The position numbers were made by a program, and so were the translations under genes. From an uncultured Pseudomonadota bacterium (GTDB taxonomy: Bacteria; Pseudomonadota; Gammaproteobacteria; Burkholderiales; Methylophilaceae), in contig CAINBI010000005.1 of assembly GCA_903846555.1 (NCBI GenBank), forward strand, positions 1 through 64,000: 64,000 nucleotides of DNA, in the 5' to 3' direction. How positions within the stretch are numbered: the stretch's first letter is position 1; the number at the start of each line of letters is the position of its first letter. Under the pieces are notes generated by a model. The model did no database searches. It saw only the letters and a program-made list of their open reading frames with translations, and was not told where the DNA came from. This document shows positions 1 to 64,000 of this stretch, one piece after another.

Positions 1-140
1 AAATTCTTAGCTTCGCCGCCGTATTTTTTTGTCAATACCGTCGTGATTGCTGCTGTTAGCGTTGTCTTACCGTGGTCCACGTGGCCAATTGTACCTACGT
101 TGACGTGCGGCTTGGTCCGCTCAAATTTACCTTTTGCCAT
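1..140 (-). CDS. tuf: Elongation factor Tu, N-terminal fragment (truncated by window edge)
   Basis: Reverse strand translates [46 protein letters not shown], the EF-Tu N-terminus with P-loop. Confidence 0.97.
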
Positions 141-297
141 TGCTTCAGTCCTTTACAATATTTTATTAACTATAAGCTTTATTAAGATTAATAAAACTTG
201 TTCAAATTAAAGTGGCAGTAACACCACCCAACTACAGTCAAACTTAAACGCCAGCCTCATTTAGCAAGACGCCTACATTTTTGAAACAATATTATCA

Positions 298-372
<75 letters not shown>

Positions 373-407
373 ATTAATTTCACGCACTCACTGCAAGCTC
401 AATTGTC

Positions 408-483
408 TGGAGCGGGCGACGAGACTCGAACTCGCGACATTCAGTTTGGAAAACTGAAGCTCTACCAACTGAGCTACACCCGC
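408..483 (-). tRNA. tRNA-Gly (anticodon TCC)
   Basis: GCGGGTGTAGCTCAGTTGGTAGAGCTTCAGTTTTCCAAACTGAA...GCCCGCTCCA on minus strand. Confidence 0.96.
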
Positions 484-561
484 GCACCCATCTTAACCAA
501 CGCCATCAGGCTAAATCTATTTATTGCTATACACATCTACTAAAAAACGAGCATCACAATT

Positions 562-646
562 TGGTGGAGGGAGAAGGATTCGAACCTTCGTACTCTGAGA
601 GAACGGATTTACAGTCCGTCGCCTTTAACCACTCGGCCACCCCTCC
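562..646 (-). tRNA. tRNA-Tyr (anticodon GTA)
   Basis: 85-nt class II tRNA with long variable arm, GGAGGGGTGGCCGAGTGG...ACGGACTGTAAATCCGT...CCTCCACCA. Confidence 0.96.
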
Positions 647-717
647 AAACCGAACCCGCGATTATGCTGACAATAAGACTTTCTGTCAAATCTATAAAAG
701 GGTATTTGATAATAAAC

Positions 718-793
718 TGGTGCCGGATGTCGGAATCGAACTGACGACCTTCGCATTACAAGTGCGCTGCTCTACCAACTGAGCTAATCCGGC
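718..793 (-). tRNA. tRNA-Thr (anticodon TGT)
   Basis: GCCGGATTAGCTCAGTTGGTAGAGCAGCGCACTTGTAATGCG...CATCCGGCACCA on minus strand. Confidence 0.96.
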
Positions 794-838
794 GTTATTT
801 GAGTTGCGTATTATACTGATTTTTTGAGAAAAGTTAAG

Positions 839-1255
839 CTATTTTACGATAGTTAACGTAGGTTTCTTAATACTTACTGATTTTTGCTTATCTTGTGTCG
901 CAGCACTTGGTTCTTTTGCCTCATTTTTAGGCAGTGGTGCTGGCTCGACTTCAAAAAACATGCCTTGACCACTCTCTCGAGCAAAAATACCTTTAACTGC
1001 GTGCATTGGTACATACAGGTTTTGAGAAGCTCCGCCAAATCGCGCGGAAAATACAATGGCTTCATTATCCATTTGCAAATCCTTCGTAGCGCCATAGTTA
1101 AGATTCAGGACAATTTCACCATCTTTAACATAGGTCATAGGCACTCGAGTATGACTATCAACCGCCACCAACAGATGCGGCGTCATATTGTTATCGACAC
1201 ACCATTCGTGAATAGCGCGCACCATGTAAGGTTTTGTTGAGGTTAGCTCTGTCAT
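839..1255 (-). CDS. sspB: ClpXP protease specificity-enhancing factor SspB
   Basis: 138 aa, KPYMVRAIHEWCVDNNMTPHLLV...SARFGG; adjacent to sspA. Confidence 0.93.
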   Translation of the reverse strand: MTELTSTKPYMVRAIHEWCVDNNMTPHLLVAVDSHTRVPMTYVKDGEIVLNLNYGATKDLQMDNEAIVFSARFGGASQNLYVPMHAVKGIFARESGQGMFFEVEPAPLPKNEAKEPSAATQDKQKSVSIKKPTLTIVK

Positions 1256-1313
1256 ATTGATATGTATCCGACTTAAGTTAAAGTGCTTAAGCAGAACTTT
1301 AACTTAATCACGC

Positions 1314-1913
1314 CTATTTACGCATTGCTTTCTCTGAGGGCGTCATTGCATCTGCATACAACGGTCTTGAGAATAAGCGCTCTGCATATTTTAAAATTGC
1401 TGACGCTTGATTAGGCAATTCAATACCGTAGTGACCTAAACGCCAGAGTAATGGCGTTACGGCAACATCTAACATTGAGTAATCATCACCTAGCAAATAA
1501 TTTTGCTTAGAAAAAATTGGCACTAATTGCGTTAGATTATCGCGAATAGTTGCTCGCGCTTTGTCTGCAACGACTTCATCATCAGACTCCACGTCTTTAA
1601 TGTGATCAAAAAGATCTTTTTCAAAGCTGTATAAAAACAATCTTGCTCTTGCACGCATTACTGGATCTGGTGGCATCAATTGTGGATGTGGGAAACGCTC
1701 ATCAATATATTCATTGATAATATTGGCTTCTGACAAGACCAGATCACGCTCAACCAACACTGGTACTTGGTTGTACGGATTAATAACAGCCAAATCTTCT
1801 GGCTTGTTTGCTAGATCAACGTCAATGACTTGAAAGTCCATGCCTTTTTCAAATAGAACAATGCGGCAACGGTGGCTATAGGGATCAGTTGTCCCCGAGT
1901 ACAAGGTCATCAT
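1314..1913 (-). CDS. sspA: Stringent starvation protein A / GST-fold protein
   Basis: LYSGTTDPYSHRCRIVLFEKGMDF...NPYNQVPVLVERDLVLSEANIINEYIDERFPHP. Confidence 0.93.
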   Translation of the reverse strand: MMTLYSGTTDPYSHRCRIVLFEKGMDFQVIDVDLANKPEDLAVINPYNQVPVLVERDLVLSEANIINEYIDERFPHPQLMPPDPVMRARARLFLYSFEKDLFDHIKDVESDDEVVADKARATIRDNLTQLVPIFSKQNYLLGDDYSMLDVAVTPLLWRLGHYGIELPNQASAILKYAERLFSRPLYADAMTPSEKAMRK

Positions 1914-2654
1914 TTAGTGTATATCCTTCCAATAAGCTTTTTTGAGTTTGTAAGTAAGTACTAACAACACCCCTAAAAACAGTAAGACAAACCAGCCCAT
2001 ATGATTGCGCTGTTGTTTTGCAGGTTCTGCCATATAGGCCAGAAAATTAGTTAAGTCACCAACCAGAGTGTCGTACTCAGCAGCCGATAACTTTCCTGGC
2101 TTAGCGAGGGTTAGTTCGTGCGTTTCGTGATTGATTGCTTGCTCACCTTGCAATTCATACAAGACGTGTGGCATTGAAACTTTACAAGAGACTGGGTCAA
2201 ACACGCAATTACCCCAACCTGTAGCGCTTGTTTCATCACGATAAAAGCCACGCATATAGCTATAAACCCAATCAGCGCCACGTGCGCGCACTTCGACAGA
2301 TAAATCAGGAGGTGCTACACCAAACCATTTCTTTGCATCCACTTTATTAATAGCCACTTTCATTGGGTCGCCAATCTTCTCGCCCGCAAACATCAAATTA
2401 TCTTTGATTTGCTTTTCTGTTAGACCAATATCTAGCAGGCGGTTATAACGCATGTAATTTGCGCTGTGACAATTTAAGCAGTTATTAACAAAAGTACGCG
2501 CACCACGCTGCAATGACTCATGATTTGATGCATCAACAGGTGCTTTATCTAAGTGAGCACCTTCATTTGCATTAGCCCATTGAGGCAATATAGCGCTAGC
2601 TGAAAATGCCAAAACCAATAAAGTTTTTTTAATGAGATTGTTCATGATATTCAT
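1914..2654 (-). CDS. petC: Cytochrome c1 of the bc1 complex
   Basis: CxxCH (NNCLNCHSANYMRYNRL), C-terminal TM anchor. Confidence 0.95.
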   Translation of the reverse strand: MNIMNNLIKKTLLVLAFSASAILPQWANANEGAHLDKAPVDASNHESLQRGARTFVNNCLNCHSANYMRYNRLLDIGLTEKQIKDNLMFAGEKIGDPMKVAINKVDAKKWFGVAPPDLSVEVRARGADWVYSYMRGFYRDETSATGWGNCVFDPVSCKVSMPHVLYELQGEQAINHETHELTLAKPGKLSAAEYDTLVGDLTNFLAYMAEPAKQQRNHMGWFVLLFLGVLLVLTYKLKKAYWKDIH

Positions 2655-3988
2655 CCTGTCACCCTTTCTGGCACTGGCAATGTTTTATCTTTTTTGGTGT
2701 ACCAAGGCATTAATATGAAAAACGCAAAGTAGATGATGGTGAATGCACGAGCTACCACTGTTGCGCGATCTGCATTTCCTAACCAAGCACCAAACTGCCC
2801 CCACACATTAGCAGGTTCAGTTCCTAAATAACCAAGCACAATAAAGCTCACCACAAATGCAGCCAACCATTTTTTATACAATGTGCCACGGTAACGAATA
2901 GATTTCACAGGGCTCTTATCTAACCATGGCAACAGCGCAAACACCATTACTGACAAGCCCATAGCCGCCACACCAGGGAATAGCGACGGTGGAATACTGA
3001 GCAAACTTACACCAGGGAACGGCGGCACTGCACGTAATATTGAATAATACGGCGTGAAATACCATACTGGTGCGATGTGTGCTGGTGTCACTAACGGATT
3101 AGCCGGCACAAAGTTATTTGCCTCCAAGAAATACCCACCCATTTCCGGGGCAAAGAAAATAATCGTCGAGAATACGATCAAAAATACCACCGTACCGACA
3201 ATATCTTTTACCGTGTAATAAGGATGAAATGGAATGCCATCTAATGGAATGCCAGTTACCTTATCTTTAAGTTTTTTAATTTCAACGCCATCTGGATTGT
3301 TTGAACCCACTTCATGCAAGGCAATAATGTGTGCAGCAACCAAACCTACCAATACAAACGGCAAGGCAATCACATGAAAAGCAAAGAAACGATTCAATGT
3401 AGCATCTGACACCAAATAATCACCTCGCAGCCATTCAGAAACATCTGGGCCAACAAATGGAATTGCTGAAAATAGATTCACGATTACTTGCGCGCCCCAA
3501 TATGACATTTGACCCCACGGCAATAGGTAGCCAAAGAATGCCTCACCCATTAAGCATAAGAATATGCCGACGCCAAACAACCAAATAAGCTCGCGCGGAT
3601 TACGATAAGACCCGTAAATAATGCCACGGAACATATGCAAATAAACCACCACAAAAAACATAGAAGCGCCTGTTGAGTGCATATAACGGATTAGCCAACC
3701 CCATGGCACATCACGCATAATATATTCCACTGAACCAAAAGCCAACTCTGCATCTGGCTTGTAATGCATGGTTAAGAATATACCTGTCAGTATTTGTAGC
3801 ACTAATACTAGCAGTGATAACGAGCCAAAGTAGTACCAAAAATTGAAATTTTTTGGAGCGTAATATTCTGTTAAATGAGCTTTAATATTACTTGTTAGCG
3901 GAAAACGCTCATCCACCCAATTCAAGCCATTATTGAACGCATTAGCTACCACTGATTTATTTTGCTTTACTTCAGTTTGATTGGTCAT
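2651..3988 (-). CDS. petB: Cytochrome b of the bc1 complex
   Basis: WYYFGSLSLLVLVLQILTGIFLTMHYKP...PWGQMSYWGAQVI; polytopic membrane protein. Confidence 0.97.
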   Translation of the reverse strand: MTNQTEVKQNKSVVANAFNNGLNWVDERFPLTSNIKAHLTEYYAPKNFNFWYYFGSLSLLVLVLQILTGIFLTMHYKPDAELAFGSVEYIMRDVPWGWLIRYMHSTGASMFFVVVYLHMFRGIIYGSYRNPRELIWLFGVGIFLCLMGEAFFGYLLPWGQMSYWGAQVIVNLFSAIPFVGPDVSEWLRGDYLVSDATLNRFFAFHVIALPFVLVGLVAAHIIALHEVGSNNPDGVEIKKLKDKVTGIPLDGIPFHPYYTVKDIVGTVVFLIVFSTIIFFAPEMGGYFLEANNFVPANPLVTPAHIAPVWYFTPYYSILRAVPPFPGVSLLSIPPSLFPGVAAMGLSVMVFALLPWLDKSPVKSIRYRGTLYKKWLAAFVVSFIVLGYLGTEPANVWGQFGAWLGNADRATVVARAFTIIYFAFFILMPWYTKKDKTLPVPERVTG

Positions 3989-3990
3989 AA

Positions 3991-4641
3991 TTAAGCCTTT
4001 TCTTCAGTATCAACGCCAATAAGCAATGTATTTTCAGTCAAATATTTATGCGGTGGCACCACCAAATTGATCGGTGCTGGAGAGCCTTTAAATACGCGGC
4101 CAGCCAAATCAAACTTAGAGCCATGACATGGGCAGAAAAAACCACCAGACCAAGTGTCACCCATATCGCCTTTTGCTTGCAGCTTGGCGGTAGGAGAGCA
4201 GCCCAAATGCGTGCAAATTCCAACCACAACAGCAAGATTCGGTTTGATTGAGCGGTCTGTATTTTTACAATAGCTAGGCTGCTGGGAAGTCACGTCACAT
4301 TTAGGATCGGTCAGCTGATCATCGTGCTTCGCTAATTCCGCAATCATTTCACTAGTGCGGTTAATAATCCACACCGGCTTACCACGCCACTCTACCGTCA
4401 TCATCGTGCCTGGGGCAATCTTGCTAATATCCACTTCAACTGGAGCACCCGCCGCCTTTGCACGCTCACTTGGTGTCATGCTTTTTACAAAAGGCACAGC
4501 TACAGCTACGCAGCCAAGGGTACCAACGGCCGAGCTAGCGATTAAAAATTTACGCTTTTCTAAATTCACACCCGAATTTTGATTATTCCCTAAATTTTTG
4601 TGAGCACTTTTTTGATTCTTGTCATTTCGGTTTTCTGCCAT
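3991..4641 (-). CDS. petA: Ubiquinol-cytochrome c reductase Rieske iron-sulfur subunit
   Basis: CTHLGCSP and CPCHGSKFD Rieske cluster motifs. Confidence 0.97.
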   Translation of the reverse strand: MAENRNDKNQKSAHKNLGNNQNSGVNLEKRKFLIASSAVGTLGCVAVAVPFVKSMTPSERAKAAGAPVEVDISKIAPGTMMTVEWRGKPVWIINRTSEMIAELAKHDDQLTDPKCDVTSQQPSYCKNTDRSIKPNLAVVVGICTHLGCSPTAKLQAKGDMGDTWSGGFFCPCHGSKFDLAGRVFKGSPAPINLVVPPHKYLTENTLLIGVDTEEKA

Positions 4642-4867
4642 GCTGCCCTCGTGATCTGAACATGAAGCCTCGCCCTTTTGAGGCTAGCTTCGTTATTTAT
4701 TTACTTTACTTTTACATGCATAAAAATAAAGTAACTCATAAAACCATTACTTAAATTAACTTGCTAAAACTTGCGCAAAAATATTTGCATATTTTGCAAT
4801 CGCGCAATTATACAATTTTTTACAAATCAATTAAAGATATATTTTATAACTAATTGATATGTAACAA

Positions 4868-5617
4868 TTAAACAGGATTATTAATATCTATAAACTCATG
4901 AATTAGGTTGAATTTTTCGGCTAGATGTTCGCCCAAGGCTTGCACTCCATAACGTTCCGTTACGTGATGTCCAGCTGAAATGTAAGACACGCCAGTTTCG
5001 ACTGCTTGATGTGTGGTTTGTTCTGAAATTTCGCCGCTGATATATACATCTGCACCTAACTCAACAGCCGCATCAAAATAGCCTTGCGCTGCACCAGTAC
5101 ACCAAGCTATTTTCCGAACCATTTTGTGCAAATCACCGACCACCAAAGGCACCCTTTGTAGCACTTGTTCAATGTGTTGCACCAAGTCTTGCAGCTTCAT
5201 CGCTTGGGTTAAATGTCCATAGGCGATTAAATTAGATTCGCCCACATAATCAATGGGGCTTATACCCAGCACTTTCCCTAATTGGACGTTATTACCAAAT
5301 TGCGGATGTGCATCTAGTGGTAAATGATAACTCATCAAATTTAAATCATTTTCCAGCAGAAATTTAATCCTATTTTTTTTAATGCCGACTATCCTGGCAT
5401 CTTCATTTTTCCAAAAGTAGCCATGATGAACCAATACCAAATCAGCATTGGCTTTTGCGGCAGCTACAAGCAGCGCCATGCTTGCAGTAACGCCAGTAAC
5501 GATTTTATAAACATCACTTTTACCTTCAACCTGTAGCCCATTTGGGCAGTAATCTTTGAAACGCTCAACTTGCATGAGTTGTTGGGTATAATGAGTTAAC
5601 TCATTGATTTTTACCAT
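4868..5617 (-). CDS. Nif3-like dinuclear metal centre hexameric protein (YbgI family)
   Basis: ORF 4868..5662; likely start MVKINELTHY; LVHHGYFWK and CTGAAQGYFDAAVELGADVYISGEISEQTTHQAVETG. Confidence 0.92.
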   Translation of the reverse strand: MVKINELTHYTQQLMQVERFKDYCPNGLQVEGKSDVYKIVTGVTASMALLVAAAKANADLVLVHHGYFWKNEDARIVGIKKNRIKFLLENDLNLMSYHLPLDAHPQFGNNVQLGKVLGISPIDYVGESNLIAYGHLTQAMKLQDLVQHIEQVLQRVPLVVGDLHKMVRKIAWCTGAAQGYFDAAVELGADVYISGEISEQTTHQAVETGVSYISAGHHVTERYGVQALGEHLAEKFNLIHEFIDINNPV

Positions 5618-5755
5618 ATGCTTGCGCCTTTTTGATTGTGTAAGTCTGCTGTTTAATTGCAAGCCTATTGATTTCTAACTCTGTAACCTTAATATCACAG
5701 CTACAAATATTCATTATTTACACCATATCACTGACAACCTTAATCGACCAACTAT

Positions 5756-6928
5756 ATGAATAATCAGCTACACAAAAAATTATGGCTTATTTTTGCACAA
5801 GCGGCCACAGTGTGCATGGCGATACTGTTTGTATTCCGCATTTTCTCACCCACCTTCCTTAATCTAAAAGATCAAAATCTTGTGGTTAAACAAGTTGAAT
5901 CTAATTCAAATTCAAGCATTGCTGGGTCATACAGTCATGCTGCAAAAAAAGCCATGCCAGCCGTGGTTAATATTTTTACCAGCAAAAAAACGTATGATAA
6001 TCCTCATCAAAAATATTTAGATGACCCAACATTTCGTCAATTTTTTGGGGACCAATTAGATGATTTAGATAGTCAAGCTCAACCAGAAAATAGCTTAGGC
6101 TCTGGTGTTATTGTGAGCGAGCAAGGCTTAATTCTGACCAACAATCATGTAGTCGCTTCGGCGGATGAAATTGAAATCGCGCTTGCTGACGGGCGTAAAT
6201 TATCAGCCAAAGTTGTAGGCACTGACCCCGATACAGATTTAGCATTGATTAAAGTTGAGGCAGAGCATTTACCAGCAATTAACTTTGCAAGTTCAGACCA
6301 ACTTAATGTTGGTGACGTCGTTTTGGCCATAGGCAATCCTTTCGGCGTAGGCCAAACCGTTACGCAAGGCATTATTAGTGCGCTTGGTCGCAACCATTTA
6401 GGTATCAATATTTACGAAAACTTTATTCAGACTGATGCCTCTATCAACCCTGGCAACTCTGGCGGGGCGTTGATTGATACTGATGGCAATTTAGTCGGTA
6501 TCAACAGTGCAATTTACTCGCGCAGTGGTGGCTCTATGGGCATAGGCTTTGCCATTCCAGCCACATTGGCACGTCAGGTAATGGAGCAAATAGTTTCGCA
6601 AGGCAATGTGACGCGTGGTTGGATAGGCATTGAGGCGCAAGACATTACACCAGAACTAGCGGAATCATTTAAGCTGAAACTGACGCAAGGCGCATTGATT
6701 GCTGGCGTATTGCGAGACAGCCCCGCAGACAAAGCTGGACTGCGCGCTGGTGATATTTTATTGGCAATTGAGGGTAAGCAGGTTTCGGATAGCAGTAGCA
6801 TGCTTAATTTGATTGCAGTATTAACACCCAATAAAAAGGCAACACTTAAAATTGCGCGTGCTGAAAAAGTTATCGACGTTTCAATTTTAATTGGTAAGCG
6901 CCCAAAACCTGCAATCACGAAAGAATAG
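5756..6928 (+). CDS. HtrA/DegS-like membrane-anchored S1C serine protease with PDZ domain
   Basis: N-terminal TM, GSGVIVSEQGLILTNNHVV, NPGNSGGALID active site, one C-terminal PDZ. Confidence 0.95.
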   Translation: MNNQLHKKLWLIFAQAATVCMAILFVFRIFSPTFLNLKDQNLVVKQVESNSNSSIAGSYSHAAKKAMPAVVNIFTSKKTYDNPHQKYLDDPTFRQFFGDQLDDLDSQAQPENSLGSGVIVSEQGLILTNNHVVASADEIEIALADGRKLSAKVVGTDPDTDLALIKVEAEHLPAINFASSDQLNVGDVVLAIGNPFGVGQTVTQGIISALGRNHLGINIYENFIQTDASINPGNSGGALIDTDGNLVGINSAIYSRSGGSMGIGFAIPATLARQVMEQIVSQGNVTRGWIGIEAQDITPELAESFKLKLTQGALIAGVLRDSPADKAGLRAGDILLAIEGKQVSDSSSMLNLIAVLTPNKKATLKIARAEKVIDVSILIGKRPKPAITKE

Positions 6929-7020
6929 CCGCCACTCTTGTTTTAAGGCATCTATACAATACACAGGCTTAAGATTACCACCGACTTCCAGGAATACCTC
7001 CGAGAATCAGATAAAAACAT

Positions 7021-7061
7021 ATGCCCTAGGAGCCGCTCTGGTATTGCCTCTCAGGGCATCT
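7021..7061 (+). repeat. 41-bp palindromic dispersed element, copy 1
   Basis: ATGCCCTAGGAGCCGCTCTGGTATTGCCTCTCAGGGCATCT; similar sequences at 12735..12777 (reverse) and 46601..46641. Confidence 0.8.
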
Positions 7062-7121
7062 CTTATTGATTTTTTGAGGAATTTCAGCGCATTTTATGAT
7101 GCAATAACGTTGAAACTTGGC

Positions 7122-7868
7122 CTATTGGGCTGGTGGCAAAATGGTTTGCTCTGGCGCTTGCTTGGTGAGCTTAGCCACCACAATACCAATTTCATATAAT
7201 AACCACATTGGCACCGCCAACATAAACTGAGAAATAATATCGGGGGGGGTAAATATCGCACCAATGACAAATGCCCCAACAATGACATAGCCGCGTGCTT
7301 GCTGAAGTGTTTGTATGGTAACCCAACCAAATCTGACAGTCATGACCACCGCAATAGGCACCTGAAATGCCAGCCCGAAGGCAAAAAACAAGGTTAGCAC
7401 AAAGTCTAAATAACTACCAATATCCGTCATCACCGCCACGCCTTGGGGTGCGGTGTTGACAATGTAGCCAAATATCACAGGGAAAACCAAGAAATATGCA
7501 AAGCTCATGCCAGCTAAAAACAGTGAGCTACTAGCGACAATCATAGGAATCATGAACTTTTTTTCGTGGGCGTAGAGTCCTGGTGCTACAAACGCCCAAA
7601 CTTGATACATAGTATGCGGCAAGGAAACAATAAATGCCGCCATCATTGCCACTTTCATCGGCACAAAAAATGGCGTAGTCACACCAGTGGCAATCATTTG
7701 TCCACCGATAGGCAAAAGCTTGTTTAACAAGGGCGCAGCAAGAATCTCATAAATTTTATTGGCGAATGGGAAAAATGCGATAAAAACCACCATAAAGCCG
7801 ATGACGATACGCAACAGACGATTACGTAATTCGATTAAATGTGAAATGAAATTGTCGGTAGGCGTCAC
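7122..7868 (-). CDS. tatC: Twin-arginine translocase subunit TatC
   Basis: FISHLIELRNRLLR...; polytopic; follows tatA and tatB. Confidence 0.97.
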   Translation of the reverse strand: MTPTDNFISHLIELRNRLLRIVIGFMVVFIAFFPFANKIYEILAAPLLNKLLPIGGQMIATGVTTPFFVPMKVAMMAAFIVSLPHTMYQVWAFVAPGLYAHEKKFMIPMIVASSSLFLAGMSFAYFLVFPVIFGYIVNTAPQGVAVMTDIGSYLDFVLTLFFAFGLAFQVPIAVVMTVRFGWVTIQTLQQARGYVIVGAFVIGAIFTPPDIISQFMLAVPMWLLYEIGIVVAKLTKQAPEQTILPPAQ

Positions 7869-8215
7869 TAGCTGTGTTTACCCTTTTCTGGCAATTCGGT
7901 GACAGGTTCATTAACCAGCGCTTTAATCTCGGAATTAGCTTCTAAATCCACTAAATCTTGTGTTAATGACGCCGCTTCTTGTTGGAAATTTGTTTGCGCT
8001 TGGGTGGCTTTTGCTTGAATTTCTTGCTGAAGTTGTTGCAACTCTTGAAAACGTACTTCACGATTCACTTCTTCTTTAACTTGCGCGACATATCTTTGCA
8101 TGCGTCCAGTCAAAGCACCTAGTGTGCGTGCTACTTTTGGCAGCTTTTCAGGCCCAATCACAATGAGCGCAACCACTGCGATGACAATGAGCTCTGAGAA
8201 AGAAACATCAAACAT
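7868..8215 (-). CDS. tatB: Twin-arginine translocase subunit TatB
   Basis: MFDVSFSELIVIAVVALIVIGPEKLPKVARTLG. Confidence 0.97.
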   Translation of the reverse strand: MFDVSFSELIVIAVVALIVIGPEKLPKVARTLGALTGRMQRYVAQVKEEVNREVRFQELQQLQQEIQAKATQAQTNFQQEAASLTQDLVDLEANSEIKALVNEPVTELPEKGKHS

Positions 8216-8236
8216 TAGGCTTATCTTTCAAAGTAG

Positions 8237-8575
8237 CTACTTAGTCGCTATTTTTTTAACAGCAGGCTTTTTAGTCGCAGGGGCTTTAGCTGTCGCGCTC
8301 GGAGTGGTTTTAGGTTTTGCTGGAGCACGTTTTCTAGGCGCGGCTTTTGGTACAGGCACTTCAGTAACTTCTGCATCAATCAAATTAGTCGTTGCTTCAT
8401 TTTTAATGGTGTTGAGCGGAGCGGCATCAGCAGTATTCTCCTCATTCATTGCATCTTTGAAGTTTTTAACGGCACCACCAACATCACTACCCATATTCCG
8501 CAATTTTTTTGTGCCGAATATCAACACAACCACTAACAGAACGATCAACCAATGCCAAATGCTCAATGAACCCAT
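8237..8575 (-). CDS. tatA: Twin-arginine translocase subunit TatA with Lys/Ala/Pro-rich tail
   Basis: [43 protein letters not shown]. Confidence 0.97.
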
Positions 8576-8627
8576 GATTACTCTCCTAAATATAGCGTTG
8601 CTAGTACGTTAATTGATCGACATAGGA

Positions 8628-8966
8628 CTAGGCTTTAGGTGGTTTATCACCGCCGCCCAACACATGCAAATGAATATGAAACACTTCTTGCCCACCATCA
8701 CGCCCCGTATTAATCAGGGTTTTAAAACCTGCCAAACTTTGCTCTTTTGCCAGCTTAGGGGCTAGCAATAACATTTTTCCCAACAACGACTGATGCTGCG
8801 CCTCACAGCTTGCTAGGCTATCAATATGCGCTTTAGGTACGATTAAAAAATGCACTTTTGCCGACGGGTTAATGTCATTAAAGGCAATGACGTCATCATC
8901 TTCATAGATTTTTTTGGACGGGATGCTGCCATTCACAATTTTACAGAAAATACAGTCCGCACTCAT
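8628..8966 (-). CDS. hinT: HIT family purine nucleoside phosphoramidase
   Basis: CIFCKIVNGSIPSKKIYEDD...HIHLHVLGG. Confidence 0.95.
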   Translation of the reverse strand: MSADCIFCKIVNGSIPSKKIYEDDDVIAFNDINPSAKVHFLIVPKAHIDSLASCEAQHQSLLGKMLLLAPKLAKEQSLAGFKTLINTGRDGGQEVFHIHLHVLGGGDKPPKA

Positions 8967-9295
8967 TACTCGGTACCCTCTTCTGATCTTGAAGATTTTT
9001 CTACAAGTCCTGACAAACCTTCACGTCTTGCCAACTCGTTCAGTACGTCTTGCGGCTTCAATCCCGCTTGCGCCAGCATCACTAGAGTATGAAACCATAA
9101 ATCGGCTGTTTCATATATCAGGTGTTCATTATCACCATTTTTGGCGGCAATGATCGTTTCTGCGGCTTCTTCGCCTACCTTTTTCAGTATGCTATCCATG
9201 CCTTTTGCATACAGTTTAGCCACATAAGAAGTCTGAGGATCAGCACTTTTTCGTTGTTCCAACAATTCAGCTAAACGGTTTAATGTGTCGTTCAC
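8966..9295 (-). CDS. hisE: Phosphoribosyl-ATP diphosphatase
   Basis: [28 protein letters not shown]. Confidence 0.96.
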
Positions 9296-9336
9296 TTTGA
9301 TTAACTTCCGTCTTAATTGGGTTTATTAAATGTAGT

Positions 9337-9714
9337 TTAGTAAATTTCTTTTGGGTCTTTAATCACGGGCTGATCTACCAGCCATTGTTCATTATCCAGC
9401 TTCTTAAAAAAACAATTATGTCGACCAGTGTGGCAGGCAATGCCCCCGACTTGCTCCACTTTGATGAGGATTACATCTTCATCACAATCCAGCCTAATTT
9501 CATGTACGTTCTGCACATGACCAGATTCTTCGCCCTTACGCCATAATTTATTACGTGAGCGTGACCAATACACCGCTTGCTTGGTTTCATAAGTGAGCTG
9601 TAAGGCTTCGCGGTTCATCCACGCAAACATCAGTATACGGCCTGAATCGTGTTCTTGGGCGATCACTGGCACTAAGCCATTTGCATCCCACTGTACAGCT
9701 GCCAACCAGTTCAT
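9337..9714 (-). CDS. hisI: Phosphoribosyl-AMP cyclohydrolase
   Basis: [21 protein letters not shown]...[27 protein letters not shown]. Confidence 0.97.
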
Positions 9715-10478
9715 AATCTAACTTCTATGCCGTGTTGTGCCATATATTCTTTGGCTTGTTTAACGGTGTATTCACCATAGTGAAAAATACTGGCCGCTAA
9801 CACCGCATCCGCGCCGCCTTGCTGGACGCCATCGACCAAATGTTGCAAGTTACCCACGCCACCAGAGGCAATAATGGGGATATTAACTGCATCTGAAATC
9901 GCACGATTTAATGGGTTATTAAAACCAATTTTAGTGCCGTCTCTATCCATACTAGTGACTAGCAACTCACCCGCGCCTAAGCTAGCCATGTACTCAGCCC
10001 ATTTCACCGCATCCAAGCCTGTCGCCTTGCGGCCACCATGCGTAAACACTTCCCACTGAAATGGTTTATTGTCCACTTTTTTAGCATCAATCGCCACCAC
10101 TATACATTGCGAACCAAAGCGGTTGGCGGCATCTGCCACCATCTGCGGATTTAATACCGCTGTGGTATTAATACTAACTTTATCCGCACCGGCATTAAGC
10201 AATCGGCGCACATCTTCCACTTCACGCACACCGCCGCCCACTGTTAATGGAATAAACACCTGTGAAGCCACTTGCTCAATAATATGCAGGATTAAGCCTC
10301 GGTTGTCAGAGCTGGCCGTAATATCTAAAAATGTAAGTTCGTCCGCGCCTTGATCATCGTAGCGTTTAGCAATTTCCACAGGGTCGCCCGCATCGCGAAG
10401 CTCAAGAAAGTTGATGCCTTTAACAACGCGACCATCAGTCACATCTAAACACGGAATGATGCGTTTGGCTAAGCCCAT
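9711..10478 (-). CDS. hisF: Imidazole glycerol phosphate synthase subunit HisF
   Basis: [24 protein letters not shown] barrel. Confidence 0.98.
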
Positions 10479-11215
10479 TAACTCAACTCATCGGCAAGTT
10501 TTTGTGCTGCTGTAAAATCTAAAGTGCCTTCGTAAATTGCGCGACCAGTAATTGCGCCGATAATACCTTCGCTAGCTACCGCACAAAGCTTTCTAACGTC
10601 ATCTAAATTGGTGACGCCGCCAGAAGCAATGACTGGAATACTGAGCGCCTGCGCTAGCGCAACTGTAGCCTCGATATTAACGCCCGTCAGCATGCCATCG
10701 CGGCCAATATCGGTATACACAATCGCATTAACACCATAATCTTCATATTTCTTGGCTAAGTCAATCACATCATGCCCAGTGAGCTTAGACCAGCCATCGA
10801 CTGCAACTTTGCCGTCTTTTGCATCTAAACCAACCATTATTTGGCCAGGAAAAGCACAGCATGCTTCATGCAGAAAGCCAGGATTCTTAACTGCAGCTGT
10901 GCCGATGATGACAAAATCAATGCCGTTATCCAAGTAGCGCTCTATCGTTTCTAAATCACGAATCCCGCCACCCAACTGAATAGGTATGTCATCCCCTACG
11001 GCACTAACGATAGCCTTAATTGCCGCTTCATTCACTGGCTTGCCTGCAAATGCGCCGTTCAAATCAACTAAATGTAAGCGTTTACCTCCACGATCAACCC
11101 AGTGGCGCGCCATTGCGCTAGGGTCTTCAGAAAACACTGTGGATTCTTCCATTAAGCCTTGTTTGAGTCTGACACAATGGCCGTCTTTAAGATCGATTGC
11201 TGGGATAATTAACAT
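10478..11215 (-). CDS. hisA: Phosphoribosylformimino-5-aminoimidazole carboxamide ribotide isomerase
   Basis: [20 protein letters not shown]. Confidence 0.98.
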
Positions 11216-11315
11216 AGTGTGATGTAGTGTAGTTAGAATTTAAGTAGAAATAAAGAAGCAGTCAATAATTAAAAGTGTTTGATCAAAATATATTGATACA
11301 GTTAGCGAATGCGTT

Positions 11316-11969
11316 TTAAGGCTTCCAGCTTACAAAATTACTTAACATTTGTAAGCCTGCGCCCGCACTTTTTTCGGGATGAAACTGTACTGCAAATAAA
11401 TTATCAGTGGCGATTGCGCTAGTAAAACGCTTTGGATATTCACTGAAGCCAGAAATAATACTGTCATCGGCGGGCTGCACATAATAACTATGCACATAAT
11501 AAAAACGCTCACCGTCGGCAATGTTGTGCCATAAGGCATGTGGTACATTGGGCTTAGCCTGATAAACCTGATTCCAGCCCATGTGAGGAACTTTAAGCTT
11601 TGCACCTTGGCTATCTTTCATATCAGCCGCCGAAAATCGCTTAACATGACCTTTTAACAAATCCAAACCAGCCGCATCACCCTCTTCCGAATGCTCAAAA
11701 AGCATTTGCATACCGATACAAATACCTAAGAATGGCTTATTTTTCGCTGCGTGCAATACGGCATCATGTAGACCACGCGAATCTAATTCCCGCATACAGT
11801 CTGGCATGGCACCTTGGCCAGGAAACACAATGCGCTCTGCATTGGCAATATCCTCAGGATTACTCGTCACCAGTACGGTTTTAGTTGGTGCTACATGCTC
11901 CAAAGCTTTAGACACGGAGCGTAAGTTACCCATGCCATAATCAACCACTGCAATATCTATTTTTTTCAT
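11316..11969 (-). CDS. hisH: Imidazole glycerol phosphate synthase subunit HisH
   Basis: VVDYGMGNLRSV...PFLGICIGMQ...FHPEKSAGAG. Confidence 0.97.
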   Translation of the reverse strand: MKKIDIAVVDYGMGNLRSVSKALEHVAPTKTVLVTSNPEDIANAERIVFPGQGAMPDCMRELDSRGLHDAVLHAAKNKPFLGICIGMQMLFEHSEEGDAAGLDLLKGHVKRFSAADMKDSQGAKLKVPHMGWNQVYQAKPNVPHALWHNIADGERFYYVHSYYVQPADDSIISGFSEYPKRFTSAIATDNLFAVQFHPEKSAGAGLQMLSNFVSWKP

Positions 11970-11995
11970 GTGGCTATATCGTTAGCAATGACCGC

Positions 11996-12583
11996 TTACA
12001 GACTACCTTTGGTAGAAGGCATGATACCTTCCATTCGCGCATCAAACTCAACAGCCATACGCAATGCACGTCCAAAAGCTTTAAAAATTGTTTCGGCTTG
12101 ATGGTGCGCGTTATGGCCTTTAATGTTATCAATGTGCAATGACACGTTGGCATGATTGACAAAACCTTGAAAGAATTCATGGACTAAATCAACGTCGAAC
12201 TCACCTATTTGGGCGCGGGTAAATACGCAGCCAAAAACCAAACCAGGCCGACCTGAAATATCCAATACCACGCGAGATAAGGCTTCATCTAACGGCACAT
12301 AAGCATGTCCATAGCGACGAATGCCTTTTTTATCACCTATTGCCTTTGCAAAAGCCTGGCCTAATGTAATGCCAATATCTTCAACCGTGTGGTGTGCATC
12401 AATGTGCAAATCGCCTTTGGCGTTCACACTAATATCCATCATGCCATGACGGGCGATTTGATCCAGCATGTGGTCTAAAAACCCAATACCAGTATTGAAT
12501 TGAGAAACACCAGTACCATCTAAATTGATAGCAACAGTGATTTGCGTTTCCAAGGTATTTCTGACGACTTCAGCAGTGCGCAT
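11996..12583 (-). CDS. hisB: Imidazoleglycerol-phosphate dehydratase
   Basis: [17 protein letters not shown]...[14 protein letters not shown]. Confidence 0.98.
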
Positions 12584-12734
12584 AATGGTTCACTTAAAGA
12601 AAGTGTAAAGCTAAATGAGAAATGCTATTTTAACCTAAACTAGATGCACTTGGGTTTTTTGGGTGCCCGCATTTCTTGATTGACTAATCAAATTTAGCAA
12701 CTAGGCATCTAATATGCGCCTTTAAGGATAAATA

Positions 12735-12777
12735 ACATGCTCTGCGAGGCAATAAGGACGGGCTTCCTAGAGCATCT
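12735..12777 (-). repeat. 41-bp palindromic dispersed element, copy 3 (reverse orientation)
   Basis: Reverse complement AGATGCTCTAGGAAGCCCGTCCTTATTGCCTCGCAGAGCATGT. Confidence 0.8.
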
Positions 12778-12816
12778 ATTTTCAAGCCCACTTTGTGCAG
12801 TTAAGCTTAAATACAT

Positions 12817-12857
12817 AAAAAAGCCTAGTCAGATACATGATCTTGACTAGGCTCTTT
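12817..12857 (-). terminator. Rho-independent terminator downstream of the hexulose-phosphate synthase gene
   Basis: GAGCCTAGTCA...TGACTAGGCTTTTTT on minus strand. Confidence 0.85.
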
Positions 12858-12958
12858 TACTTACCAGCTCACGCCAATAAGGTTTCTAACGTAATATCTT
12901 TCAAAGAAAATTGAATTTAACGAAAGATACTTCGGTAAGAAACTTCCAATAAGCTAAC

Positions 12959-13813
12959 TTATTGTGCAGCAGCTGGGGCAGCTTCTGTTGCTGCAGGAGC
13001 AGCTTCAGCTGGCGCTTCAACAGCAGGTGCAGCTTCAGCAGCCGGAGCTGATATTTCAGCAGCTGGGGCAACAGCTTCAACTGGTGCTGGTTTTTTACTG
13101 AACATTGTGAACAATGCTAGCAATACTACAGCAGCGATAATCCATGGAAGGAATTTTTTAACGCCACCAGCACTGGCTGAAGCACCGTGTGCAATTGCAG
13201 TGATTTCTGCAGCAGCAGCAGCTGGATCAGTAGCGCCGTAAATAGCAGCGCCAGCAACGATGATTGTTGCGCCTGCATCTTTAACTTGTTGTGTAGTAGC
13301 CGCTTTAACGCCACCAGCAACTGAAATTTCAACGCCTAGGTTTAAACCAGCAACCATTGCTAAGTCATTAAATGGTGTTTGGCCAGCAGCTTGTTGATCT
13401 AAACCAGTATGAACGCCAATGATGTGAGCGCCTAATTTAGCCACTTCTAATGTGCGTGTTTTTTTATCAGCAACGTTGATCAAATCAACTTGTGCTTTTT
13501 TACCATATTTATTAGCAACATCAATGACGCCTTTGATAGTACCAATATCAGCAGTACCTAAAACGGTACAGATATCAGCGCCAGCTTTGTAGAATGGCTC
13601 AGCTTCATAGAAGCCAGCATCCATTGTTTTAAGATCAACTAAGATTTTGTTGTTTGGGAATTTAGCACGTAAAACTTCAAGCAATTTGATACCGTTATGC
13701 TTAATGCATGGTGTACCAATTTCCAAAATATCTACATGTGGAGCAACTTTAGTTGCTAAAGCGACAGTACCGTCGAAATCTAATGAATCTAATGCCATTT
13801 GGGTTTGAGCCAT
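12959..13813 (-). CDS. 3-hexulose-6-phosphate synthase with C-terminal TM helix and Ala/Pro/Glu-rich tail
   Basis: HPS/OMPDC fold DxKxxD motif (DLKTMDAG); EIGTPCIKHNG; then KKFLPWIIAAVVLLALFTMFSKKP and AP-rich tail. ORF track start is a TTG at 13828; GGAGG Shine-Dalgarno supports ATG at 13813. Confidence 0.92.
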   Translation of the reverse strand: MAQTQMALDSLDFDGTVALATKVAPHVDILEIGTPCIKHNGIKLLEVLRAKFPNNKILVDLKTMDAGFYEAEPFYKAGADICTVLGTADIGTIKGVIDVANKYGKKAQVDLINVADKKTRTLEVAKLGAHIIGVHTGLDQQAAGQTPFNDLAMVAGLNLGVEISVAGGVKAATTQQVKDAGATIIVAGAAIYGATDPAAAAAEITAIAHGASASAGGVKKFLPWIIAAVVLLALFTMFSKKPAPVEAVAPAAEISAPAAEAAPAVEAPAEAAPAATEAAPAAAQ

Positions 13814-13833
13814 TGCTACATCCTCCAACTTAA

Positions 13834-13857
13834 AAGTAAATCATTTTTGATTTACTT
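13834..13857. promoter_or_regulatory. Perfect inverted repeat just upstream of the HPS start (5' UTR or operator)
   Basis: AAGTAAATCA-TTTT-TGATTTACTT. Confidence 0.55.
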
Positions 13858-14042
13858 AAGATTAAAATACGAATTGAATAGTTTTTATATTGTGCCGTAA
13901 TAGCACATTGCGAGATGATAACCGTAATCAGCCTGAAATTTCAAACTTTTCATGCATATTTCATTAATTTTTGTATAATTTAATCAAGTTTTATATGGGA
14001 AATTCAGTCAAATCACCGTATATATGCGTTTCAAGTGAGTTT

Positions 14043-15101
14043 TTACAAAAGTTCTTTTAACGCGCTAATAAGTTTTTTTGACTGCGCATCCGTACCAATC
14101 GTGATACGCAAATAAGCAGCAATGCGAATTGGCGATTTAAAATGACGGACGATAATGCTCTTTTCACGTAGTAGAGCGGTGAGTTCTGCGCCACCTTTAA
14201 GCTGATGTTTGGCAAAAATAAAATTTGCACCCGATGGCAACACATCAAAACCCAAAACCGTTAACTCTTTAACTAACCTTTCGCGCGTTTCTATCACTTT
14301 GCTACAGGTTTGCTCAAAATATGTTGCATCTTGCATCGCCGCAATTGCACCTGCGGATGCAAAACGATCTATTGGATAGGAATTAAAACTGTCTTTTACG
14401 CGCATTAAAGCTTCAATTAAATCTGCCGAACCCAATGCGTAGCCGACACGCAAGCCTGCTAAAGAGCGTGCTTTAGAAAAAGTGTGTGTGACTAATAAAT
14501 TAGGGTAACGGTGAATTAAATTAACGGCTGATTCTGTACCAAAATCCACATAGGCTTCATCAATGACCACGACTGACTGTGTGTTTTTTTGTAGTAATGT
14601 TTCAATTTGCATTAAAGCCAGAGGAATACCAGTCGGCGCGTTTGGGTTTGGGAATATGATGCCGCCGTTAAGCTGATCATAATCGTCAATATTGATTGTG
14701 AAATCATCCGCCAAGGCAATGGCTTTATATTCAATATCGTACAAGCCGCAATAAACAGGATAAAAGCTGTAGGTAATATCTGGGAACAGTAAAGGCTTGT
14801 CGTGTTTTAACAAAGCCTGAAAAGTATGTGCCAGCACCTCATCCGAACCGTTACCTACAAATACTTGATTCGCCTTCAAGTGATGCACTTCGGCAATTAC
14901 GGCCTTAAGTGCATCCGAGTTTGGATCAGGGTACAAGCGTAGCGAATCTGCCGCCTCTAACTTCAACGCCTCTAAAACTCTAGGGCTAGGGCCATAGGGG
15001 TTTTCGTTGGTATTGAGTTTGACTAGATCGTCCAGCTTAGGCTGCTCGCCCGGCACATAAGGCGTAAGCTTATGTACGATATCGCTCCAGAGCTTACTCA
15101 T
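14043..15101 (-). CDS. hisC: Histidinol-phosphate aminotransferase
   Basis: [18 protein letters not shown]...[15 protein letters not shown]. Confidence 0.97.
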
Positions 15102-15105
15102 GGGC

Positions 15106-16425
15106 TTAGGCTGGATCTTTTAGACGATATTCAGCACTACGTGCATGTGCTTGCAGGCCTTCGCCATAAGCTAGCGTAGCTGCCACTTTACCCAGCACTT
15201 GTGCGCCTTCTGCCGACACCATAATCAAGCTGGAGCGTTTTTGAAAGTCATACACACCTAATGGCGATGAAAATCTAGCCGTGCGCGAAGTGGGCAACAC
15301 ATGGTTTGGCCCTGCGCAATAATCACCGAGCGCTTCACAGGTATTTCTACCCATAAAAATAGCCCCAGCATGTTTGATTTTTTTGCTAAAGGCTAGCGGC
15401 TCATCCATCGACAATTCTAAATGCTCAGGTGCAATATAATTGCAAATTTCAGCGGCTTCATCTAAATCGCGGACTTGAATCAATGCGCCACGATCAGTTA
15501 ATGACGTTCTAATAATATCTTTACGTGGCATTTCTTGTACTAGCTTTTGAATGCTGGCGCTTACTTTTTCTAAGAATTCTGCATCTGGGCTTAATAAAAT
15601 CGCTTGCGCCAATTCGTCATGTTCAGCTTGGCTGAATAAATCCATCGCCACCCAATCTGGGTTAGTTTTGCCATCACAAATCACTAGAATCTCTGAGGGC
15701 CCTGCCACCATGTCAATGCCAACAATGCCGAATACGCGGCGCTTTGCGGCGGCAACATAAGCATTACCCGGTCCGACTACCTTATCCACTTGTGGCACAG
15801 TTTCGGTACCGTAAGCCAAGGCGCCAACGCCTTGCGCACCGCCGATGCAGAATACACGATCAACACCAGAAATGGCCGCAGCAGCCAACACCAACTGATT
15901 TCTTTCACCATTGGGCGTAGGCACCACCATGATTAATTCTTTAACACCCGCCACCTTAGCAGGAATAGCATTCATCAATACTGAAGAAGGGTACGCAGCC
16001 TTACCGCCCGGCACATACAAACCTACGCGATCTAATGAGGTGACTTGCTGACCAAGAATCGTACCGTCGGCTTCCGTATAACTCCAAGAGCTCATTAATT
16101 GCTTTTCATGATAAATACGCACGCGATCTGCCGCCACCTGCAAAGCTTCACGCTGATCAACTGGCAGGCCATTTAATGCAGCAATTAGCTCAGCTTGACT
16201 AATTTCAAGCTCGGCTAAATCGGTCGCGCTAGTTTTATCAAAACGGTTGGTATACTCCAACACCGCTGCATCACCGCGCTTTTTAACATCTTTAAGAATA
16301 TTGGCTACCACCTCATCAACGCTATCATCTTGCGCGGTTTCAAAAGCTAGCAATGCTTTAAGTTTGTCGTCAAAATCATCGTCAGTGCTAGAAAAACGTC
16401 GAATATCTATATTCACAGTCATCAC
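15106..16425 (-). CDS. hisD: Histidinol dehydrogenase
   Basis: [28 protein letters not shown]...AGPSEILVI. Confidence 0.98.
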
Positions 16426-16459
16426 CTTAAATCTATTCTCTTAAATTAATTTTTGATGC

Positions 16460-17101
16460 TTATTTAGGCACAATTGCGCTGATAAAAGCATCCATAATCG
16501 GCTGAATTTTTGCTCGATTTAACTTGAGTGAAGCTTGGTTCACCACTAAGCGTGAGCTAATATCGCCAACCTCTTCTACGGCTTTGAGGTTATTAGCGCG
16601 TAAAGTTCCACCTGTACTAACCAAATCAACAATCACATCGGCTAGGCCAACTAATGGGCCTAACTCCATAGAGCCGTAGAGTTTGATTAAATCAACATGC
16701 ATACCTTTTGCGGCAAAGTGTTCACGGGCAGTTTTTACATATTTAGTGACCACTTTTAAGCGTGCGCCACTACGAATAGAAGCAAAGTAATCAAAATCTT
16801 CACGCACCGCCACCATCATTTTGCACTTGGCTATTTGTAAATCGATAGGCTGATACAAGCCTTCGCCGCCATGTTCATCTAATACATCCTTACCGGCAAT
16901 GCCTAAATCAGCCGCGCCGTATTGCACGTAGGTTGGCACATCAGAAGCACGCACAATAATCAAGCGTACATCTCCGCGATTTGTTGCCAGTATCAATTTG
17001 CGTGAAGATTCTGGATCTTCCAGCGCATGAATACCCGCCGCCGCTAACAATGGAACGGTTTCTTCGAAGATGCGACCTTTTGAGAGAGCGATGGTAATCA
17101 T
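16460..17101 (-). CDS. hisG: ATP phosphoribosyltransferase (short form)
   Basis: [18 protein letters not shown]...[14 protein letters not shown]. Confidence 0.97.
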
Positions 17102-17104
17102 TTT

Positions 17105-18367
<1,263 letters not shown>

Positions 18368-18700
18368 TTACTTAGCCACGCTTACAGAACTTAATAAAGT
18401 TTGAAGCTCGCCGCTTTCGTACATGGCACGCATAATATCTGAGCCACCCACAAATTCACCGTTAATATACAACTGTGGAATGGTTGGCCAGTTTGCGTAG
18501 ACTTTAATGCCTTCACGCACAGCTTGATCCGCCAGCACATCTACCGAAACGTATTTTGTATTACATGCGTCTAAAATCTGTGTCGCCATGTTAGAAAATC
18601 CACATTGCGGGAATTTAGGATTGCCTTTCATGTACAACACCACTGGGTTAGTGGTGACCGTTTCTTTAATTTTTGCCTGTGCGTCCATTTGAATCTCCAT
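18368..18700 (-). CDS. grxD: Monothiol glutaredoxin (Grx4 type)
   Basis: VVLYMKGNPKFPQCGFSNMA...WPTIPQLYINGEFVGGSDI; CGFS-type active site. Confidence 0.95.
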   Translation of the reverse strand: MEIQMDAQAKIKETVTTNPVVLYMKGNPKFPQCGFSNMATQILDACNTKYVSVDVLADQAVREGIKVYANWPTIPQLYINGEFVGGSDIMRAMYESGELQTLLSSVSVAK

Positions 18701-18784
18701 TGCTTAATATGTTATTTATTTGAATTTAATTGATGAATAAACTGGCTAATTAAAGCCTGATTATTAAAACTCTATTATTGAAAT

Positions 18785-19027
18785 TTAAGCCTTATTCGCC
18801 CACTGTTCTGGTGTATAAGTTTTCATTGATAAGGCGTGAATTTCTGCGCGCATTCTGTCGCCCAAAGCGGCATAAACCAACTGATGCTGCTGCACCATGC
18901 CCTTGCCGACGAATGCGGCGCTTACGACAACTGCCTCAAAATGCGTGCCGTCATCACCTAAAACCTTGATGTATTCGCAAGCTAAATGTTGGGTAATATA
19001 TAACTCTAATTGTTGCGCACTTAACAC
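18785..19027 (-). CDS. BolA family protein (IbaG-like)
   Basis: 80 aa; [43 protein letters not shown]. Confidence 0.93.
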
Positions 19028-19060
19028 TGATGAATTACCTTTTTAGTTGAACTGACGAGC

Positions 19061-19891
19061 TTACGCTCTTAATTTATAGCCAGATTTTAACATTTTTAGC
19101 GTAATCAGTGCTAACACTAACAGCGACACACCAACGATGCATAAACTAGTCAGCGGCGAAACATCACCCTTGCCAAAAAAACCATATCTAAAGCCATCAA
19201 TCATGTAGAAAAATGGGTTAAGTTGCGATAGCTTTTGCCAAAATGGCGGCAGCGAATGTATCGAGTAAAACACGCCTGATAAAAACGACAGTGGCATGAT
19301 AATGAAGTTCTGAAATGCCGCCATTTGATCAAAACGATCCGCCCAAATCCCAGCGATGATGCCAAACGTACCTAATAAAGCACTGCCCAATAAGGCAAAA
19401 GCAAATACCAGCAGGGGGTTAGCGATATGAATATCCACAAACCACATTGCAACTAGATAAATACATAAACCCACCACTAGCCCACGGATAATGGCCGCAC
19501 ATAAAAAAGCCACGAAAAATTGAAAATGCGTTAGCGGCGTGAGTAAAACAAATACCAGATTACCCATGACTTTAGATTGTATAAGGCTGGAAGAACTATT
19601 GGCGAAAGCGTTTTGCAGTACAGACATCATGATGAGGCCTGGAATCAAAAATTCGGTGTAAGGCACACCGTTATAAACCTGCACATGACCAGCTAAAACA
19701 TGCGCGAAAATTAACAGGTACAGCAATGCTGTAATCACTGGTGCAGCCACGGTTTGAAAAGCAACGCGCCAAAAGCGTAACAACTCCTTTTTGAGCAGCG
19801 TCCAAGGCCCTCTAAAACCAGCTCCTTTAAAACCAGCGCCACTGAATGAAGTGCTGATATTTGCAGAATTGCTCACTTTAGCGTTATTCAT
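19061..19891 (-). CDS. ABC-2 type transporter permease
   Basis: Polytopic; FLIPGLIMMSVLQNAFANSSSSLIQSKVMGN; overlaps downstream end of ATPase gene. Confidence 0.92.
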   Translation of the reverse strand: MNNAKVSNSANISTSFSGAGFKGAGFRGPWTLLKKELLRFWRVAFQTVAAPVITALLYLLIFAHVLAGHVQVYNGVPYTEFLIPGLIMMSVLQNAFANSSSSLIQSKVMGNLVFVLLTPLTHFQFFVAFLCAAIIRGLVVGLCIYLVAMWFVDIHIANPLLVFAFALLGSALLGTFGIIAGIWADRFDQMAAFQNFIIMPLSFLSGVFYSIHSLPPFWQKLSQLNPFFYMIDGFRYGFFGKGDVSPLTSLCIVGVSLLVLALITLKMLKSGYKLRA

Positions 19892-20793
19892 GAGGTTTTT
19901 CCAACTAATGACAAAAACACATCCTCTAAATCCGCTTCGCTCAGATGCATATCAAGCACTTTAATATGGGCGGCTCTCAAGGCTGACAATACAAATTCTA
20001 TTTGCTCCATATCGCTCAAAGCAAAGGTAAAAATACCATTCTCTTGACTGCGCAATAAACTTTGAAGACTGGCTGGCAAGGTAATGCCACCCAAGGTTAA
20101 TCGTAATTTCTTGCCTGCAAATTTATTCAGTAAATTTGCCGTGCTATCTAGCGCGACTATTTCACCCTGCTTCATCATGCCCACCCGACTACACAAGGCC
20201 TCAGCCTCTTCTAAATAATGCGTGGTAAGAATTATGGTGTGACCCTCAATGTTGAGCTTTTTAATAAACTGCCAAAGCATTTGCCTTAACTCCACATCCA
20301 CACCTGCGGTTGGCTCATCCAATACAATCACCGCTGGTTTGTGCGCTAAAGCTTGTGCAATCAATGCGCGACGCTTCATGCCGCCAGAAAGCTTCCGCAT
20401 ATTAGTGTTTGCTTTATCGGTAAGACCCAATCCTTCAAGAATCTCATCGACCCAAGCATCATTTTCTTTGCCACGTCCGAAATAACCCGCTTGAAATCGC
20501 AACATTTCACGCACATTAAAAAATGGATCAAACACTAGCTCTTGCGGCACCACGCCTAATAGTTGTCGGGCTTGTTGATATTGATTAACCACATCAAAAC
20601 CCATCACAGAAATATCACCTGCGGTAGGCTTGATTAAGCCAGCAAGAATGCTAATTAAAGTAGACTTACCGGCACCATTCGGGCCTAATAAAGCAAAAAA
20701 CTCACCTTGCTCTATGGTTAAATCAATACCTTTGAGCGCGTGTAGGCTACCAAATTTTTTATGTATATCATTGATTCTAATTGCAGGATTCAT
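19888..20793 (-). CDS. ABC transporter ATP-binding protein
   Basis: LLGPNGAGKSTLISIL, LSGGMKRRALIAQAL, VIVLDEPTAGVD. Confidence 0.95.
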   Translation of the reverse strand: MNPAIRINDIHKKFGSLHALKGIDLTIEQGEFFALLGPNGAGKSTLISILAGLIKPTAGDISVMGFDVVNQYQQARQLLGVVPQELVFDPFFNVREMLRFQAGYFGRGKENDAWVDEILEGLGLTDKANTNMRKLSGGMKRRALIAQALAHKPAVIVLDEPTAGVDVELRQMLWQFIKKLNIEGHTIILTTHYLEEAEALCSRVGMMKQGEIVALDSTANLLNKFAGKKLRLTLGGITLPASLQSLLRSQENGIFTFALSDMEQIEFVLSALRAAHIKVLDMHLSEADLEDVFLSLVGKTS

Positions 20794-20849
20794 TTAAATG
20801 ATGCGCTAAAAATAAGACGATAAATGATGTCGCTTGTTAGTTAAAAAAC

Positions 20850-20887
20850 GGCTTGCATGCCAATAAGCATGTACAAGCCGTTTGAAC
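20850..20887 (-). terminator. Terminator-like hairpin downstream of the mla gene run
   Basis: AAACGGCTTGTACATGC...GCATGCAAGCCGTTTTTT on minus strand. Confidence 0.7.
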
Positions 20888-20948
20888 TAACATTAACATG
20901 GCGACGTGACTATGATTAACAATAAACTTGAACTGGAAAAGCCAGCTT

Positions 20949-21242
20949 TTAGCTCTTACTAGTTGGGATAAATGCTGAGACGCCGTATAGCTCGGCTAAA
21001 CTATTTAAGTTTTCTGGCAAGTTGGCAAAGTAGATTTTACAGCTTGAGGCCAACGCACGACGCTGCCATTCCATTATCAAACTCAATGTAGCGGTATCAA
21101 CATCGGTCACCGCTGAAAAATCCACCTCTAAATTAGCGGGCATTTCAAAGGCATTGCTTTCACTCAATATCTCATTCGCGTTATCTATCAACACTTCGCC
21201 TGAAACTTGCCATTGATTTGTTTGCTGCTTGATATGAGTCAT
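20949..21242 (-). CDS. mlaB: STAS-domain protein, MlaB
   Basis: VDFSAVTDVDTATLSLIMEWQRRA; position after mlaC. Confidence 0.88.
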   Translation of the reverse strand: MTHIKQQTNQWQVSGEVLIDNANEILSESNAFEMPANLEVDFSAVTDVDTATLSLIMEWQRRALASSCKIYFANLPENLNSLAELYGVSAFIPTSKS

Positions 21243-21303
21243 ATTGAGTATATTTTTATTCGGTTTTTAACAGGTTTGAATACCGTAATCATTAATGTTA
21301 GAT

Positions 21304-21930
21304 TTATGCCTTCCCAGCCTTGTTTTTATCAGCCAGCTTTTTATTCAAGCTATCTAAACCATTTTGGCGAATCTCATCGCTGAATTGACTGCGATAATTC
21401 GTCACCAAACTCACATTCTCTATCACAATATCGTACACCTTCCAGCCTGCATCCCCTTTTACAAGACTATAATCCACTGCCACTGGTTGACCGCCTGTCT
21501 GTAATATCTGTGTTTTTACACTCACATTTTTTGCATCCGGTTCTGCGCGTAACGGCTTGTATTCGATTGTTTGGTCTTTATATTTGCCGAGCGCAGATGA
21601 ATAGGTCCTTAACAATAAAGTTCGGAACTCTTTCTGAAAGCTAGCTTGCTGTTCAGGTGTTGCTGATTTCCAATTTTTACCTAGCACCATGCGGCATACA
21701 CGATCAAAGTCAAAGTTAGGTAATATTTTAGCCTCAACTACTGCATACAATTGCTGCTGACTACCAGACTGAATGTCTTTATCATTTTTAACAATGGTTA
21801 ATACTTCATCGGCGGTTTGCTTTACAAGCGCATCTGGTGCTAATTCAGCGTTTGCCACGCCAAAAAATCCAAACAAACTGATTAGTAAGCTAACGTTAAC
21901 TAAAAGTTTTATAAATGATTTCATTTCCAT
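21304..21930 (-). CDS. mlaC: Phospholipid-binding protein MlaC
   Basis: Signal peptide; RVCRMVLGKNWKSATPEQQASFQKEFRTLLLRTYSSALGKY. Confidence 0.95.
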   Translation of the reverse strand: MEMKSFIKLLVNVSLLISLFGFFGVANAELAPDALVKQTADEVLTIVKNDKDIQSGSQQQLYAVVEAKILPNFDFDRVCRMVLGKNWKSATPEQQASFQKEFRTLLLRTYSSALGKYKDQTIEYKPLRAEPDAKNVSVKTQILQTGGQPVAVDYSLVKGDAGWKVYDIVIENVSLVTNYRSQFSDEIRQNGLDSLNKKLADKNKAGKA

Positions 21931-22007
21931 CCTTTGATTATTTCAATTTATTTGTATTGCGTTTGAATACTAAGTTTCAAGCAAACCATGCATTTGCGCA
22001 GAAACTT

Positions 22008-22556
22008 CTAGAACGGCGCATCACCTAATTCAGTTGACTTAGCCCTACCTGATTTTGCATCTACAGCCTTAGTTGATGGCTCCGTTTTTGAATCCGCTTT
22101 AGATTCAGAGGCTTTACTAAACAAAAATTGACCTATCATCTTTTCTAGCACAATCGCATCCTGTGTTTGTGTGATTTTATCACCATTTTTCAAAGTGTCA
22201 TCTGCACCACCAGCTTCAAGCCCAACATACTGTTCACCGAGCAAACCTGCAGTATAAATGTTGGCAAAAGTATCTTTAGGAAAAACATAGCGCTTGTCAA
22301 TTTTAATGGTCACAACTGCTTCATATTTTTTGCTATCAAACACAATGTTATCTACGCGACCCACAACGACCCCCGCACTTTTCACTGGCGCATGTGGCTT
22401 TAAGCTACCTACATTTTCAAAGGCTGCAGTCACGCTGTAAGTTGGTCCGATTTTACTCGAAGTTAAATTCCCCACCTTCATGGCGAGGCCTAGCATGGCC
22501 GCTACACCAAACGCCACAAAAATACCAACCCATAAATCTATCGTTGTTCTATCCAC
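22008..22556 (-). CDS. mlaD: MCE-domain protein MlaD
   Basis: DLWVGIFVAFGVAAMLGLAMKVGN; MCE domain LLGEQYVGLEAG. Confidence 0.95.
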   Translation of the reverse strand: MDRTTIDLWVGIFVAFGVAAMLGLAMKVGNLTSSKIGPTYSVTAAFENVGSLKPHAPVKSAGVVVGRVDNIVFDSKKYEAVVTIKIDKRYVFPKDTFANIYTAGLLGEQYVGLEAGGADDTLKNGDKITQTQDAIVLEKMIGQFLFSKASESKADSKTEPSTKAVDAKSGRAKSTELGDAPF

Positions 22557-22613
22557 TTAACATCCCCTCAATTTACATGCGCTACGTCTATACTTTAAGT
22601 GATACAACCAGCG

Positions 22614-23444
22614 CTATATCACCAACATAAAAGACGTTAAAACAAAATCTAAAGCCAATACAGCTAACGATGAAATGACTACTGTACGCGTTGTTGCGCG
22701 ACTCACACCTTCGGCGGTGGGTGGTGCGTCAAAGCCTTCAAATAAAGCGATCATGGTACACGCTACACCAAATACCAAGCTTTTAATCACGCCATTGATG
22801 ATATCTGCCCTAAAATCTACATTCGCCTGCATTTGCGACCAAAATGCACCATCGTCCACGCCGATTAACGGCACAGCTACTATATAACCGCCTAAAATAC
22901 CGACCATAGAAAACAGTGTGGCCAATATCGGCATAGAAATCACGCCAGCCCAAAACCGCGGTGCTACGACGCGCGCGATTGGATTAACCGCCATCATTTC
23001 CATCGCTGATAATTGCTCAGTAGTTTTCATTAAGCCGATTTCAGCGGTAATGGCTGTACCAGCGCGGCCTGCAAACAACAACGCAGTGACAACTGGGCCT
23101 AGTTCACGCACTAGCGATAATGCCACCAACACACCAATGGCCTCTGAAGACCCGTATTTTTGCAAAGTGTTATACCCTTGCAATGCTAGCACCATGCCTA
23201 CAAAAAATGCGGATACGACGATAATCAATAGTGACATCACGCCTGTGAAATAGATCTCGCGCAAGGTTAAATGAAATCGCTTAAAACTTTCACCCGAGTA
23301 AAAAATGGTCAAGAAAAACAATCTAGTTCCTGTACCCAAACGCCAAATACGTTCAGTCATACGCTTGCCTATGCCGCGTAATGTTTGAGTAATACTGCTG
23401 AGTAATTTTGATTTAATCATTATTTTTATTGGGTTATCGCTCAT
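22614..23444 (-). CDS. mlaE: Phospholipid ABC transporter permease MlaE
   Basis: VRELGPVVTALLFAGRAGTAITAEIGLMKTTEQLSAMEMMAVNPI. Confidence 0.96.
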   Translation of the reverse strand: MSDNPIKIMIKSKLLSSITQTLRGIGKRMTERIWRLGTGTRLFFLTIFYSGESFKRFHLTLREIYFTGVMSLLIIVVSAFFVGMVLALQGYNTLQKYGSSEAIGVLVALSLVRELGPVVTALLFAGRAGTAITAEIGLMKTTEQLSAMEMMAVNPIARVVAPRFWAGVISMPILATLFSMVGILGGYIVAVPLIGVDDGAFWSQMQANVDFRADIINGVIKSLVFGVACTMIALFEGFDAPPTAEGVSRATTRTVVISSLAVLALDFVLTSFMLVI

Positions 23445-24250
23445 TTAACTGGCGCTTGATTCAGCAACTCAGATTGATAATTGGCCGCTGGGTAATGGAA
23501 TGGCACGGGGCCATCTTTTTCGCCATGTACAAATTGATGCACAAATGGCAAGGATGATTGTATTAAATCATGTGGCGTTCCTTCTGCGGCAACTTCACCA
23601 TTCGCGACAAAATACACATAATCTGCAATCAAGAAGGTTTCTTTAACGTCATGCGACACGATAATAGAGGTTGCACCTAACGCGTCATTCAGGCTACGAA
23701 TCAAATCGCAAATCACGCCCATTGAAATTGGGTCCAAGCCAGCAAAAGGCTCATCGTACATAATAATATTCGGGTCAAGCGCAACGGCTCTAGCTAAAGC
23801 AACGCGCCTTGCCATGCCGCCAGAAAGTTCAGTAGGCGTAAAGTTATAAGCGCCACGCAAGCCAACCGCGTTAAGCTTCATTAACACCAAGTCTCTAATC
23901 ATAGATTCTGGCAAATCCGTTAATTCACGCATAGGAAACGCGACATTATCAAATACACTTAAATCTGTGAACAACGCGCCATGCTGAAATAACATGCCCA
24001 TTTTACGACGCAATCTATAGATTCCATCACGATCTTGCTGGTGTACCACCTCACCATCAACGCGCACTTCGCCTGCGCTTGGTTTAATTTGCCCACCAAT
24101 TAAACGTAATAATGTGGTTTTTCCACTACCGCTACCGCCCATAATCGCCACGACTTTACCGCGTGGAAACACCATATTGATGCCTTTATGCAGCAAGCGC
24201 CCCTTGTAACCAAAGGATAAATGATCGATTTCTACGATATTGGGGTTCAT
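23441..24250 (-). CDS. mlaF: Phospholipid ABC transporter ATPase MlaF
   Basis: IMGGSGSGKTTLLRLIGG, LSGGMARRVALARA, MYDEPFAGLDPI. Confidence 0.96.
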   Translation of the reverse strand: MNPNIVEIDHLSFGYKGRLLHKGINMVFPRGKVVAIMGGSGSGKTTLLRLIGGQIKPSAGEVRVDGEVVHQQDRDGIYRLRRKMGMLFQHGALFTDLSVFDNVAFPMRELTDLPESMIRDLVLMKLNAVGLRGAYNFTPTELSGGMARRVALARAVALDPNIIMYDEPFAGLDPISMGVICDLIRSLNDALGATSIIVSHDVKETFLIADYVYFVANGEVAAEGTPHDLIQSSLPFVHQFVHGEKDGPVPFHYPAANYQSELLNQAPVK

Positions 24251-24370
24251 GAGTAGCGTGATGGTTTTTATCGAATTTTGTTTGACTTTATTAAGCCGCT
24301 ATTCTAAAACAAATTCACTCTAAGTAATTGGTTAAATTACTTTACGCTCAATTAGTCAGTACAAGTTTAT

Positions 24371-24400
24371 TGCAAAAAACCCACTGTAGCGGTTTTTTGC
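24371..24400 (-). terminator. Hairpin terminator downstream of the prepilin-like gene
   Basis: GCAAAAAACCGCTACAGTGGGTTTTTTGC. Confidence 0.7.
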
Positions 24401-24437
24401 AGCCTTTTAAAACTCTTTAAGCTACAGCATCAAAACT

Positions 24438-25091
24438 CTAAAAAGTCAAACACGCGGTGTAACTACTGGAGTCAACCACCGCTGCTGTTGCAACTCCTGC
24501 ACCTGTAGCAGTAAGGCTAAGCACGGCTCTAAGAGAACCTGTAGACGTTTCGCCGTCATCGAGTGCTGTATCCAATTGCTTTGCAAACTTACCTAAAATA
24601 GCATTTGAACATATTGCAAATGCGCCTGTCATCCCAGTAATTTTAGTAAAGCCTGAAACACTTTGCACACCAATTCGTCCACCATCTGCATTTGTAGGGT
24701 AGTAATTTGCATCAGTAACGACTGTAGGGCCAGCGGCGAGATTTGCCAATCTAACATGTTGCCAAAATAATGCTGACTCATCACCAGTTGCTGCTGCTGC
24801 TGTAGTTGAGTCCCACTGACCTTCAATCACACCGTTTCCAGCCGTACCTGTAGTTGCGAGCGTTCCAACCACATGTGCAACAACTTTACTGTCATCACCC
24901 GGCAGCGCTCTAAACTTATCCTGATATCCGTAAATATAAACTTGGATATTTTTAAAATCAGTCGCCATATTTTTGACCTTGGCACTATCAATAAATGCCT
25001 GACCTTTTAATACGCCGCCTAAGAGCAAGCCAATAATTACCAACACAATCGCCAGCTCTATCAACGTAAAACCTGCTTGTTGTTTTTTCAT
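24438..25091 (-). CDS. Type IV prepilin / pseudopilin-like protein (orphan)
   Basis: MKKQQAGFTLIELAIVLVIIGLLLGGVLKGQ prepilin cleavage motif; two Cys consistent with a D-region disulfide. Confidence 0.9.
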   Translation of the reverse strand: MKKQQAGFTLIELAIVLVIIGLLLGGVLKGQAFIDSAKVKNMATDFKNIQVYIYGYQDKFRALPGDDSKVVAHVVGTLATTGTAGNGVIEGQWDSTTAAAATGDESALFWQHVRLANLAAGPTVVTDANYYPTNADGGRIGVQSVSGFTKITGMTGAFAICSNAILGKFAKQLDTALDDGETSTGSLRAVLSLTATGAGVATAAVVDSSSYTACLTF

Positions 25092-25378
25092 TTAGTTCCC
25101 TAACTTATGTATACAAAAATGTTCTGTGAAATGACTAATGCTTAAATATTTCCTATTCACATGCAAGAGTCATACCAATGTCAATTTCACTTCTTCTGCG
25201 GGGCATCCAGCCAGTATCACCCTCCCCACTTCTTGGCAAGACACGATTTTAACCGTCGATAAACCGACGTTTATGTTCAAATACTAACATCAAAATTTCC
25301 AATGGGTTTACTTTGCTTAAGCATACAATACAAAACATCTCTATTACTGCTTTCCATTTCTAGTTAAGCCAATCATAC

Positions 25379-27091
25379 ATGAAAAAACTCTTCAAATTAT
25401 ATCGTCACATGCTCCATGATTCTGATCGCCTGATGGCATTGATGCTTTTATCACTGCATGCCTTGTTAATTTGGGGTGAAGTAGGCGATTTGCATAAGGC
25501 ATTATTTCTATGTCATTACGGCTGTTTTTTACTGTGGCAACCTGTGATGCGGCAATCCAATTCACTCTCTTGGCAAGCTGTAGTGCTTATTGTTGTAGGC
25601 GCCGCTATTACAATGTTTTTTACCAGTTGGTGGCTCACGGCGCTTTGGATAGCGGGCTTATTAGCCCTCATTGGCGGGCGTATTTTTTCTAGTGAATCTG
25701 CCCACGATCGATTACCTAATATATTAGCGTCCATCTATCTGTTGACCATATTATTGCTATGGGTTGTACCCAAGCTACTCGGTGCGAATAATGATTTGGC
25801 TGCAGCTGAATTTTTACTTATTTACTTATTGCCGGTGTTTCCACTGGCTATTTTATTCTTATCAACTAAACCTAATGCTACTCTACAAACGCCTAATATC
25901 GATTTTTTCTACACTTTATTGATTTTTTTACTTACGCTTGTCGTCATATTAGGTAGTTTTGCAATTGGTGTTATTTGGAAAATACACTACATTAAACTAT
26001 TGATCATAGCGGTAATGGGCTTAGCCTCCACGTTGGTTGTGTTGAGTTGGCTATGGAACCCAAGCGCTACGTTCTCAGGTTTAGAATTATTGATGTCTCG
26101 CTATTTGTTAAGTCTGGGCCTTCCTTTTGAACAATGGATTAGGCAAATTGCTAGACATGCGGAATTGGAATCTACCGCTGACAAGTTCTTACATGCGGCG
26201 ATGCAAGAGTTGGTCGCACTCAACTGGGTAAGCGGCTTGATGTGGGAAGTTGAAAGCTCTAAAAGGCAGGTGGGTGATACAACGCCATTCATTTCAACAT
26301 TTAGTTTCGAGCGACTGCATTTAACGCTTTATTCACGCTGGCAGTTTAGCCCAGCCATGTATCTACATGTGCAATTACTCACGCAAATTTTGGGGGAGTT
26401 TTATGAAGCAAAACGTCGCGAAGAAACTATCAGCCAAAATACTTATATGCAAACATTTTATGAAACAGGCTCGCGCTTAACGCATGACATTAAAAACATC
26501 CTGCAATCTCTAGGCACTTTAACCACAGCCGCAGAAATGCCTAATAATGCAGAAGATGATGTGCAGTTAATTGCCTTGATAAAAAAACAACTGCCTAGAC
26601 TTAACCAACGTTTAGCCGCCACACTCACCAAGCTTGAGCACCCTAGCGCAGAAAAGAAACAACAAGCCAAAGTAGCCATTTGGTGGAAGAGCTTTAAACA
26701 GTTAAATGCACACCAGCAAGTGCAATTTGAATCGCCAGCCCACTTACCTAAAACCGATATTGACCCAGAAGTGCTGGATAGTGTAGTTGATAACTTATTA
26801 CAAAATGCACTAGAAAAGGCAAAATTAGAAGCAAATATCTTTATAAAAGTTAGCTTAATGCCTTCTCAACATTTTTGTTTAGAAGTAACTGACACTGGCT
26901 CGGCAATATCCGCTGAGGTGGTAGCGCGATTATTTACATCACATGTAAGCTCCAAAAATGGCTTGGGCGTTGGCTTGTATCACGCTGCGCAGCAAGCTAA
27001 ACAGGCTAGGTATAAATTAAGCTTAGTAGATAATCGTGATGGTGAAGTACGCTTCAGAGTGGAAATGGTAGCGACTGAGCCAGAAGTCTAA
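25379..27091 (+). CDS. Multi-TM sensor histidine kinase (PrsK-like architecture), orphan
   Basis: N-terminal membrane region, GAF-like segment, H-box THDIKNILQSLG, N-box DNLLQNALEKA, GLGVGLY ATPase. Confidence 0.85.
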   Translation: MKKLFKLYRHMLHDSDRLMALMLLSLHALLIWGEVGDLHKALFLCHYGCFLLWQPVMRQSNSLSWQAVVLIVVGAAITMFFTSWWLTALWIAGLLALIGGRIFSSESAHDRLPNILASIYLLTILLLWVVPKLLGANNDLAAAEFLLIYLLPVFPLAILFLSTKPNATLQTPNIDFFYTLLIFLLTLVVILGSFAIGVIWKIHYIKLLIIAVMGLASTLVVLSWLWNPSATFSGLELLMSRYLLSLGLPFEQWIRQIARHAELESTADKFLHAAMQELVALNWVSGLMWEVESSKRQVGDTTPFISTFSFERLHLTLYSRWQFSPAMYLHVQLLTQILGEFYEAKRREETISQNTYMQTFYETGSRLTHDIKNILQSLGTLTTAAEMPNNAEDDVQLIALIKKQLPRLNQRLAATLTKLEHPSAEKKQQAKVAIWWKSFKQLNAHQQVQFESPAHLPKTDIDPEVLDSVVDNLLQNALEKAKLEANIFIKVSLMPSQHFCLEVTDTGSAISAEVVARLFTSHVSSKNGLGVGLYHAAQQAKQARYKLSLVDNRDGEVRFRVEMVATEPEV

Positions 27092-27120
27092 ATTGGCAAA
27101 TTATCAGTAAGTTTTTCAAA

Positions 27121-27152
27121 TAAAAAAGCGGCTTTTAAAAGCCGCTTTTTTA
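27121..27152. terminator. Bidirectional rho-independent terminator
   Basis: TAAAAAAGCGGCTTTTAAAAGCCGCTTTTTTA between convergent genes. Confidence 0.9.
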
Positions 27153-27165
27153 TGCAAGTCAAATA

Positions 27166-28308
27166 CTAAAGTGTCCCGTAAGAATGTAAGCCACTCAGAA
27201 ACATATTCACCCCCAAGAAGGCAAAAGTGGTGACGATTAAGCCAATGAGCGCCCACCAAGCCAACACTGGACCGCGCAAGCCTTTTACCATGCGTAAATG
27301 TAACCATGCCGCATAGTTAAGCCACACAATCAGCGCCCAAGTTTCTTTTGGGTCCCAACTCCAATAGCCACCCCAAGCTTCGGCGGCCCAAATTGCGCCT
27401 AATATCGTGGCTATGGTAAAAAATGCAAAACCTACTGCAATCGATTTATATATGAGGTCATCTAACACCTCTAAGCTTGGCAAGCGTGATGCCAATAGGC
27501 CTTTATTTGCTAACAAATATGCTGCACTTACTGAAGCCGCTAATGAGAACGATCCATAACCGATAAAGTTAGCGGGTACGTGTATTTTCATCCAGTACGA
27601 TTGCAACGCCGGCACCAGTGGCTGAATGTTATTGGCTTGACGGTCAAACGTATACCAAAGAATGAAGCCAACTGCTGCATTAATCACCAGCAATACAAAG
27701 CCACCTAGCTGCTTGGTGTTATAGTTTTTTTCATAATGTAAATACAGTAAGGCTGTAATCAGGCAAAATAAAATGAATACTTCGTACAGATTACTGATTG
27801 GGATATGGCCGACTTCTGGCGCGATTAAATAAGATTCGTACCAACGCACCATTAAGCCGACAAAGCCCATTAACGTTGCACTCCAAGTGAGAGCCGTGGC
27901 CACGTTGCCAGCGAATACAGAACGCTTAAACATAGCAAACCAATAGGTCACCATCGCCAACACAAACATTACATTCATCCACATAATGGCAGATTGACTA
28001 GAAATTAGAAATTTAAGCAAAAAAGTCTGTGTGGCGCGGGCTTGGTCGCCATGATACAAACTGATTGAAAATAAACTGACTGCCGCCACCGCTAAGACCA
28101 GCTTGCCAATCGCTTTCCATTGCCAGCCCAAATAACTAAATACTGCCGCAGCGCCAAACAAAAACACCACTTCATAAATATCCATATAGCTCGCATATTT
28201 GCGATAGGCAAAAATTGCGCCTGCCATTAGCAACAAAGCATAGAGCCAATCTTGCCAATTAAGGCGCTGTAATAGTGTTTTTGCTTGGTAATCCATTACG
28301 TTATTCAT
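27166..28308 (-). CDS. ccsB: Cytochrome c biogenesis protein CcsB/ResC (CcsA family)
   Basis: IWAAEAWGGYWSWDPKETWALIVWLNYAAWLH WWD motif. Confidence 0.95.
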   Translation of the reverse strand: MNNVMDYQAKTLLQRLNWQDWLYALLLMAGAIFAYRKYASYMDIYEVVFLFGAAAVFSYLGWQWKAIGKLVLAVAAVSLFSISLYHGDQARATQTFLLKFLISSQSAIMWMNVMFVLAMVTYWFAMFKRSVFAGNVATALTWSATLMGFVGLMVRWYESYLIAPEVGHIPISNLYEVFILFCLITALLYLHYEKNYNTKQLGGFVLLVINAAVGFILWYTFDRQANNIQPLVPALQSYWMKIHVPANFIGYGSFSLAASVSAAYLLANKGLLASRLPSLEVLDDLIYKSIAVGFAFFTIATILGAIWAAEAWGGYWSWDPKETWALIVWLNYAAWLHLRMVKGLRGPVLAWWALIGLIVTTFAFLGVNMFLSGLHSYGTL

Positions 28309-28337
28309 AGAGTATCCTTAAACTAATTAGCCTTACG

Positions 28338-30350
28338 CTATTTTGAGACTATTAGATTTCTAATTTGCTCGCGATATAAACTAAACTCTTGCTCAAAATC
28401 CAAGTTTTTACGGTTAGACGACATACTGAAATGCACTTGATTACTAGCAGGTTTCAACAATAACCAAATACGCCGCTCACGAATATACATCATCGAAAAT
28501 ATGCCTAGCACCAGTAACGCCGAGCCTAAATACACCCACTTTTCACCTGGCGACTTTGTTAACTGCAGGCCACTAGCTTCTTTATGCTCAAAATTCTCAA
28601 GCTGCAAGAAATAGGGTGTGCCGTAAAAAAACATATCACTAAATCCATTCAAACTATCTTGAATCAATGATTGAGTTTCAGCATTATTGACCAGTAATGG
28701 TTTTTTGTTGGTGGCCAAGTTCATATTGTAAGCTTCAAATGCGGCAAGATTGATCATCTTAATGTAAGCTTTAGCGGCCACTTCACGCTCTTTTTCTGGC
28801 ACATTCTTTTCAATCACTTGCGCGACTTGGTTATAGCCACCTTGTGCAAAATTGCGTAGCAACTGCACCACACTATTTTCAAATGGCTGGTTCACTGGCA
28901 AAGCTTTATCATTAGGCCCCTGGTTTTTTGCTGCGACATTCTGCGCTAAATGATGGGCAATTTCTTCAAATTTAGCGGGGTCTAATAAAGTAGCTCTCAG
29001 GTTCATAAAACCATTAATGCTCAGATCATCATCCACTGGAATACGTAAATAATGAAAATCTTCCTGTACGGATTCTCGCATCCCTGAAATAAAATAATAC
29101 TTTCCGTCTATTTGCATGGGCTGCATGTAAGTCACATATTCACGAGCCTGACCTTGGGCGTCTCGTAGCTTGTATGTAATGTTGGGGCCTACATTGTGCG
29201 GCTTGCCTTTGCCATCTGGCGACAAGTTGATAATATTAAATTTACGAAAGTCGTTATATTCAACTTTTACAACATTTGCGCCTTCGCCTTTAGCATCGCC
29301 GCCTAATATCCCTTTTTGGAATATCGTGCCATCAAGTGCTTGCGGATGATTATCTTTAGCGAGTAAATTCCACACCTTAAAATTGAGTTTAGTACCACCA
29401 TCCTGAAAATCAGACTGATAAATCGCCACGCCCTTGTATGTAAGCGGATGATTGACACTGATAGTTTTAGTGAGCGGCGCTTTGAGATCAGGGTCGGTAA
29501 TGACAATATCGCTTTCAAACGACTTTGGCTGACCCGTTGCATAATGCTCAATTCGAAAGTCTTTTAGCCCAATTCTAAAAGGCAACTCTTGCACTAGGTA
29601 GCCATCACGAACTCTCACGAAAGCCACATTATCACTCGTGCCTTCTGGCAACGTCATATTGCCACGAAATGATGGATTATCAACACTTAAACGGCTAATT
29701 GCAGGTACTTTAGACTCTGGAATATCCAAGGTTTCAATGCGCTTTAGACCCAACAGTTCTTGCACTTTAAATGGCAAGTTGCCATCTAACAGACCGCCAA
29801 AAAAGATCACCACCATCGCTGAATGCGTAAAAATGTAGCCCAGACGCTGATGTGTTCCAGCTTTAGCCGCAATCAGTTCACTGCCATCAGACTGCGTTTT
29901 GAATTTGTACTTAAAGCCTTTAGCATTCAAGAACAGGATAAGTTGCTGCTTGGTGTTGGCTAGGTTCGAATTTTCTAGCGCGTTGACGGCATAAGTTTCT
30001 TGATGGCTAAACGCATTTAATGATTTCTCAGTGGCTTGCTCTTTAAATGTTCGCCACTCTTTAATCATTAAAGGGCTATTGCGATAAATACAAAGGCTGC
30101 ACGATGTGATTAAAAACAACAAAATGACTAAAAACCAACTGCTATGATAAACATCGTAAAGCCCTAGTGTTTCAAAAAAACTAAACCAGAACTGCCCAAA
30201 CTTGATGATGTAATTGGAATATGGCTCATTTTGCTTAAGTACCGTGCCAATAATAGAGGCAATACCGAGCACGCTAAGCATACTCACAGCAAAGCGCATA
30301 GAGCTCATTAAATCGAAAATATTTTTAGAAAGGGATTGTTTAGGGTTCAA
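28338..30350 (-). CDS. resB: Cytochrome c biogenesis protein ResB
   Basis: FDLMSSMRFAVSMLSVLGIASIIGTVLKQNEP; upstream of ccsB. Confidence 0.95.
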   Translation of the reverse strand: MNPKQSLSKNIFDLMSSMRFAVSMLSVLGIASIIGTVLKQNEPYSNYIIKFGQFWFSFFETLGLYDVYHSSWFLVILLFLITSCSLCIYRNSPLMIKEWRTFKEQATEKSLNAFSHQETYAVNALENSNLANTKQQLILFLNAKGFKYKFKTQSDGSELIAAKAGTHQRLGYIFTHSAMVVIFFGGLLDGNLPFKVQELLGLKRIETLDIPESKVPAISRLSVDNPSFRGNMTLPEGTSDNVAFVRVRDGYLVQELPFRIGLKDFRIEHYATGQPKSFESDIVITDPDLKAPLTKTISVNHPLTYKGVAIYQSDFQDGGTKLNFKVWNLLAKDNHPQALDGTIFQKGILGGDAKGEGANVVKVEYNDFRKFNIINLSPDGKGKPHNVGPNITYKLRDAQGQAREYVTYMQPMQIDGKYYFISGMRESVQEDFHYLRIPVDDDLSINGFMNLRATLLDPAKFEEIAHHLAQNVAAKNQGPNDKALPVNQPFENSVVQLLRNFAQGGYNQVAQVIEKNVPEKEREVAAKAYIKMINLAAFEAYNMNLATNKKPLLVNNAETQSLIQDSLNGFSDMFFYGTPYFLQLENFEHKEASGLQLTKSPGEKWVYLGSALLVLGIFSMMYIRERRIWLLLKPASNQVHFSMSSNRKNLDFEQEFSLYREQIRNLIVSK

Positions 30351-30539
30351 AATGATAGGGATTCAAAGATTAAATGAGATACGTTGCGTCACTTGCTGCC
30401 TAAGTGAGCAGGATAAAGACTTGCTTTAATGCGTAAACTGTACTCTAGAGCCCTTACCTTTAAGTAGTGAATGGACTTTGGAGCGACTCAGAAAAACAAA
30501 AGGGCAGCTTAAGCCACCCTTTCTTCTCACTGAAACAAA

Positions 30540-31217
30540 CTAGCGCAAACCTTGAATATAATCTGCAACTGCCGCCATTTCTGCGTCTGTCATTTTGGTA
30601 GCAATCGCCATCATCATCGGTGCGTTAGCACGCTCGCCAGTGCGGAATGTTCTTAATTGCGCCAGCGTATAATCGGCGTGCTGACCAGCCAAACGCGGGA
30701 ACTGTTTCGGCAAACCGGCACCAGTCGCGCCATGACATGCTGCACAAGCAGGCACATTAGTTGCTGCAATGCCACCACGATAGATTTTTTCACCGAGTGA
30801 CCCTGCACCATTGGTTTTAGCTTGGCCTAATGTTAAATTTTGGCTAGCAAAATAGGCAGCCAAATTCTTCATATCATCTTCACTTAACATAGATGCCATA
30901 CCAGACATTACCGCGTTAGCGCGTTTACCAGACTTGAATTCAGTTAATTGTTTATCAAGATACTCAGGATGCTGACCCGCCAACTTTGGATTTAGTGTAA
31001 TCAGGCTATTGCCTGTTAGTGCATGGCAAGCGGCGCACACAGTGCTCACGATTTTTTCTACAGATTGCTTATTAGAAGCCTTATCAGCCGCCACAGCGGT
31101 AGTATCCACCTTTACTTCAGCTTTGGTATCAGCAGTTGCCGCTTGCGCTGAAATACCAAACACAGCACTTAACATTAACCCTGCTAACTTTAACTTCATT
31201 AGATGACGAACTTGCAT
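30540..31217 (-). CDS. Dihaem cytochrome c4
   Basis: Two CxxCH motifs (CAACHALTG, CAACHGATG), signal peptide. Confidence 0.94.
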   Translation of the reverse strand: MQVRHLMKLKLAGLMLSAVFGISAQAATADTKAEVKVDTTAVAADKASNKQSVEKIVSTVCAACHALTGNSLITLNPKLAGQHPEYLDKQLTEFKSGKRANAVMSGMASMLSEDDMKNLAAYFASQNLTLGQAKTNGAGSLGEKIYRGGIAATNVPACAACHGATGAGLPKQFPRLAGQHADYTLAQLRTFRTGERANAPMMMAIATKMTDAEMAAVADYIQGLR

Positions 31218-31412
31218 TACTGCTCCTAAAATATCAATTTTGCTGATGTGTACTCAACGTACAACGTGACTAATCTAAATTATTCAATCAATTAACGCGC
31301 TATTTTAGCGAAAAACACCTATTCGTGATAGCATTTTTCACTATTGTTTACAGCGTCTCCAAAGAGAGTGTGAAAACCGATTTAGAGACCAACCAAATAG
31401 GATTGGATTGCC

Positions 31413-32081
31413 ATGCCATTGTTTCAAAATGCAACTTTTCACATATCTGCGCATCACCTACGCGACTTACCGATTGCCAGCGGCATTGAAGTAGCCTTTG
31501 CTGGCCGCTCAAACGCTGGTAAATCTAGCGCACTTAACACGCTCGCCAACCACAACCGCCTAGCCTTTGTGAGTAAACAACCTGGCCGCACACAGTTAAT
31601 TAACTTTTTCACGCTAGGCAATGACAGACATCTAGTCGACTTACCCGGCTACGGCTACGCTAAAGTGCCTGAACATTTACGCGCGCACTGGCAAAATGTA
31701 CTTGCCCGCTATTTAAGCGAGCGCTCCAGCTTAGGTGGCTTAGTGCTAGTCATGGACAGCCGCCATCCGCTCACACCGCTAGACCGTCAAATGCTAGATT
31801 GGTTTTGCCCAAGCGGCAAACCAGTGCATGTGCTATTAACCAAATCAGACAAACTCTCACGCGGTGAAGCCAGCTTAACACTCAACCGCGTGCGTAAAGA
31901 ACTGATTGAAACGTGGGGCAACCATTATCATAGCGAATGCACCATACAGTTATTTTCTAGCCTGAAAAAACTAGGCGTGGAAGAAGCAGAAAAAGTGATA
32001 GGCAAATGGTTGTTCGCGGAAGAGCCTGAAGATTTAGTGCGGAAGACATTTAATCTGGATGAAGGCGATACTAACGATTAG
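31413..32081 (+). CDS. engB: Ribosome biogenesis GTPase YihA/EngB
   Basis: [36 protein letters not shown]. Confidence 0.97.
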
Positions 32082-32149
32082 TGTTGTGTGCTTTATTGTA
32101 AAATAACAGGTGTGCAAATAAAGATTTTTTTTGCAGAGCCTACGGTCTT

Positions 32150-32887
32150 TTATTTACGTGTAAACACCATATCCCAAACACCATGTCCTAGCTTAATACC
32201 CCGATTTTCAAACTTAGTTAGCGGTCTATAGCTCGGTTTTTCTGCATAATTTTCTGCCGTATTTTGCAGTAGCGGCTCCGCATTCAATACCTCGAGTACC
32301 CATTCTGCATATTCTTGCCAATCGGTAGCCACATGCAAATAACCGCCTACTTTTAATTTGCTACAAAGCAGTTTTACGAACCCAGCTTGAATCAATCGAC
32401 GTTTGTGATGGCGTGTTTTGTGCCAAGGGTCTGGAAAGAAAATATGTACGCCATCTAAGCTGGCATCTACCAGCATATTTTGCAGCACCTCCACAACATC
32501 ATGTTGAATAATGCGGATGTTAGTGAGTGCCAACTCTTCAATTAGCTTGAGCAATGCGCCGACACCAGGTGTATGCACTTCGGCGGCTAAAAAATCACAA
32601 TCAGGCAAAGTCTGTGCGATTTTTGCGGTAGTTTCACCCATGCCGAAGCCAATTTCCAGTATTTTTTTACTTTCGCTACGATTGAATTTAGTATCTAAAT
32701 CAATTAGTTCTGACGAGTAGCTAATGCCAAATTGCGGCAAGCCAGTTTCAAGCGCACGCGCCTGACCTCTAGTTAAGCGGCCTTGGCGAAGTACAAAACT
32801 ACGAATTCGGCGATTCTTTAGTGCCTCATCTTCTGTAACTTCAATTGGGTTCTCTTGCTCGATTTGCGTGTTTTCTGTCATAGCCAT
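32150..32887 (-). CDS. trmB: tRNA (guanine-N7-)-methyltransferase
   Basis: [34 protein letters not shown]. Confidence 0.97.
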
Positions 32888-32910
32888 GATTATACTTTAT
32901 TGCTTACGAA

Positions 32911-34089
32911 TTAAAGGGTGTGAGATTTATCGCCACTAACAAAACCAAGCAAAGGCACTTCAAAGTTTTTACTCAAAGCAATCACTTTAAATAAATCGCC
33001 CATTTCTGCAGGGGATAATAGTTTTTGCGCTGCTGCGGCAAGAGGTGCGTAGCGTGCCATATCCTGTGGTGATACTTGCGACATCAAATCCAACATGCCG
33101 CAGTTTATTAAAAACTGTGCTTGACTACAAAAACCGCTTAACGCCAAACCATGATTAACGCCAGTGTAGGCTATGCTGGTAAAGTCAACATGAGCAGTAA
33201 TATCTTGCAGACCCACGTTTATCAAAGGGTCTATATGGGCGTAATGATGATAATGGCACATAAGCGTGCCCTGGTTGCGCTGTGGGTGGTAATACTCACG
33301 CGAGGAAAAACCATAATCAATCATCAGAATAATGCCGCGCTGAAGCATATTGGCAAGACTGGCAATTAGGCCACTGGCGGCAGGACAAACTTCCGTAAGG
33401 TAGCCATTGGGTAGATTGAGTTTACTCACTAACGCTAACAAAGATGGTTCCGTCAGCGGTTTATCCTCAAACATAAATCCTTGCCCATCAAAAGTCACAC
33501 CGCGCTCATACAATCCTTGCTGAGTGTTGTGAATCAGATGCACTGGAATGGCGTCTAAAACTTCATTACCAATCACTACCCCATTAAACGCTGACGGCAA
33601 TGTATCAAGCCATTCCACACACTGTACAAGTTCTTTAGGCAATTTTTTATGTAAGTTTTCAAGCTGAACTTGGCGCAAGTGGTCACTTACTTCCAGTATA
33701 AAATATTGCGCTGGCACTGCTTTTAAATCAGGTGCTAATTGCGCCAAAGTGAGCAATATATCAGCCGCCAACTTCCCCGTACCCGCGCCTAACTCAAGAA
33801 TATCACCATTGGTTTCATGCAAAACTTGTGCAATTTGATTAGAAACAGACTGCGCAAACAGTGGTGAAATTTCAGGAGCAGTCACAAAATCTCCACCGCC
33901 ATTTTTAAAATCGCCGAATTTTTGACTTCCTGCGCTGTAATACCCTAGTGCATTTGCATACAGTGCAAGCTGCATATATTCATAAAAGTCTATCCAGCCA
34001 GCTTTTGCTTCAATGGTTTGTTGAATAAGTGAGGTAAGCTTTTGGCTATGGATTTTGGCCTCGGCTGAAGGTGTGGGTAATGTACTCAT
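32911..34089 (-). CDS. MidA/NDUFAF7-family SAM-dependent methyltransferase
   Basis: IDFYEYMQLALYANALGYYSAGSQKFG...GDFVTAPEISPLF; ILELGAGTGKLAADIL. Confidence 0.92.
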   Translation of the reverse strand: MSTLPTPSAEAKIHSQKLTSLIQQTIEAKAGWIDFYEYMQLALYANALGYYSAGSQKFGDFKNGGGDFVTAPEISPLFAQSVSNQIAQVLHETNGDILELGAGTGKLAADILLTLAQLAPDLKAVPAQYFILEVSDHLRQVQLENLHKKLPKELVQCVEWLDTLPSAFNGVVIGNEVLDAIPVHLIHNTQQGLYERGVTFDGQGFMFEDKPLTEPSLLALVSKLNLPNGYLTEVCPAASGLIASLANMLQRGIILMIDYGFSSREYYHPQRNQGTLMCHYHHYAHIDPLINVGLQDITAHVDFTSIAYTGVNHGLALSGFCSQAQFLINCGMLDLMSQVSPQDMARYAPLAAAAQKLLSPAEMGDLFKVIALSKNFEVPLLGFVSGDKSHTL

Positions 34090-34131
34090 AGAGATAGATT
34101 ATAATAGTTAACAATTCGGATTGGATAATAC

Positions 34132-34884
34132 GTGGTCACAAACAATACAAATAAAGTCGTTTTAATCACTGGTGGGGCTAAGCGCGTGGGCGCGGCCATT
34201 TGCCGCATATTGCACGTTGAAGGTTATTCACTCATGGTGCATTATAAAAGCTCACTGAATGAAGCGCGTAGCTTGCAAGCTGAACTGAATTTACAGCGAC
34301 CTAACTCTGTGGCGATTATTCAGGGTGATTTACTAAATATTGCGAGCATTCCGAATTTAATTCACGAAACTGTTAAGCGCTTTGGCAGGTTAGATGTGCT
34401 CATCAACAATGCATCTACATATTACGCGAGTGAAATTGGCGATATTAATGAAGCAAAGTGGCACGACTTAATGGGCAGCAATTTAAAAGCGCCGCTGTTT
34501 TTATCTCAGGCTGCTGCACCTGAATTGCGCAAAAATCATGGTTGCATTGTAAATATTACCGATATGCATGTGGAGCGCCCAAAAAAAGGGTACATTATAT
34601 ATAGTGTGGCAAAGGCGGGATTAGTCACGCTCACCAAATCACTAGCACATGAATTAAGCCCTGAGGTACGCGTAAATGCAGTGGCGCCCGGTCCAGTACA
34701 ATGGCCAGAGAATAATCCGCTATTTGACGAAGTGTATCGCCAACGTGTCATCAATCAAACCCTGCTCAAACGGGTAGGCGAAGCCGAAGACGTAGCCAAA
34801 GCTGTTAAGTTTTTAGTGGCAGATGCGCCGTTTATTACGGGTCACGTATTAGCTGTAGATGGCGGCAGGTCGCTTAATTTATAA
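34132..34884 (+). CDS. SDR-family pteridine reductase (FolM-like)
   Basis: VVLITGGAKRVGAAICR; YSVAKAGL active site; GTG start. Confidence 0.88.
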   Translation: MVTNNTNKVVLITGGAKRVGAAICRILHVEGYSLMVHYKSSLNEARSLQAELNLQRPNSVAIIQGDLLNIASIPNLIHETVKRFGRLDVLINNASTYYASEIGDINEAKWHDLMGSNLKAPLFLSQAAAPELRKNHGCIVNITDMHVERPKKGYIIYSVAKAGLVTLTKSLAHELSPEVRVNAVAPGPVQWPENNPLFDEVYRQRVINQTLLKRVGEAEDVAKAVKFLVADAPFITGHVLAVDGGRSLNL

Positions 34885-34935
34885 ATGCCATTAAACAAAA
34901 GCAACCTATAACAAAACTCGAATATTAGAAACCCC

Positions 34936-35850
34936 ATGATCAAACATTTACCCGCAAACCATTCCAACAACTTCATCAAGCTACGTAATAGCTTAATCAG
35001 TGCCACGGGCAAAGCCATTGGCGATTACAACATGATTGAAGAAGGCGACACTGTGCTAGTGTGCATGAGTGGTGGCAAAGATTCTCACGCAATGTTGATG
35101 ATATTATTAGCCTTGCAAGCGCGCGCACCTATCAATTTCAAACTGATTGCAATGAATTTGGATCAAAAACAACCTGGTTTTCCTGCGGATATTTTGCCGG
35201 CTTATTTTGAGAAGCTGGGTATTGATTACCGCATTGTTGAAGCGGACACCTATTCGATTGTAAAAGGAAAGATTTCTGAAGGTAAAACTACTTGCTCGCT
35301 ATGTTCCCGCCTCAGGCGTGGCGTAATTTACACCACAGCAAAAGAGCTGGGCGCGAACAAAATTGCGCTTGGTCATCACCGCGATGACATTGTAGAAACC
35401 TTATTCTTGAACATGTTTTTCGGCGCAAAAATGAAAGCAATGCCGCCTAAGCTTTCTACCAATGACAAACAAAATATCGTGATACGCCCATTGGCTTATT
35501 GCAGTGAAAAAGACATCGCCAGCTATGCCCGTCAAATGGAGTTTCCTATCATTCCTTGTGATTTATGTGGCAGCCAAGAGAACTTACAGCGCCAAAAAAT
35601 AAAGGATATGTTGCATGCTTGGGAGCTTGAACAGCCTGGTCGCGTGAATAATATATTCCGTGCCATTGGTAATGTAGAGCCTTCGCACTTAGCGGACTTT
35701 AACTTATATGACTTTAAAAACCTGACTCAAGCCAAGCCTGGTGATGAAGATCCTTTATTCGGTGACATCGCAAATGAAGGTGCTGCATTGAGTTTAAATA
35801 GCACCGATGGCACTCGCATTAAGTTTATTAGAAACACATCCTCTAGCTAG
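34936..35850 (+). CDS. ttcA: tRNA 2-thiocytidine biosynthesis protein TtcA
   Basis: [14 protein letters not shown]-loop, [19 protein letters not shown]. Confidence 0.97.
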
Positions 35851-35959
35851 CAATATAGGCATAAGCTATATTAAGTACGGTAAGTTGTTGTCTTATAGCC
35901 GTTTACCTTGTTATGATGCCTAACTATTGTGTAAGCAAACCCCATTTATTTAGGCATTC

Positions 35960-38698
35960 ATGTCCAAACTGTTAATTGTTGAATCTCCATCCAAAGCGAA
36001 AACGCTGAAAAAGTATCTTGGGAATGACTATGAGGTACTCGCCTCTTATGGGCATGTGCGCGATTTAATTCCGAAAAATGGTGCGGTAGATACCGCCAAT
36101 AATTTCGAGATGAAATACGATATTATCGAGCGCAACAGCAAACATGTGGATGCGATTGCAAAGGCCGCCAAGAGCGCCGATAGCATCTATCTAGCAACTG
36201 ATCCGGACCGTGAAGGTGAAGCAATTTCATGGCATATTGCCGAGATTTTAAAATCTAAAAATCTACTTAAAAACAAAATCATGAAGCGCGTGGTGTTTCA
36301 TGAAATTACCAAAAGCGCAGTAGAACACGCCATTGCCGAACCGCGTGACATTTCCATGCCTATGGTCAACGCGCAACAAGCTCGCCGCGCGCTGGATTAC
36401 TTAGTCGGCTTTAATTTATCACCATTGTTATGGAAAAAAATTCGTCGCGGACTTTCAGCAGGACGCGTACAAAGTCCGGCATTGCGTTTGATTGTTGAAC
36501 GTGAGCTGGAAATCGAAGCGTTTAAATCTCAAGAATATTGGTCTATTCATCTAGATGCTTTGAAACATAGCCACGGCTTTAATGCTAAGTTAGTACAGCT
36601 CAACAATCAAAAAGTTGAGCAATTCAGCGTCATCAACCATGATCAACAGACAGATATTGTTGGCAAGCTACTATTAGCCAGTGCTGGTAAAACCACGGTT
36701 TCTCGGGTTGAGAAAAAACAACGTAGCCGCAGCCCTGCCGCACCATTTACAACCTCAACGCTACAACAAGAAGCGGTGCGTAAATTAGGCTTCACGACTG
36801 CGCGTGCCATGCGCGTTGCGCAGCAACTGTATGAAGGTATGGATGTAGGCGGCGGCACTGTAGGTTTGATTACCTACATGCGTACCGACTCATTCAACAT
36901 GGCGGCTGAAGCGGTCATGCAGATTCGTGATTATGTGAAAAAGAATTTTGATGCAGAATATTTGCCAAAATCACCAGTCATGTACAAAACAAAATCAAAA
37001 AGCGCCCAAGAGGCGCATGAGGCGATTCGCCCAACCGATATTTCACGTTCGCCTGCCAGTGTGCGTCAGTTTCTAACAGATGAGCAGTTCAAACTATATG
37101 AAATGATTTGGAAGCGTGCGCTTGCTTGCCAAATGTCTCCTGCTAGATTTGACGCGGTGAGCGTAGATTTAAGTGTGGGTAGCGATGCTAATTTATTCCG
37201 CGCAACGGGTCAAACATTAGTGTTCCCTGGCTTTATCGCGGTGTATATGGAAGGTCGCGATGATGTATTGGCTGGTGACGAAGAGGATAATGAAAGTAAA
37301 TTACCACATCTTGAAACAGGCGAAGTACTCACTGTTGAAAAGATATACGGCGATCAACATTTCACCGAACCACCGCCACGCTACGGCGAAGCCAGTTTAG
37401 TTAAAATTTTAGAAGAATACGGCATCGGTCGCCCGTCAACTTACGCTAGCATTATCAGCACCTTGCAAGACCGCGAATATGTAATATTAGATAAAAAACG
37501 CTTTACGCCAACCGATGTTGGTCGCGTAGTGAATAAGTTTTTAACCGAACATTTTACGCAATATGTAGATTACGACTTTACCGCCAACCTAGAAAGTGCG
37601 CTAGATAGCGTAGCCGATGGCGAGCGTGAGTGGATACCGCTCATGGCTGAATTTTGGCAAGGCTTCAACCAGCAATTACTGAGCAAAGCCAATGTAGACC
37701 GCCCAGGTAACGAGCTGATTGACGAAGTTTGCCCTAAATGTGGTCAGCCATTACAAAAACAATTAAGCCGCTTTGGTACTTTTATCGGTTGCACGGGTTA
37801 CAACAACGAACCGAAATGTGATTACAAACGCAGTCTGAATGGTGCCGCCGCAGCGGGTAGTGATCCAGTGCTAATTGGCACCGATGATGAATCTGGCAAA
37901 GAAATCATGCTGATGAATGGGCCTTATGGACCATATTTACAACTGGGCGTAGCCATTGAAGGTGATAAAAAGAAACCAAAACGCGTCAGTGTGCCGAAAG
38001 AGATCCCGCTTGCCGATATGAGCTTAGAAACTGCGAAGATGGTGTTGTCGTTACCGCGAGACTTAGGCTTACATCCAGTGACCAACAAGAAAATTGTGGC
38101 TAACATCGGCCGCTTTGGCCCGTATGTCAATCACGATGCTAAATTTAAATCTATTCCAAAGACCGAGAGCGTGTTTACCATAGACCTAGACGGTGCAGTA
38201 GCCTTGCTAGCAGCTCCTAACACCGGCCCTGCGCCACTATGTTCATTGGGCAACCACCCTACAGAAGATGGCCAAATTGAAGTGTACGCAGGTCGCTACG
38301 GCCCTTATGTACAGCATGGGAAAGTCCGTGCGACGCTACCAAAAAGTGTAGAGCCAGAGTCACTGACCTTAGATGAAGCCTTAGAATTATTAAGTGCTAA
38401 AGCTGCAAAAGAAGTGCCCGCTAAAAAAACGGCCGCAAAGAAAATGCCTGTGGCAAAAACTACCGCCCAGAAAGCTATAGTTAAGAAAGTTGCAGTTAAA
38501 AAAGTTGCAGTAACGGGAGCCACGAAAACTACAGCAAAGAAAGCAACGTTTAAAAAAACGGCGGTAAAGAAACTGGCGGCAGTTAAGGTGGAAGGTGCAG
38601 TCAAGGTGGAAGGTGCAGTCAAGGCGATCACCACCAAGCCCGCAGTTAAAAAGGCGGTGGTTAAAAAACCTGCTGCCAAGAAAGTTATTAGCGAATAA
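35960..38698 (+). CDS. topA: DNA topoisomerase I with Lys/Ala-rich C-terminal tail
   Basis: LLIVESPSKAKTLKKYLG; MRTDSFNMA; CPKCGQPL zinc module; lysine-rich tail. Confidence 0.98.
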   Translation: MSKLLIVESPSKAKTLKKYLGNDYEVLASYGHVRDLIPKNGAVDTANNFEMKYDIIERNSKHVDAIAKAAKSADSIYLATDPDREGEAISWHIAEILKSKNLLKNKIMKRVVFHEITKSAVEHAIAEPRDISMPMVNAQQARRALDYLVGFNLSPLLWKKIRRGLSAGRVQSPALRLIVERELEIEAFKSQEYWSIHLDALKHSHGFNAKLVQLNNQKVEQFSVINHDQQTDIVGKLLLASAGKTTVSRVEKKQRSRSPAAPFTTSTLQQEAVRKLGFTTARAMRVAQQLYEGMDVGGGTVGLITYMRTDSFNMAAEAVMQIRDYVKKNFDAEYLPKSPVMYKTKSKSAQEAHEAIRPTDISRSPASVRQFLTDEQFKLYEMIWKRALACQMSPARFDAVSVDLSVGSDANLFRATGQTLVFPGFIAVYMEGRDDVLAGDEEDNESKLPHLETGEVLTVEKIYGDQHFTEPPPRYGEASLVKILEEYGIGRPSTYASIISTLQDREYVILDKKRFTPTDVGRVVNKFLTEHFTQYVDYDFTANLESALDSVADGEREWIPLMAEFWQGFNQQLLSKANVDRPGNELIDEVCPKCGQPLQKQLSRFGTFIGCTGYNNEPKCDYKRSLNGAAAAGSDPVLIGTDDESGKEIMLMNGPYGPYLQLGVAIEGDKKKPKRVSVPKEIPLADMSLETAKMVLSLPRDLGLHPVTNKKIVANIGRFGPYVNHDAKFKSIPKTESVFTIDLDGAVALLAAPNTGPAPLCSLGNHPTEDGQIEVYAGRYGPYVQHGKVRATLPKSVEPESLTLDEALELLSAKAAKEVPAKKTAAKKMPVAKTTAQKAIVKKVAVKKVAVTGATKTTAKKATFKKTAVKKLAAVKVEGAVKVEGAVKAITTKPAVKKAVVKKPAAKKVISE
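38585..38620 (+). repeat. Perfect 18-bp tandem duplication in the topA tail
   Basis: AAGGTGGAAGGTGCAGTC repeated twice, encoding AVKVEGAVKVEGAVK. Confidence 0.9.
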
Positions 38699-38757
38699 GC
38701 CGCGTCACTATTGAAAGCGCTAATGTTAAATCCTGACGCTAAAGTATTTTTAAAATA

Positions 38758-38785
38758 GAAAAGCGGCTGAAAAGCCGCTTTCTCT
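38758..38785. terminator. Hairpin terminator between convergent topA and DacB/PbpG-like gene
   Basis: GAAAAGCGGCTGAAAAGCCGCTTTCTCTT. Confidence 0.85.
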
Positions 38786-38809
38786 TCACCTCAATCCAAT
38801 ACTTAAACC

Positions 38810-39805
38810 CTAGCCACTCACTTTTTGGCCTAAAGAATTGGCATCTTCATGCTCAATCCATTTGCGAATACGATTAGCATCACCGATACGTGTAAGTTTT
38901 CCAACAGAATCAAGCAATACGATGACCATTGGTTGGCCTGAAATCTCAGCTTGCATCACCAAGCAACGCCCTGCTTCATTGATAAATCCAGTTTTAGATA
39001 AGCCAATCACCCAGTCGCCACCGCGCACCAGTGCATTTGTATTCACAAAGTTAACTGGATTTTCACGACCATACAGCATAATTGATTGTGAAGCAGTCGT
39101 TGTCACTTGGCGAATTTCAGGATAATGATAGGCAGCATTGACCATGCGGACTAAATCTTCAGCTGTAGAAACATTATTACTATCCAAACCCGTTGCATCA
39201 AGAAAATGAGTGGACTTCATTCCCAATAAATCGGATTTGTGATTCATTGCACTAATAAAAGCGTTAATGCCGCCAGGGTAATTACGCGCCAGTGCCGCTG
39301 CAGCACGGTTTTCTGAGGCCATTAAAGCCAATTGTAAAAGCTCGCCTCGCGTGAGCGATGTACCTACAGCTAATTTGGAATGTGTGCCTTTAAGATAATC
39401 CACATCCTCATCTGATATAAACAGTAAGTCATCCATAGGTAAATGCGCATCTAACATCACCATTGCCGTCATCAGCTTGGTAACAGAGGCGATAGGAGTC
39501 GATTGGTTGGTATTTTTTGCAAAGATTGTCTCGCCTGTTAACTGATTAATCACCAGAACTTTAGCAGAAGCAAGTTGAAGCGGCCCACTACCATCGTAGG
39601 CATCTGCATAAACGGCAGGTATTTTATGCGCGCCTAACTGATAACGCACTTTAATGCGGCTAGACTTATTGTTAGCCATTTTATGCTGACTAATACCTGC
39701 CGTATGTTTGTGAATTTTTTTACCAGCGGCCTGAGACGCCATTGGAGATGCGCTGAGCATCAATGCTATCAATAGCAATAAATATTTGTACATACGAACC
39801 CTCAT
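38810..39805 (-). CDS. D-alanyl-D-alanine endopeptidase (PbpG-like, S11 family)
   Basis: TPIASVTKLMTAMVMLDA SxxK; signal peptide; likely start MYKYLLLL at 39793. Confidence 0.93.
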   Translation of the reverse strand: MRVRMYKYLLLLIALMLSASPMASQAAGKKIHKHTAGISQHKMANNKSSRIKVRYQLGAHKIPAVYADAYDGSGPLQLASAKVLVINQLTGETIFAKNTNQSTPIASVTKLMTAMVMLDAHLPMDDLLFISDEDVDYLKGTHSKLAVGTSLTRGELLQLALMASENRAAAALARNYPGGINAFISAMNHKSDLLGMKSTHFLDATGLDSNNVSTAEDLVRMVNAAYHYPEIRQVTTTASQSIMLYGRENPVNFVNTNALVRGGDWVIGLSKTGFINEAGRCLVMQAEISGQPMVIVLLDSVGKLTRIGDANRIRKWIEHEDANSLGQKVSG

Positions 39806-39966
39806 TAGTTTGTTTTATCTCAAGCAGTTACAATAGAATACTATATAAAAACTTTAGCTTTGTCATCAATAAATTATCTTTGTTATTTAAGTGCGGACTA
39901 AACCTAATCAGAAAATTAAGATTAAAATAGCCTGCAATTCTTATTAAACAATATTGAGCCATAAAA

Positions 39967-40350
39967 ATGCGTACTCCAGAATCACTACTCTATAGCGTTG
40001 ATCATTTATGGACGAAACCATCGACAGATGGGCTATGGGAAGCTGGTATTACAGATTATGCGCAGGATTTACTGGGAGATATTGTGTTTATTGATGCGCC
40101 TGCAATTGGCTCAATACTAAGTTCTGGCAAGCCTTGCGGCTTAGTTGAGTCGGTTAAAACAGGCTCTGATTTACATGCTTTGGTCGACGGCGAGGTGGCA
40201 GAGGTCAACCAAGCACTGATGAATATGCCTGAATTGATTAACGAAGATCCTTATCAGGCGTGGATTTTCAAATATAAACCGAGTCAGGCAATTCTTAATG
40301 ATCAACTACTTTCTGCGGAGGCTTATAAGACGCTGGTTAGCGGCTTATAA
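39967..40350 (+). CDS. GcvH-like lipoyl-domain protein
   Basis: HLWTKPSTDGLWEAGITDYAQDLLGDIVFIDAP...GLVESVKTGSDLHALVDGEV lipoyl-lysine motif. Confidence 0.88.
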   Translation: MRTPESLLYSVDHLWTKPSTDGLWEAGITDYAQDLLGDIVFIDAPAIGSILSSGKPCGLVESVKTGSDLHALVDGEVAEVNQALMNMPELINEDPYQAWIFKYKPSQAILNDQLLSAEAYKTLVSGL

Positions 40351-40378
40351 AAATAACATCAGCAACGAATTATTTAAA

Positions 40379-41584
40379 TTATTTCTGAAAGACCAAGCGC
40401 ACAGATTCAATCAACTTCTCAACATCCGCACTGACGCTTGACAACATTTTTTGTTCTATCATAGGCACTTCAACATGCAGAATCTCATGCACTCTATTAC
40501 CTAATATTTGCTCTACCGAGGGCAGTTCGGCGTTTAACTCTTGAATAAAATCATTTTTCGCCTTTTCTGCCAAGGCAACAAAGTCATTGCGTAGCGTTGC
40601 CCCCAACTCATCGGACAAACCTTGATAGATTGCTGGAAAAGTGTCGCCTAATCTCTGCTCTAACTGTTGCTGCGATTGCAGCTGCAATGCATCTAAATAG
40701 ACACTTAACTCCGTTTGCGTTTGCTGCGTCAGACCTTTATAAACTGAGGCCAACTCTAGCGCCAAATTAGCTTGATGTTCGGTCAATATATCTTCGTGCA
40801 AGCGTGAGATTCTAGCTTGTAATGCGTGTGTGGCATTTTCTACCGTTAGCTTTTCTAACTGCGCTAACGTTGCTTGCAACTGCTCACTCAGCGACTGCTG
40901 CATCCCAGGCAAAGCCTGCGCCAGACTGGTCTGCACCTCAACAATTCCTTGCTCCTGCATTTGGGCTAGCGCACGTTCCAAATCTTCTTTTAAAATCGCA
41001 GCGTTTGCATGCATCATGCTGGGCAATTCCGTCGCCAAGTCCGCCCTTGCCTTATCTACAAAGTTGGAGGTGTTATCCATAATATTCTGCTGCGTGCTGG
41101 CAATGGCTTGGTGTATTTCTTGGACTAACGTGCGTTGATTTTGCTCAGATAATATCGCTTGTGAATGCTCAATGGCGGCGTTAATCTCATCGGATAAAGC
41201 GGTGTGACTAACTTGCTGAGCTCTGGACAACTCATCGCTGATATATTGCTTTAATGCACTTTCTTTAGCTTGCTGAATCAGCTCGAATTTTTGCTCCAAC
41301 TGTTGAGAATGCTGATTATACTGCTGGCTTAATGCGCTTGAAAGATAAGCTTGGTTGGCTTTTTGAATGTTGGCAGACTCGCTCAATAAGTTAGCCATGA
41401 GCTCATCATGCATCTTTGCTCTAAACTTTTGAGCAATCGATTTTTCAATTTCATCTTCTAATTGTGGCTTTATTTGTGCAATGATTTCAGCGATCAAATC
41501 AGCTGAAAGTTGCACTGGTTTAGTCACAGCATTATTGGATGCAGCATGCACCAATGTGAGTAGCGGAATATCATCTTCTTGCAT
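40379..41584 (-). CDS. Hypothetical coiled-coil protein with degenerate 38-residue repeat
   Basis: 401 aa Gln/Leu/Ala/Glu-rich helical protein, no signal peptide. Confidence 0.8.
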   Translation of the reverse strand: MQEDDIPLLTLVHAASNNAVTKPVQLSADLIAEIIAQIKPQLEDEIEKSIAQKFRAKMHDELMANLLSESANIQKANQAYLSSALSQQYNQHSQQLEQKFELIQQAKESALKQYISDELSRAQQVSHTALSDEINAAIEHSQAILSEQNQRTLVQEIHQAIASTQQNIMDNTSNFVDKARADLATELPSMMHANAAILKEDLERALAQMQEQGIVEVQTSLAQALPGMQQSLSEQLQATLAQLEKLTVENATHALQARISRLHEDILTEHQANLALELASVYKGLTQQTQTELSVYLDALQLQSQQQLEQRLGDTFPAIYQGLSDELGATLRNDFVALAEKAKNDFIQELNAELPSVEQILGNRVHEILHVEVPMIEQKMLSSVSADVEKLIESVRLVFQK

Positions 41585-41643
41585 ATTTTAAGCCTATTTA
41601 ATTAAGATAAAAAGTCTTACGAAAGTAAGATTAAACTCAATGA

Positions 41644-42066
41644 CTACGGTTTAGCCATGTCTGTTTTTTTGATTTCATAGCCACGATCGCGATAAAATTT
41701 AAAGCGAACTCTTGCTGCGGCTTTATCTGTTTCATCCTCGCCAACCAGCTCAACCAAATATCGGAATCGGCTAAAAAACGGCGGGTACTCAGATTGCAAA
41801 TTAATTAACACATCATCTTGCACTAAGTGCTCACCATTCGTATCAAGCACGATAGGTGAGAATAGACGCACATTATCATTGGGCAGGCTACTGGGTAAAA
41901 AGCTAGTCGCCGATTGCTGCCAAAGCTGCTGTTGCAATGCGTGACTCATGGCATCATCTTGCGAAAGAACGGTCAATTGGCGGCCTTTTGCCACCGCTCT
42001 TTCACAAAGTTCAACCGTTTTTGCCAGCTTATCTGGCACATTAAAAATAAATTCTACGCGCGTCAT
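41644..42066 (-). CDS. holC: DNA polymerase III subunit chi
   Basis: TRVEFIFNVPDKLAKTVELCERAVAKGRQLTVLSQD; downstream of pepA. Confidence 0.95.
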   Translation of the reverse strand: MTRVEFIFNVPDKLAKTVELCERAVAKGRQLTVLSQDDAMSHALQQQLWQQSATSFLPSSLPNDNVRLFSPIVLDTNGEHLVQDDVLINLQSEYPPFFSRFRYLVELVGEDETDKAAARVRFKFYRDRGYEIKKTDMAKP

Positions 42067-42091
42067 TTAGTCAATTTACGTCATAAGTTGG

Positions 42092-43600
42092 TTAATTAGC
42101 TTTGTTGGCACGCGCCACTAAAAACTCTGTCAACAATGGTACAGGACGGCCTGTTCCGCCTTTTTCTTTGCCTGATTTCCACGCGGTGCCAGCGATGTCC
42201 AAATGTGCCCAGTCGTATTTTTTAGTAAAGCGAGATAAGAAGCAAGCGGCTGTAATGCTGCCGCCAGCACGCCCACCGATATTGGCTATGTCGGCAAAAT
42301 TACTATCCAGCAATGGTTGGTAGTCATCCCACATTGGCATGTGCCATGCGCGGTCTAATGAGGCCTCGCCAGCTTGCAGTAGTTCTTTGGCCAAATCATC
42401 ATTATTACTAAACAGACCGCTGGCATGATGGCCAAGTGCCACCACACATGCGCCAGTTAAGGTGGCAACATCAACCACCGCACTTGGCTCAAAACGCTCG
42501 GCATAAGTGAGCGCATCACACAAAATCAAGCGTCCCTCTGCATCAGTATTAAGCACTTCTATCGTCAAGCCAGACATACTAGTCAATACATCGCCTGGCC
42601 TTGTTGCGCGACCATCTGGCATATTTTCACAGCTTGGAATAATGCCGATGACATTGAGGCCTAAATTCATCGAAGCGATGGTTTTAAATGTACCAAGTAC
42701 GCTGGCAGCGCCGCACATATCGTACTTCATCTCATCCATTTCACTGCCCGGCTTTAATGAAATGCCACCAGTATCAAAGGTAATACCCTTGCCCACTAGC
42801 ACGACAGGTTTTTGCTCTTTATTACCTTTAAGGTGCTGCATGATGATGAATTTAGGTGGCTCTTCACTGCCCTGCGTAACGCCTAAAAATGAACCCATTC
42901 CTAATTTCTCAAGCGCATCCTGCTCTAACACCTCTACGTCAAAGCCATAGGTCTTGCCCATCGCCAGCGCTTGCTCAGCCAAATAAGTAGGCGTACATAT
43001 GTTTGGCGGCAAATTACCTAAGTCTTTGGCTAAACTAACACCCGCAGCCAGAGCGATACCGTCGGCTAGACCAGTTTCAGCCAACTGAACTTCGTTGGCT
43101 TGTGCAACGTTAATACTCAATGTGCTAATGCCTTTTTTAGCATCATCGTTAGCCTCGTCTTTTTTTCTTTTTATGGCATCGAACTTATACGTAGCATCCA
43201 GCGTAGCTTCTGCCATCAGCGCCACCTTGCGCTGGGTACTTAATTGCTTTACAGCTAACTCTGCTAAAAATGTAGTCACCTTGCCAGCACCGCTGTTTGC
43301 CAAGGCTTTAACAGAAGCGCGTACCGCTTTGCAGTATTGCTTTTCAGTAAATTCGGCTTCTTTGCCCAAACCGACCAATAACACGCGCGCACTCTGCGTG
43401 CCTGGAACACTATGCAACATCAAAGTCGCCTCTAATTTCCCATCCATGTCACCACGCTTAAGAATGCTGGCAATATATCCAGCAGATGCTGCATCAATTG
43501 CCTGTGCCGCAGTTGTCAATTGTTGTGATTCATAAACCCCAACAATCACACAATCACTAAGCTCTTTTTCCACATTGCCGTTTTTTATGCTAAATTCCAT
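42092..43600 (-). CDS. pepA: Leucyl aminopeptidase
   Basis: VLVGKGITFDTGGISLKPGSEMDEMKYDMCGAA; NTDAEGRLILCDAL; ORF 42092..43633, likely start MEFSIKNG. Confidence 0.97.
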   Translation of the reverse strand: MEFSIKNGNVEKELSDCVIVGVYESQQLTTAAQAIDAASAGYIASILKRGDMDGKLEATLMLHSVPGTQSARVLLVGLGKEAEFTEKQYCKAVRASVKALANSGAGKVTTFLAELAVKQLSTQRKVALMAEATLDATYKFDAIKRKKDEANDDAKKGISTLSINVAQANEVQLAETGLADGIALAAGVSLAKDLGNLPPNICTPTYLAEQALAMGKTYGFDVEVLEQDALEKLGMGSFLGVTQGSEEPPKFIIMQHLKGNKEQKPVVLVGKGITFDTGGISLKPGSEMDEMKYDMCGAASVLGTFKTIASMNLGLNVIGIIPSCENMPDGRATRPGDVLTSMSGLTIEVLNTDAEGRLILCDALTYAERFEPSAVVDVATLTGACVVALGHHASGLFSNNDDLAKELLQAGEASLDRAWHMPMWDDYQPLLDSNFADIANIGGRAGGSITAACFLSRFTKKYDWAHLDIAGTAWKSGKEKGGTGRPVPLLTEFLVARANKAN

Positions 43601-43814
43601 GCTGTTGCATCCTTTTTGTTTTATTTGGCCCATTTACATAGTAGATGAGACGACAAAACGAGCTGCCGGCCGCAATATAGTACGCCTAAGCCAGCTCGAC
43701 AAAGTGTCGATTTTAATGTGAAGTAGTAATAATTAAATTATCCCGTGTTTTACACGCAATGCATAGTTGTAAATATATAGTCCAAACAATTCATTTTCTT
43801 TATCGTTAAATCAT

Positions 43815-44942
43815 ATGCTTTTTAAGCGCTCACTTTTACAAGAACTCATCACAACCGCTACTGGTGTGTTCCTTATCTTGTTCGGCATTGTGATTGCACA
43901 ACGTGCAGGCTACTTAATCCAGATTGCTGCAAATGGTGTATTACCCAATGACGCCATTACTACAATGCTGGGTTTCAATTTAATTCGTTTTCTACCAATG
44001 CTGCTGTCCTTAAGTTTATTTATAGCAGTTCTTTTGACGCTATCGCGCTGGTACAGAGACTCTGAAATGGTCATATGGTTTAGTGCTGGCCTAAGTATTA
44101 ACAACCTGATTAGGCCTGTGCTCATATTTACCGCACCTATTATTGCGCTCATTTCGATATTAAGTTTATTCATTACGCCGTGGGCCACTAACAAAGTTGA
44201 AGATTATCGCTCACAACTTAAAACTCGCGATGACTTGGCTGCCATTAGTCCTGGTGTGTTTAAAGAGTCGTCTAATGCTGAGCGTGTTTTCTTTGTAGAA
44301 AGCTTTGATGAATTAGGTAATGTCGTCAAGAATATTTTTGTCCAATCTATTCAGCATCAAAAATTAGGCATTATCGTTGCGGCACAAGGTAATCGGCTTG
44401 TACAAAAAAATGGTGATAATTTCTTGGAGATGCATCATGGCAGACGTTATCAAGGTGTTAGAGGTACTGCGGAATTCTCTACTACCGAGTTTGAGAAATA
44501 TGCGCTCAGGGTAGAGGCCACTGAGGCGCAACGTGATCCACCTTCAACCGAATCAAAATCCAGTCGCGAGTTAATTCAAAATAGTAATAGTGCCAATATT
44601 GCTGAACTACAGTGGCGGCTTGCCATCCCGATTTCTGCACTAATACTGGTATTGCTGGCCATCCCATTAAGCGCATTAGACCCGCGCTCTGGGCGCTCGG
44701 CTAATTTCGCCTTGGCATTGGTTATCTACGTGATTTACAACAATGCTCTCAGCATCATTCAAGCATGGATTGCTCAAGAAAAAATCGGCACGGGCATTGG
44801 CTTGTGGCCTATACATCTATTGTTTTTGGCGCTCACTATTTACATGTTTCGCCGTCGAGTTTCACAACGCCAGATTTTCCTAGGGTTTTTTCCAGCATTC
44901 TGGTCAAAAATTTTCAGCAAGCCATTGATAGATAAGAAATAA
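43815..44942 (+). CDS. lptF: LPS export ABC transporter permease LptF
   Basis: YjgP/YjgQ family; followed by lptG; divergent from pepA. Confidence 0.95.
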   Translation: MLFKRSLLQELITTATGVFLILFGIVIAQRAGYLIQIAANGVLPNDAITTMLGFNLIRFLPMLLSLSLFIAVLLTLSRWYRDSEMVIWFSAGLSINNLIRPVLIFTAPIIALISILSLFITPWATNKVEDYRSQLKTRDDLAAISPGVFKESSNAERVFFVESFDELGNVVKNIFVQSIQHQKLGIIVAAQGNRLVQKNGDNFLEMHHGRRYQGVRGTAEFSTTEFEKYALRVEATEAQRDPPSTESKSSRELIQNSNSANIAELQWRLAIPISALILVLLAIPLSALDPRSGRSANFALALVIYVIYNNALSIIQAWIAQEKIGTGIGLWPIHLLFLALTIYMFRRRVSQRQIFLGFFPAFWSKIFSKPLIDKK

Positions 44943-44964
44943 CAAATATGATGCACACCCAGTC

Positions 44965-46035
44965 ATGAAAATTATTTCCAGATATCTACTCAAAGAAGTG
45001 TTTGTTAACGTACTGTTAATTATGCTGGCATTGATTGCCATGTTCTCTTTTTTCAATCTGATACAAGAACTTGAAAGTTTAGGCAAAGGCAGTTATGGCT
45101 TAAGCAAGGTATTGCTGTTTGTTTTGCTCAGTGCGCCAGGTCACGTTTACGATGTAATGCCAGTCGCTGTGCTTATAGGCTGCATGATGAGCCTCGGGCA
45201 GTTTGCGCGCAACTCTGAGCTGGTAGTGTTAAGAGTCAGTGGCGTATCGGTATTCAATATTGCAATATTATTGTTAAAAGTAGGTTTGGTATTCACAATA
45301 CTCACGTTCTTAGTCGGTGAGCTCATTACGCCGCTCAGTGAAAAAACGGCACGTCGCATGCGAATCAAGGCCACCGATTCGGTGATTGCTCAAGACTTTA
45401 GATCTGGTCTTTGGGTAAAAGATGGCAATAGTTTTGTGAACGTTGAAGATGTGCTGCCTGACGCGACTTTATTGAACATTCATATTTATGAGTTTGATAA
45501 GAGCTTTAAGCTTCGCATGATTAGTAACGCTAAAAGCGGCCAATTTGAAAATGATACATGGAATCTTAAATCAGTATCAAAAACCTATTTTGATAAAGAC
45601 AGCTCTCATATAGAACAATCGGCAGAAGCCAAGTGGCGCTCGCTCATTCGCCCAGAGTTGCTTAATGTATTATTGGTGCTGCCAGAAAGAATGTCCGCGT
45701 GGAACTTATATTCCTACATCAAGCACTTAAGCAATAACAAACAAAAAACTACCCGTTATGAAGTCGCTATCTGGGGTAAGCTTATTTATCCACTAGCCTG
45801 CATGGTGATGGTGATGTTAGCTTTGCCTTTTGGCTTTATTCAGCAGCGTGCTACTAGCACAAACAGCAAAATATTATTGGGCATTATGCTCGGAGTGATG
45901 TATCAAATTTTAAATCGTGTATTTGTCCATTTGGGCTTATTGAACGACTGGCCGCCATTGTTTAGTGCTATTACGCCAACGATCTTATTTTTAGTCGCCG
46001 GGCTGACTATGCTGTATTACGTGGAACGTAAATGA
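44965..46035 (+). CDS. lptG: LPS export ABC transporter permease LptG
   Basis: ISRYLLKEVFVNVLLIMLALIAMFSFFNLIQELESLG. Confidence 0.95.
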   Translation: MKIISRYLLKEVFVNVLLIMLALIAMFSFFNLIQELESLGKGSYGLSKVLLFVLLSAPGHVYDVMPVAVLIGCMMSLGQFARNSELVVLRVSGVSVFNIAILLLKVGLVFTILTFLVGELITPLSEKTARRMRIKATDSVIAQDFRSGLWVKDGNSFVNVEDVLPDATLLNIHIYEFDKSFKLRMISNAKSGQFENDTWNLKSVSKTYFDKDSSHIEQSAEAKWRSLIRPELLNVLLVLPERMSAWNLYSYIKHLSNNKQKTTRYEVAIWGKLIYPLACMVMVMLALPFGFIQQRATSTNSKILLGIMLGVMYQILNRVFVHLGLLNDWPPLFSAITPTILFLVAGLTMLYYVERK

Positions 46036-46477
46036 TGCGGGTTTTGAGTAATCTATCATGCAAAAATAAGTGATCTTGATCAAAGATTGCCCATAGAAAT
46101 CCTAGTCCAAATAACATTAAACTCACGCAAGCGAGTATATATCTTGCGATTGCCACTTTAACTGTGAGCAATTGACCATTTTGGCTGACCAGCTTGAACT
46201 GCCAAGTTTGCATCGCTAGCGTCTGACCCGCTTTCCGCCAGCACCAAATAAAATATGTGCCTACGGACAAGCCTAGAATCACCTGCAAAGCGTAACGTTT
46301 AATGCCTTGCGTGGCATCGCCCGCCAACCATAAAAAAGCCAGCGCGCAGGCGAACGCCAGCGCAATGACCACCAGCGCATCATAAATAAGGCAAGCAGTC
46401 AGTTTAATTAAACTAGGTTTAATTAAACTGGCTGCTGTGTTTGGTACTGCTGGATTAGTTTGCATAATAACGATCAA
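46007..46477 (-). CDS. RDD family membrane protein
   Basis: Three TM segments, CLIYDALVVIALAFACALAFLW, FIWCWRKAGQTLAMQTWQFKLV. Confidence 0.88.
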   Translation of the reverse strand: MIVIMQTNPAVPNTAASLIKPSLIKLTACLIYDALVVIALAFACALAFLWLAGDATQGIKRYALQVILGLSVGTYFIWCWRKAGQTLAMQTWQFKLVSQNGQLLTVKVAIARYILACVSLMLFGLGFLWAIFDQDHLFLHDRLLKTRIIYVPRNTA

Positions 46478-46600
46478 TATTGCGTCTATAAAGTTCAGGG
46501 GTTATTGGTGTATTCGTATTGCGTGATTACAATTCAAGGTCGAAGTCACAGTCGAAGCGTGATTATGGTGAGAAAACACCGAAAAAACCATCAAAAAAAC

Positions 46601-46641
46601 ATACTCTGGGAGGCGCGTCCCTATTGGCTCGCAGAGCATCT
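46601..46641 (+). repeat. 41-bp palindromic dispersed element, copy 2
   Basis: ATACTCTGGGAGGCGCGTCCCTATTGGCTCGCAGAGCATCT. Confidence 0.8.
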
Positions 46642-46731
46642 GTTTTTAACGTTTTTTTGCTATGCTTTTAAAAGTTTATTTAATATACCCATCACACAGC
46701 GCACAGGCTTTGCTCTTTCGGCTCATTGAAA

Positions 46732-47193
46732 TCAGTTTAGGTCTGCATCCGTATAAGTATCTGGCGATTCACTGCGCAACTTAGCACGCTCAGCCTCAGA
46801 CAAGCCCTGATATTGCATCCACTTTTTACGTAACTCAATTTTTTTATCCGCAGATAACGACTGAAATTGCTGGTGCTTCTTTCTGGCATTTTCGCGTTCA
46901 TAAGGCGTCATGCGACTCCAATTGGTCAGCCGTTTTTGCACTAAATCCTGCTTGGTCGGATTCATTTTTGGATAATCGCGAGCAATATCTAGCATTCTTT
47001 CACGCTGCCACGGACGTAAAGTATCCCATTCTGAAGCCAGCGGGTTGAGTACCTGACGCTGCTCACTGCTCAACTGTGCCCAAGTGAGGTCAGCATCTGC
47101 CGCTAACGCGATATTGCTCAATAGCAACCCGCCTAGCATTAGGCCCAACAATAATATACCAGTGACTTTCAATCTGTTTTTGAAACTAACCAT
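46732..47193 (-). CDS. Exported DUF3106-like protein with 18-residue helical repeats
   Basis: Signal-peptide-like N-terminus; repeats from LSSEQRQVLNPLASEWDT onward. Confidence 0.85.
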   Translation of the reverse strand: MVSFKNRLKVTGILLLGLMLGGLLLSNIALAADADLTWAQLSSEQRQVLNPLASEWDTLRPWQRERMLDIARDYPKMNPTKQDLVQKRLTNWSRMTPYERENARKKHQQFQSLSADKKIELRKKWMQYQGLSEAERAKLRSESPDTYTDADLN

Positions 47194-47606
47194 GTATCAA
47201 ACCCCTTATCTGCGTAAGCTTCAGGTGGCAAATCAGAGGCCAACAAAAATGCATCACTATTTTCTAAATTAGCATTACTACTGAAATGTTGTGCCGCATA
47301 AAAAGCCAATAACATTGCCACGACGACTACGGCGGTGGACATTGTACGATGATGCTCAATCTGGTCGCCAAGCCATGATAACACGCCGCTATGGTTAGCT
47401 GTTTGCTGGCGCGCCACTTGGTTGACCGCCAAGCTACGCGCAACAGACAATCGCTTTGCCGTTACCGCAGTTAAATGTTGCGCATGGTGATCTAACAGAT
47501 CAACCACATAATGCGCTACTTGCGACTCGGTTAAATCGTTAGCTTCGAGCATATTACGGTCTAATTCACCATTCATTTGATCTGCATTATTTTCGCTTGT
47601 ACTCAC
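47169..47606 (-). CDS. DUF3619-like single-TM protein
   Basis: 145 aa, one TM (STAVVVVAMLLAFYAAQHF), downstream of sigma factor gene. Confidence 0.75.
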   Translation of the reverse strand: MSTSENNADQMNGELDRNMLEANDLTESQVAHYVVDLLDHHAQHLTAVTAKRLSVARSLAVNQVARQQTANHSGVLSWLGDQIEHHRTMSTAVVVVAMLLAFYAAQHFSSNANLENSDAFLLASDLPPEAYADKGFDTWLVSKTD

Positions 47607-47794
47607 CTTAGCCTCCTAGCTTTTCTAACCCTTGCTCGTTACTTTGGAACTTGATATGCCAAGCTCATCTAAAAAGCACTACTATTCAGTCAATTTTTCG
47701 CGCCATAAACACCCCGATTTACTGAGCACTGAAGTGCTTGCAAAATCGAAACGCGGTATAGCCTAACGTTGAAAAATGAATCACTAGAGTTGCT

Positions 47795-48346
47795 CTAAAC
47801 CTTGTTTTTTAACGCTTTCGCCAGCGAGTGAACCGCGCGCGAACAGTGCGTTTTAACGCTACCGCCTGAGCAGCCCATCACTGCGGCCGTTTCAGCCACT
47901 CCCAACTCCTCCCAATAACGCAATATAAAGGCTTCTCGTTGACGTGCAGGTAACTTTTCTAAGGCACGCTCAACCAGTTGAATGGTTTGACTGCGCACAA
48001 GTTGAGCGGATGGCTCATCACTACCATCCTCAACATCAATCGTTTCTAGCGGATCACGCTCATCGCCATTTTCAGCACTGCCGCCAAATGAAGATAATAA
48101 AGTGGTCCATAGGTTGCGTACTTTTTGCCTACGCCAATAATCGCGCATGGTATTTTGCAAAATACGCTGAAAAAGCATAGGGAACTCTGCCGTTGTCTTG
48201 TCAGCGTATTTAATTGCCAGCTTCATCATCGCATCTTGTACGATATCCAGCGCGGCATGATCGTCGCGCACGGCATAAGCTGTCTGCTTAAATGCCCGAC
48301 GCTCTATTGATTCAAGGAAATCTGAAAGTTCTTTAGCTGTTGCCAT
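47795..48346 (-). CDS. RNA polymerase sigma factor, sigma-70/ECF family
   Basis: DHAALDIVQDAMMKLA...EFPMLFQRILQNTMRDYWRRQKVR; region 4 LPARQREAFILRYWEELGVAETAAVMGCSGGSVKTHCSRAVHSL. Confidence 0.93.
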   Translation of the reverse strand: MATAKELSDFLESIERRAFKQTAYAVRDDHAALDIVQDAMMKLAIKYADKTTAEFPMLFQRILQNTMRDYWRRQKVRNLWTTLLSSFGGSAENGDERDPLETIDVEDGSDEPSAQLVRSQTIQLVERALEKLPARQREAFILRYWEELGVAETAAVMGCSGGSVKTHCSRAVHSLAKALKNKV

Positions 48347-48511
48347 TGTTAAATGCGATTACCATGATGCTCATTTATTATTCAATAGCTAAAAAATTAG
48401 CTAAGACCTTGAAAGCCTGCTTAATTGTCGATGAAGTATATCAGGTTTACATTTTGCACTAATGCCCAAGGTTAGATACAATCATAGCAATTCAATCGCT
48501 GAGTATATCGC

Positions 48512-48739
48512 ATGTGGAAATACATTTTCTTCGGGCTTATCATCTGGCTTGGTATTTATGTATTCAAGCAAAAACGGGCTCAATCTAACACACCAAAAAC
48601 CAATGACACCCCTGAAGCTGCTGATAAGGTAGAAGATATGGTGCAATGTGCCACTTGTGCTGTGCATTTACCTCGATCAGAAGCTTTTTTAGTTGGCGGT
48701 ACTTTTTATTGTAGCAAAGCACATGTTCAAAGCAAATGA
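48512..48739 (+). CDS. PP0621-type small membrane protein with Cys-rich C-terminus
   Basis: MVQCATCAVHLPRSEAFLVGGTFYCSKAH; overlaps the pilS start. Confidence 0.85.
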   Translation: MWKYIFFGLIIWLGIYVFKQKRAQSNTPKTNDTPEAADKVEDMVQCATCAVHLPRSEAFLVGGTFYCSKAHVQSK

Positions 48740-50412
48740 GTTTTTTTAACTTCTCTCCAAAAGCAGATTTATTAGGTCACGGTAAATTATCGACACCGCA
48801 ACATAGCCAACCGCTACGAGTGCACGCGATTAATGTACTCAACCTCTTTCGCTTCAGCCTTAGTCTACTTTTTATTTTTGCTTACATTTTCTTGGGTAAA
48901 GAATATTTTTTTGATAAAGGTGATGCACTACTGTTTTTTAAGGCATCTAGTACCTACTTGCTGTTTAGCGTTGCAATACTGCTCATCAGCCTACTTAAAT
49001 CAGCCCCGCATAGAATTGCACTGCCGTTGCAAGTGATCATCGATATTGCTTTCATCATCTTACTCATGTTTTTTGCTGGCGGCATTCAGAGCGGCTTAGG
49101 GCTTTTTCTCATCGTAATTATTGTCACTGCCAGTCTGGTGAGTAATGGCCGCTTAGCCTTATTCTATGCGGCTATTGCCACCATAGGCTTATTACTAGAA
49201 CAAAGTTATCGAATGATAGTAGGGGGCTTATCTGCTACCGCTTATACACAACCAGTAATATTAAGTGTGAGTTGTTTTGCCACTGCTGGGCTAGCCTATA
49301 GCTTGGTAAAACGCATGCATCGAAGCGAAGCGCTGGCTTCTGCACGCGGCATTGATTATGAAAATTTGGAACAAGTGAATGCGCTTATTACCCAGGAAAT
49401 GCAAGATGGTGTGATTGTGATAGACAAGGATCTAAATATTCGCCACTTCAATATGCGTGCTGCCTCCCTATTATCTTTACCAAAAAAGAATACCAACGCC
49501 ATGACCTTATTGAATAGTGCCCCTGAAATCGCGGCTAAATTTAATGGCTGGATGAACGGTGAAGATGCGCTGAACAACACCATCATATCGCTTGCTAATC
49601 GAGAGTTAAAGCTTCGATTTATGCCACTCAATCAACCGCAAGACTCACTCACTGACGGTCAACCCTTAAGCCGTGACTTAGTTCAAAACCACAATCTGGG
49701 TGCTGTCATCTTTATTCAAGACTGGAGCCAGATACAATCCATTGCACAACAGGCGAAATTAGCGGCTCTGGGTAGATTAACCGCGAATATCGCGCATGAA
49801 ATCCGCAATCCACTCAGTGCGATTAGTCATGCAAGCCAGCTACTGCAAGAAGATGAAGTGTCTGGTTCTACAGCGCGAATTTTACAAATTATTGAAGATA
49901 ATATTCAGCGTATCGACCAAATCATTAAGGATGTACTTGAGCTAAACAGGCGCGACCGTACGCACCAAGAGCAGATTGATTTGAGCAAGTTTTTACCTGA
50001 TTTTTATAGCCAGTTTTGTGCGGTTCAAAAATTGGCCACTTCAAACTTTCAATTAGAACCATGCTTGCAAACCCGAATTATTGCCTTCGACCAGCGCCAC
50101 TTAACGCAAATCTTATGGAATCTTTGCAAAAATGGCTGGGAGCACAGCCAAAAACAAAGCAATAGCCTAAGATTACGCTGCCTTAAAATCGACAATAACA
50201 GCTTAAACATTGAAGTAGTAGATGATGGGGCTGGCTTAGCGCAATTAGATAGCAGTAAATTATTTGAACCGTTTTACACCACAAAAAAAACGGGTACTGG
50301 CTTAGGACTTTACATTTCACGAGAGTTAGCTATAGCCAATGGTGCGAACCTAGAATATCAGTCGCGCCCTCAAGCCAGCGTGTTTATCATCCATCTCAAA
50401 ACTTTGAATTAA
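48736..50412 (+). CDS. pilS: Sensor histidine kinase PilS
   Basis: Multi-TM, PAS, H-box NIAHEIRNPLSAISHASQLLQ; followed by pilR. Confidence 0.93.
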   Translation: MSFFNFSPKADLLGHGKLSTPQHSQPLRVHAINVLNLFRFSLSLLFIFAYIFLGKEYFFDKGDALLFFKASSTYLLFSVAILLISLLKSAPHRIALPLQVIIDIAFIILLMFFAGGIQSGLGLFLIVIIVTASLVSNGRLALFYAAIATIGLLLEQSYRMIVGGLSATAYTQPVILSVSCFATAGLAYSLVKRMHRSEALASARGIDYENLEQVNALITQEMQDGVIVIDKDLNIRHFNMRAASLLSLPKKNTNAMTLLNSAPEIAAKFNGWMNGEDALNNTIISLANRELKLRFMPLNQPQDSLTDGQPLSRDLVQNHNLGAVIFIQDWSQIQSIAQQAKLAALGRLTANIAHEIRNPLSAISHASQLLQEDEVSGSTARILQIIEDNIQRIDQIIKDVLELNRRDRTHQEQIDLSKFLPDFYSQFCAVQKLATSNFQLEPCLQTRIIAFDQRHLTQILWNLCKNGWEHSQKQSNSLRLRCLKIDNNSLNIEVVDDGAGLAQLDSSKLFEPFYTTKKTGTGLGLYISRELAIANGANLEYQSRPQASVFIIHLKTLN

Positions 50413-50429
50413 TAAGGGCATAATAGCGC

Positions 50430-51827
50430 ATGACTCAAAAACCAACATGCCTAATCGTCGATGATGAAACTGACATTCGCGAGCTGCTAACGATGACCTT
50501 AGATCGGATGGATATTGAAACTTTCAGTGCCAGTAGTGTTGACGAAGCAAAATCACTGCTCAAGCAACGCCAATATGAGCTGTGCCTCACCGACATGCAT
50601 ATGCCTGATGGCTCAGGCTTAGATTTAGTGCATTACATCAGCGAATTTTATGCTGGCTTACCTGTTGCCGTGATAACCGCACACGCCAGCGCAGAAAACG
50701 CAGTATCTGCCTTAAAAGCCGGGGCCTTTGACTACTTAAGCAAACCCATTTCTTTAAAGCAATTGCGCCCCGTGATTGAGTTTGCGCTCAAGCTACCTAC
50801 ACAATCTAGCGATAATGCCATCAACACGCTAGAGATGATAGGCGAGTCCGAACCCATTCAGTATGTACGCGGCATGATTGCTAAGTTAGCGCGTAGCCAA
50901 GCGCCGGTGTATATCAGCGGTGAATCTGGCAGCGGCAAAGAACTCGCGGCTAAACTGGTGCATAAGAATAGCTCGCGAGCCGAAGGTGCTTTTATTGCCG
51001 TAAATTGTGGTGCAATTCCTGAAAACTTAATGGAAAGTGAGTTCTTTGGCTACAAAAAAGGTGCATTTACTGGAGCTCATCAAGACAAAGAAGGCCTGTT
51101 TCAGGCGGCTAGTGGCGGCACTTTATTTCTGGATGAAGTTGCGGACTTACCACTCGCCATGCAAGTGAAATTATTGCGTGCCATTCAGGAAAAAAAAGTA
51201 CGCATGGTGGGCAGCACCAATGAAGACGCCGTAGATGTGCGTATTATTAGCGCCACACATAAAAACTTAAGTGAAATGATGGATGCCGGATTGTTTAGGC
51301 AAGACTTATATTATCGGCTCAACGTGATTCAACTCAAAATGCCAGCTTTACGCGACCGCCCCAGTGACATTCCATTATTGACCAAGGTATTAATGACCAA
51401 GCTTTGTTCCAGTATGAACATTACTGAACCCCTCATCGATAGCGCAACGCAGGCCTACATCTCAAAGCTACAGTTTCCAGGCAATGTACGCGAGCTAGAG
51501 AATATGCTAGAGCGCGCGCTGGCGATGTGTGACGGGCAAACCATCACCCTTGATGACTTAATGCATCAAGATGAGCTTAAGGGTAATTCGGCGTTAAGCC
51601 GTTTAGAAAGACTGTCGTTTGACCCTGATCAGTCACCAGAAATAAGCTTATCAGCCTATCTTGAAGACATTGAAAAAAGAGCGATTATCAATGCTTTAAA
51701 TAAATCGAATAATAATAAAACCGCTGCCGCAAAATTATTGGGGGTCAGCTTCCGAACCTTGCGCTATCGATTGGCTAAACTAGGGTTGTCTAAAGATAAT
51801 GATGCTGATATTGATGACGATCATTGA
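50430..51827 (+). CDS. pilR: Sigma-54 response regulator PilR
   Basis: Receiver domain, GESGSGKELAAKLVH, GAFTGAHQDKEGLF, C-terminal Fis HTH. Confidence 0.95.
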   Translation: MTQKPTCLIVDDETDIRELLTMTLDRMDIETFSASSVDEAKSLLKQRQYELCLTDMHMPDGSGLDLVHYISEFYAGLPVAVITAHASAENAVSALKAGAFDYLSKPISLKQLRPVIEFALKLPTQSSDNAINTLEMIGESEPIQYVRGMIAKLARSQAPVYISGESGSGKELAAKLVHKNSSRAEGAFIAVNCGAIPENLMESEFFGYKKGAFTGAHQDKEGLFQAASGGTLFLDEVADLPLAMQVKLLRAIQEKKVRMVGSTNEDAVDVRIISATHKNLSEMMDAGLFRQDLYYRLNVIQLKMPALRDRPSDIPLLTKVLMTKLCSSMNITEPLIDSATQAYISKLQFPGNVRELENMLERALAMCDGQTITLDDLMHQDELKGNSALSRLERLSFDPDQSPEISLSAYLEDIEKRAIINALNKSNNNKTAAAKLLGVSFRTLRYRLAKLGLSKDNDADIDDDH

Positions 51828-51884
51828 TTAACGCTCAACTAATTGAAGCTCAAGCAATTGAGCCTCAATGCGGTTTATATTTCA

Positions 51885-52057
51885 TGCCTCTATACTATTT
51901 TCAGCTTAGGTGGTACAGGAAACGCCAAGCATAGCCATTTACTGTGGAGCGGCGCCTCGCCGCGATGGTGACGGTGAAAGTTGCGCCATTTTTCGCGGCG
52001 AGGCGCCGCTCCTACGGATGGAGTTGTGGTGACTGAGAATTGTTCATAGGCATGTTA
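51885..52057 (+). repeat. Composite REP-containing repeat, copy A (paired REPs)
   Basis: Flanks TGCCTCTATACTATTTTCAGCTTAGGTGGT...GCCATTT and ACTGAGAATTGTTCATAGGCATGTTA around two GGAGCGGCGCCTCGCCGCGA units in opposite orientation; inverted copy at 58167..58287. Confidence 0.92.
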
Positions 52058-52084
52058 TATTTAACGAGCGTTAGCCAACAAGGC

Positions 52085-53086
52085 TTAACTGAACACCAAT
52101 ACTAAATAAGTAATATACATCGCACCATTTACCAGCAAATGCCACACTCTAATGCCGCCTTTTGCCACCAAATAACGCAACCAAATCGCTGCAATCAAGG
52201 TCATGGCAATCCCTAACACCACCTCCTGTCGCGGTGCCCACGGTGTGAGCATAATGCCGATTGCCGGTAACAAAGTACCCTGAAACACCATTGCCCCAGT
52301 AATGTTACCAAAGGCTAAAGTATCTTTGCCTTTGCGTATCCATAAAATGCTGTTCACTTTTTCTGGCAACTCTGTGGCAATTGGAATAATCAATAGAGAT
52401 AACAATAAGGCTGAAATGCCAATAATATGTGCTGCCGCTTCAACGCCGTTAATAAAACCTTTGGCACCGGCAATCAACAAAGCGACACCCAAAATCAACT
52501 GTAGCACAATGACGATCATGTTATTTGGCAAGCCCACTTTACACAAAAACATATCGCTACCCGCTTCGGTTGCGTGGCCATCTGCTACCAGCGCTTTTGA
52601 AGCATTCAACGTCATCATCACGTAAACAAAATAAATCAGCACCATGCAAGCGCTAATGCCGTAGCGCACGATTGACAGCGTGTGTGGCACATACATCGCA
52701 ACGGCGGCAAAACTAAAAGCCATGATGAAAAAATTCAAGTCGCGCGTTAGCCCAGTGTGTTCTGGTCGTAAATGGCCTTGCGTACCGCGACGCTTCCAGA
52801 CAGAAATTGCCATTAAAGAAATTGAAAGCGTGGCCAACATCAGCGGTGCGCCTAAGATTGAGCCCACACCAATTTCTTCGTTAGTGGCTGCGTTTGTTGT
52901 TCCCGCCATCAATGCCAACAAAGGCACCATCGTTTCTGGTAATGCCGTTCCTACTGCGGCAAATAGCGAGCCTGTTACACCTTCTGAAATACCCAGCTTT
53001 TCGCCTAAATGCTCCAGCGCATTGGTAAACACCTCTGCTGCAATTAAAATGACAATCAGCATCAAAAATAGTTGAAAAAATACCAT
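52085..53086 (-). CDS. Sodium/calcium exchanger family membrane protein
   Basis: ORF 52085..53185; start MVFFQLFLML with AAGGA upstream; GSLFAAVGTALPETMVPLLALM and LLSLLIIPIATELPEKVNSI alpha-repeat motifs. Confidence 0.87.
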   Translation of the reverse strand: MVFFQLFLMLIVILIAAEVFTNALEHLGEKLGISEGVTGSLFAAVGTALPETMVPLLALMAGTTNAATNEEIGVGSILGAPLMLATLSISLMAISVWKRRGTQGHLRPEHTGLTRDLNFFIMAFSFAAVAMYVPHTLSIVRYGISACMVLIYFVYVMMTLNASKALVADGHATEAGSDMFLCKVGLPNNMIVIVLQLILGVALLIAGAKGFINGVEAAAHIIGISALLLSLLIIPIATELPEKVNSILWIRKGKDTLAFGNITGAMVFQGTLLPAIGIMLTPWAPRQEVVLGIAMTLIAAIWLRYLVAKGGIRVWHLLVNGAMYITYLVLVFS

Positions 53087-53230
53087 CTCGTTTTTTCCTT
53101 GGGTTAATGATTCAGACAGATTGATTGAAATTTTGTAATGACACGATTTTATCGGATTATTGCGATATATAACGCAATATATCACTAAAATTTTTTGTAT
53201 AAAATACGTTTTCGCATAAAATCAGCCATT

Positions 53231-53773
53231 ATGAACCTACATGCTATTGATAAAGCTGGCTTTGCGCTGAACGCCCAGTTTATTGCATCGCCCAATTTTG
53301 ACGCGCGCCCAGAAAACGAGCTTAGCCTAATTGTGATTCATAATATCAGTCTGCCGCCCAGCCAATATGGCGGCAAGGGGATTATTGAATTATTTACCAA
53401 TCAACTCAATCCAGACGAGCATCCATACTACGCAGACATCTACACCCAAAAGGTCTCAGCGCACTTCTTGATTAGGCGTCATGGCGAACTGATACAGTTG
53501 GTCTCCTGCTTAAACCGCGCCTGGCATGCAGGAGTTTCTCATTGGCAAAACCGTGAACGTTGTAACGACTTCTCGGTCGGAATAGAGCTTGAAGGTTCTG
53601 ACTTTGATGCATTCGAACCTGCGCAATACCAAACACTCAAAAGTTTGATTGCATCACTTAGCAGCACCTACCCAATACAGGCTATAGTAGGGCACTCTGA
53701 TATTGCCCTAGGGCGGAAAACTGACCCAGGACCTTATTTCGATTGGCAACAGATTGAAACTAAAAGGTTTTAA
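53231..53773 (+). CDS. ampD: 1,6-anhydro-N-acetylmuramyl-L-alanine amidase AmpD
   Basis: ORF 53195..53773; start likely MNLHAIDKAGF; VSAHFLIRRHGELIQLVSCLNRAWHAGVSHW; VGHSDIALGRKTDPGPYFDW. Confidence 0.94.
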   Translation: MNLHAIDKAGFALNAQFIASPNFDARPENELSLIVIHNISLPPSQYGGKGIIELFTNQLNPDEHPYYADIYTQKVSAHFLIRRHGELIQLVSCLNRAWHAGVSHWQNRERCNDFSVGIELEGSDFDAFEPAQYQTLKSLIASLSSTYPIQAIVGHSDIALGRKTDPGPYFDWQQIETKRF

Positions 53774-53827
53774 ATACAAGAATCTTTCAATACCAAAATC
53801 TTTAAATACTGAAAATATTTTATAAAA

Positions 53828-54916
53828 ATGAAAAAAAACGCCCCTCTGCTGCTAGTTGCCATTCTCTCTATTTTACTGTCGGCTTGCAGCGCCAAAGATA
53901 CCGCTAAAGATAAAAAAGAGAGTGAGAAAAATACTCAAAAACCAACACTAGTCACCGTCACGCAAGTAAAAAATCAAGCAATTGAAATCACGGAGCAAGC
54001 CGTCGGTTCGCTTGAAGGACTCACCAACCCCACGTTATCGGCTGAAGTGGCTGCGCGCGTGATTAAAATACATGTCAACACAGGGCAGTCGGTCAAGCAA
54101 GGCCAACTCATCGCCACATTAGATGCCTCAGATTTTGGTATGCAGCGGTTGGAGGCTCAGGCTGAAGTTGCGCGAATCGAGGCGCTGTTAGCCAATCAGT
54201 CTAAAATGGTTGAACGCAATCAAGCCTTGGTCAACAAAAAATTTATCTCACAAAATGCGGTAGATAACGACATGTCGCAGCAAAACGCTTTAAAAGAGCA
54301 GCTTGCTGGCGCCAAGGCGCGCGTGGGCAGCATCAATCACAACAGTACCAAAACTAAAATTTTTGCCCCCGCTAGCGGCAATGTAGAGAAAAAACTGGTA
54401 GATGATGGCGAGTTTCTACGCATAGGCGACCCGATAGTGCTGATTGTTTCTAAACAACGCTTACGCGCGCACTTACCTTTTCCGGAACATATCGGCGCAA
54501 AACTCAAGATCGGCTTAAAAGTACGCCTTAGCACACCCACCAGTGACAAAACCGTTGTAGCCGTGATTCATGAATTAAAACCCATGATTACCGAAGGCAG
54601 TCGCACGCTGGATGTCATTGCCGATGTGTTTGATGCTGCTGGCTGGCAGCCGGGCGCAAGCGTCACGGGGACGGTGATTTTAGGCGACGAGCCAGCAGCA
54701 GCGATGGTGCCTGAACAAAGTGTGGTGCTACGACCTGCGGGTGAAGTGGTCTATGTGGTGCGCAATAAGCTTGCCTATCAAGCCATAGTAACAACAGGGT
54801 TACGCCAAAATGGCATGGTTGAATTGCTGTCGGGCATCAATGCTGGCGATACGATCGTGGTCGATGGCGCAGGGTTCTTAACGGATAAAACAATGGTTAA
54901 AGTGAGCCCTAAATAA
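53828..54916 (+). CDS. RND efflux periplasmic adaptor (MFP) lipoprotein
   Basis: Lipobox LLSACSAK; ARVIKIHVNTGQSVKQGQLIATLD; hairpin domain. Confidence 0.93.
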   Translation: MKKNAPLLLVAILSILLSACSAKDTAKDKKESEKNTQKPTLVTVTQVKNQAIEITEQAVGSLEGLTNPTLSAEVAARVIKIHVNTGQSVKQGQLIATLDASDFGMQRLEAQAEVARIEALLANQSKMVERNQALVNKKFISQNAVDNDMSQQNALKEQLAGAKARVGSINHNSTKTKIFAPASGNVEKKLVDDGEFLRIGDPIVLIVSKQRLRAHLPFPEHIGAKLKIGLKVRLSTPTSDKTVVAVIHELKPMITEGSRTLDVIADVFDAAGWQPGASVTGTVILGDEPAAAMVPEQSVVLRPAGEVVYVVRNKLAYQAIVTTGLRQNGMVELLSGINAGDTIVVDGAGFLTDKTMVKVSPK

Positions 54917-54931
54917 TACTCAAGTTCCATT

Positions 54932-54998
54932 ATTCTGTGCATAGCGAAGAATCCAGATAACTTGTGAATTGCAATAGATTCTTCGCTATGCTCAGAAT
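54932..54998. repeat. Intergenic palindromic repeat (GATTCTTCGCTATGCTCAGAATGACGG type)
   Basis: 22-bp arms ATTCTGTGCATAGCGAAGAATC / GATTCTTCGCTATGCTCAGAAT, one mismatch, 23-nt loop. Confidence 0.88.
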
Positions 54999-55068
54999 GA
55001 CGGTTCTCATGGGAAATATTCGCTGAAGAAACATCCATAATTTAAAGAAGCAACACCAAAAACTAAAC

Positions 55069-58000
55069 ATGACCTTGCCTGAACTCTCTATCAAACGCCA
55101 CGTCCTCGCGTGGATGTTATCTGCCGTTATTGTGCTGTTTGGCATTATTGCCTATCAAAAAATCGGGGTTGATCGCGTTCCGTCTATCGACTTTCCAGTC
55201 ATTATGATTAACACCACCTTGCGCGGTGCCGACCCAGACGTGGTAGATACCAGCATTACCAGTATCATCGAATCTGCGATTAACACCACGCCTGGTATTG
55301 AGCATATTCAATCGGCATCCTCGCCTGGGGTGTCTAGCATTAGCATTACTTTTGCGCTCAATAAAAATATTGATGTGGCTTATAGCGAAGTGCAATCTAA
55401 GGTTAATCAAGTATTAAAGCGCTTACCCACTGATACCGACCCGCCCATTATTCAAAAAGTGGACACCAATGCATCGCCCGTGATTTGGCTGGCATTAAGT
55501 GGTGACCGCACCGTTCAGCAGCTGAATTTATACGCGACTAATATTCTAAAAAAGAAATTTGAAACTATCAGTGGCGTAGGCGAAGTGACGCTCGGCGGGC
55601 GGCGCGACCGCGTGATTCGCGTGAATATTTTGCCTGAACGCATGGCCGCTTATAAGCTCACCGCCACTGATTTAATTAGCGCCTTTAATCGTGAACATGT
55701 GCAGCTACCCGGCGGATTTTTAGTCAGCGCCCAAGCCGAACAACTACTCAAGCTAGATCTTGAGTTTCACAAAACCAAAGAACTGGCAGATTTGGTGGTA
55801 GCCACAAAACTGGGTGTCTCTATCCGTTTAAAAGATATTGCCAGCATTGAAGACGGCATTACCGATAATCGGCAGGTTGCGCGTTACAACGGCAAGCCGA
55901 CGGTGGGCATCGGCATGGTGAAAATTGCCAACGCCAACACGATGGACATTATCAATGAAGTCGAACGCCGACTTGAAACCGATATTCGACCTAACTTACC
56001 GCCGGGCGTGAAACTGGAAATTTCGACTAACGACGGTATTTTCATTCACCAACTGGTCGCCTCGCTTAAAGAACACTTGGTAGAAGGCACGCTATTTGCT
56101 GCACTCATTGTTTTGATTTTTATGCGGTCTTTTAGCTCCACGCTGATGATCTGTTTAGAGATTCCAGTGTCGCTACTGGGGGCCATTGCCGTGATGTATT
56201 TTTCTGGCTACACCTTCAACAGCATGACCTTGCTGGCTTTGCTAATGCTGATTGGCGTGGTGGTGGATGATGCCATTGTCGTGCGCGAAAGTATATTAAG
56301 ACACATGTCTGGCGAAACCAGCTCGGCATTCAGTGCGGTAGATTTCAGCAACCCGCAAGCCGTGGCGGCATTTCGCAACCAAGCAACCACTTTAGGCAGC
56401 AACGAGGTGGTGTTCGCCGTGATGGCATCTTCCGCATCTCTGGTCTGCATATTCGCCCCAGTGATTTTTATGGATGGCATTATCGGCATGTTTTTTAAAT
56501 CATTTGCCGTGGTTGTTACTTTTGGCGTACTGGTTTCACTGCTAGTTTCACTGACACTTACGCCTATGCTGTGCTCGCGCTACCTCAGTATCAAACCCAC
56601 AGAAAATGCGCTTTACAAAGCCGTTGGTCGTGTTTTGGCGGGTATGGAAAATGCCTACAAAAAGTTATTGATCAGCACCCTTAACCATCGTGGTTTGGTA
56701 TTGCTTTTAACCTTGATATTCGTCGCTTTTTCTGGTTATTACTCACTCAAATATGTAGAAAAAGATTTTGTGCCTGAAACAGATGAAGGCAGTTTTAGCA
56801 TCAATGTAAAAACACCGCTCGGCTCTAGTTTAAATTACACCGACTCTCGCCTGAAGTTGGTCGAAGCCACCATTGCCAGCCACTCGAATGAGGTGGCAAG
56901 CTACTTCGCCACCATAGGCACAGGCTCGCGTGGGCAAGTGAATCAGGGCAATGTGAATGTGCGTTTAAAACCAAAAGAACAGCGCCACAAGAGCCAGCAA
57001 ACGCTGATTAAAGACCTGAAAAAAGAGTTGAATAACATTCCTGGCGTGCGGGCCATTCCATCGCCAACGTCCATCGTACGCGGTCAACGTTCTGAAAAAC
57101 TGCAATTCAACCTCACTGGCACTAACTTGCAAGAAATCGGCCGCATATCTCAACTGTTGCAACAATCCCTGAGTAGCCATGCCGACATCGGCAAAGTAGA
57201 TCTGGACGTACAGTTAGATTTACCGCAACTCACTATGCGCATAGACCGCGCAAGAGCCGCAACACTGGGTTTAACGGCCAACGACATCGCCACCGCTGTT
57301 TCGCTATATGCCGGCGGCATCAATGTGGCAAAATACAATGAAGCCAATGGCGATGGTCAGCGCTACGATATTCGCCTGAAGGTCCGTGAAGGCGAGTTAA
57401 AAAACACCACCGATTTAAACAAAATCTATCTGCGTAGCACTAGCGGTGAATTGGTGCGTTTAGATGCCGTTGCCAGCTTCAACAAAGAGCTAGGCGCAGC
57501 GGTCATCGGTCGCTACGACTTACAGTATGCGGCCAACTTTTACGCTAACCCCAATGTAGCGTTGGGTGATGCAGTCGATTTAGTCAAAGCGACCGCCGCC
57601 AAACTGGTGCCGCCAGACTACACATTAAAATTGACAGGTCAGGCAGAAGAATTCGGCAAAACCTTAAAGAATATGAAGTTTGTATTTTCACTAGGGTTTG
57701 TGTTGCTGTACATGGTGCTAGCGAGCCAGTTCAACTCATTTATCCAGCCTTTCATCATCATGCTCGCCCAGCCGCTCGCCATTATCGGCGGCCTTATCGC
57801 GCTGTTAATCACTGGCAATACGCTAAACATTTACTCTATGATAGGCTTGGTGTTGCTGATAGGCTTAGTCGCCAAAAACTCGATTTTGCTGGTTGATTTA
57901 ACGAATCAACTGGTAGAAAAAGGCGCCGACATTAACGATGCGCTCAAAGAGGCATGCCCAATCAGGCTACGCCCAGTGGTCATGACTTCGCTGACCATTA

Positions 58001-58194
58001 TTTTAGCACTGCTGCCCGCCGCCATCGGCCTAGGTGCAGGCTCTGAGACTAACAAGCCGCTATCCGTCGCCATTATTGGCGGCATGCTTTCATCCACCTT
58101 ACTTACTCTGGTGGTGGTGCCAGCGGCTTATTCTTTGGTCATGCATGGCTTGCAAAGATTAAAAGCTAACATGCTTATGAACAATTCTCAGTAA
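55069..58194 (+). CDS. RND efflux transporter permease
   Basis: 1041 aa AcrB/MexF-type; GVVVDDAIVVRE, GLVAKNSILLVD. Confidence 0.96.
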   Translation: MTLPELSIKRHVLAWMLSAVIVLFGIIAYQKIGVDRVPSIDFPVIMINTTLRGADPDVVDTSITSIIESAINTTPGIEHIQSASSPGVSSISITFALNKNIDVAYSEVQSKVNQVLKRLPTDTDPPIIQKVDTNASPVIWLALSGDRTVQQLNLYATNILKKKFETISGVGEVTLGGRRDRVIRVNILPERMAAYKLTATDLISAFNREHVQLPGGFLVSAQAEQLLKLDLEFHKTKELADLVVATKLGVSIRLKDIASIEDGITDNRQVARYNGKPTVGIGMVKIANANTMDIINEVERRLETDIRPNLPPGVKLEISTNDGIFIHQLVASLKEHLVEGTLFAALIVLIFMRSFSSTLMICLEIPVSLLGAIAVMYFSGYTFNSMTLLALLMLIGVVVDDAIVVRESILRHMSGETSSAFSAVDFSNPQAVAAFRNQATTLGSNEVVFAVMASSASLVCIFAPVIFMDGIIGMFFKSFAVVVTFGVLVSLLVSLTLTPMLCSRYLSIKPTENALYKAVGRVLAGMENAYKKLLISTLNHRGLVLLLTLIFVAFSGYYSLKYVEKDFVPETDEGSFSINVKTPLGSSLNYTDSRLKLVEATIASHSNEVASYFATIGTGSRGQVNQGNVNVRLKPKEQRHKSQQTLIKDLKKELNNIPGVRAIPSPTSIVRGQRSEKLQFNLTGTNLQEIGRISQLLQQSLSSHADIGKVDLDVQLDLPQLTMRIDRARAATLGLTANDIATAVSLYAGGINVAKYNEANGDGQRYDIRLKVREGELKNTTDLNKIYLRSTSGELVRLDAVASFNKELGAAVIGRYDLQYAANFYANPNVALGDAVDLVKATAAKLVPPDYTLKLTGQAEEFGKTLKNMKFVFSLGFVLLYMVLASQFNSFIQPFIIMLAQPLAIIGGLIALLITGNTLNIYSMIGLVLLIGLVAKNSILLVDLTNQLVEKGADINDALKEACPIRLRPVVMTSLTIILALLPAAIGLGAGSETNKPLSVAIIGGMLSSTLLTLVVVPAAYSLVMHGLQRLKANMLMNNSQ

Positions 58195-58287
58195 GCGCAG
58201 CTCCATCGCGGCGAGGCGCCGCTCCTACGGAAAATGGCTATGCTTGGCGTTTCCTGCACCACCTAAGCTGAAAATAGTATAGAGGCA
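58167..58287 (-). repeat. Composite REP-containing repeat, copy B (single REP, inverted relative to copy A)
   Basis: Reverse complement matches copy A flanks; REP core 58206..58228; overlaps the RND permease 3' end. Confidence 0.92.
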
Positions 58288-58315
58288 GGTAAAACTATTC
58301 TAGCAAATCTCCCGC

Positions 58316-58356
58316 GCAAACCCAGCTCGCTAAATATTCCGTCAAACTGGGTTTGC
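58316..58356. repeat. Intergenic inverted repeat downstream of pilY1
   Basis: 10-bp arms GCAAACCCAG / CTGGGTTTGC separated by 21 nt. Confidence 0.7.
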
Positions 58357-58392
58357 ATAAAAGCTGGCTAAATGACACTCAACAATCCAGCC

Positions 58393-61300
58393 TTATTCGG
58401 CTGGTATTAATTCGCGCCAAGTCGCTCTACCACCAGCAAATGCTGCCTCGCCTATCAACTTCACTGCACCATCACAACCTGTACCGATGCACACCTTATT
58501 TTCGTTACTACCATCTACGGTATCAACCTTGACATGAACCGTATTGGGTGATGCATCGGAAGATGTAAAGTAAAGACCCGCCAGCATTTTTGAGCTGAAG
58601 GTTGAAGCGATATTGCTCACGCTTGGGTCAACGGCACCGCCTGTTTTATAATTAAACACATTTATCCAACCGCTGCCCACACTACAGCTACCTACAGGTG
58701 GAATGTTGGTCGGCGCGATCAATACACCAGAAATCAGATACGCTTTAATATTTTGACGCTCGCCAGTACCTAAATCTACGTACCAGCCTAGCTTACTGGC
58801 CCAATCTACCAGGTTATTACTAGCAGTACGGTTGCTGCCAACGGTTGTAAGTGTTTGTTGTACCATTTGCCCGCGTAAGCCAGTAATTGTTGCGCTGACA
58901 TTATCATCTTTAATAGCATAGATGCTTTGTGTCTTATAGTAGGTGGGGTCGGCATCATCAACTTCAAGGTATTTTCCCGTGCCGATAAACAGGATGCGCT
59001 GATTATTGATCGTGCCTAAGGTCGGTGCAACCGTGATCGGTTGTGCGTCGCCGTTAACGCTGACTAGCGTCGTCAGTTTAAAGGCGGTGTTCGCCTTAAT
59101 ATCAAAGCGCCACACCTTACCTTGCAAGTCGCCGCCATAAACATATTGCGCGGCATTATTGATGTTAGGGCTGCTGGCATAACCAGAAATTTGCGCTAAA
59201 CCGCTGCCATCCGTGGCTATATCGCTCATTGCGCCAGTAGATGCATCAAGAACATATAAATGGCCTTTTCCATCGCCTGGTGAGGTGTTGTTGTAACCGG
59301 ACGTGATTAACACCACCCAAGTACCATCGGGTTTTTTAGTAATCACGGGCTTGCCATAGCTGTAGCCGATGTTGTTATCGTCGCTAACACTTTTTTCCCA
59401 GAGCATTTTGGGGCTTGTAGGGTCGGTAATATCCAGCGCAAAAAATCCGCGCCCACCCTGCCCTAAGCCGCTGACCAGAATGGTTTTCCAACCATTCGTT
59501 GTCTTAATGTCTGCAACAGTCATTTTTCCATTGACGAAATTGGTATGCATGCTACTGTAATTTCTATCGGCCAATTTCCACATATTCGGCATCACCATGG
59601 TCGGCACGTACGCCCAGCGCTCTTCAAGGGTGTCTGCATTAAAGGCGTGCAGCATGCCATCGTTCGCGCCGATATACACCGTTTTACTGGTGTTTGAGGC
59701 GGCGGTGACCACATAGCCGCTGCTACCAAGATAACCGGCATCTAAATAATCGTACTGCGGCTTACCCACAAATACTGGGTCTGAGTCAATGACGTCACCC
59801 AGCACCGTGCTACGCTCACGGAATATCCGATTATCATTGTCATTCGTAGCGCGATCATCATAAGCAGTTTGTCCGCGCAAGTAGTCCACCAATTTCTCTT
59901 TTCCTGTCATACCTTTTTGGTTTGACGTTAATGCATCCCATTGACTTAATTTTTGGCCCACTGTTGTGCCGTTAAATTGGTCTTGTTGGAAGTACGCTTT
60001 CTGATCTCCAGTTAACTCACTATATTTAAACGACGTTAACGTACCACTGACATTGGCATATATTTTACGGGTATCTGCTGTGCCTTGAACCTTGGCACCC
60101 AGCCCTGTCCCTGAATCTCGAACACAGCTCACGCTTGTATCATCCTCGACACAGTTGAGTGCTTTCGCACTTAAATTACCCTCACCATCAATCGTTCGCT
60201 TAAACAAGTTGCCTGACCAAGTGCCGGTAAAATATCTGGCACTATAAGCATAGTTATCACCCGCCACTGGCTTGAGATTACTCAGCTCCGTGGTTGAACC
60301 TGTGCCTCTGCCCTTGCCATCACCCAATTCGCGTATTGTGCCAGAGAGGCTGGCAATTAACTCTCCCGGGCTTTTTGCACTAAAATAAGTGCCATGCCCA
60401 TTGACCGCCGCATGCCACAAATCGTCTACCGTGGCCCGCTCGCTGGCTGTAAGCGGGCTGTAACCATCGTCGGTCGCCGGTACTGGCCATTTAACCGTAC
60501 CTAGCGGATCCTTCAGGCTGGCATAATCGCCTGTGGTGGAGGTTTTGTAATTCGTGGTGTAGAGTAAATTGCCACTGACGCCTAAGCCCAAGGTATAGGT
60601 CGTCATGTGTTGCTTGACGGAAACATCCTCGATACCATGCACTGGCACATCATCTGAGCATACGTTAGCAGAGCTTCCGTTAGGCGTGCAGTTATTTAAG
60701 GTTGCATTACGAAGATCCGTATCATAATAGTATTTGGCCACATCGGCTAACGTTCCAGAGGCCACATTACCTTGATACATTGGACGAGGTGTTCCATCGC
60801 CATCCATATCACCAATGGCAGTAGTGCCATCAATTTGCTTCCCCTCAGCCCCGTTCCAATAACCATCGGTCGTCAGTAAGGCAAAGTTTTGCTGGCAAGA
60901 AAACTGCACAGGGTCATCTGCGTTCGCATTAAAGCCTGTAATCGGTTTTTTACCCGCATAGATTTGCCCCACTTTGCTCAGTACATCACGTAACGAAGTT
61001 CCGCCACTTGCTGTTCTGCTATACAGCGTGTTAAGCCATTGTTCTTTGTTTGTATTAGTAAAGTCCTTAATCGGCAAATAGTTACCCGGGGTGGTGTAAC
61101 CTTCAACGGTAATCAGCCCAACGCGAGTATTGTCGCCTAGCGTCTCAAAAGTACGGGCTGCAGTTGTTGTCATCAGCTGCAAGCGGGTGCGGTAATAGGC
61201 GTACCAGTTAGCCATATTGGTCATTTCTTGGTCATAAGTGCACGTTGTGCCCGTACAATCGGTGCGGCCGGCGCTTTTAGCATAACTATTCTTTGTCTCC

Positions 61301-63105
61301 ACAACATCCACCCGCGTAAACAAGCCGTAGCGGGCAAATCGGTAGTCAACTGCCGTATCACCCTTATAAAGACCCTGACACTGCTCCGCTGGTGGCGATG
61401 TGCTGGTATCTGTAGCCTGAACGCTTGTTTTGCAATAACGCACATAAGCCGGGATGCTGTAAGCCGCATCGGGCGTTGTGGCTAATGTTGAGCTTAATTT
61501 GCAGGTGCTCAATGCTGGGGAATCACAATACTCAATTGGCTGTATCGTGTAGTAATAAGGCTTGGCGTATCTGTAGTACTTTGCAAAAGCAAAAAGATCA
61601 GCCACTGGGTTATCGGTCGAGCGTTTAGGGACGCCGTTTTGATGCGCAATATTTATTTCATAAAAATTGGTTTTTGAAGAGCTTGATGTACCACCATCTG
61701 TTTGGCCAGGGTAGGGGTACGGATAGCGCGGTGAAGTATTACTCAAGCTGCTGGTATTGTCTGGCGTATTGCGCTTGCAGTGGCTAGATTCATGCCATAA
61801 CCTGTCACTGATAAAGCCTGCTGGCGTATTCATCGTATCACAATAGACCGTTTCCACCCAACCCTCCCTTAAGGTATTTGGCGAATCGAATGGTGCAAAC
61901 TTCGCAGTATCCTGCCATCTTTCTGGCTCACCATTAGCAAGCAGCATACTGCCATATGGACTTACTTTACTCCAGTCGCTTGTATAGCTCCTTGTCATAG
62001 ACGGCAACCTATTATCTGGAGATAGCTTGCCTAGACCGACTTTTTTTGGGCTTGGTGGCGGCACGTACTCAACACTAGGGTCGTAGAACAAAGGCTCCAC
62101 CTTTGCCGCCATTCTCGGTGGCTCTTGCATGCAATAATTATATTCGGAAGAGTTACCTATTTGGGCTTCTAACAATTGCTCCGCACTAAAAGACCCCGTA
62201 GTCGGCGTGCCGACACCGGCTGCGACATCGAGTTCTATGATATACTCGGGCGTACATATCATGGGTTCATTCAATTGATCCAAAGGGTCATACCAGAAAC
62301 AAACATTTGGGTTTGTACTGCCAGGAGACGTGAGTTTCACACCATTCGTTGTATTAGGAGTATTAGCTGGAGCTGGGAGATCGCAAGTACAAGCTGGTAT
62401 TGGTGGGTCTGTGTATGGTGTACCTAGAGAGTAGCCAGCACAGTAGGGAAGACCGACGGTAACGGTGATGGGAAGATCGCTGCGACTGCAACGGTTAATA
62501 TAACCTCTTTTGGCCACGTACTTACCAGAAAATTCGGGATTGCCTGGTACAACGAAATTCACAGAAAAGCCCTTATAAATAGAGGGGGGGTTTATTTTCG
62601 TGGTGATGGTGAGCACCGTGTTCGGGTTGTTAGGTTTTTCGAGTGTTGGCCCACGAGTAATAGTGTTAATGAAGTAGCCACTTGAATTTGTCCCCATTTT
62701 ACACTGCCCAAAACCATTTAAGGCATCGTTTGCTGAATCCAAAGCCATACTGAATGAAGTATCCAACACAAACATTATGTTAGGTTTAACCGTCTCATTC
62801 GAGGCACTCAGCGGCTTGGTGGCTAGCACTGGTGCGGCTGCCAAGCTATAGGCTGAAAACAAGGCCAGCGAGGCGAACAACCCCGCTGCTAAAGCAGTTT
62901 TGACGCCAGTGTTACGGCCAAATTGCGTGGTGGCGTGTAAATTGCATGAACACACCGTGATGCGCTTTGGCGTCGGCCGCAGTCTATTGGCTTTAAAAAC
63001 CAGCTGTTTAAATTGTTTTAATAAGCTTTGCATCACGCGGCTCCCACTATCAATGAATATGAATGTTAATAAACGATGAATGTTAATAAACGAAGGCTTG
63101 TACAT
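58393..63105 (-). CDS. pilY1: Type IV pilus tip/biogenesis protein PilY1
   Basis: vWA-like MIDAS [22 protein letters not shown] calcium-like loop, C-terminal beta-propeller ([26 protein letters not shown]); start could be MQSLLKQFK at ~63033. Confidence 0.94.
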   Translation of the reverse strand: [1570 protein letters not shown]

Positions 63106-63727
63106 AACTCACGGTATTTTTACCATCCACCACCTTGGCGGTCACGCGGTAAAACACGGTAGGTATTTCTGGGCATAACTTACTTTGATTCTTCTCGCTT
63201 ACGTTATTTGAACAACCCGAGTCAACCGATGGGCCAGATAAGCAATAGGTGGGAGTGCCTGCGTTTGGAGCGCCCACTACTTGACACATGCGCTGCACCA
63301 CATAGCTAACGATGTTACCTTGGTCGTCTGCGGCGAGACTAACCTTACGGCCACTATCTACCTGTGCTTGAGCATCTAAAAGTGACGTTGCGTAATAACC
63401 ATCGTCAAGGCTGTCAGCCGCTAATAAAGCTGAATGAGTATTAACCCAGGTCAGCGCGGCCTCTACCCCGCGATCTGCGGACAACATGGTGGACTGCTTA
63501 AACGATAAATTTGCCGCAATCATGCTATTGCTATCTACCGAGCGGATTAAGGCAACCGCCGCAAGCGACATGACCACCAAGGCAATGAGCGCAAAAAATA
63601 ACACCACCCCTTGCTGCGGGCGCTGTGATGGCTGGCATTGTGATGGCTGGCGCTGTGATGGCTGAGCCATGGCTATTGCACGCAATCTACGGTTTAGTTT
63701 TACGCTCATAAACGCGACCTTGTCCAA
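63083..63727 (-). CDS. pilX: Minor pilin PilX
   Basis: QQGVVLFFALIALVVMSLAAVALIRSVDSNSMIAANLSFKQ; upstream of pilY1. Confidence 0.9.
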   Translation of the reverse strand: MDKVAFMSVKLNRRLRAIAMAQPSQRQPSQCQPSQRPQQGVVLFFALIALVVMSLAAVALIRSVDSNSMIAANLSFKQSTMLSADRGVEAALTWVNTHSALLAADSLDDGYYATSLLDAQAQVDSGRKVSLAADDQGNIVSYVVQRMCQVVGAPNAGTPTYCLSGPSVDSGCSNNVSEKNQSKLCPEIPTVFYRVTAKVVDGKNTVSYVQAFVY

Positions 63728-64000
63728 ATGATGTTACGCAAAGGGATAATGGTTTCATAGACTTTGTATCTGTAATGATCCCAGTCAGTGATATTAGATA
63801 AATCAATCTCTGGAGCGGATGATGCATTAACCGGGCTGGCTGAGGTGGCATCCCAGGCACAAAGTCCAGTAGGGTTAGCCGCGCTTACAGAAGTACACGC
63901 TTTAGACACCACAGTTTTCTCAAGCAAGCTATTACGCGCCACCACTGCCACACGCACCGCTTTAATACACCCACGCTGTGCTGTAGTGGCATCGCATACG
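63706..64000 (-). CDS. pilW: Minor pilin PilW, C-terminal fragment (continues beyond window)
   Basis: Frame stays open to the edge; GCIKAVRVAVVARNSLLEKT...YRYKVYETIIPLRNIIW; overlaps pilX start. Confidence 0.85.
   Translation of the reverse strand, partial: VCDATTAQRGCIKAVRVAVVARNSLLEKTVVSKACTSVSAANPTGLCAWDATSASPVNASSAPEIDLSNITDWDHYRYKVYETIIPLRNIIWTRSRL

Follow-up and report, generated by a model that had tools for sequence, protein, structure and literature searches.

A predicted membrane-tailed hexulose-6-phosphate synthase recurs beside a soluble copy across the Methylophilaceae

The window analysed here, a stretch of 64,000 nucleotides from an uncultured Methylophilaceae bacterium (contig CAINBI010000005.1), carries a stand-alone gene for a predicted 3-hexulose-6-phosphate synthase (HPS) on the minus strand at 12959..13813. 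The open reading frame is exact, with its ATG at 13813, its stop at 12961-12959 and 284 amino acids in between, and a ribosome-binding site, GGAGG, can be read from the sequence 8 nt upstream of the ATG (13822-13826, minus strand). The neighbours, also on the minus strand, are hisC upstream (14043..15101) and hisB downstream (11996..12583). Between HPS and hisB, a minus-strand hairpin followed by a U-run forms a likely intrinsic terminator (12815..12860); the region 12810-12880 has a folding energy of -30.7 kcal/mol (z -7.0), and a simple terminator scanner listed none at 12815..12860. About 230 bp lie upstream of the gene and this strong hairpin with its U-run lies downstream; HPS is probably its own transcription unit inside the his cluster. 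A promoter scan gave no more than chance. Farther along the window, tatA-, tatB- and tatC-like genes follow the histidine genes (7122-8575), and passages of PMC4109929 describe tatABC adjoining methylamine dehydrogenase loci in Methylophilaceae.

The HPS barrel occupies residues 1-206 (13196..13813, minus strand). Residues 5-206 score 242.1 bits against the HPS equivalog model TIGR03128 (cut-off 200), covering profile positions 2-203 of 205, and the best solved match of the barrel, both by sequence and by fold, is the HPS 3AJX, to which the AlphaFold model aligns with a TM-score of 0.90 by target length. Residues E31, D60, K62, D65 and H135 are invariant in the HPS alignment, and we take them to be the positions of the known KGPDC/HPS active site. 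We read the gene product as a 3-hexulose-6-phosphate synthase with an intact barrel, as the earlier note had it for the first ~210 residues. Export by a signal peptide was considered and rejected: the barrel starts at residue 4-5, which leaves no room for one.

What follows the barrel sets this protein apart from the solved stand-alone HPS enzymes (3AJX, 207 residues; 3F4W, 211 residues), which have no membrane tail. A Gly/Ser/Ala linker ending in KK (IAHGASASAGGVKK, residues 207-220, 13154..13195, minus strand), coil by DSSP and with low pLDDT at 215-217, leads into an 18-residue hydrophobic stretch (FLPWIIAAVVLLALFTMF, residues 221-238, 13100..13153, minus strand), a transmembrane (TM) helix as predicted from hydropathy and AlphaFold and conserved among relatives. 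The last 46 residues (239-284, 12962..13099, minus strand) are acidic, rich in Ala, Pro and Glu and predicted to be periplasmic. AlphaFold places a helix at 218-238 with pLDDT of about 70-75 and leaves residues 240-284 disordered, with pLDDT below 50. The hydrophobic segment of ~20 residues with its KK flank and the low-complexity tail of ~45 residues that had been noticed earlier are thus both recovered. The protein has no N-terminal signal and a single hydrophobic helix near its C-terminus, as expected of a single-pass, C-terminally anchored protein; with 46 residues after the helix it falls outside the classical tail-anchored class, which has fewer than about 30. It also differs from the HPS-HPI fusions (NF041755; PDB 9LJ9), in which the C-terminal addition is an isomerase. 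Used as a query, the TM tail matches this gene alone in its own genome.

The same genome encodes a second HPS on another contig, a tail-less protein of 210 residues that is 90% identical and lies between transaldolase and a hexuloisomerase-like gene (locus L112), in a tal-hps-hpi operon. A search of 187 Methylophilaceae genomes, with 135 distinct HPS sequences (132 complete) extracted from the loci fetched, shows this division across the family. Of the complete copies, the 94 that lie outside the hpi operon all have a C-terminal extension, of the TM type in 58 and of a second, amphipathic type in 36. None of the 38 copies adjoining hpi has a tail; all end at 209-214 residues, and 35 are linked to transaldolase too. 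Tailed stand-alone copies adjoin hisC and/or hisB in 90 of the 94 cases, and for the other four (L130, L132, L135, L146) no his neighbours were seen in the stretch fetched. The barrel of the stand-alone copy is as conserved in the alignment as that of the operon copy.

The 58 TM-type copies share an LPW/LPY motif and a hydrophobic helix whose core spans 17-20 residues. Their acidic tails, measured from residue 243, have 26-109 residues with a median of 48.5 and consist of 45% Ala, 17% Glu and 13% Pro. Their maximal 19-residue Kyte-Doolittle means run from 1.67 to 2.66 (median 2.30), against an average of 1.60 and a maximum of 1.89 inside the HPS barrels, so that the weakest tails (1.67) fall within the soluble range; by the same measure, the window's own membrane proteins reach 2.76 (MlaE), 2.46 (TatC) and 2.38 (TatB). 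The flanks of the helix carry a mean charge of +1.59 before it and -1.41 after it, a positive-inside pattern that favours an N-in/C-out topology. Five loci (L009, L024, L058, L070, L093) have TM-type tails ending ..LVGAAKDATGxAx, one position being either D or E (VVGAAKDATGKAQ in L009). A sequencing frameshift, named in the earlier note as what would undo its proposal, or an annotation artefact is rejected, and nothing was found in favour of either: the frame, the LPW/LPY motif and the helix are kept in 58 distinct sequences, including those of the isolates Methylophilus methylotrophus (L069) and Methylotenera versatilis 7 (L067).

The second tail form is a predicted 12-residue amphipathic helix (consensus GGLFGWLKKLFS), with Leu, Phe and Trp lining one face and Lys the opposite one, strongly conserved in sequence as GGxFGWxK. 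Its pN of 0.11 and pS of 0.70 give a pN/pS of 0.15, close to that of the barrel (0.07, 0.67 and 0.11), so that purifying selection acts on this tail form. The helix is short and modelled at 216-224 with pLDDT of about 60; its amphipathic moment of 0.60-0.68 is a modest excess over shuffled sequences (0.33, p about 0.02-0.05). The corresponding DNA pattern has 41 matches in the 187 genomes, nearly all of them at HPS genes, with part of the matches checked by locus. With the TM tail unique to its gene in its own genome and this pattern almost confined to HPS, we rejected the idea that the tails are generic modules of other proteins. That the tails are neutral, functionless decorations of a duplicate gene appears very improbable: the acidic tail is of low complexity and anything from 26 to 109 residues long, as such decorations might be, but tails are never absent from the 94 stand-alone copies and never present in the 38 operon copies, the amphipathic form is under apparent purifying selection, and the changes between forms are replacements, at least five of them, rather than losses.

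The E. coli MinD C-terminal end, KKGFLKRLFGG, binds membranes, and it resembles the end of the amphipathic HPS at locus L135, GLFGWLKKLFGG (in relatives, GLFGWLKKLFGG/S), both in its C-terminal place and in its pattern. MinD is a different enzyme and the likeness is one of analogy and not homology; the window's HPS carries the TM form rather than this one. Unlike for MinD, we know of no ATP-driven on/off switch for the amphipathic HPS tail. By this analogy, the amphipathic tail may work like the membrane-targeting tail of MinD. Short amphipathic C-terminal helices also serve as docking or encapsulation peptides, and the conservation of GGxFGWxK exceeds what bare lipid binding would need, both of which speak for tails that bind HPS to a partner protein, whether soluble or in the membrane, as part of a metabolon or scaffold, with membrane contact secondary. 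We nevertheless hold this unlikely: the TM form is unrelated and evolves fast (pN/pS about 0.45), yet it replaces the amphipathic form, and one specific docking site is hard to reconcile with two such different tails.

How often the two forms have replaced each other can be read from a tree of hisB, hisC, hisH and hisD (87 loci), which requires at least five changes between TM and amphipathic tails. The tree was built by a quick method; its root is placed at the midpoint, which makes the direction of the changes an inferred one. One half of the tree (17 loci) is all amphipathic, except for a locus holding both forms, and amphipathic tails recur inside the mostly TM half. At G046 (L153:1601-3401), two tandem HPS genes are identical over their first 629 nt and then diverge, one into a TM helix with acidic tail and the other into an amphipathic tail. 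This is the only full tandem pair of both anchors; seven further candidate genomes (G120, G125, G126, G154, G156, G037, G180) were rejected as partial matches, mostly at contig ends. Since relatives would hold the stand-alone copy by an amphipathic helix instead, membrane association rather than a particular anchor seems to be what is selected, and a shared need for membrane attachment would be the simplest explanation of the swaps.

A tree of the barrels requires at least 15 changes between presence and absence of a tail. In four genomes (G178, G181, G034, G036), no tailed orthologue in the set is as close to the tailed barrel as its own tail-less paralogue. Such likeness within genomes is as expected from gene conversion between the barrels, with the tail staying with the stand-alone copy. 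A phylogenetically corrected sign test of tail against locus on well-supported branches could count just five pairs, five of five in the expected direction (p = 0.06). At L029:1492-3531, a tailed HPS has a transaldolase gene on one side and hisB on the other, an arrangement that would reflect either a metagenome misassembly or a recombination event that joined the two HPS loci through their barrels.

The combination of barrel and tail thus recurs across the family, as the earlier note had proposed to check, and nearly all Methylophilaceae appear to have two HPS copies, one soluble and one with a predicted membrane tail. In 22 genera the tailed copy is seen from fetched loci and pattern matches, for g3 and g11 as partial evidence. 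In the other two, g2 and g16, probably OM43 and Ca. Methylopumilus, whose genomes are mostly 0.7-1.4 Mb as assembled, the family-wide search found at most one HPS place per genome and the fetched copies are tail-less; the membrane form is therefore not essential for growth by the ribulose monophosphate (RuMP) pathway. Genera g4, g13 and g21 (L127, L129, L131, L147) have two tandem tail-less HPS genes in the RuMP operon, which share about 86% and 65% identity with the query, and also carry a divergent tailed HPS elsewhere. Among the Gammaproteobacteria sampled beyond the family, an HPS scored over the cut-off in five genomes, and the sequences read from them (L183-L187) have no membrane tail; two of these, L183 and L184, are HPS-HPI fusions. 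Old reports describe a particulate HPS in Methylococcus capsulatus.

The absence of the membrane copy from small-genome genera, together with its probably separate transcription unit and own terminator in the his cluster, would suit a regulated or low-flux isoform, used in detoxification or dissimilation and attached to the membrane for regulation or turnover. Nothing specific speaks against such an isoform except that its barrel is as conserved as that of the operon copy; we consider it rather unlikely, if somewhat less so than docking. In the explanation we prefer, and regard as probable as a whole, the family has a membrane-targeted HPS isoform besides a cytosolic copy, with formaldehyde captured at the membrane.

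That the stand-alone HPS is attached to the membrane is very likely. The tail anchor proposed from the window alone is strongly supported by its conservation and by its replacement with a different membrane-type tail. In the window's organism, the C-terminal single-pass helix would fasten a cytoplasmic barrel to the inner membrane, with the acidic tail facing the periplasm; in relatives, the short MinD-like amphipathic helix would hold the stand-alone copy. The tail-less HPS encoded with transaldolase and hexuloisomerase would be the bulk cytosolic enzyme. With this second copy in the same genome, the earlier proposal that the tail places formaldehyde fixation at the membrane stands for the tailed copy, which is predicted there, but fixation would take place partly at the membrane and partly in the cytosol rather than move wholesale.

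We give a little less than even chances to the further step, in which the membrane HPS captures incoming formaldehyde. In this role, the most likely one for the enzyme, formaldehyde from periplasmic methanol oxidation would enter the cell, and the membrane HPS would join it to ribulose 5-phosphate on the cytoplasmic side of the membrane. Among the proteins encoded in the window's genome is a XoxF-like PQQ alcohol dehydrogenase (L213) with a signal-peptide-like N-terminus and a DEWDYDG motif; as an enzyme that would make formaldehyde in the periplasm, it is consistent with such a link and no more. Formaldehyde passes through membranes and needs only milliseconds to diffuse from one side of a cell to the other, so a pure argument from proximity is weakened, leaving room for a membrane partner or a regulatory role. 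A tentative reading, which we rate slightly below capture itself, is a two-compartment entry into the RuMP pathway: one HPS at the membrane, taking up formaldehyde on its arrival and possibly complexed with a source of it in the membrane, and another in the cytosol together with hexuloisomerase. Selection would then act on attachment itself, with the two unrelated anchors exchanged at least five times as a result.

Two HPS genes in Methylophilaceae, hps1 and hps2, one in the his cluster and one linked to hpi and transaldolase and about 90% identical, are already described in passages of PMC4109929. Its main text does not contain the word 'transmembrane', and its relevant passages make no mention of tails; the open-access literature searched likewise yielded no mention of HPS membrane tails in the family. 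Relative to that literature, the two loci are known and the predicted membrane-type tails appear to be new.

It is a long-standing question how methylotrophs avoid a build-up of toxic formaldehyde while its flux is high, and HPS is the enzyme at the entry point, in organisms with the RuMP pathway as in synthetic methylotrophy. With a conserved, predicted membrane HPS next to a soluble one, the spatial organisation of formaldehyde fixation can be put to a direct test in Methylophilus and Methylotenera, which can be cultured, and the tandem pair of G046, with its identical 5' 629 nt and two tails, offers a ready-made comparison. The HPS tails could also be tried in engineered methanol-using E. 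coli.
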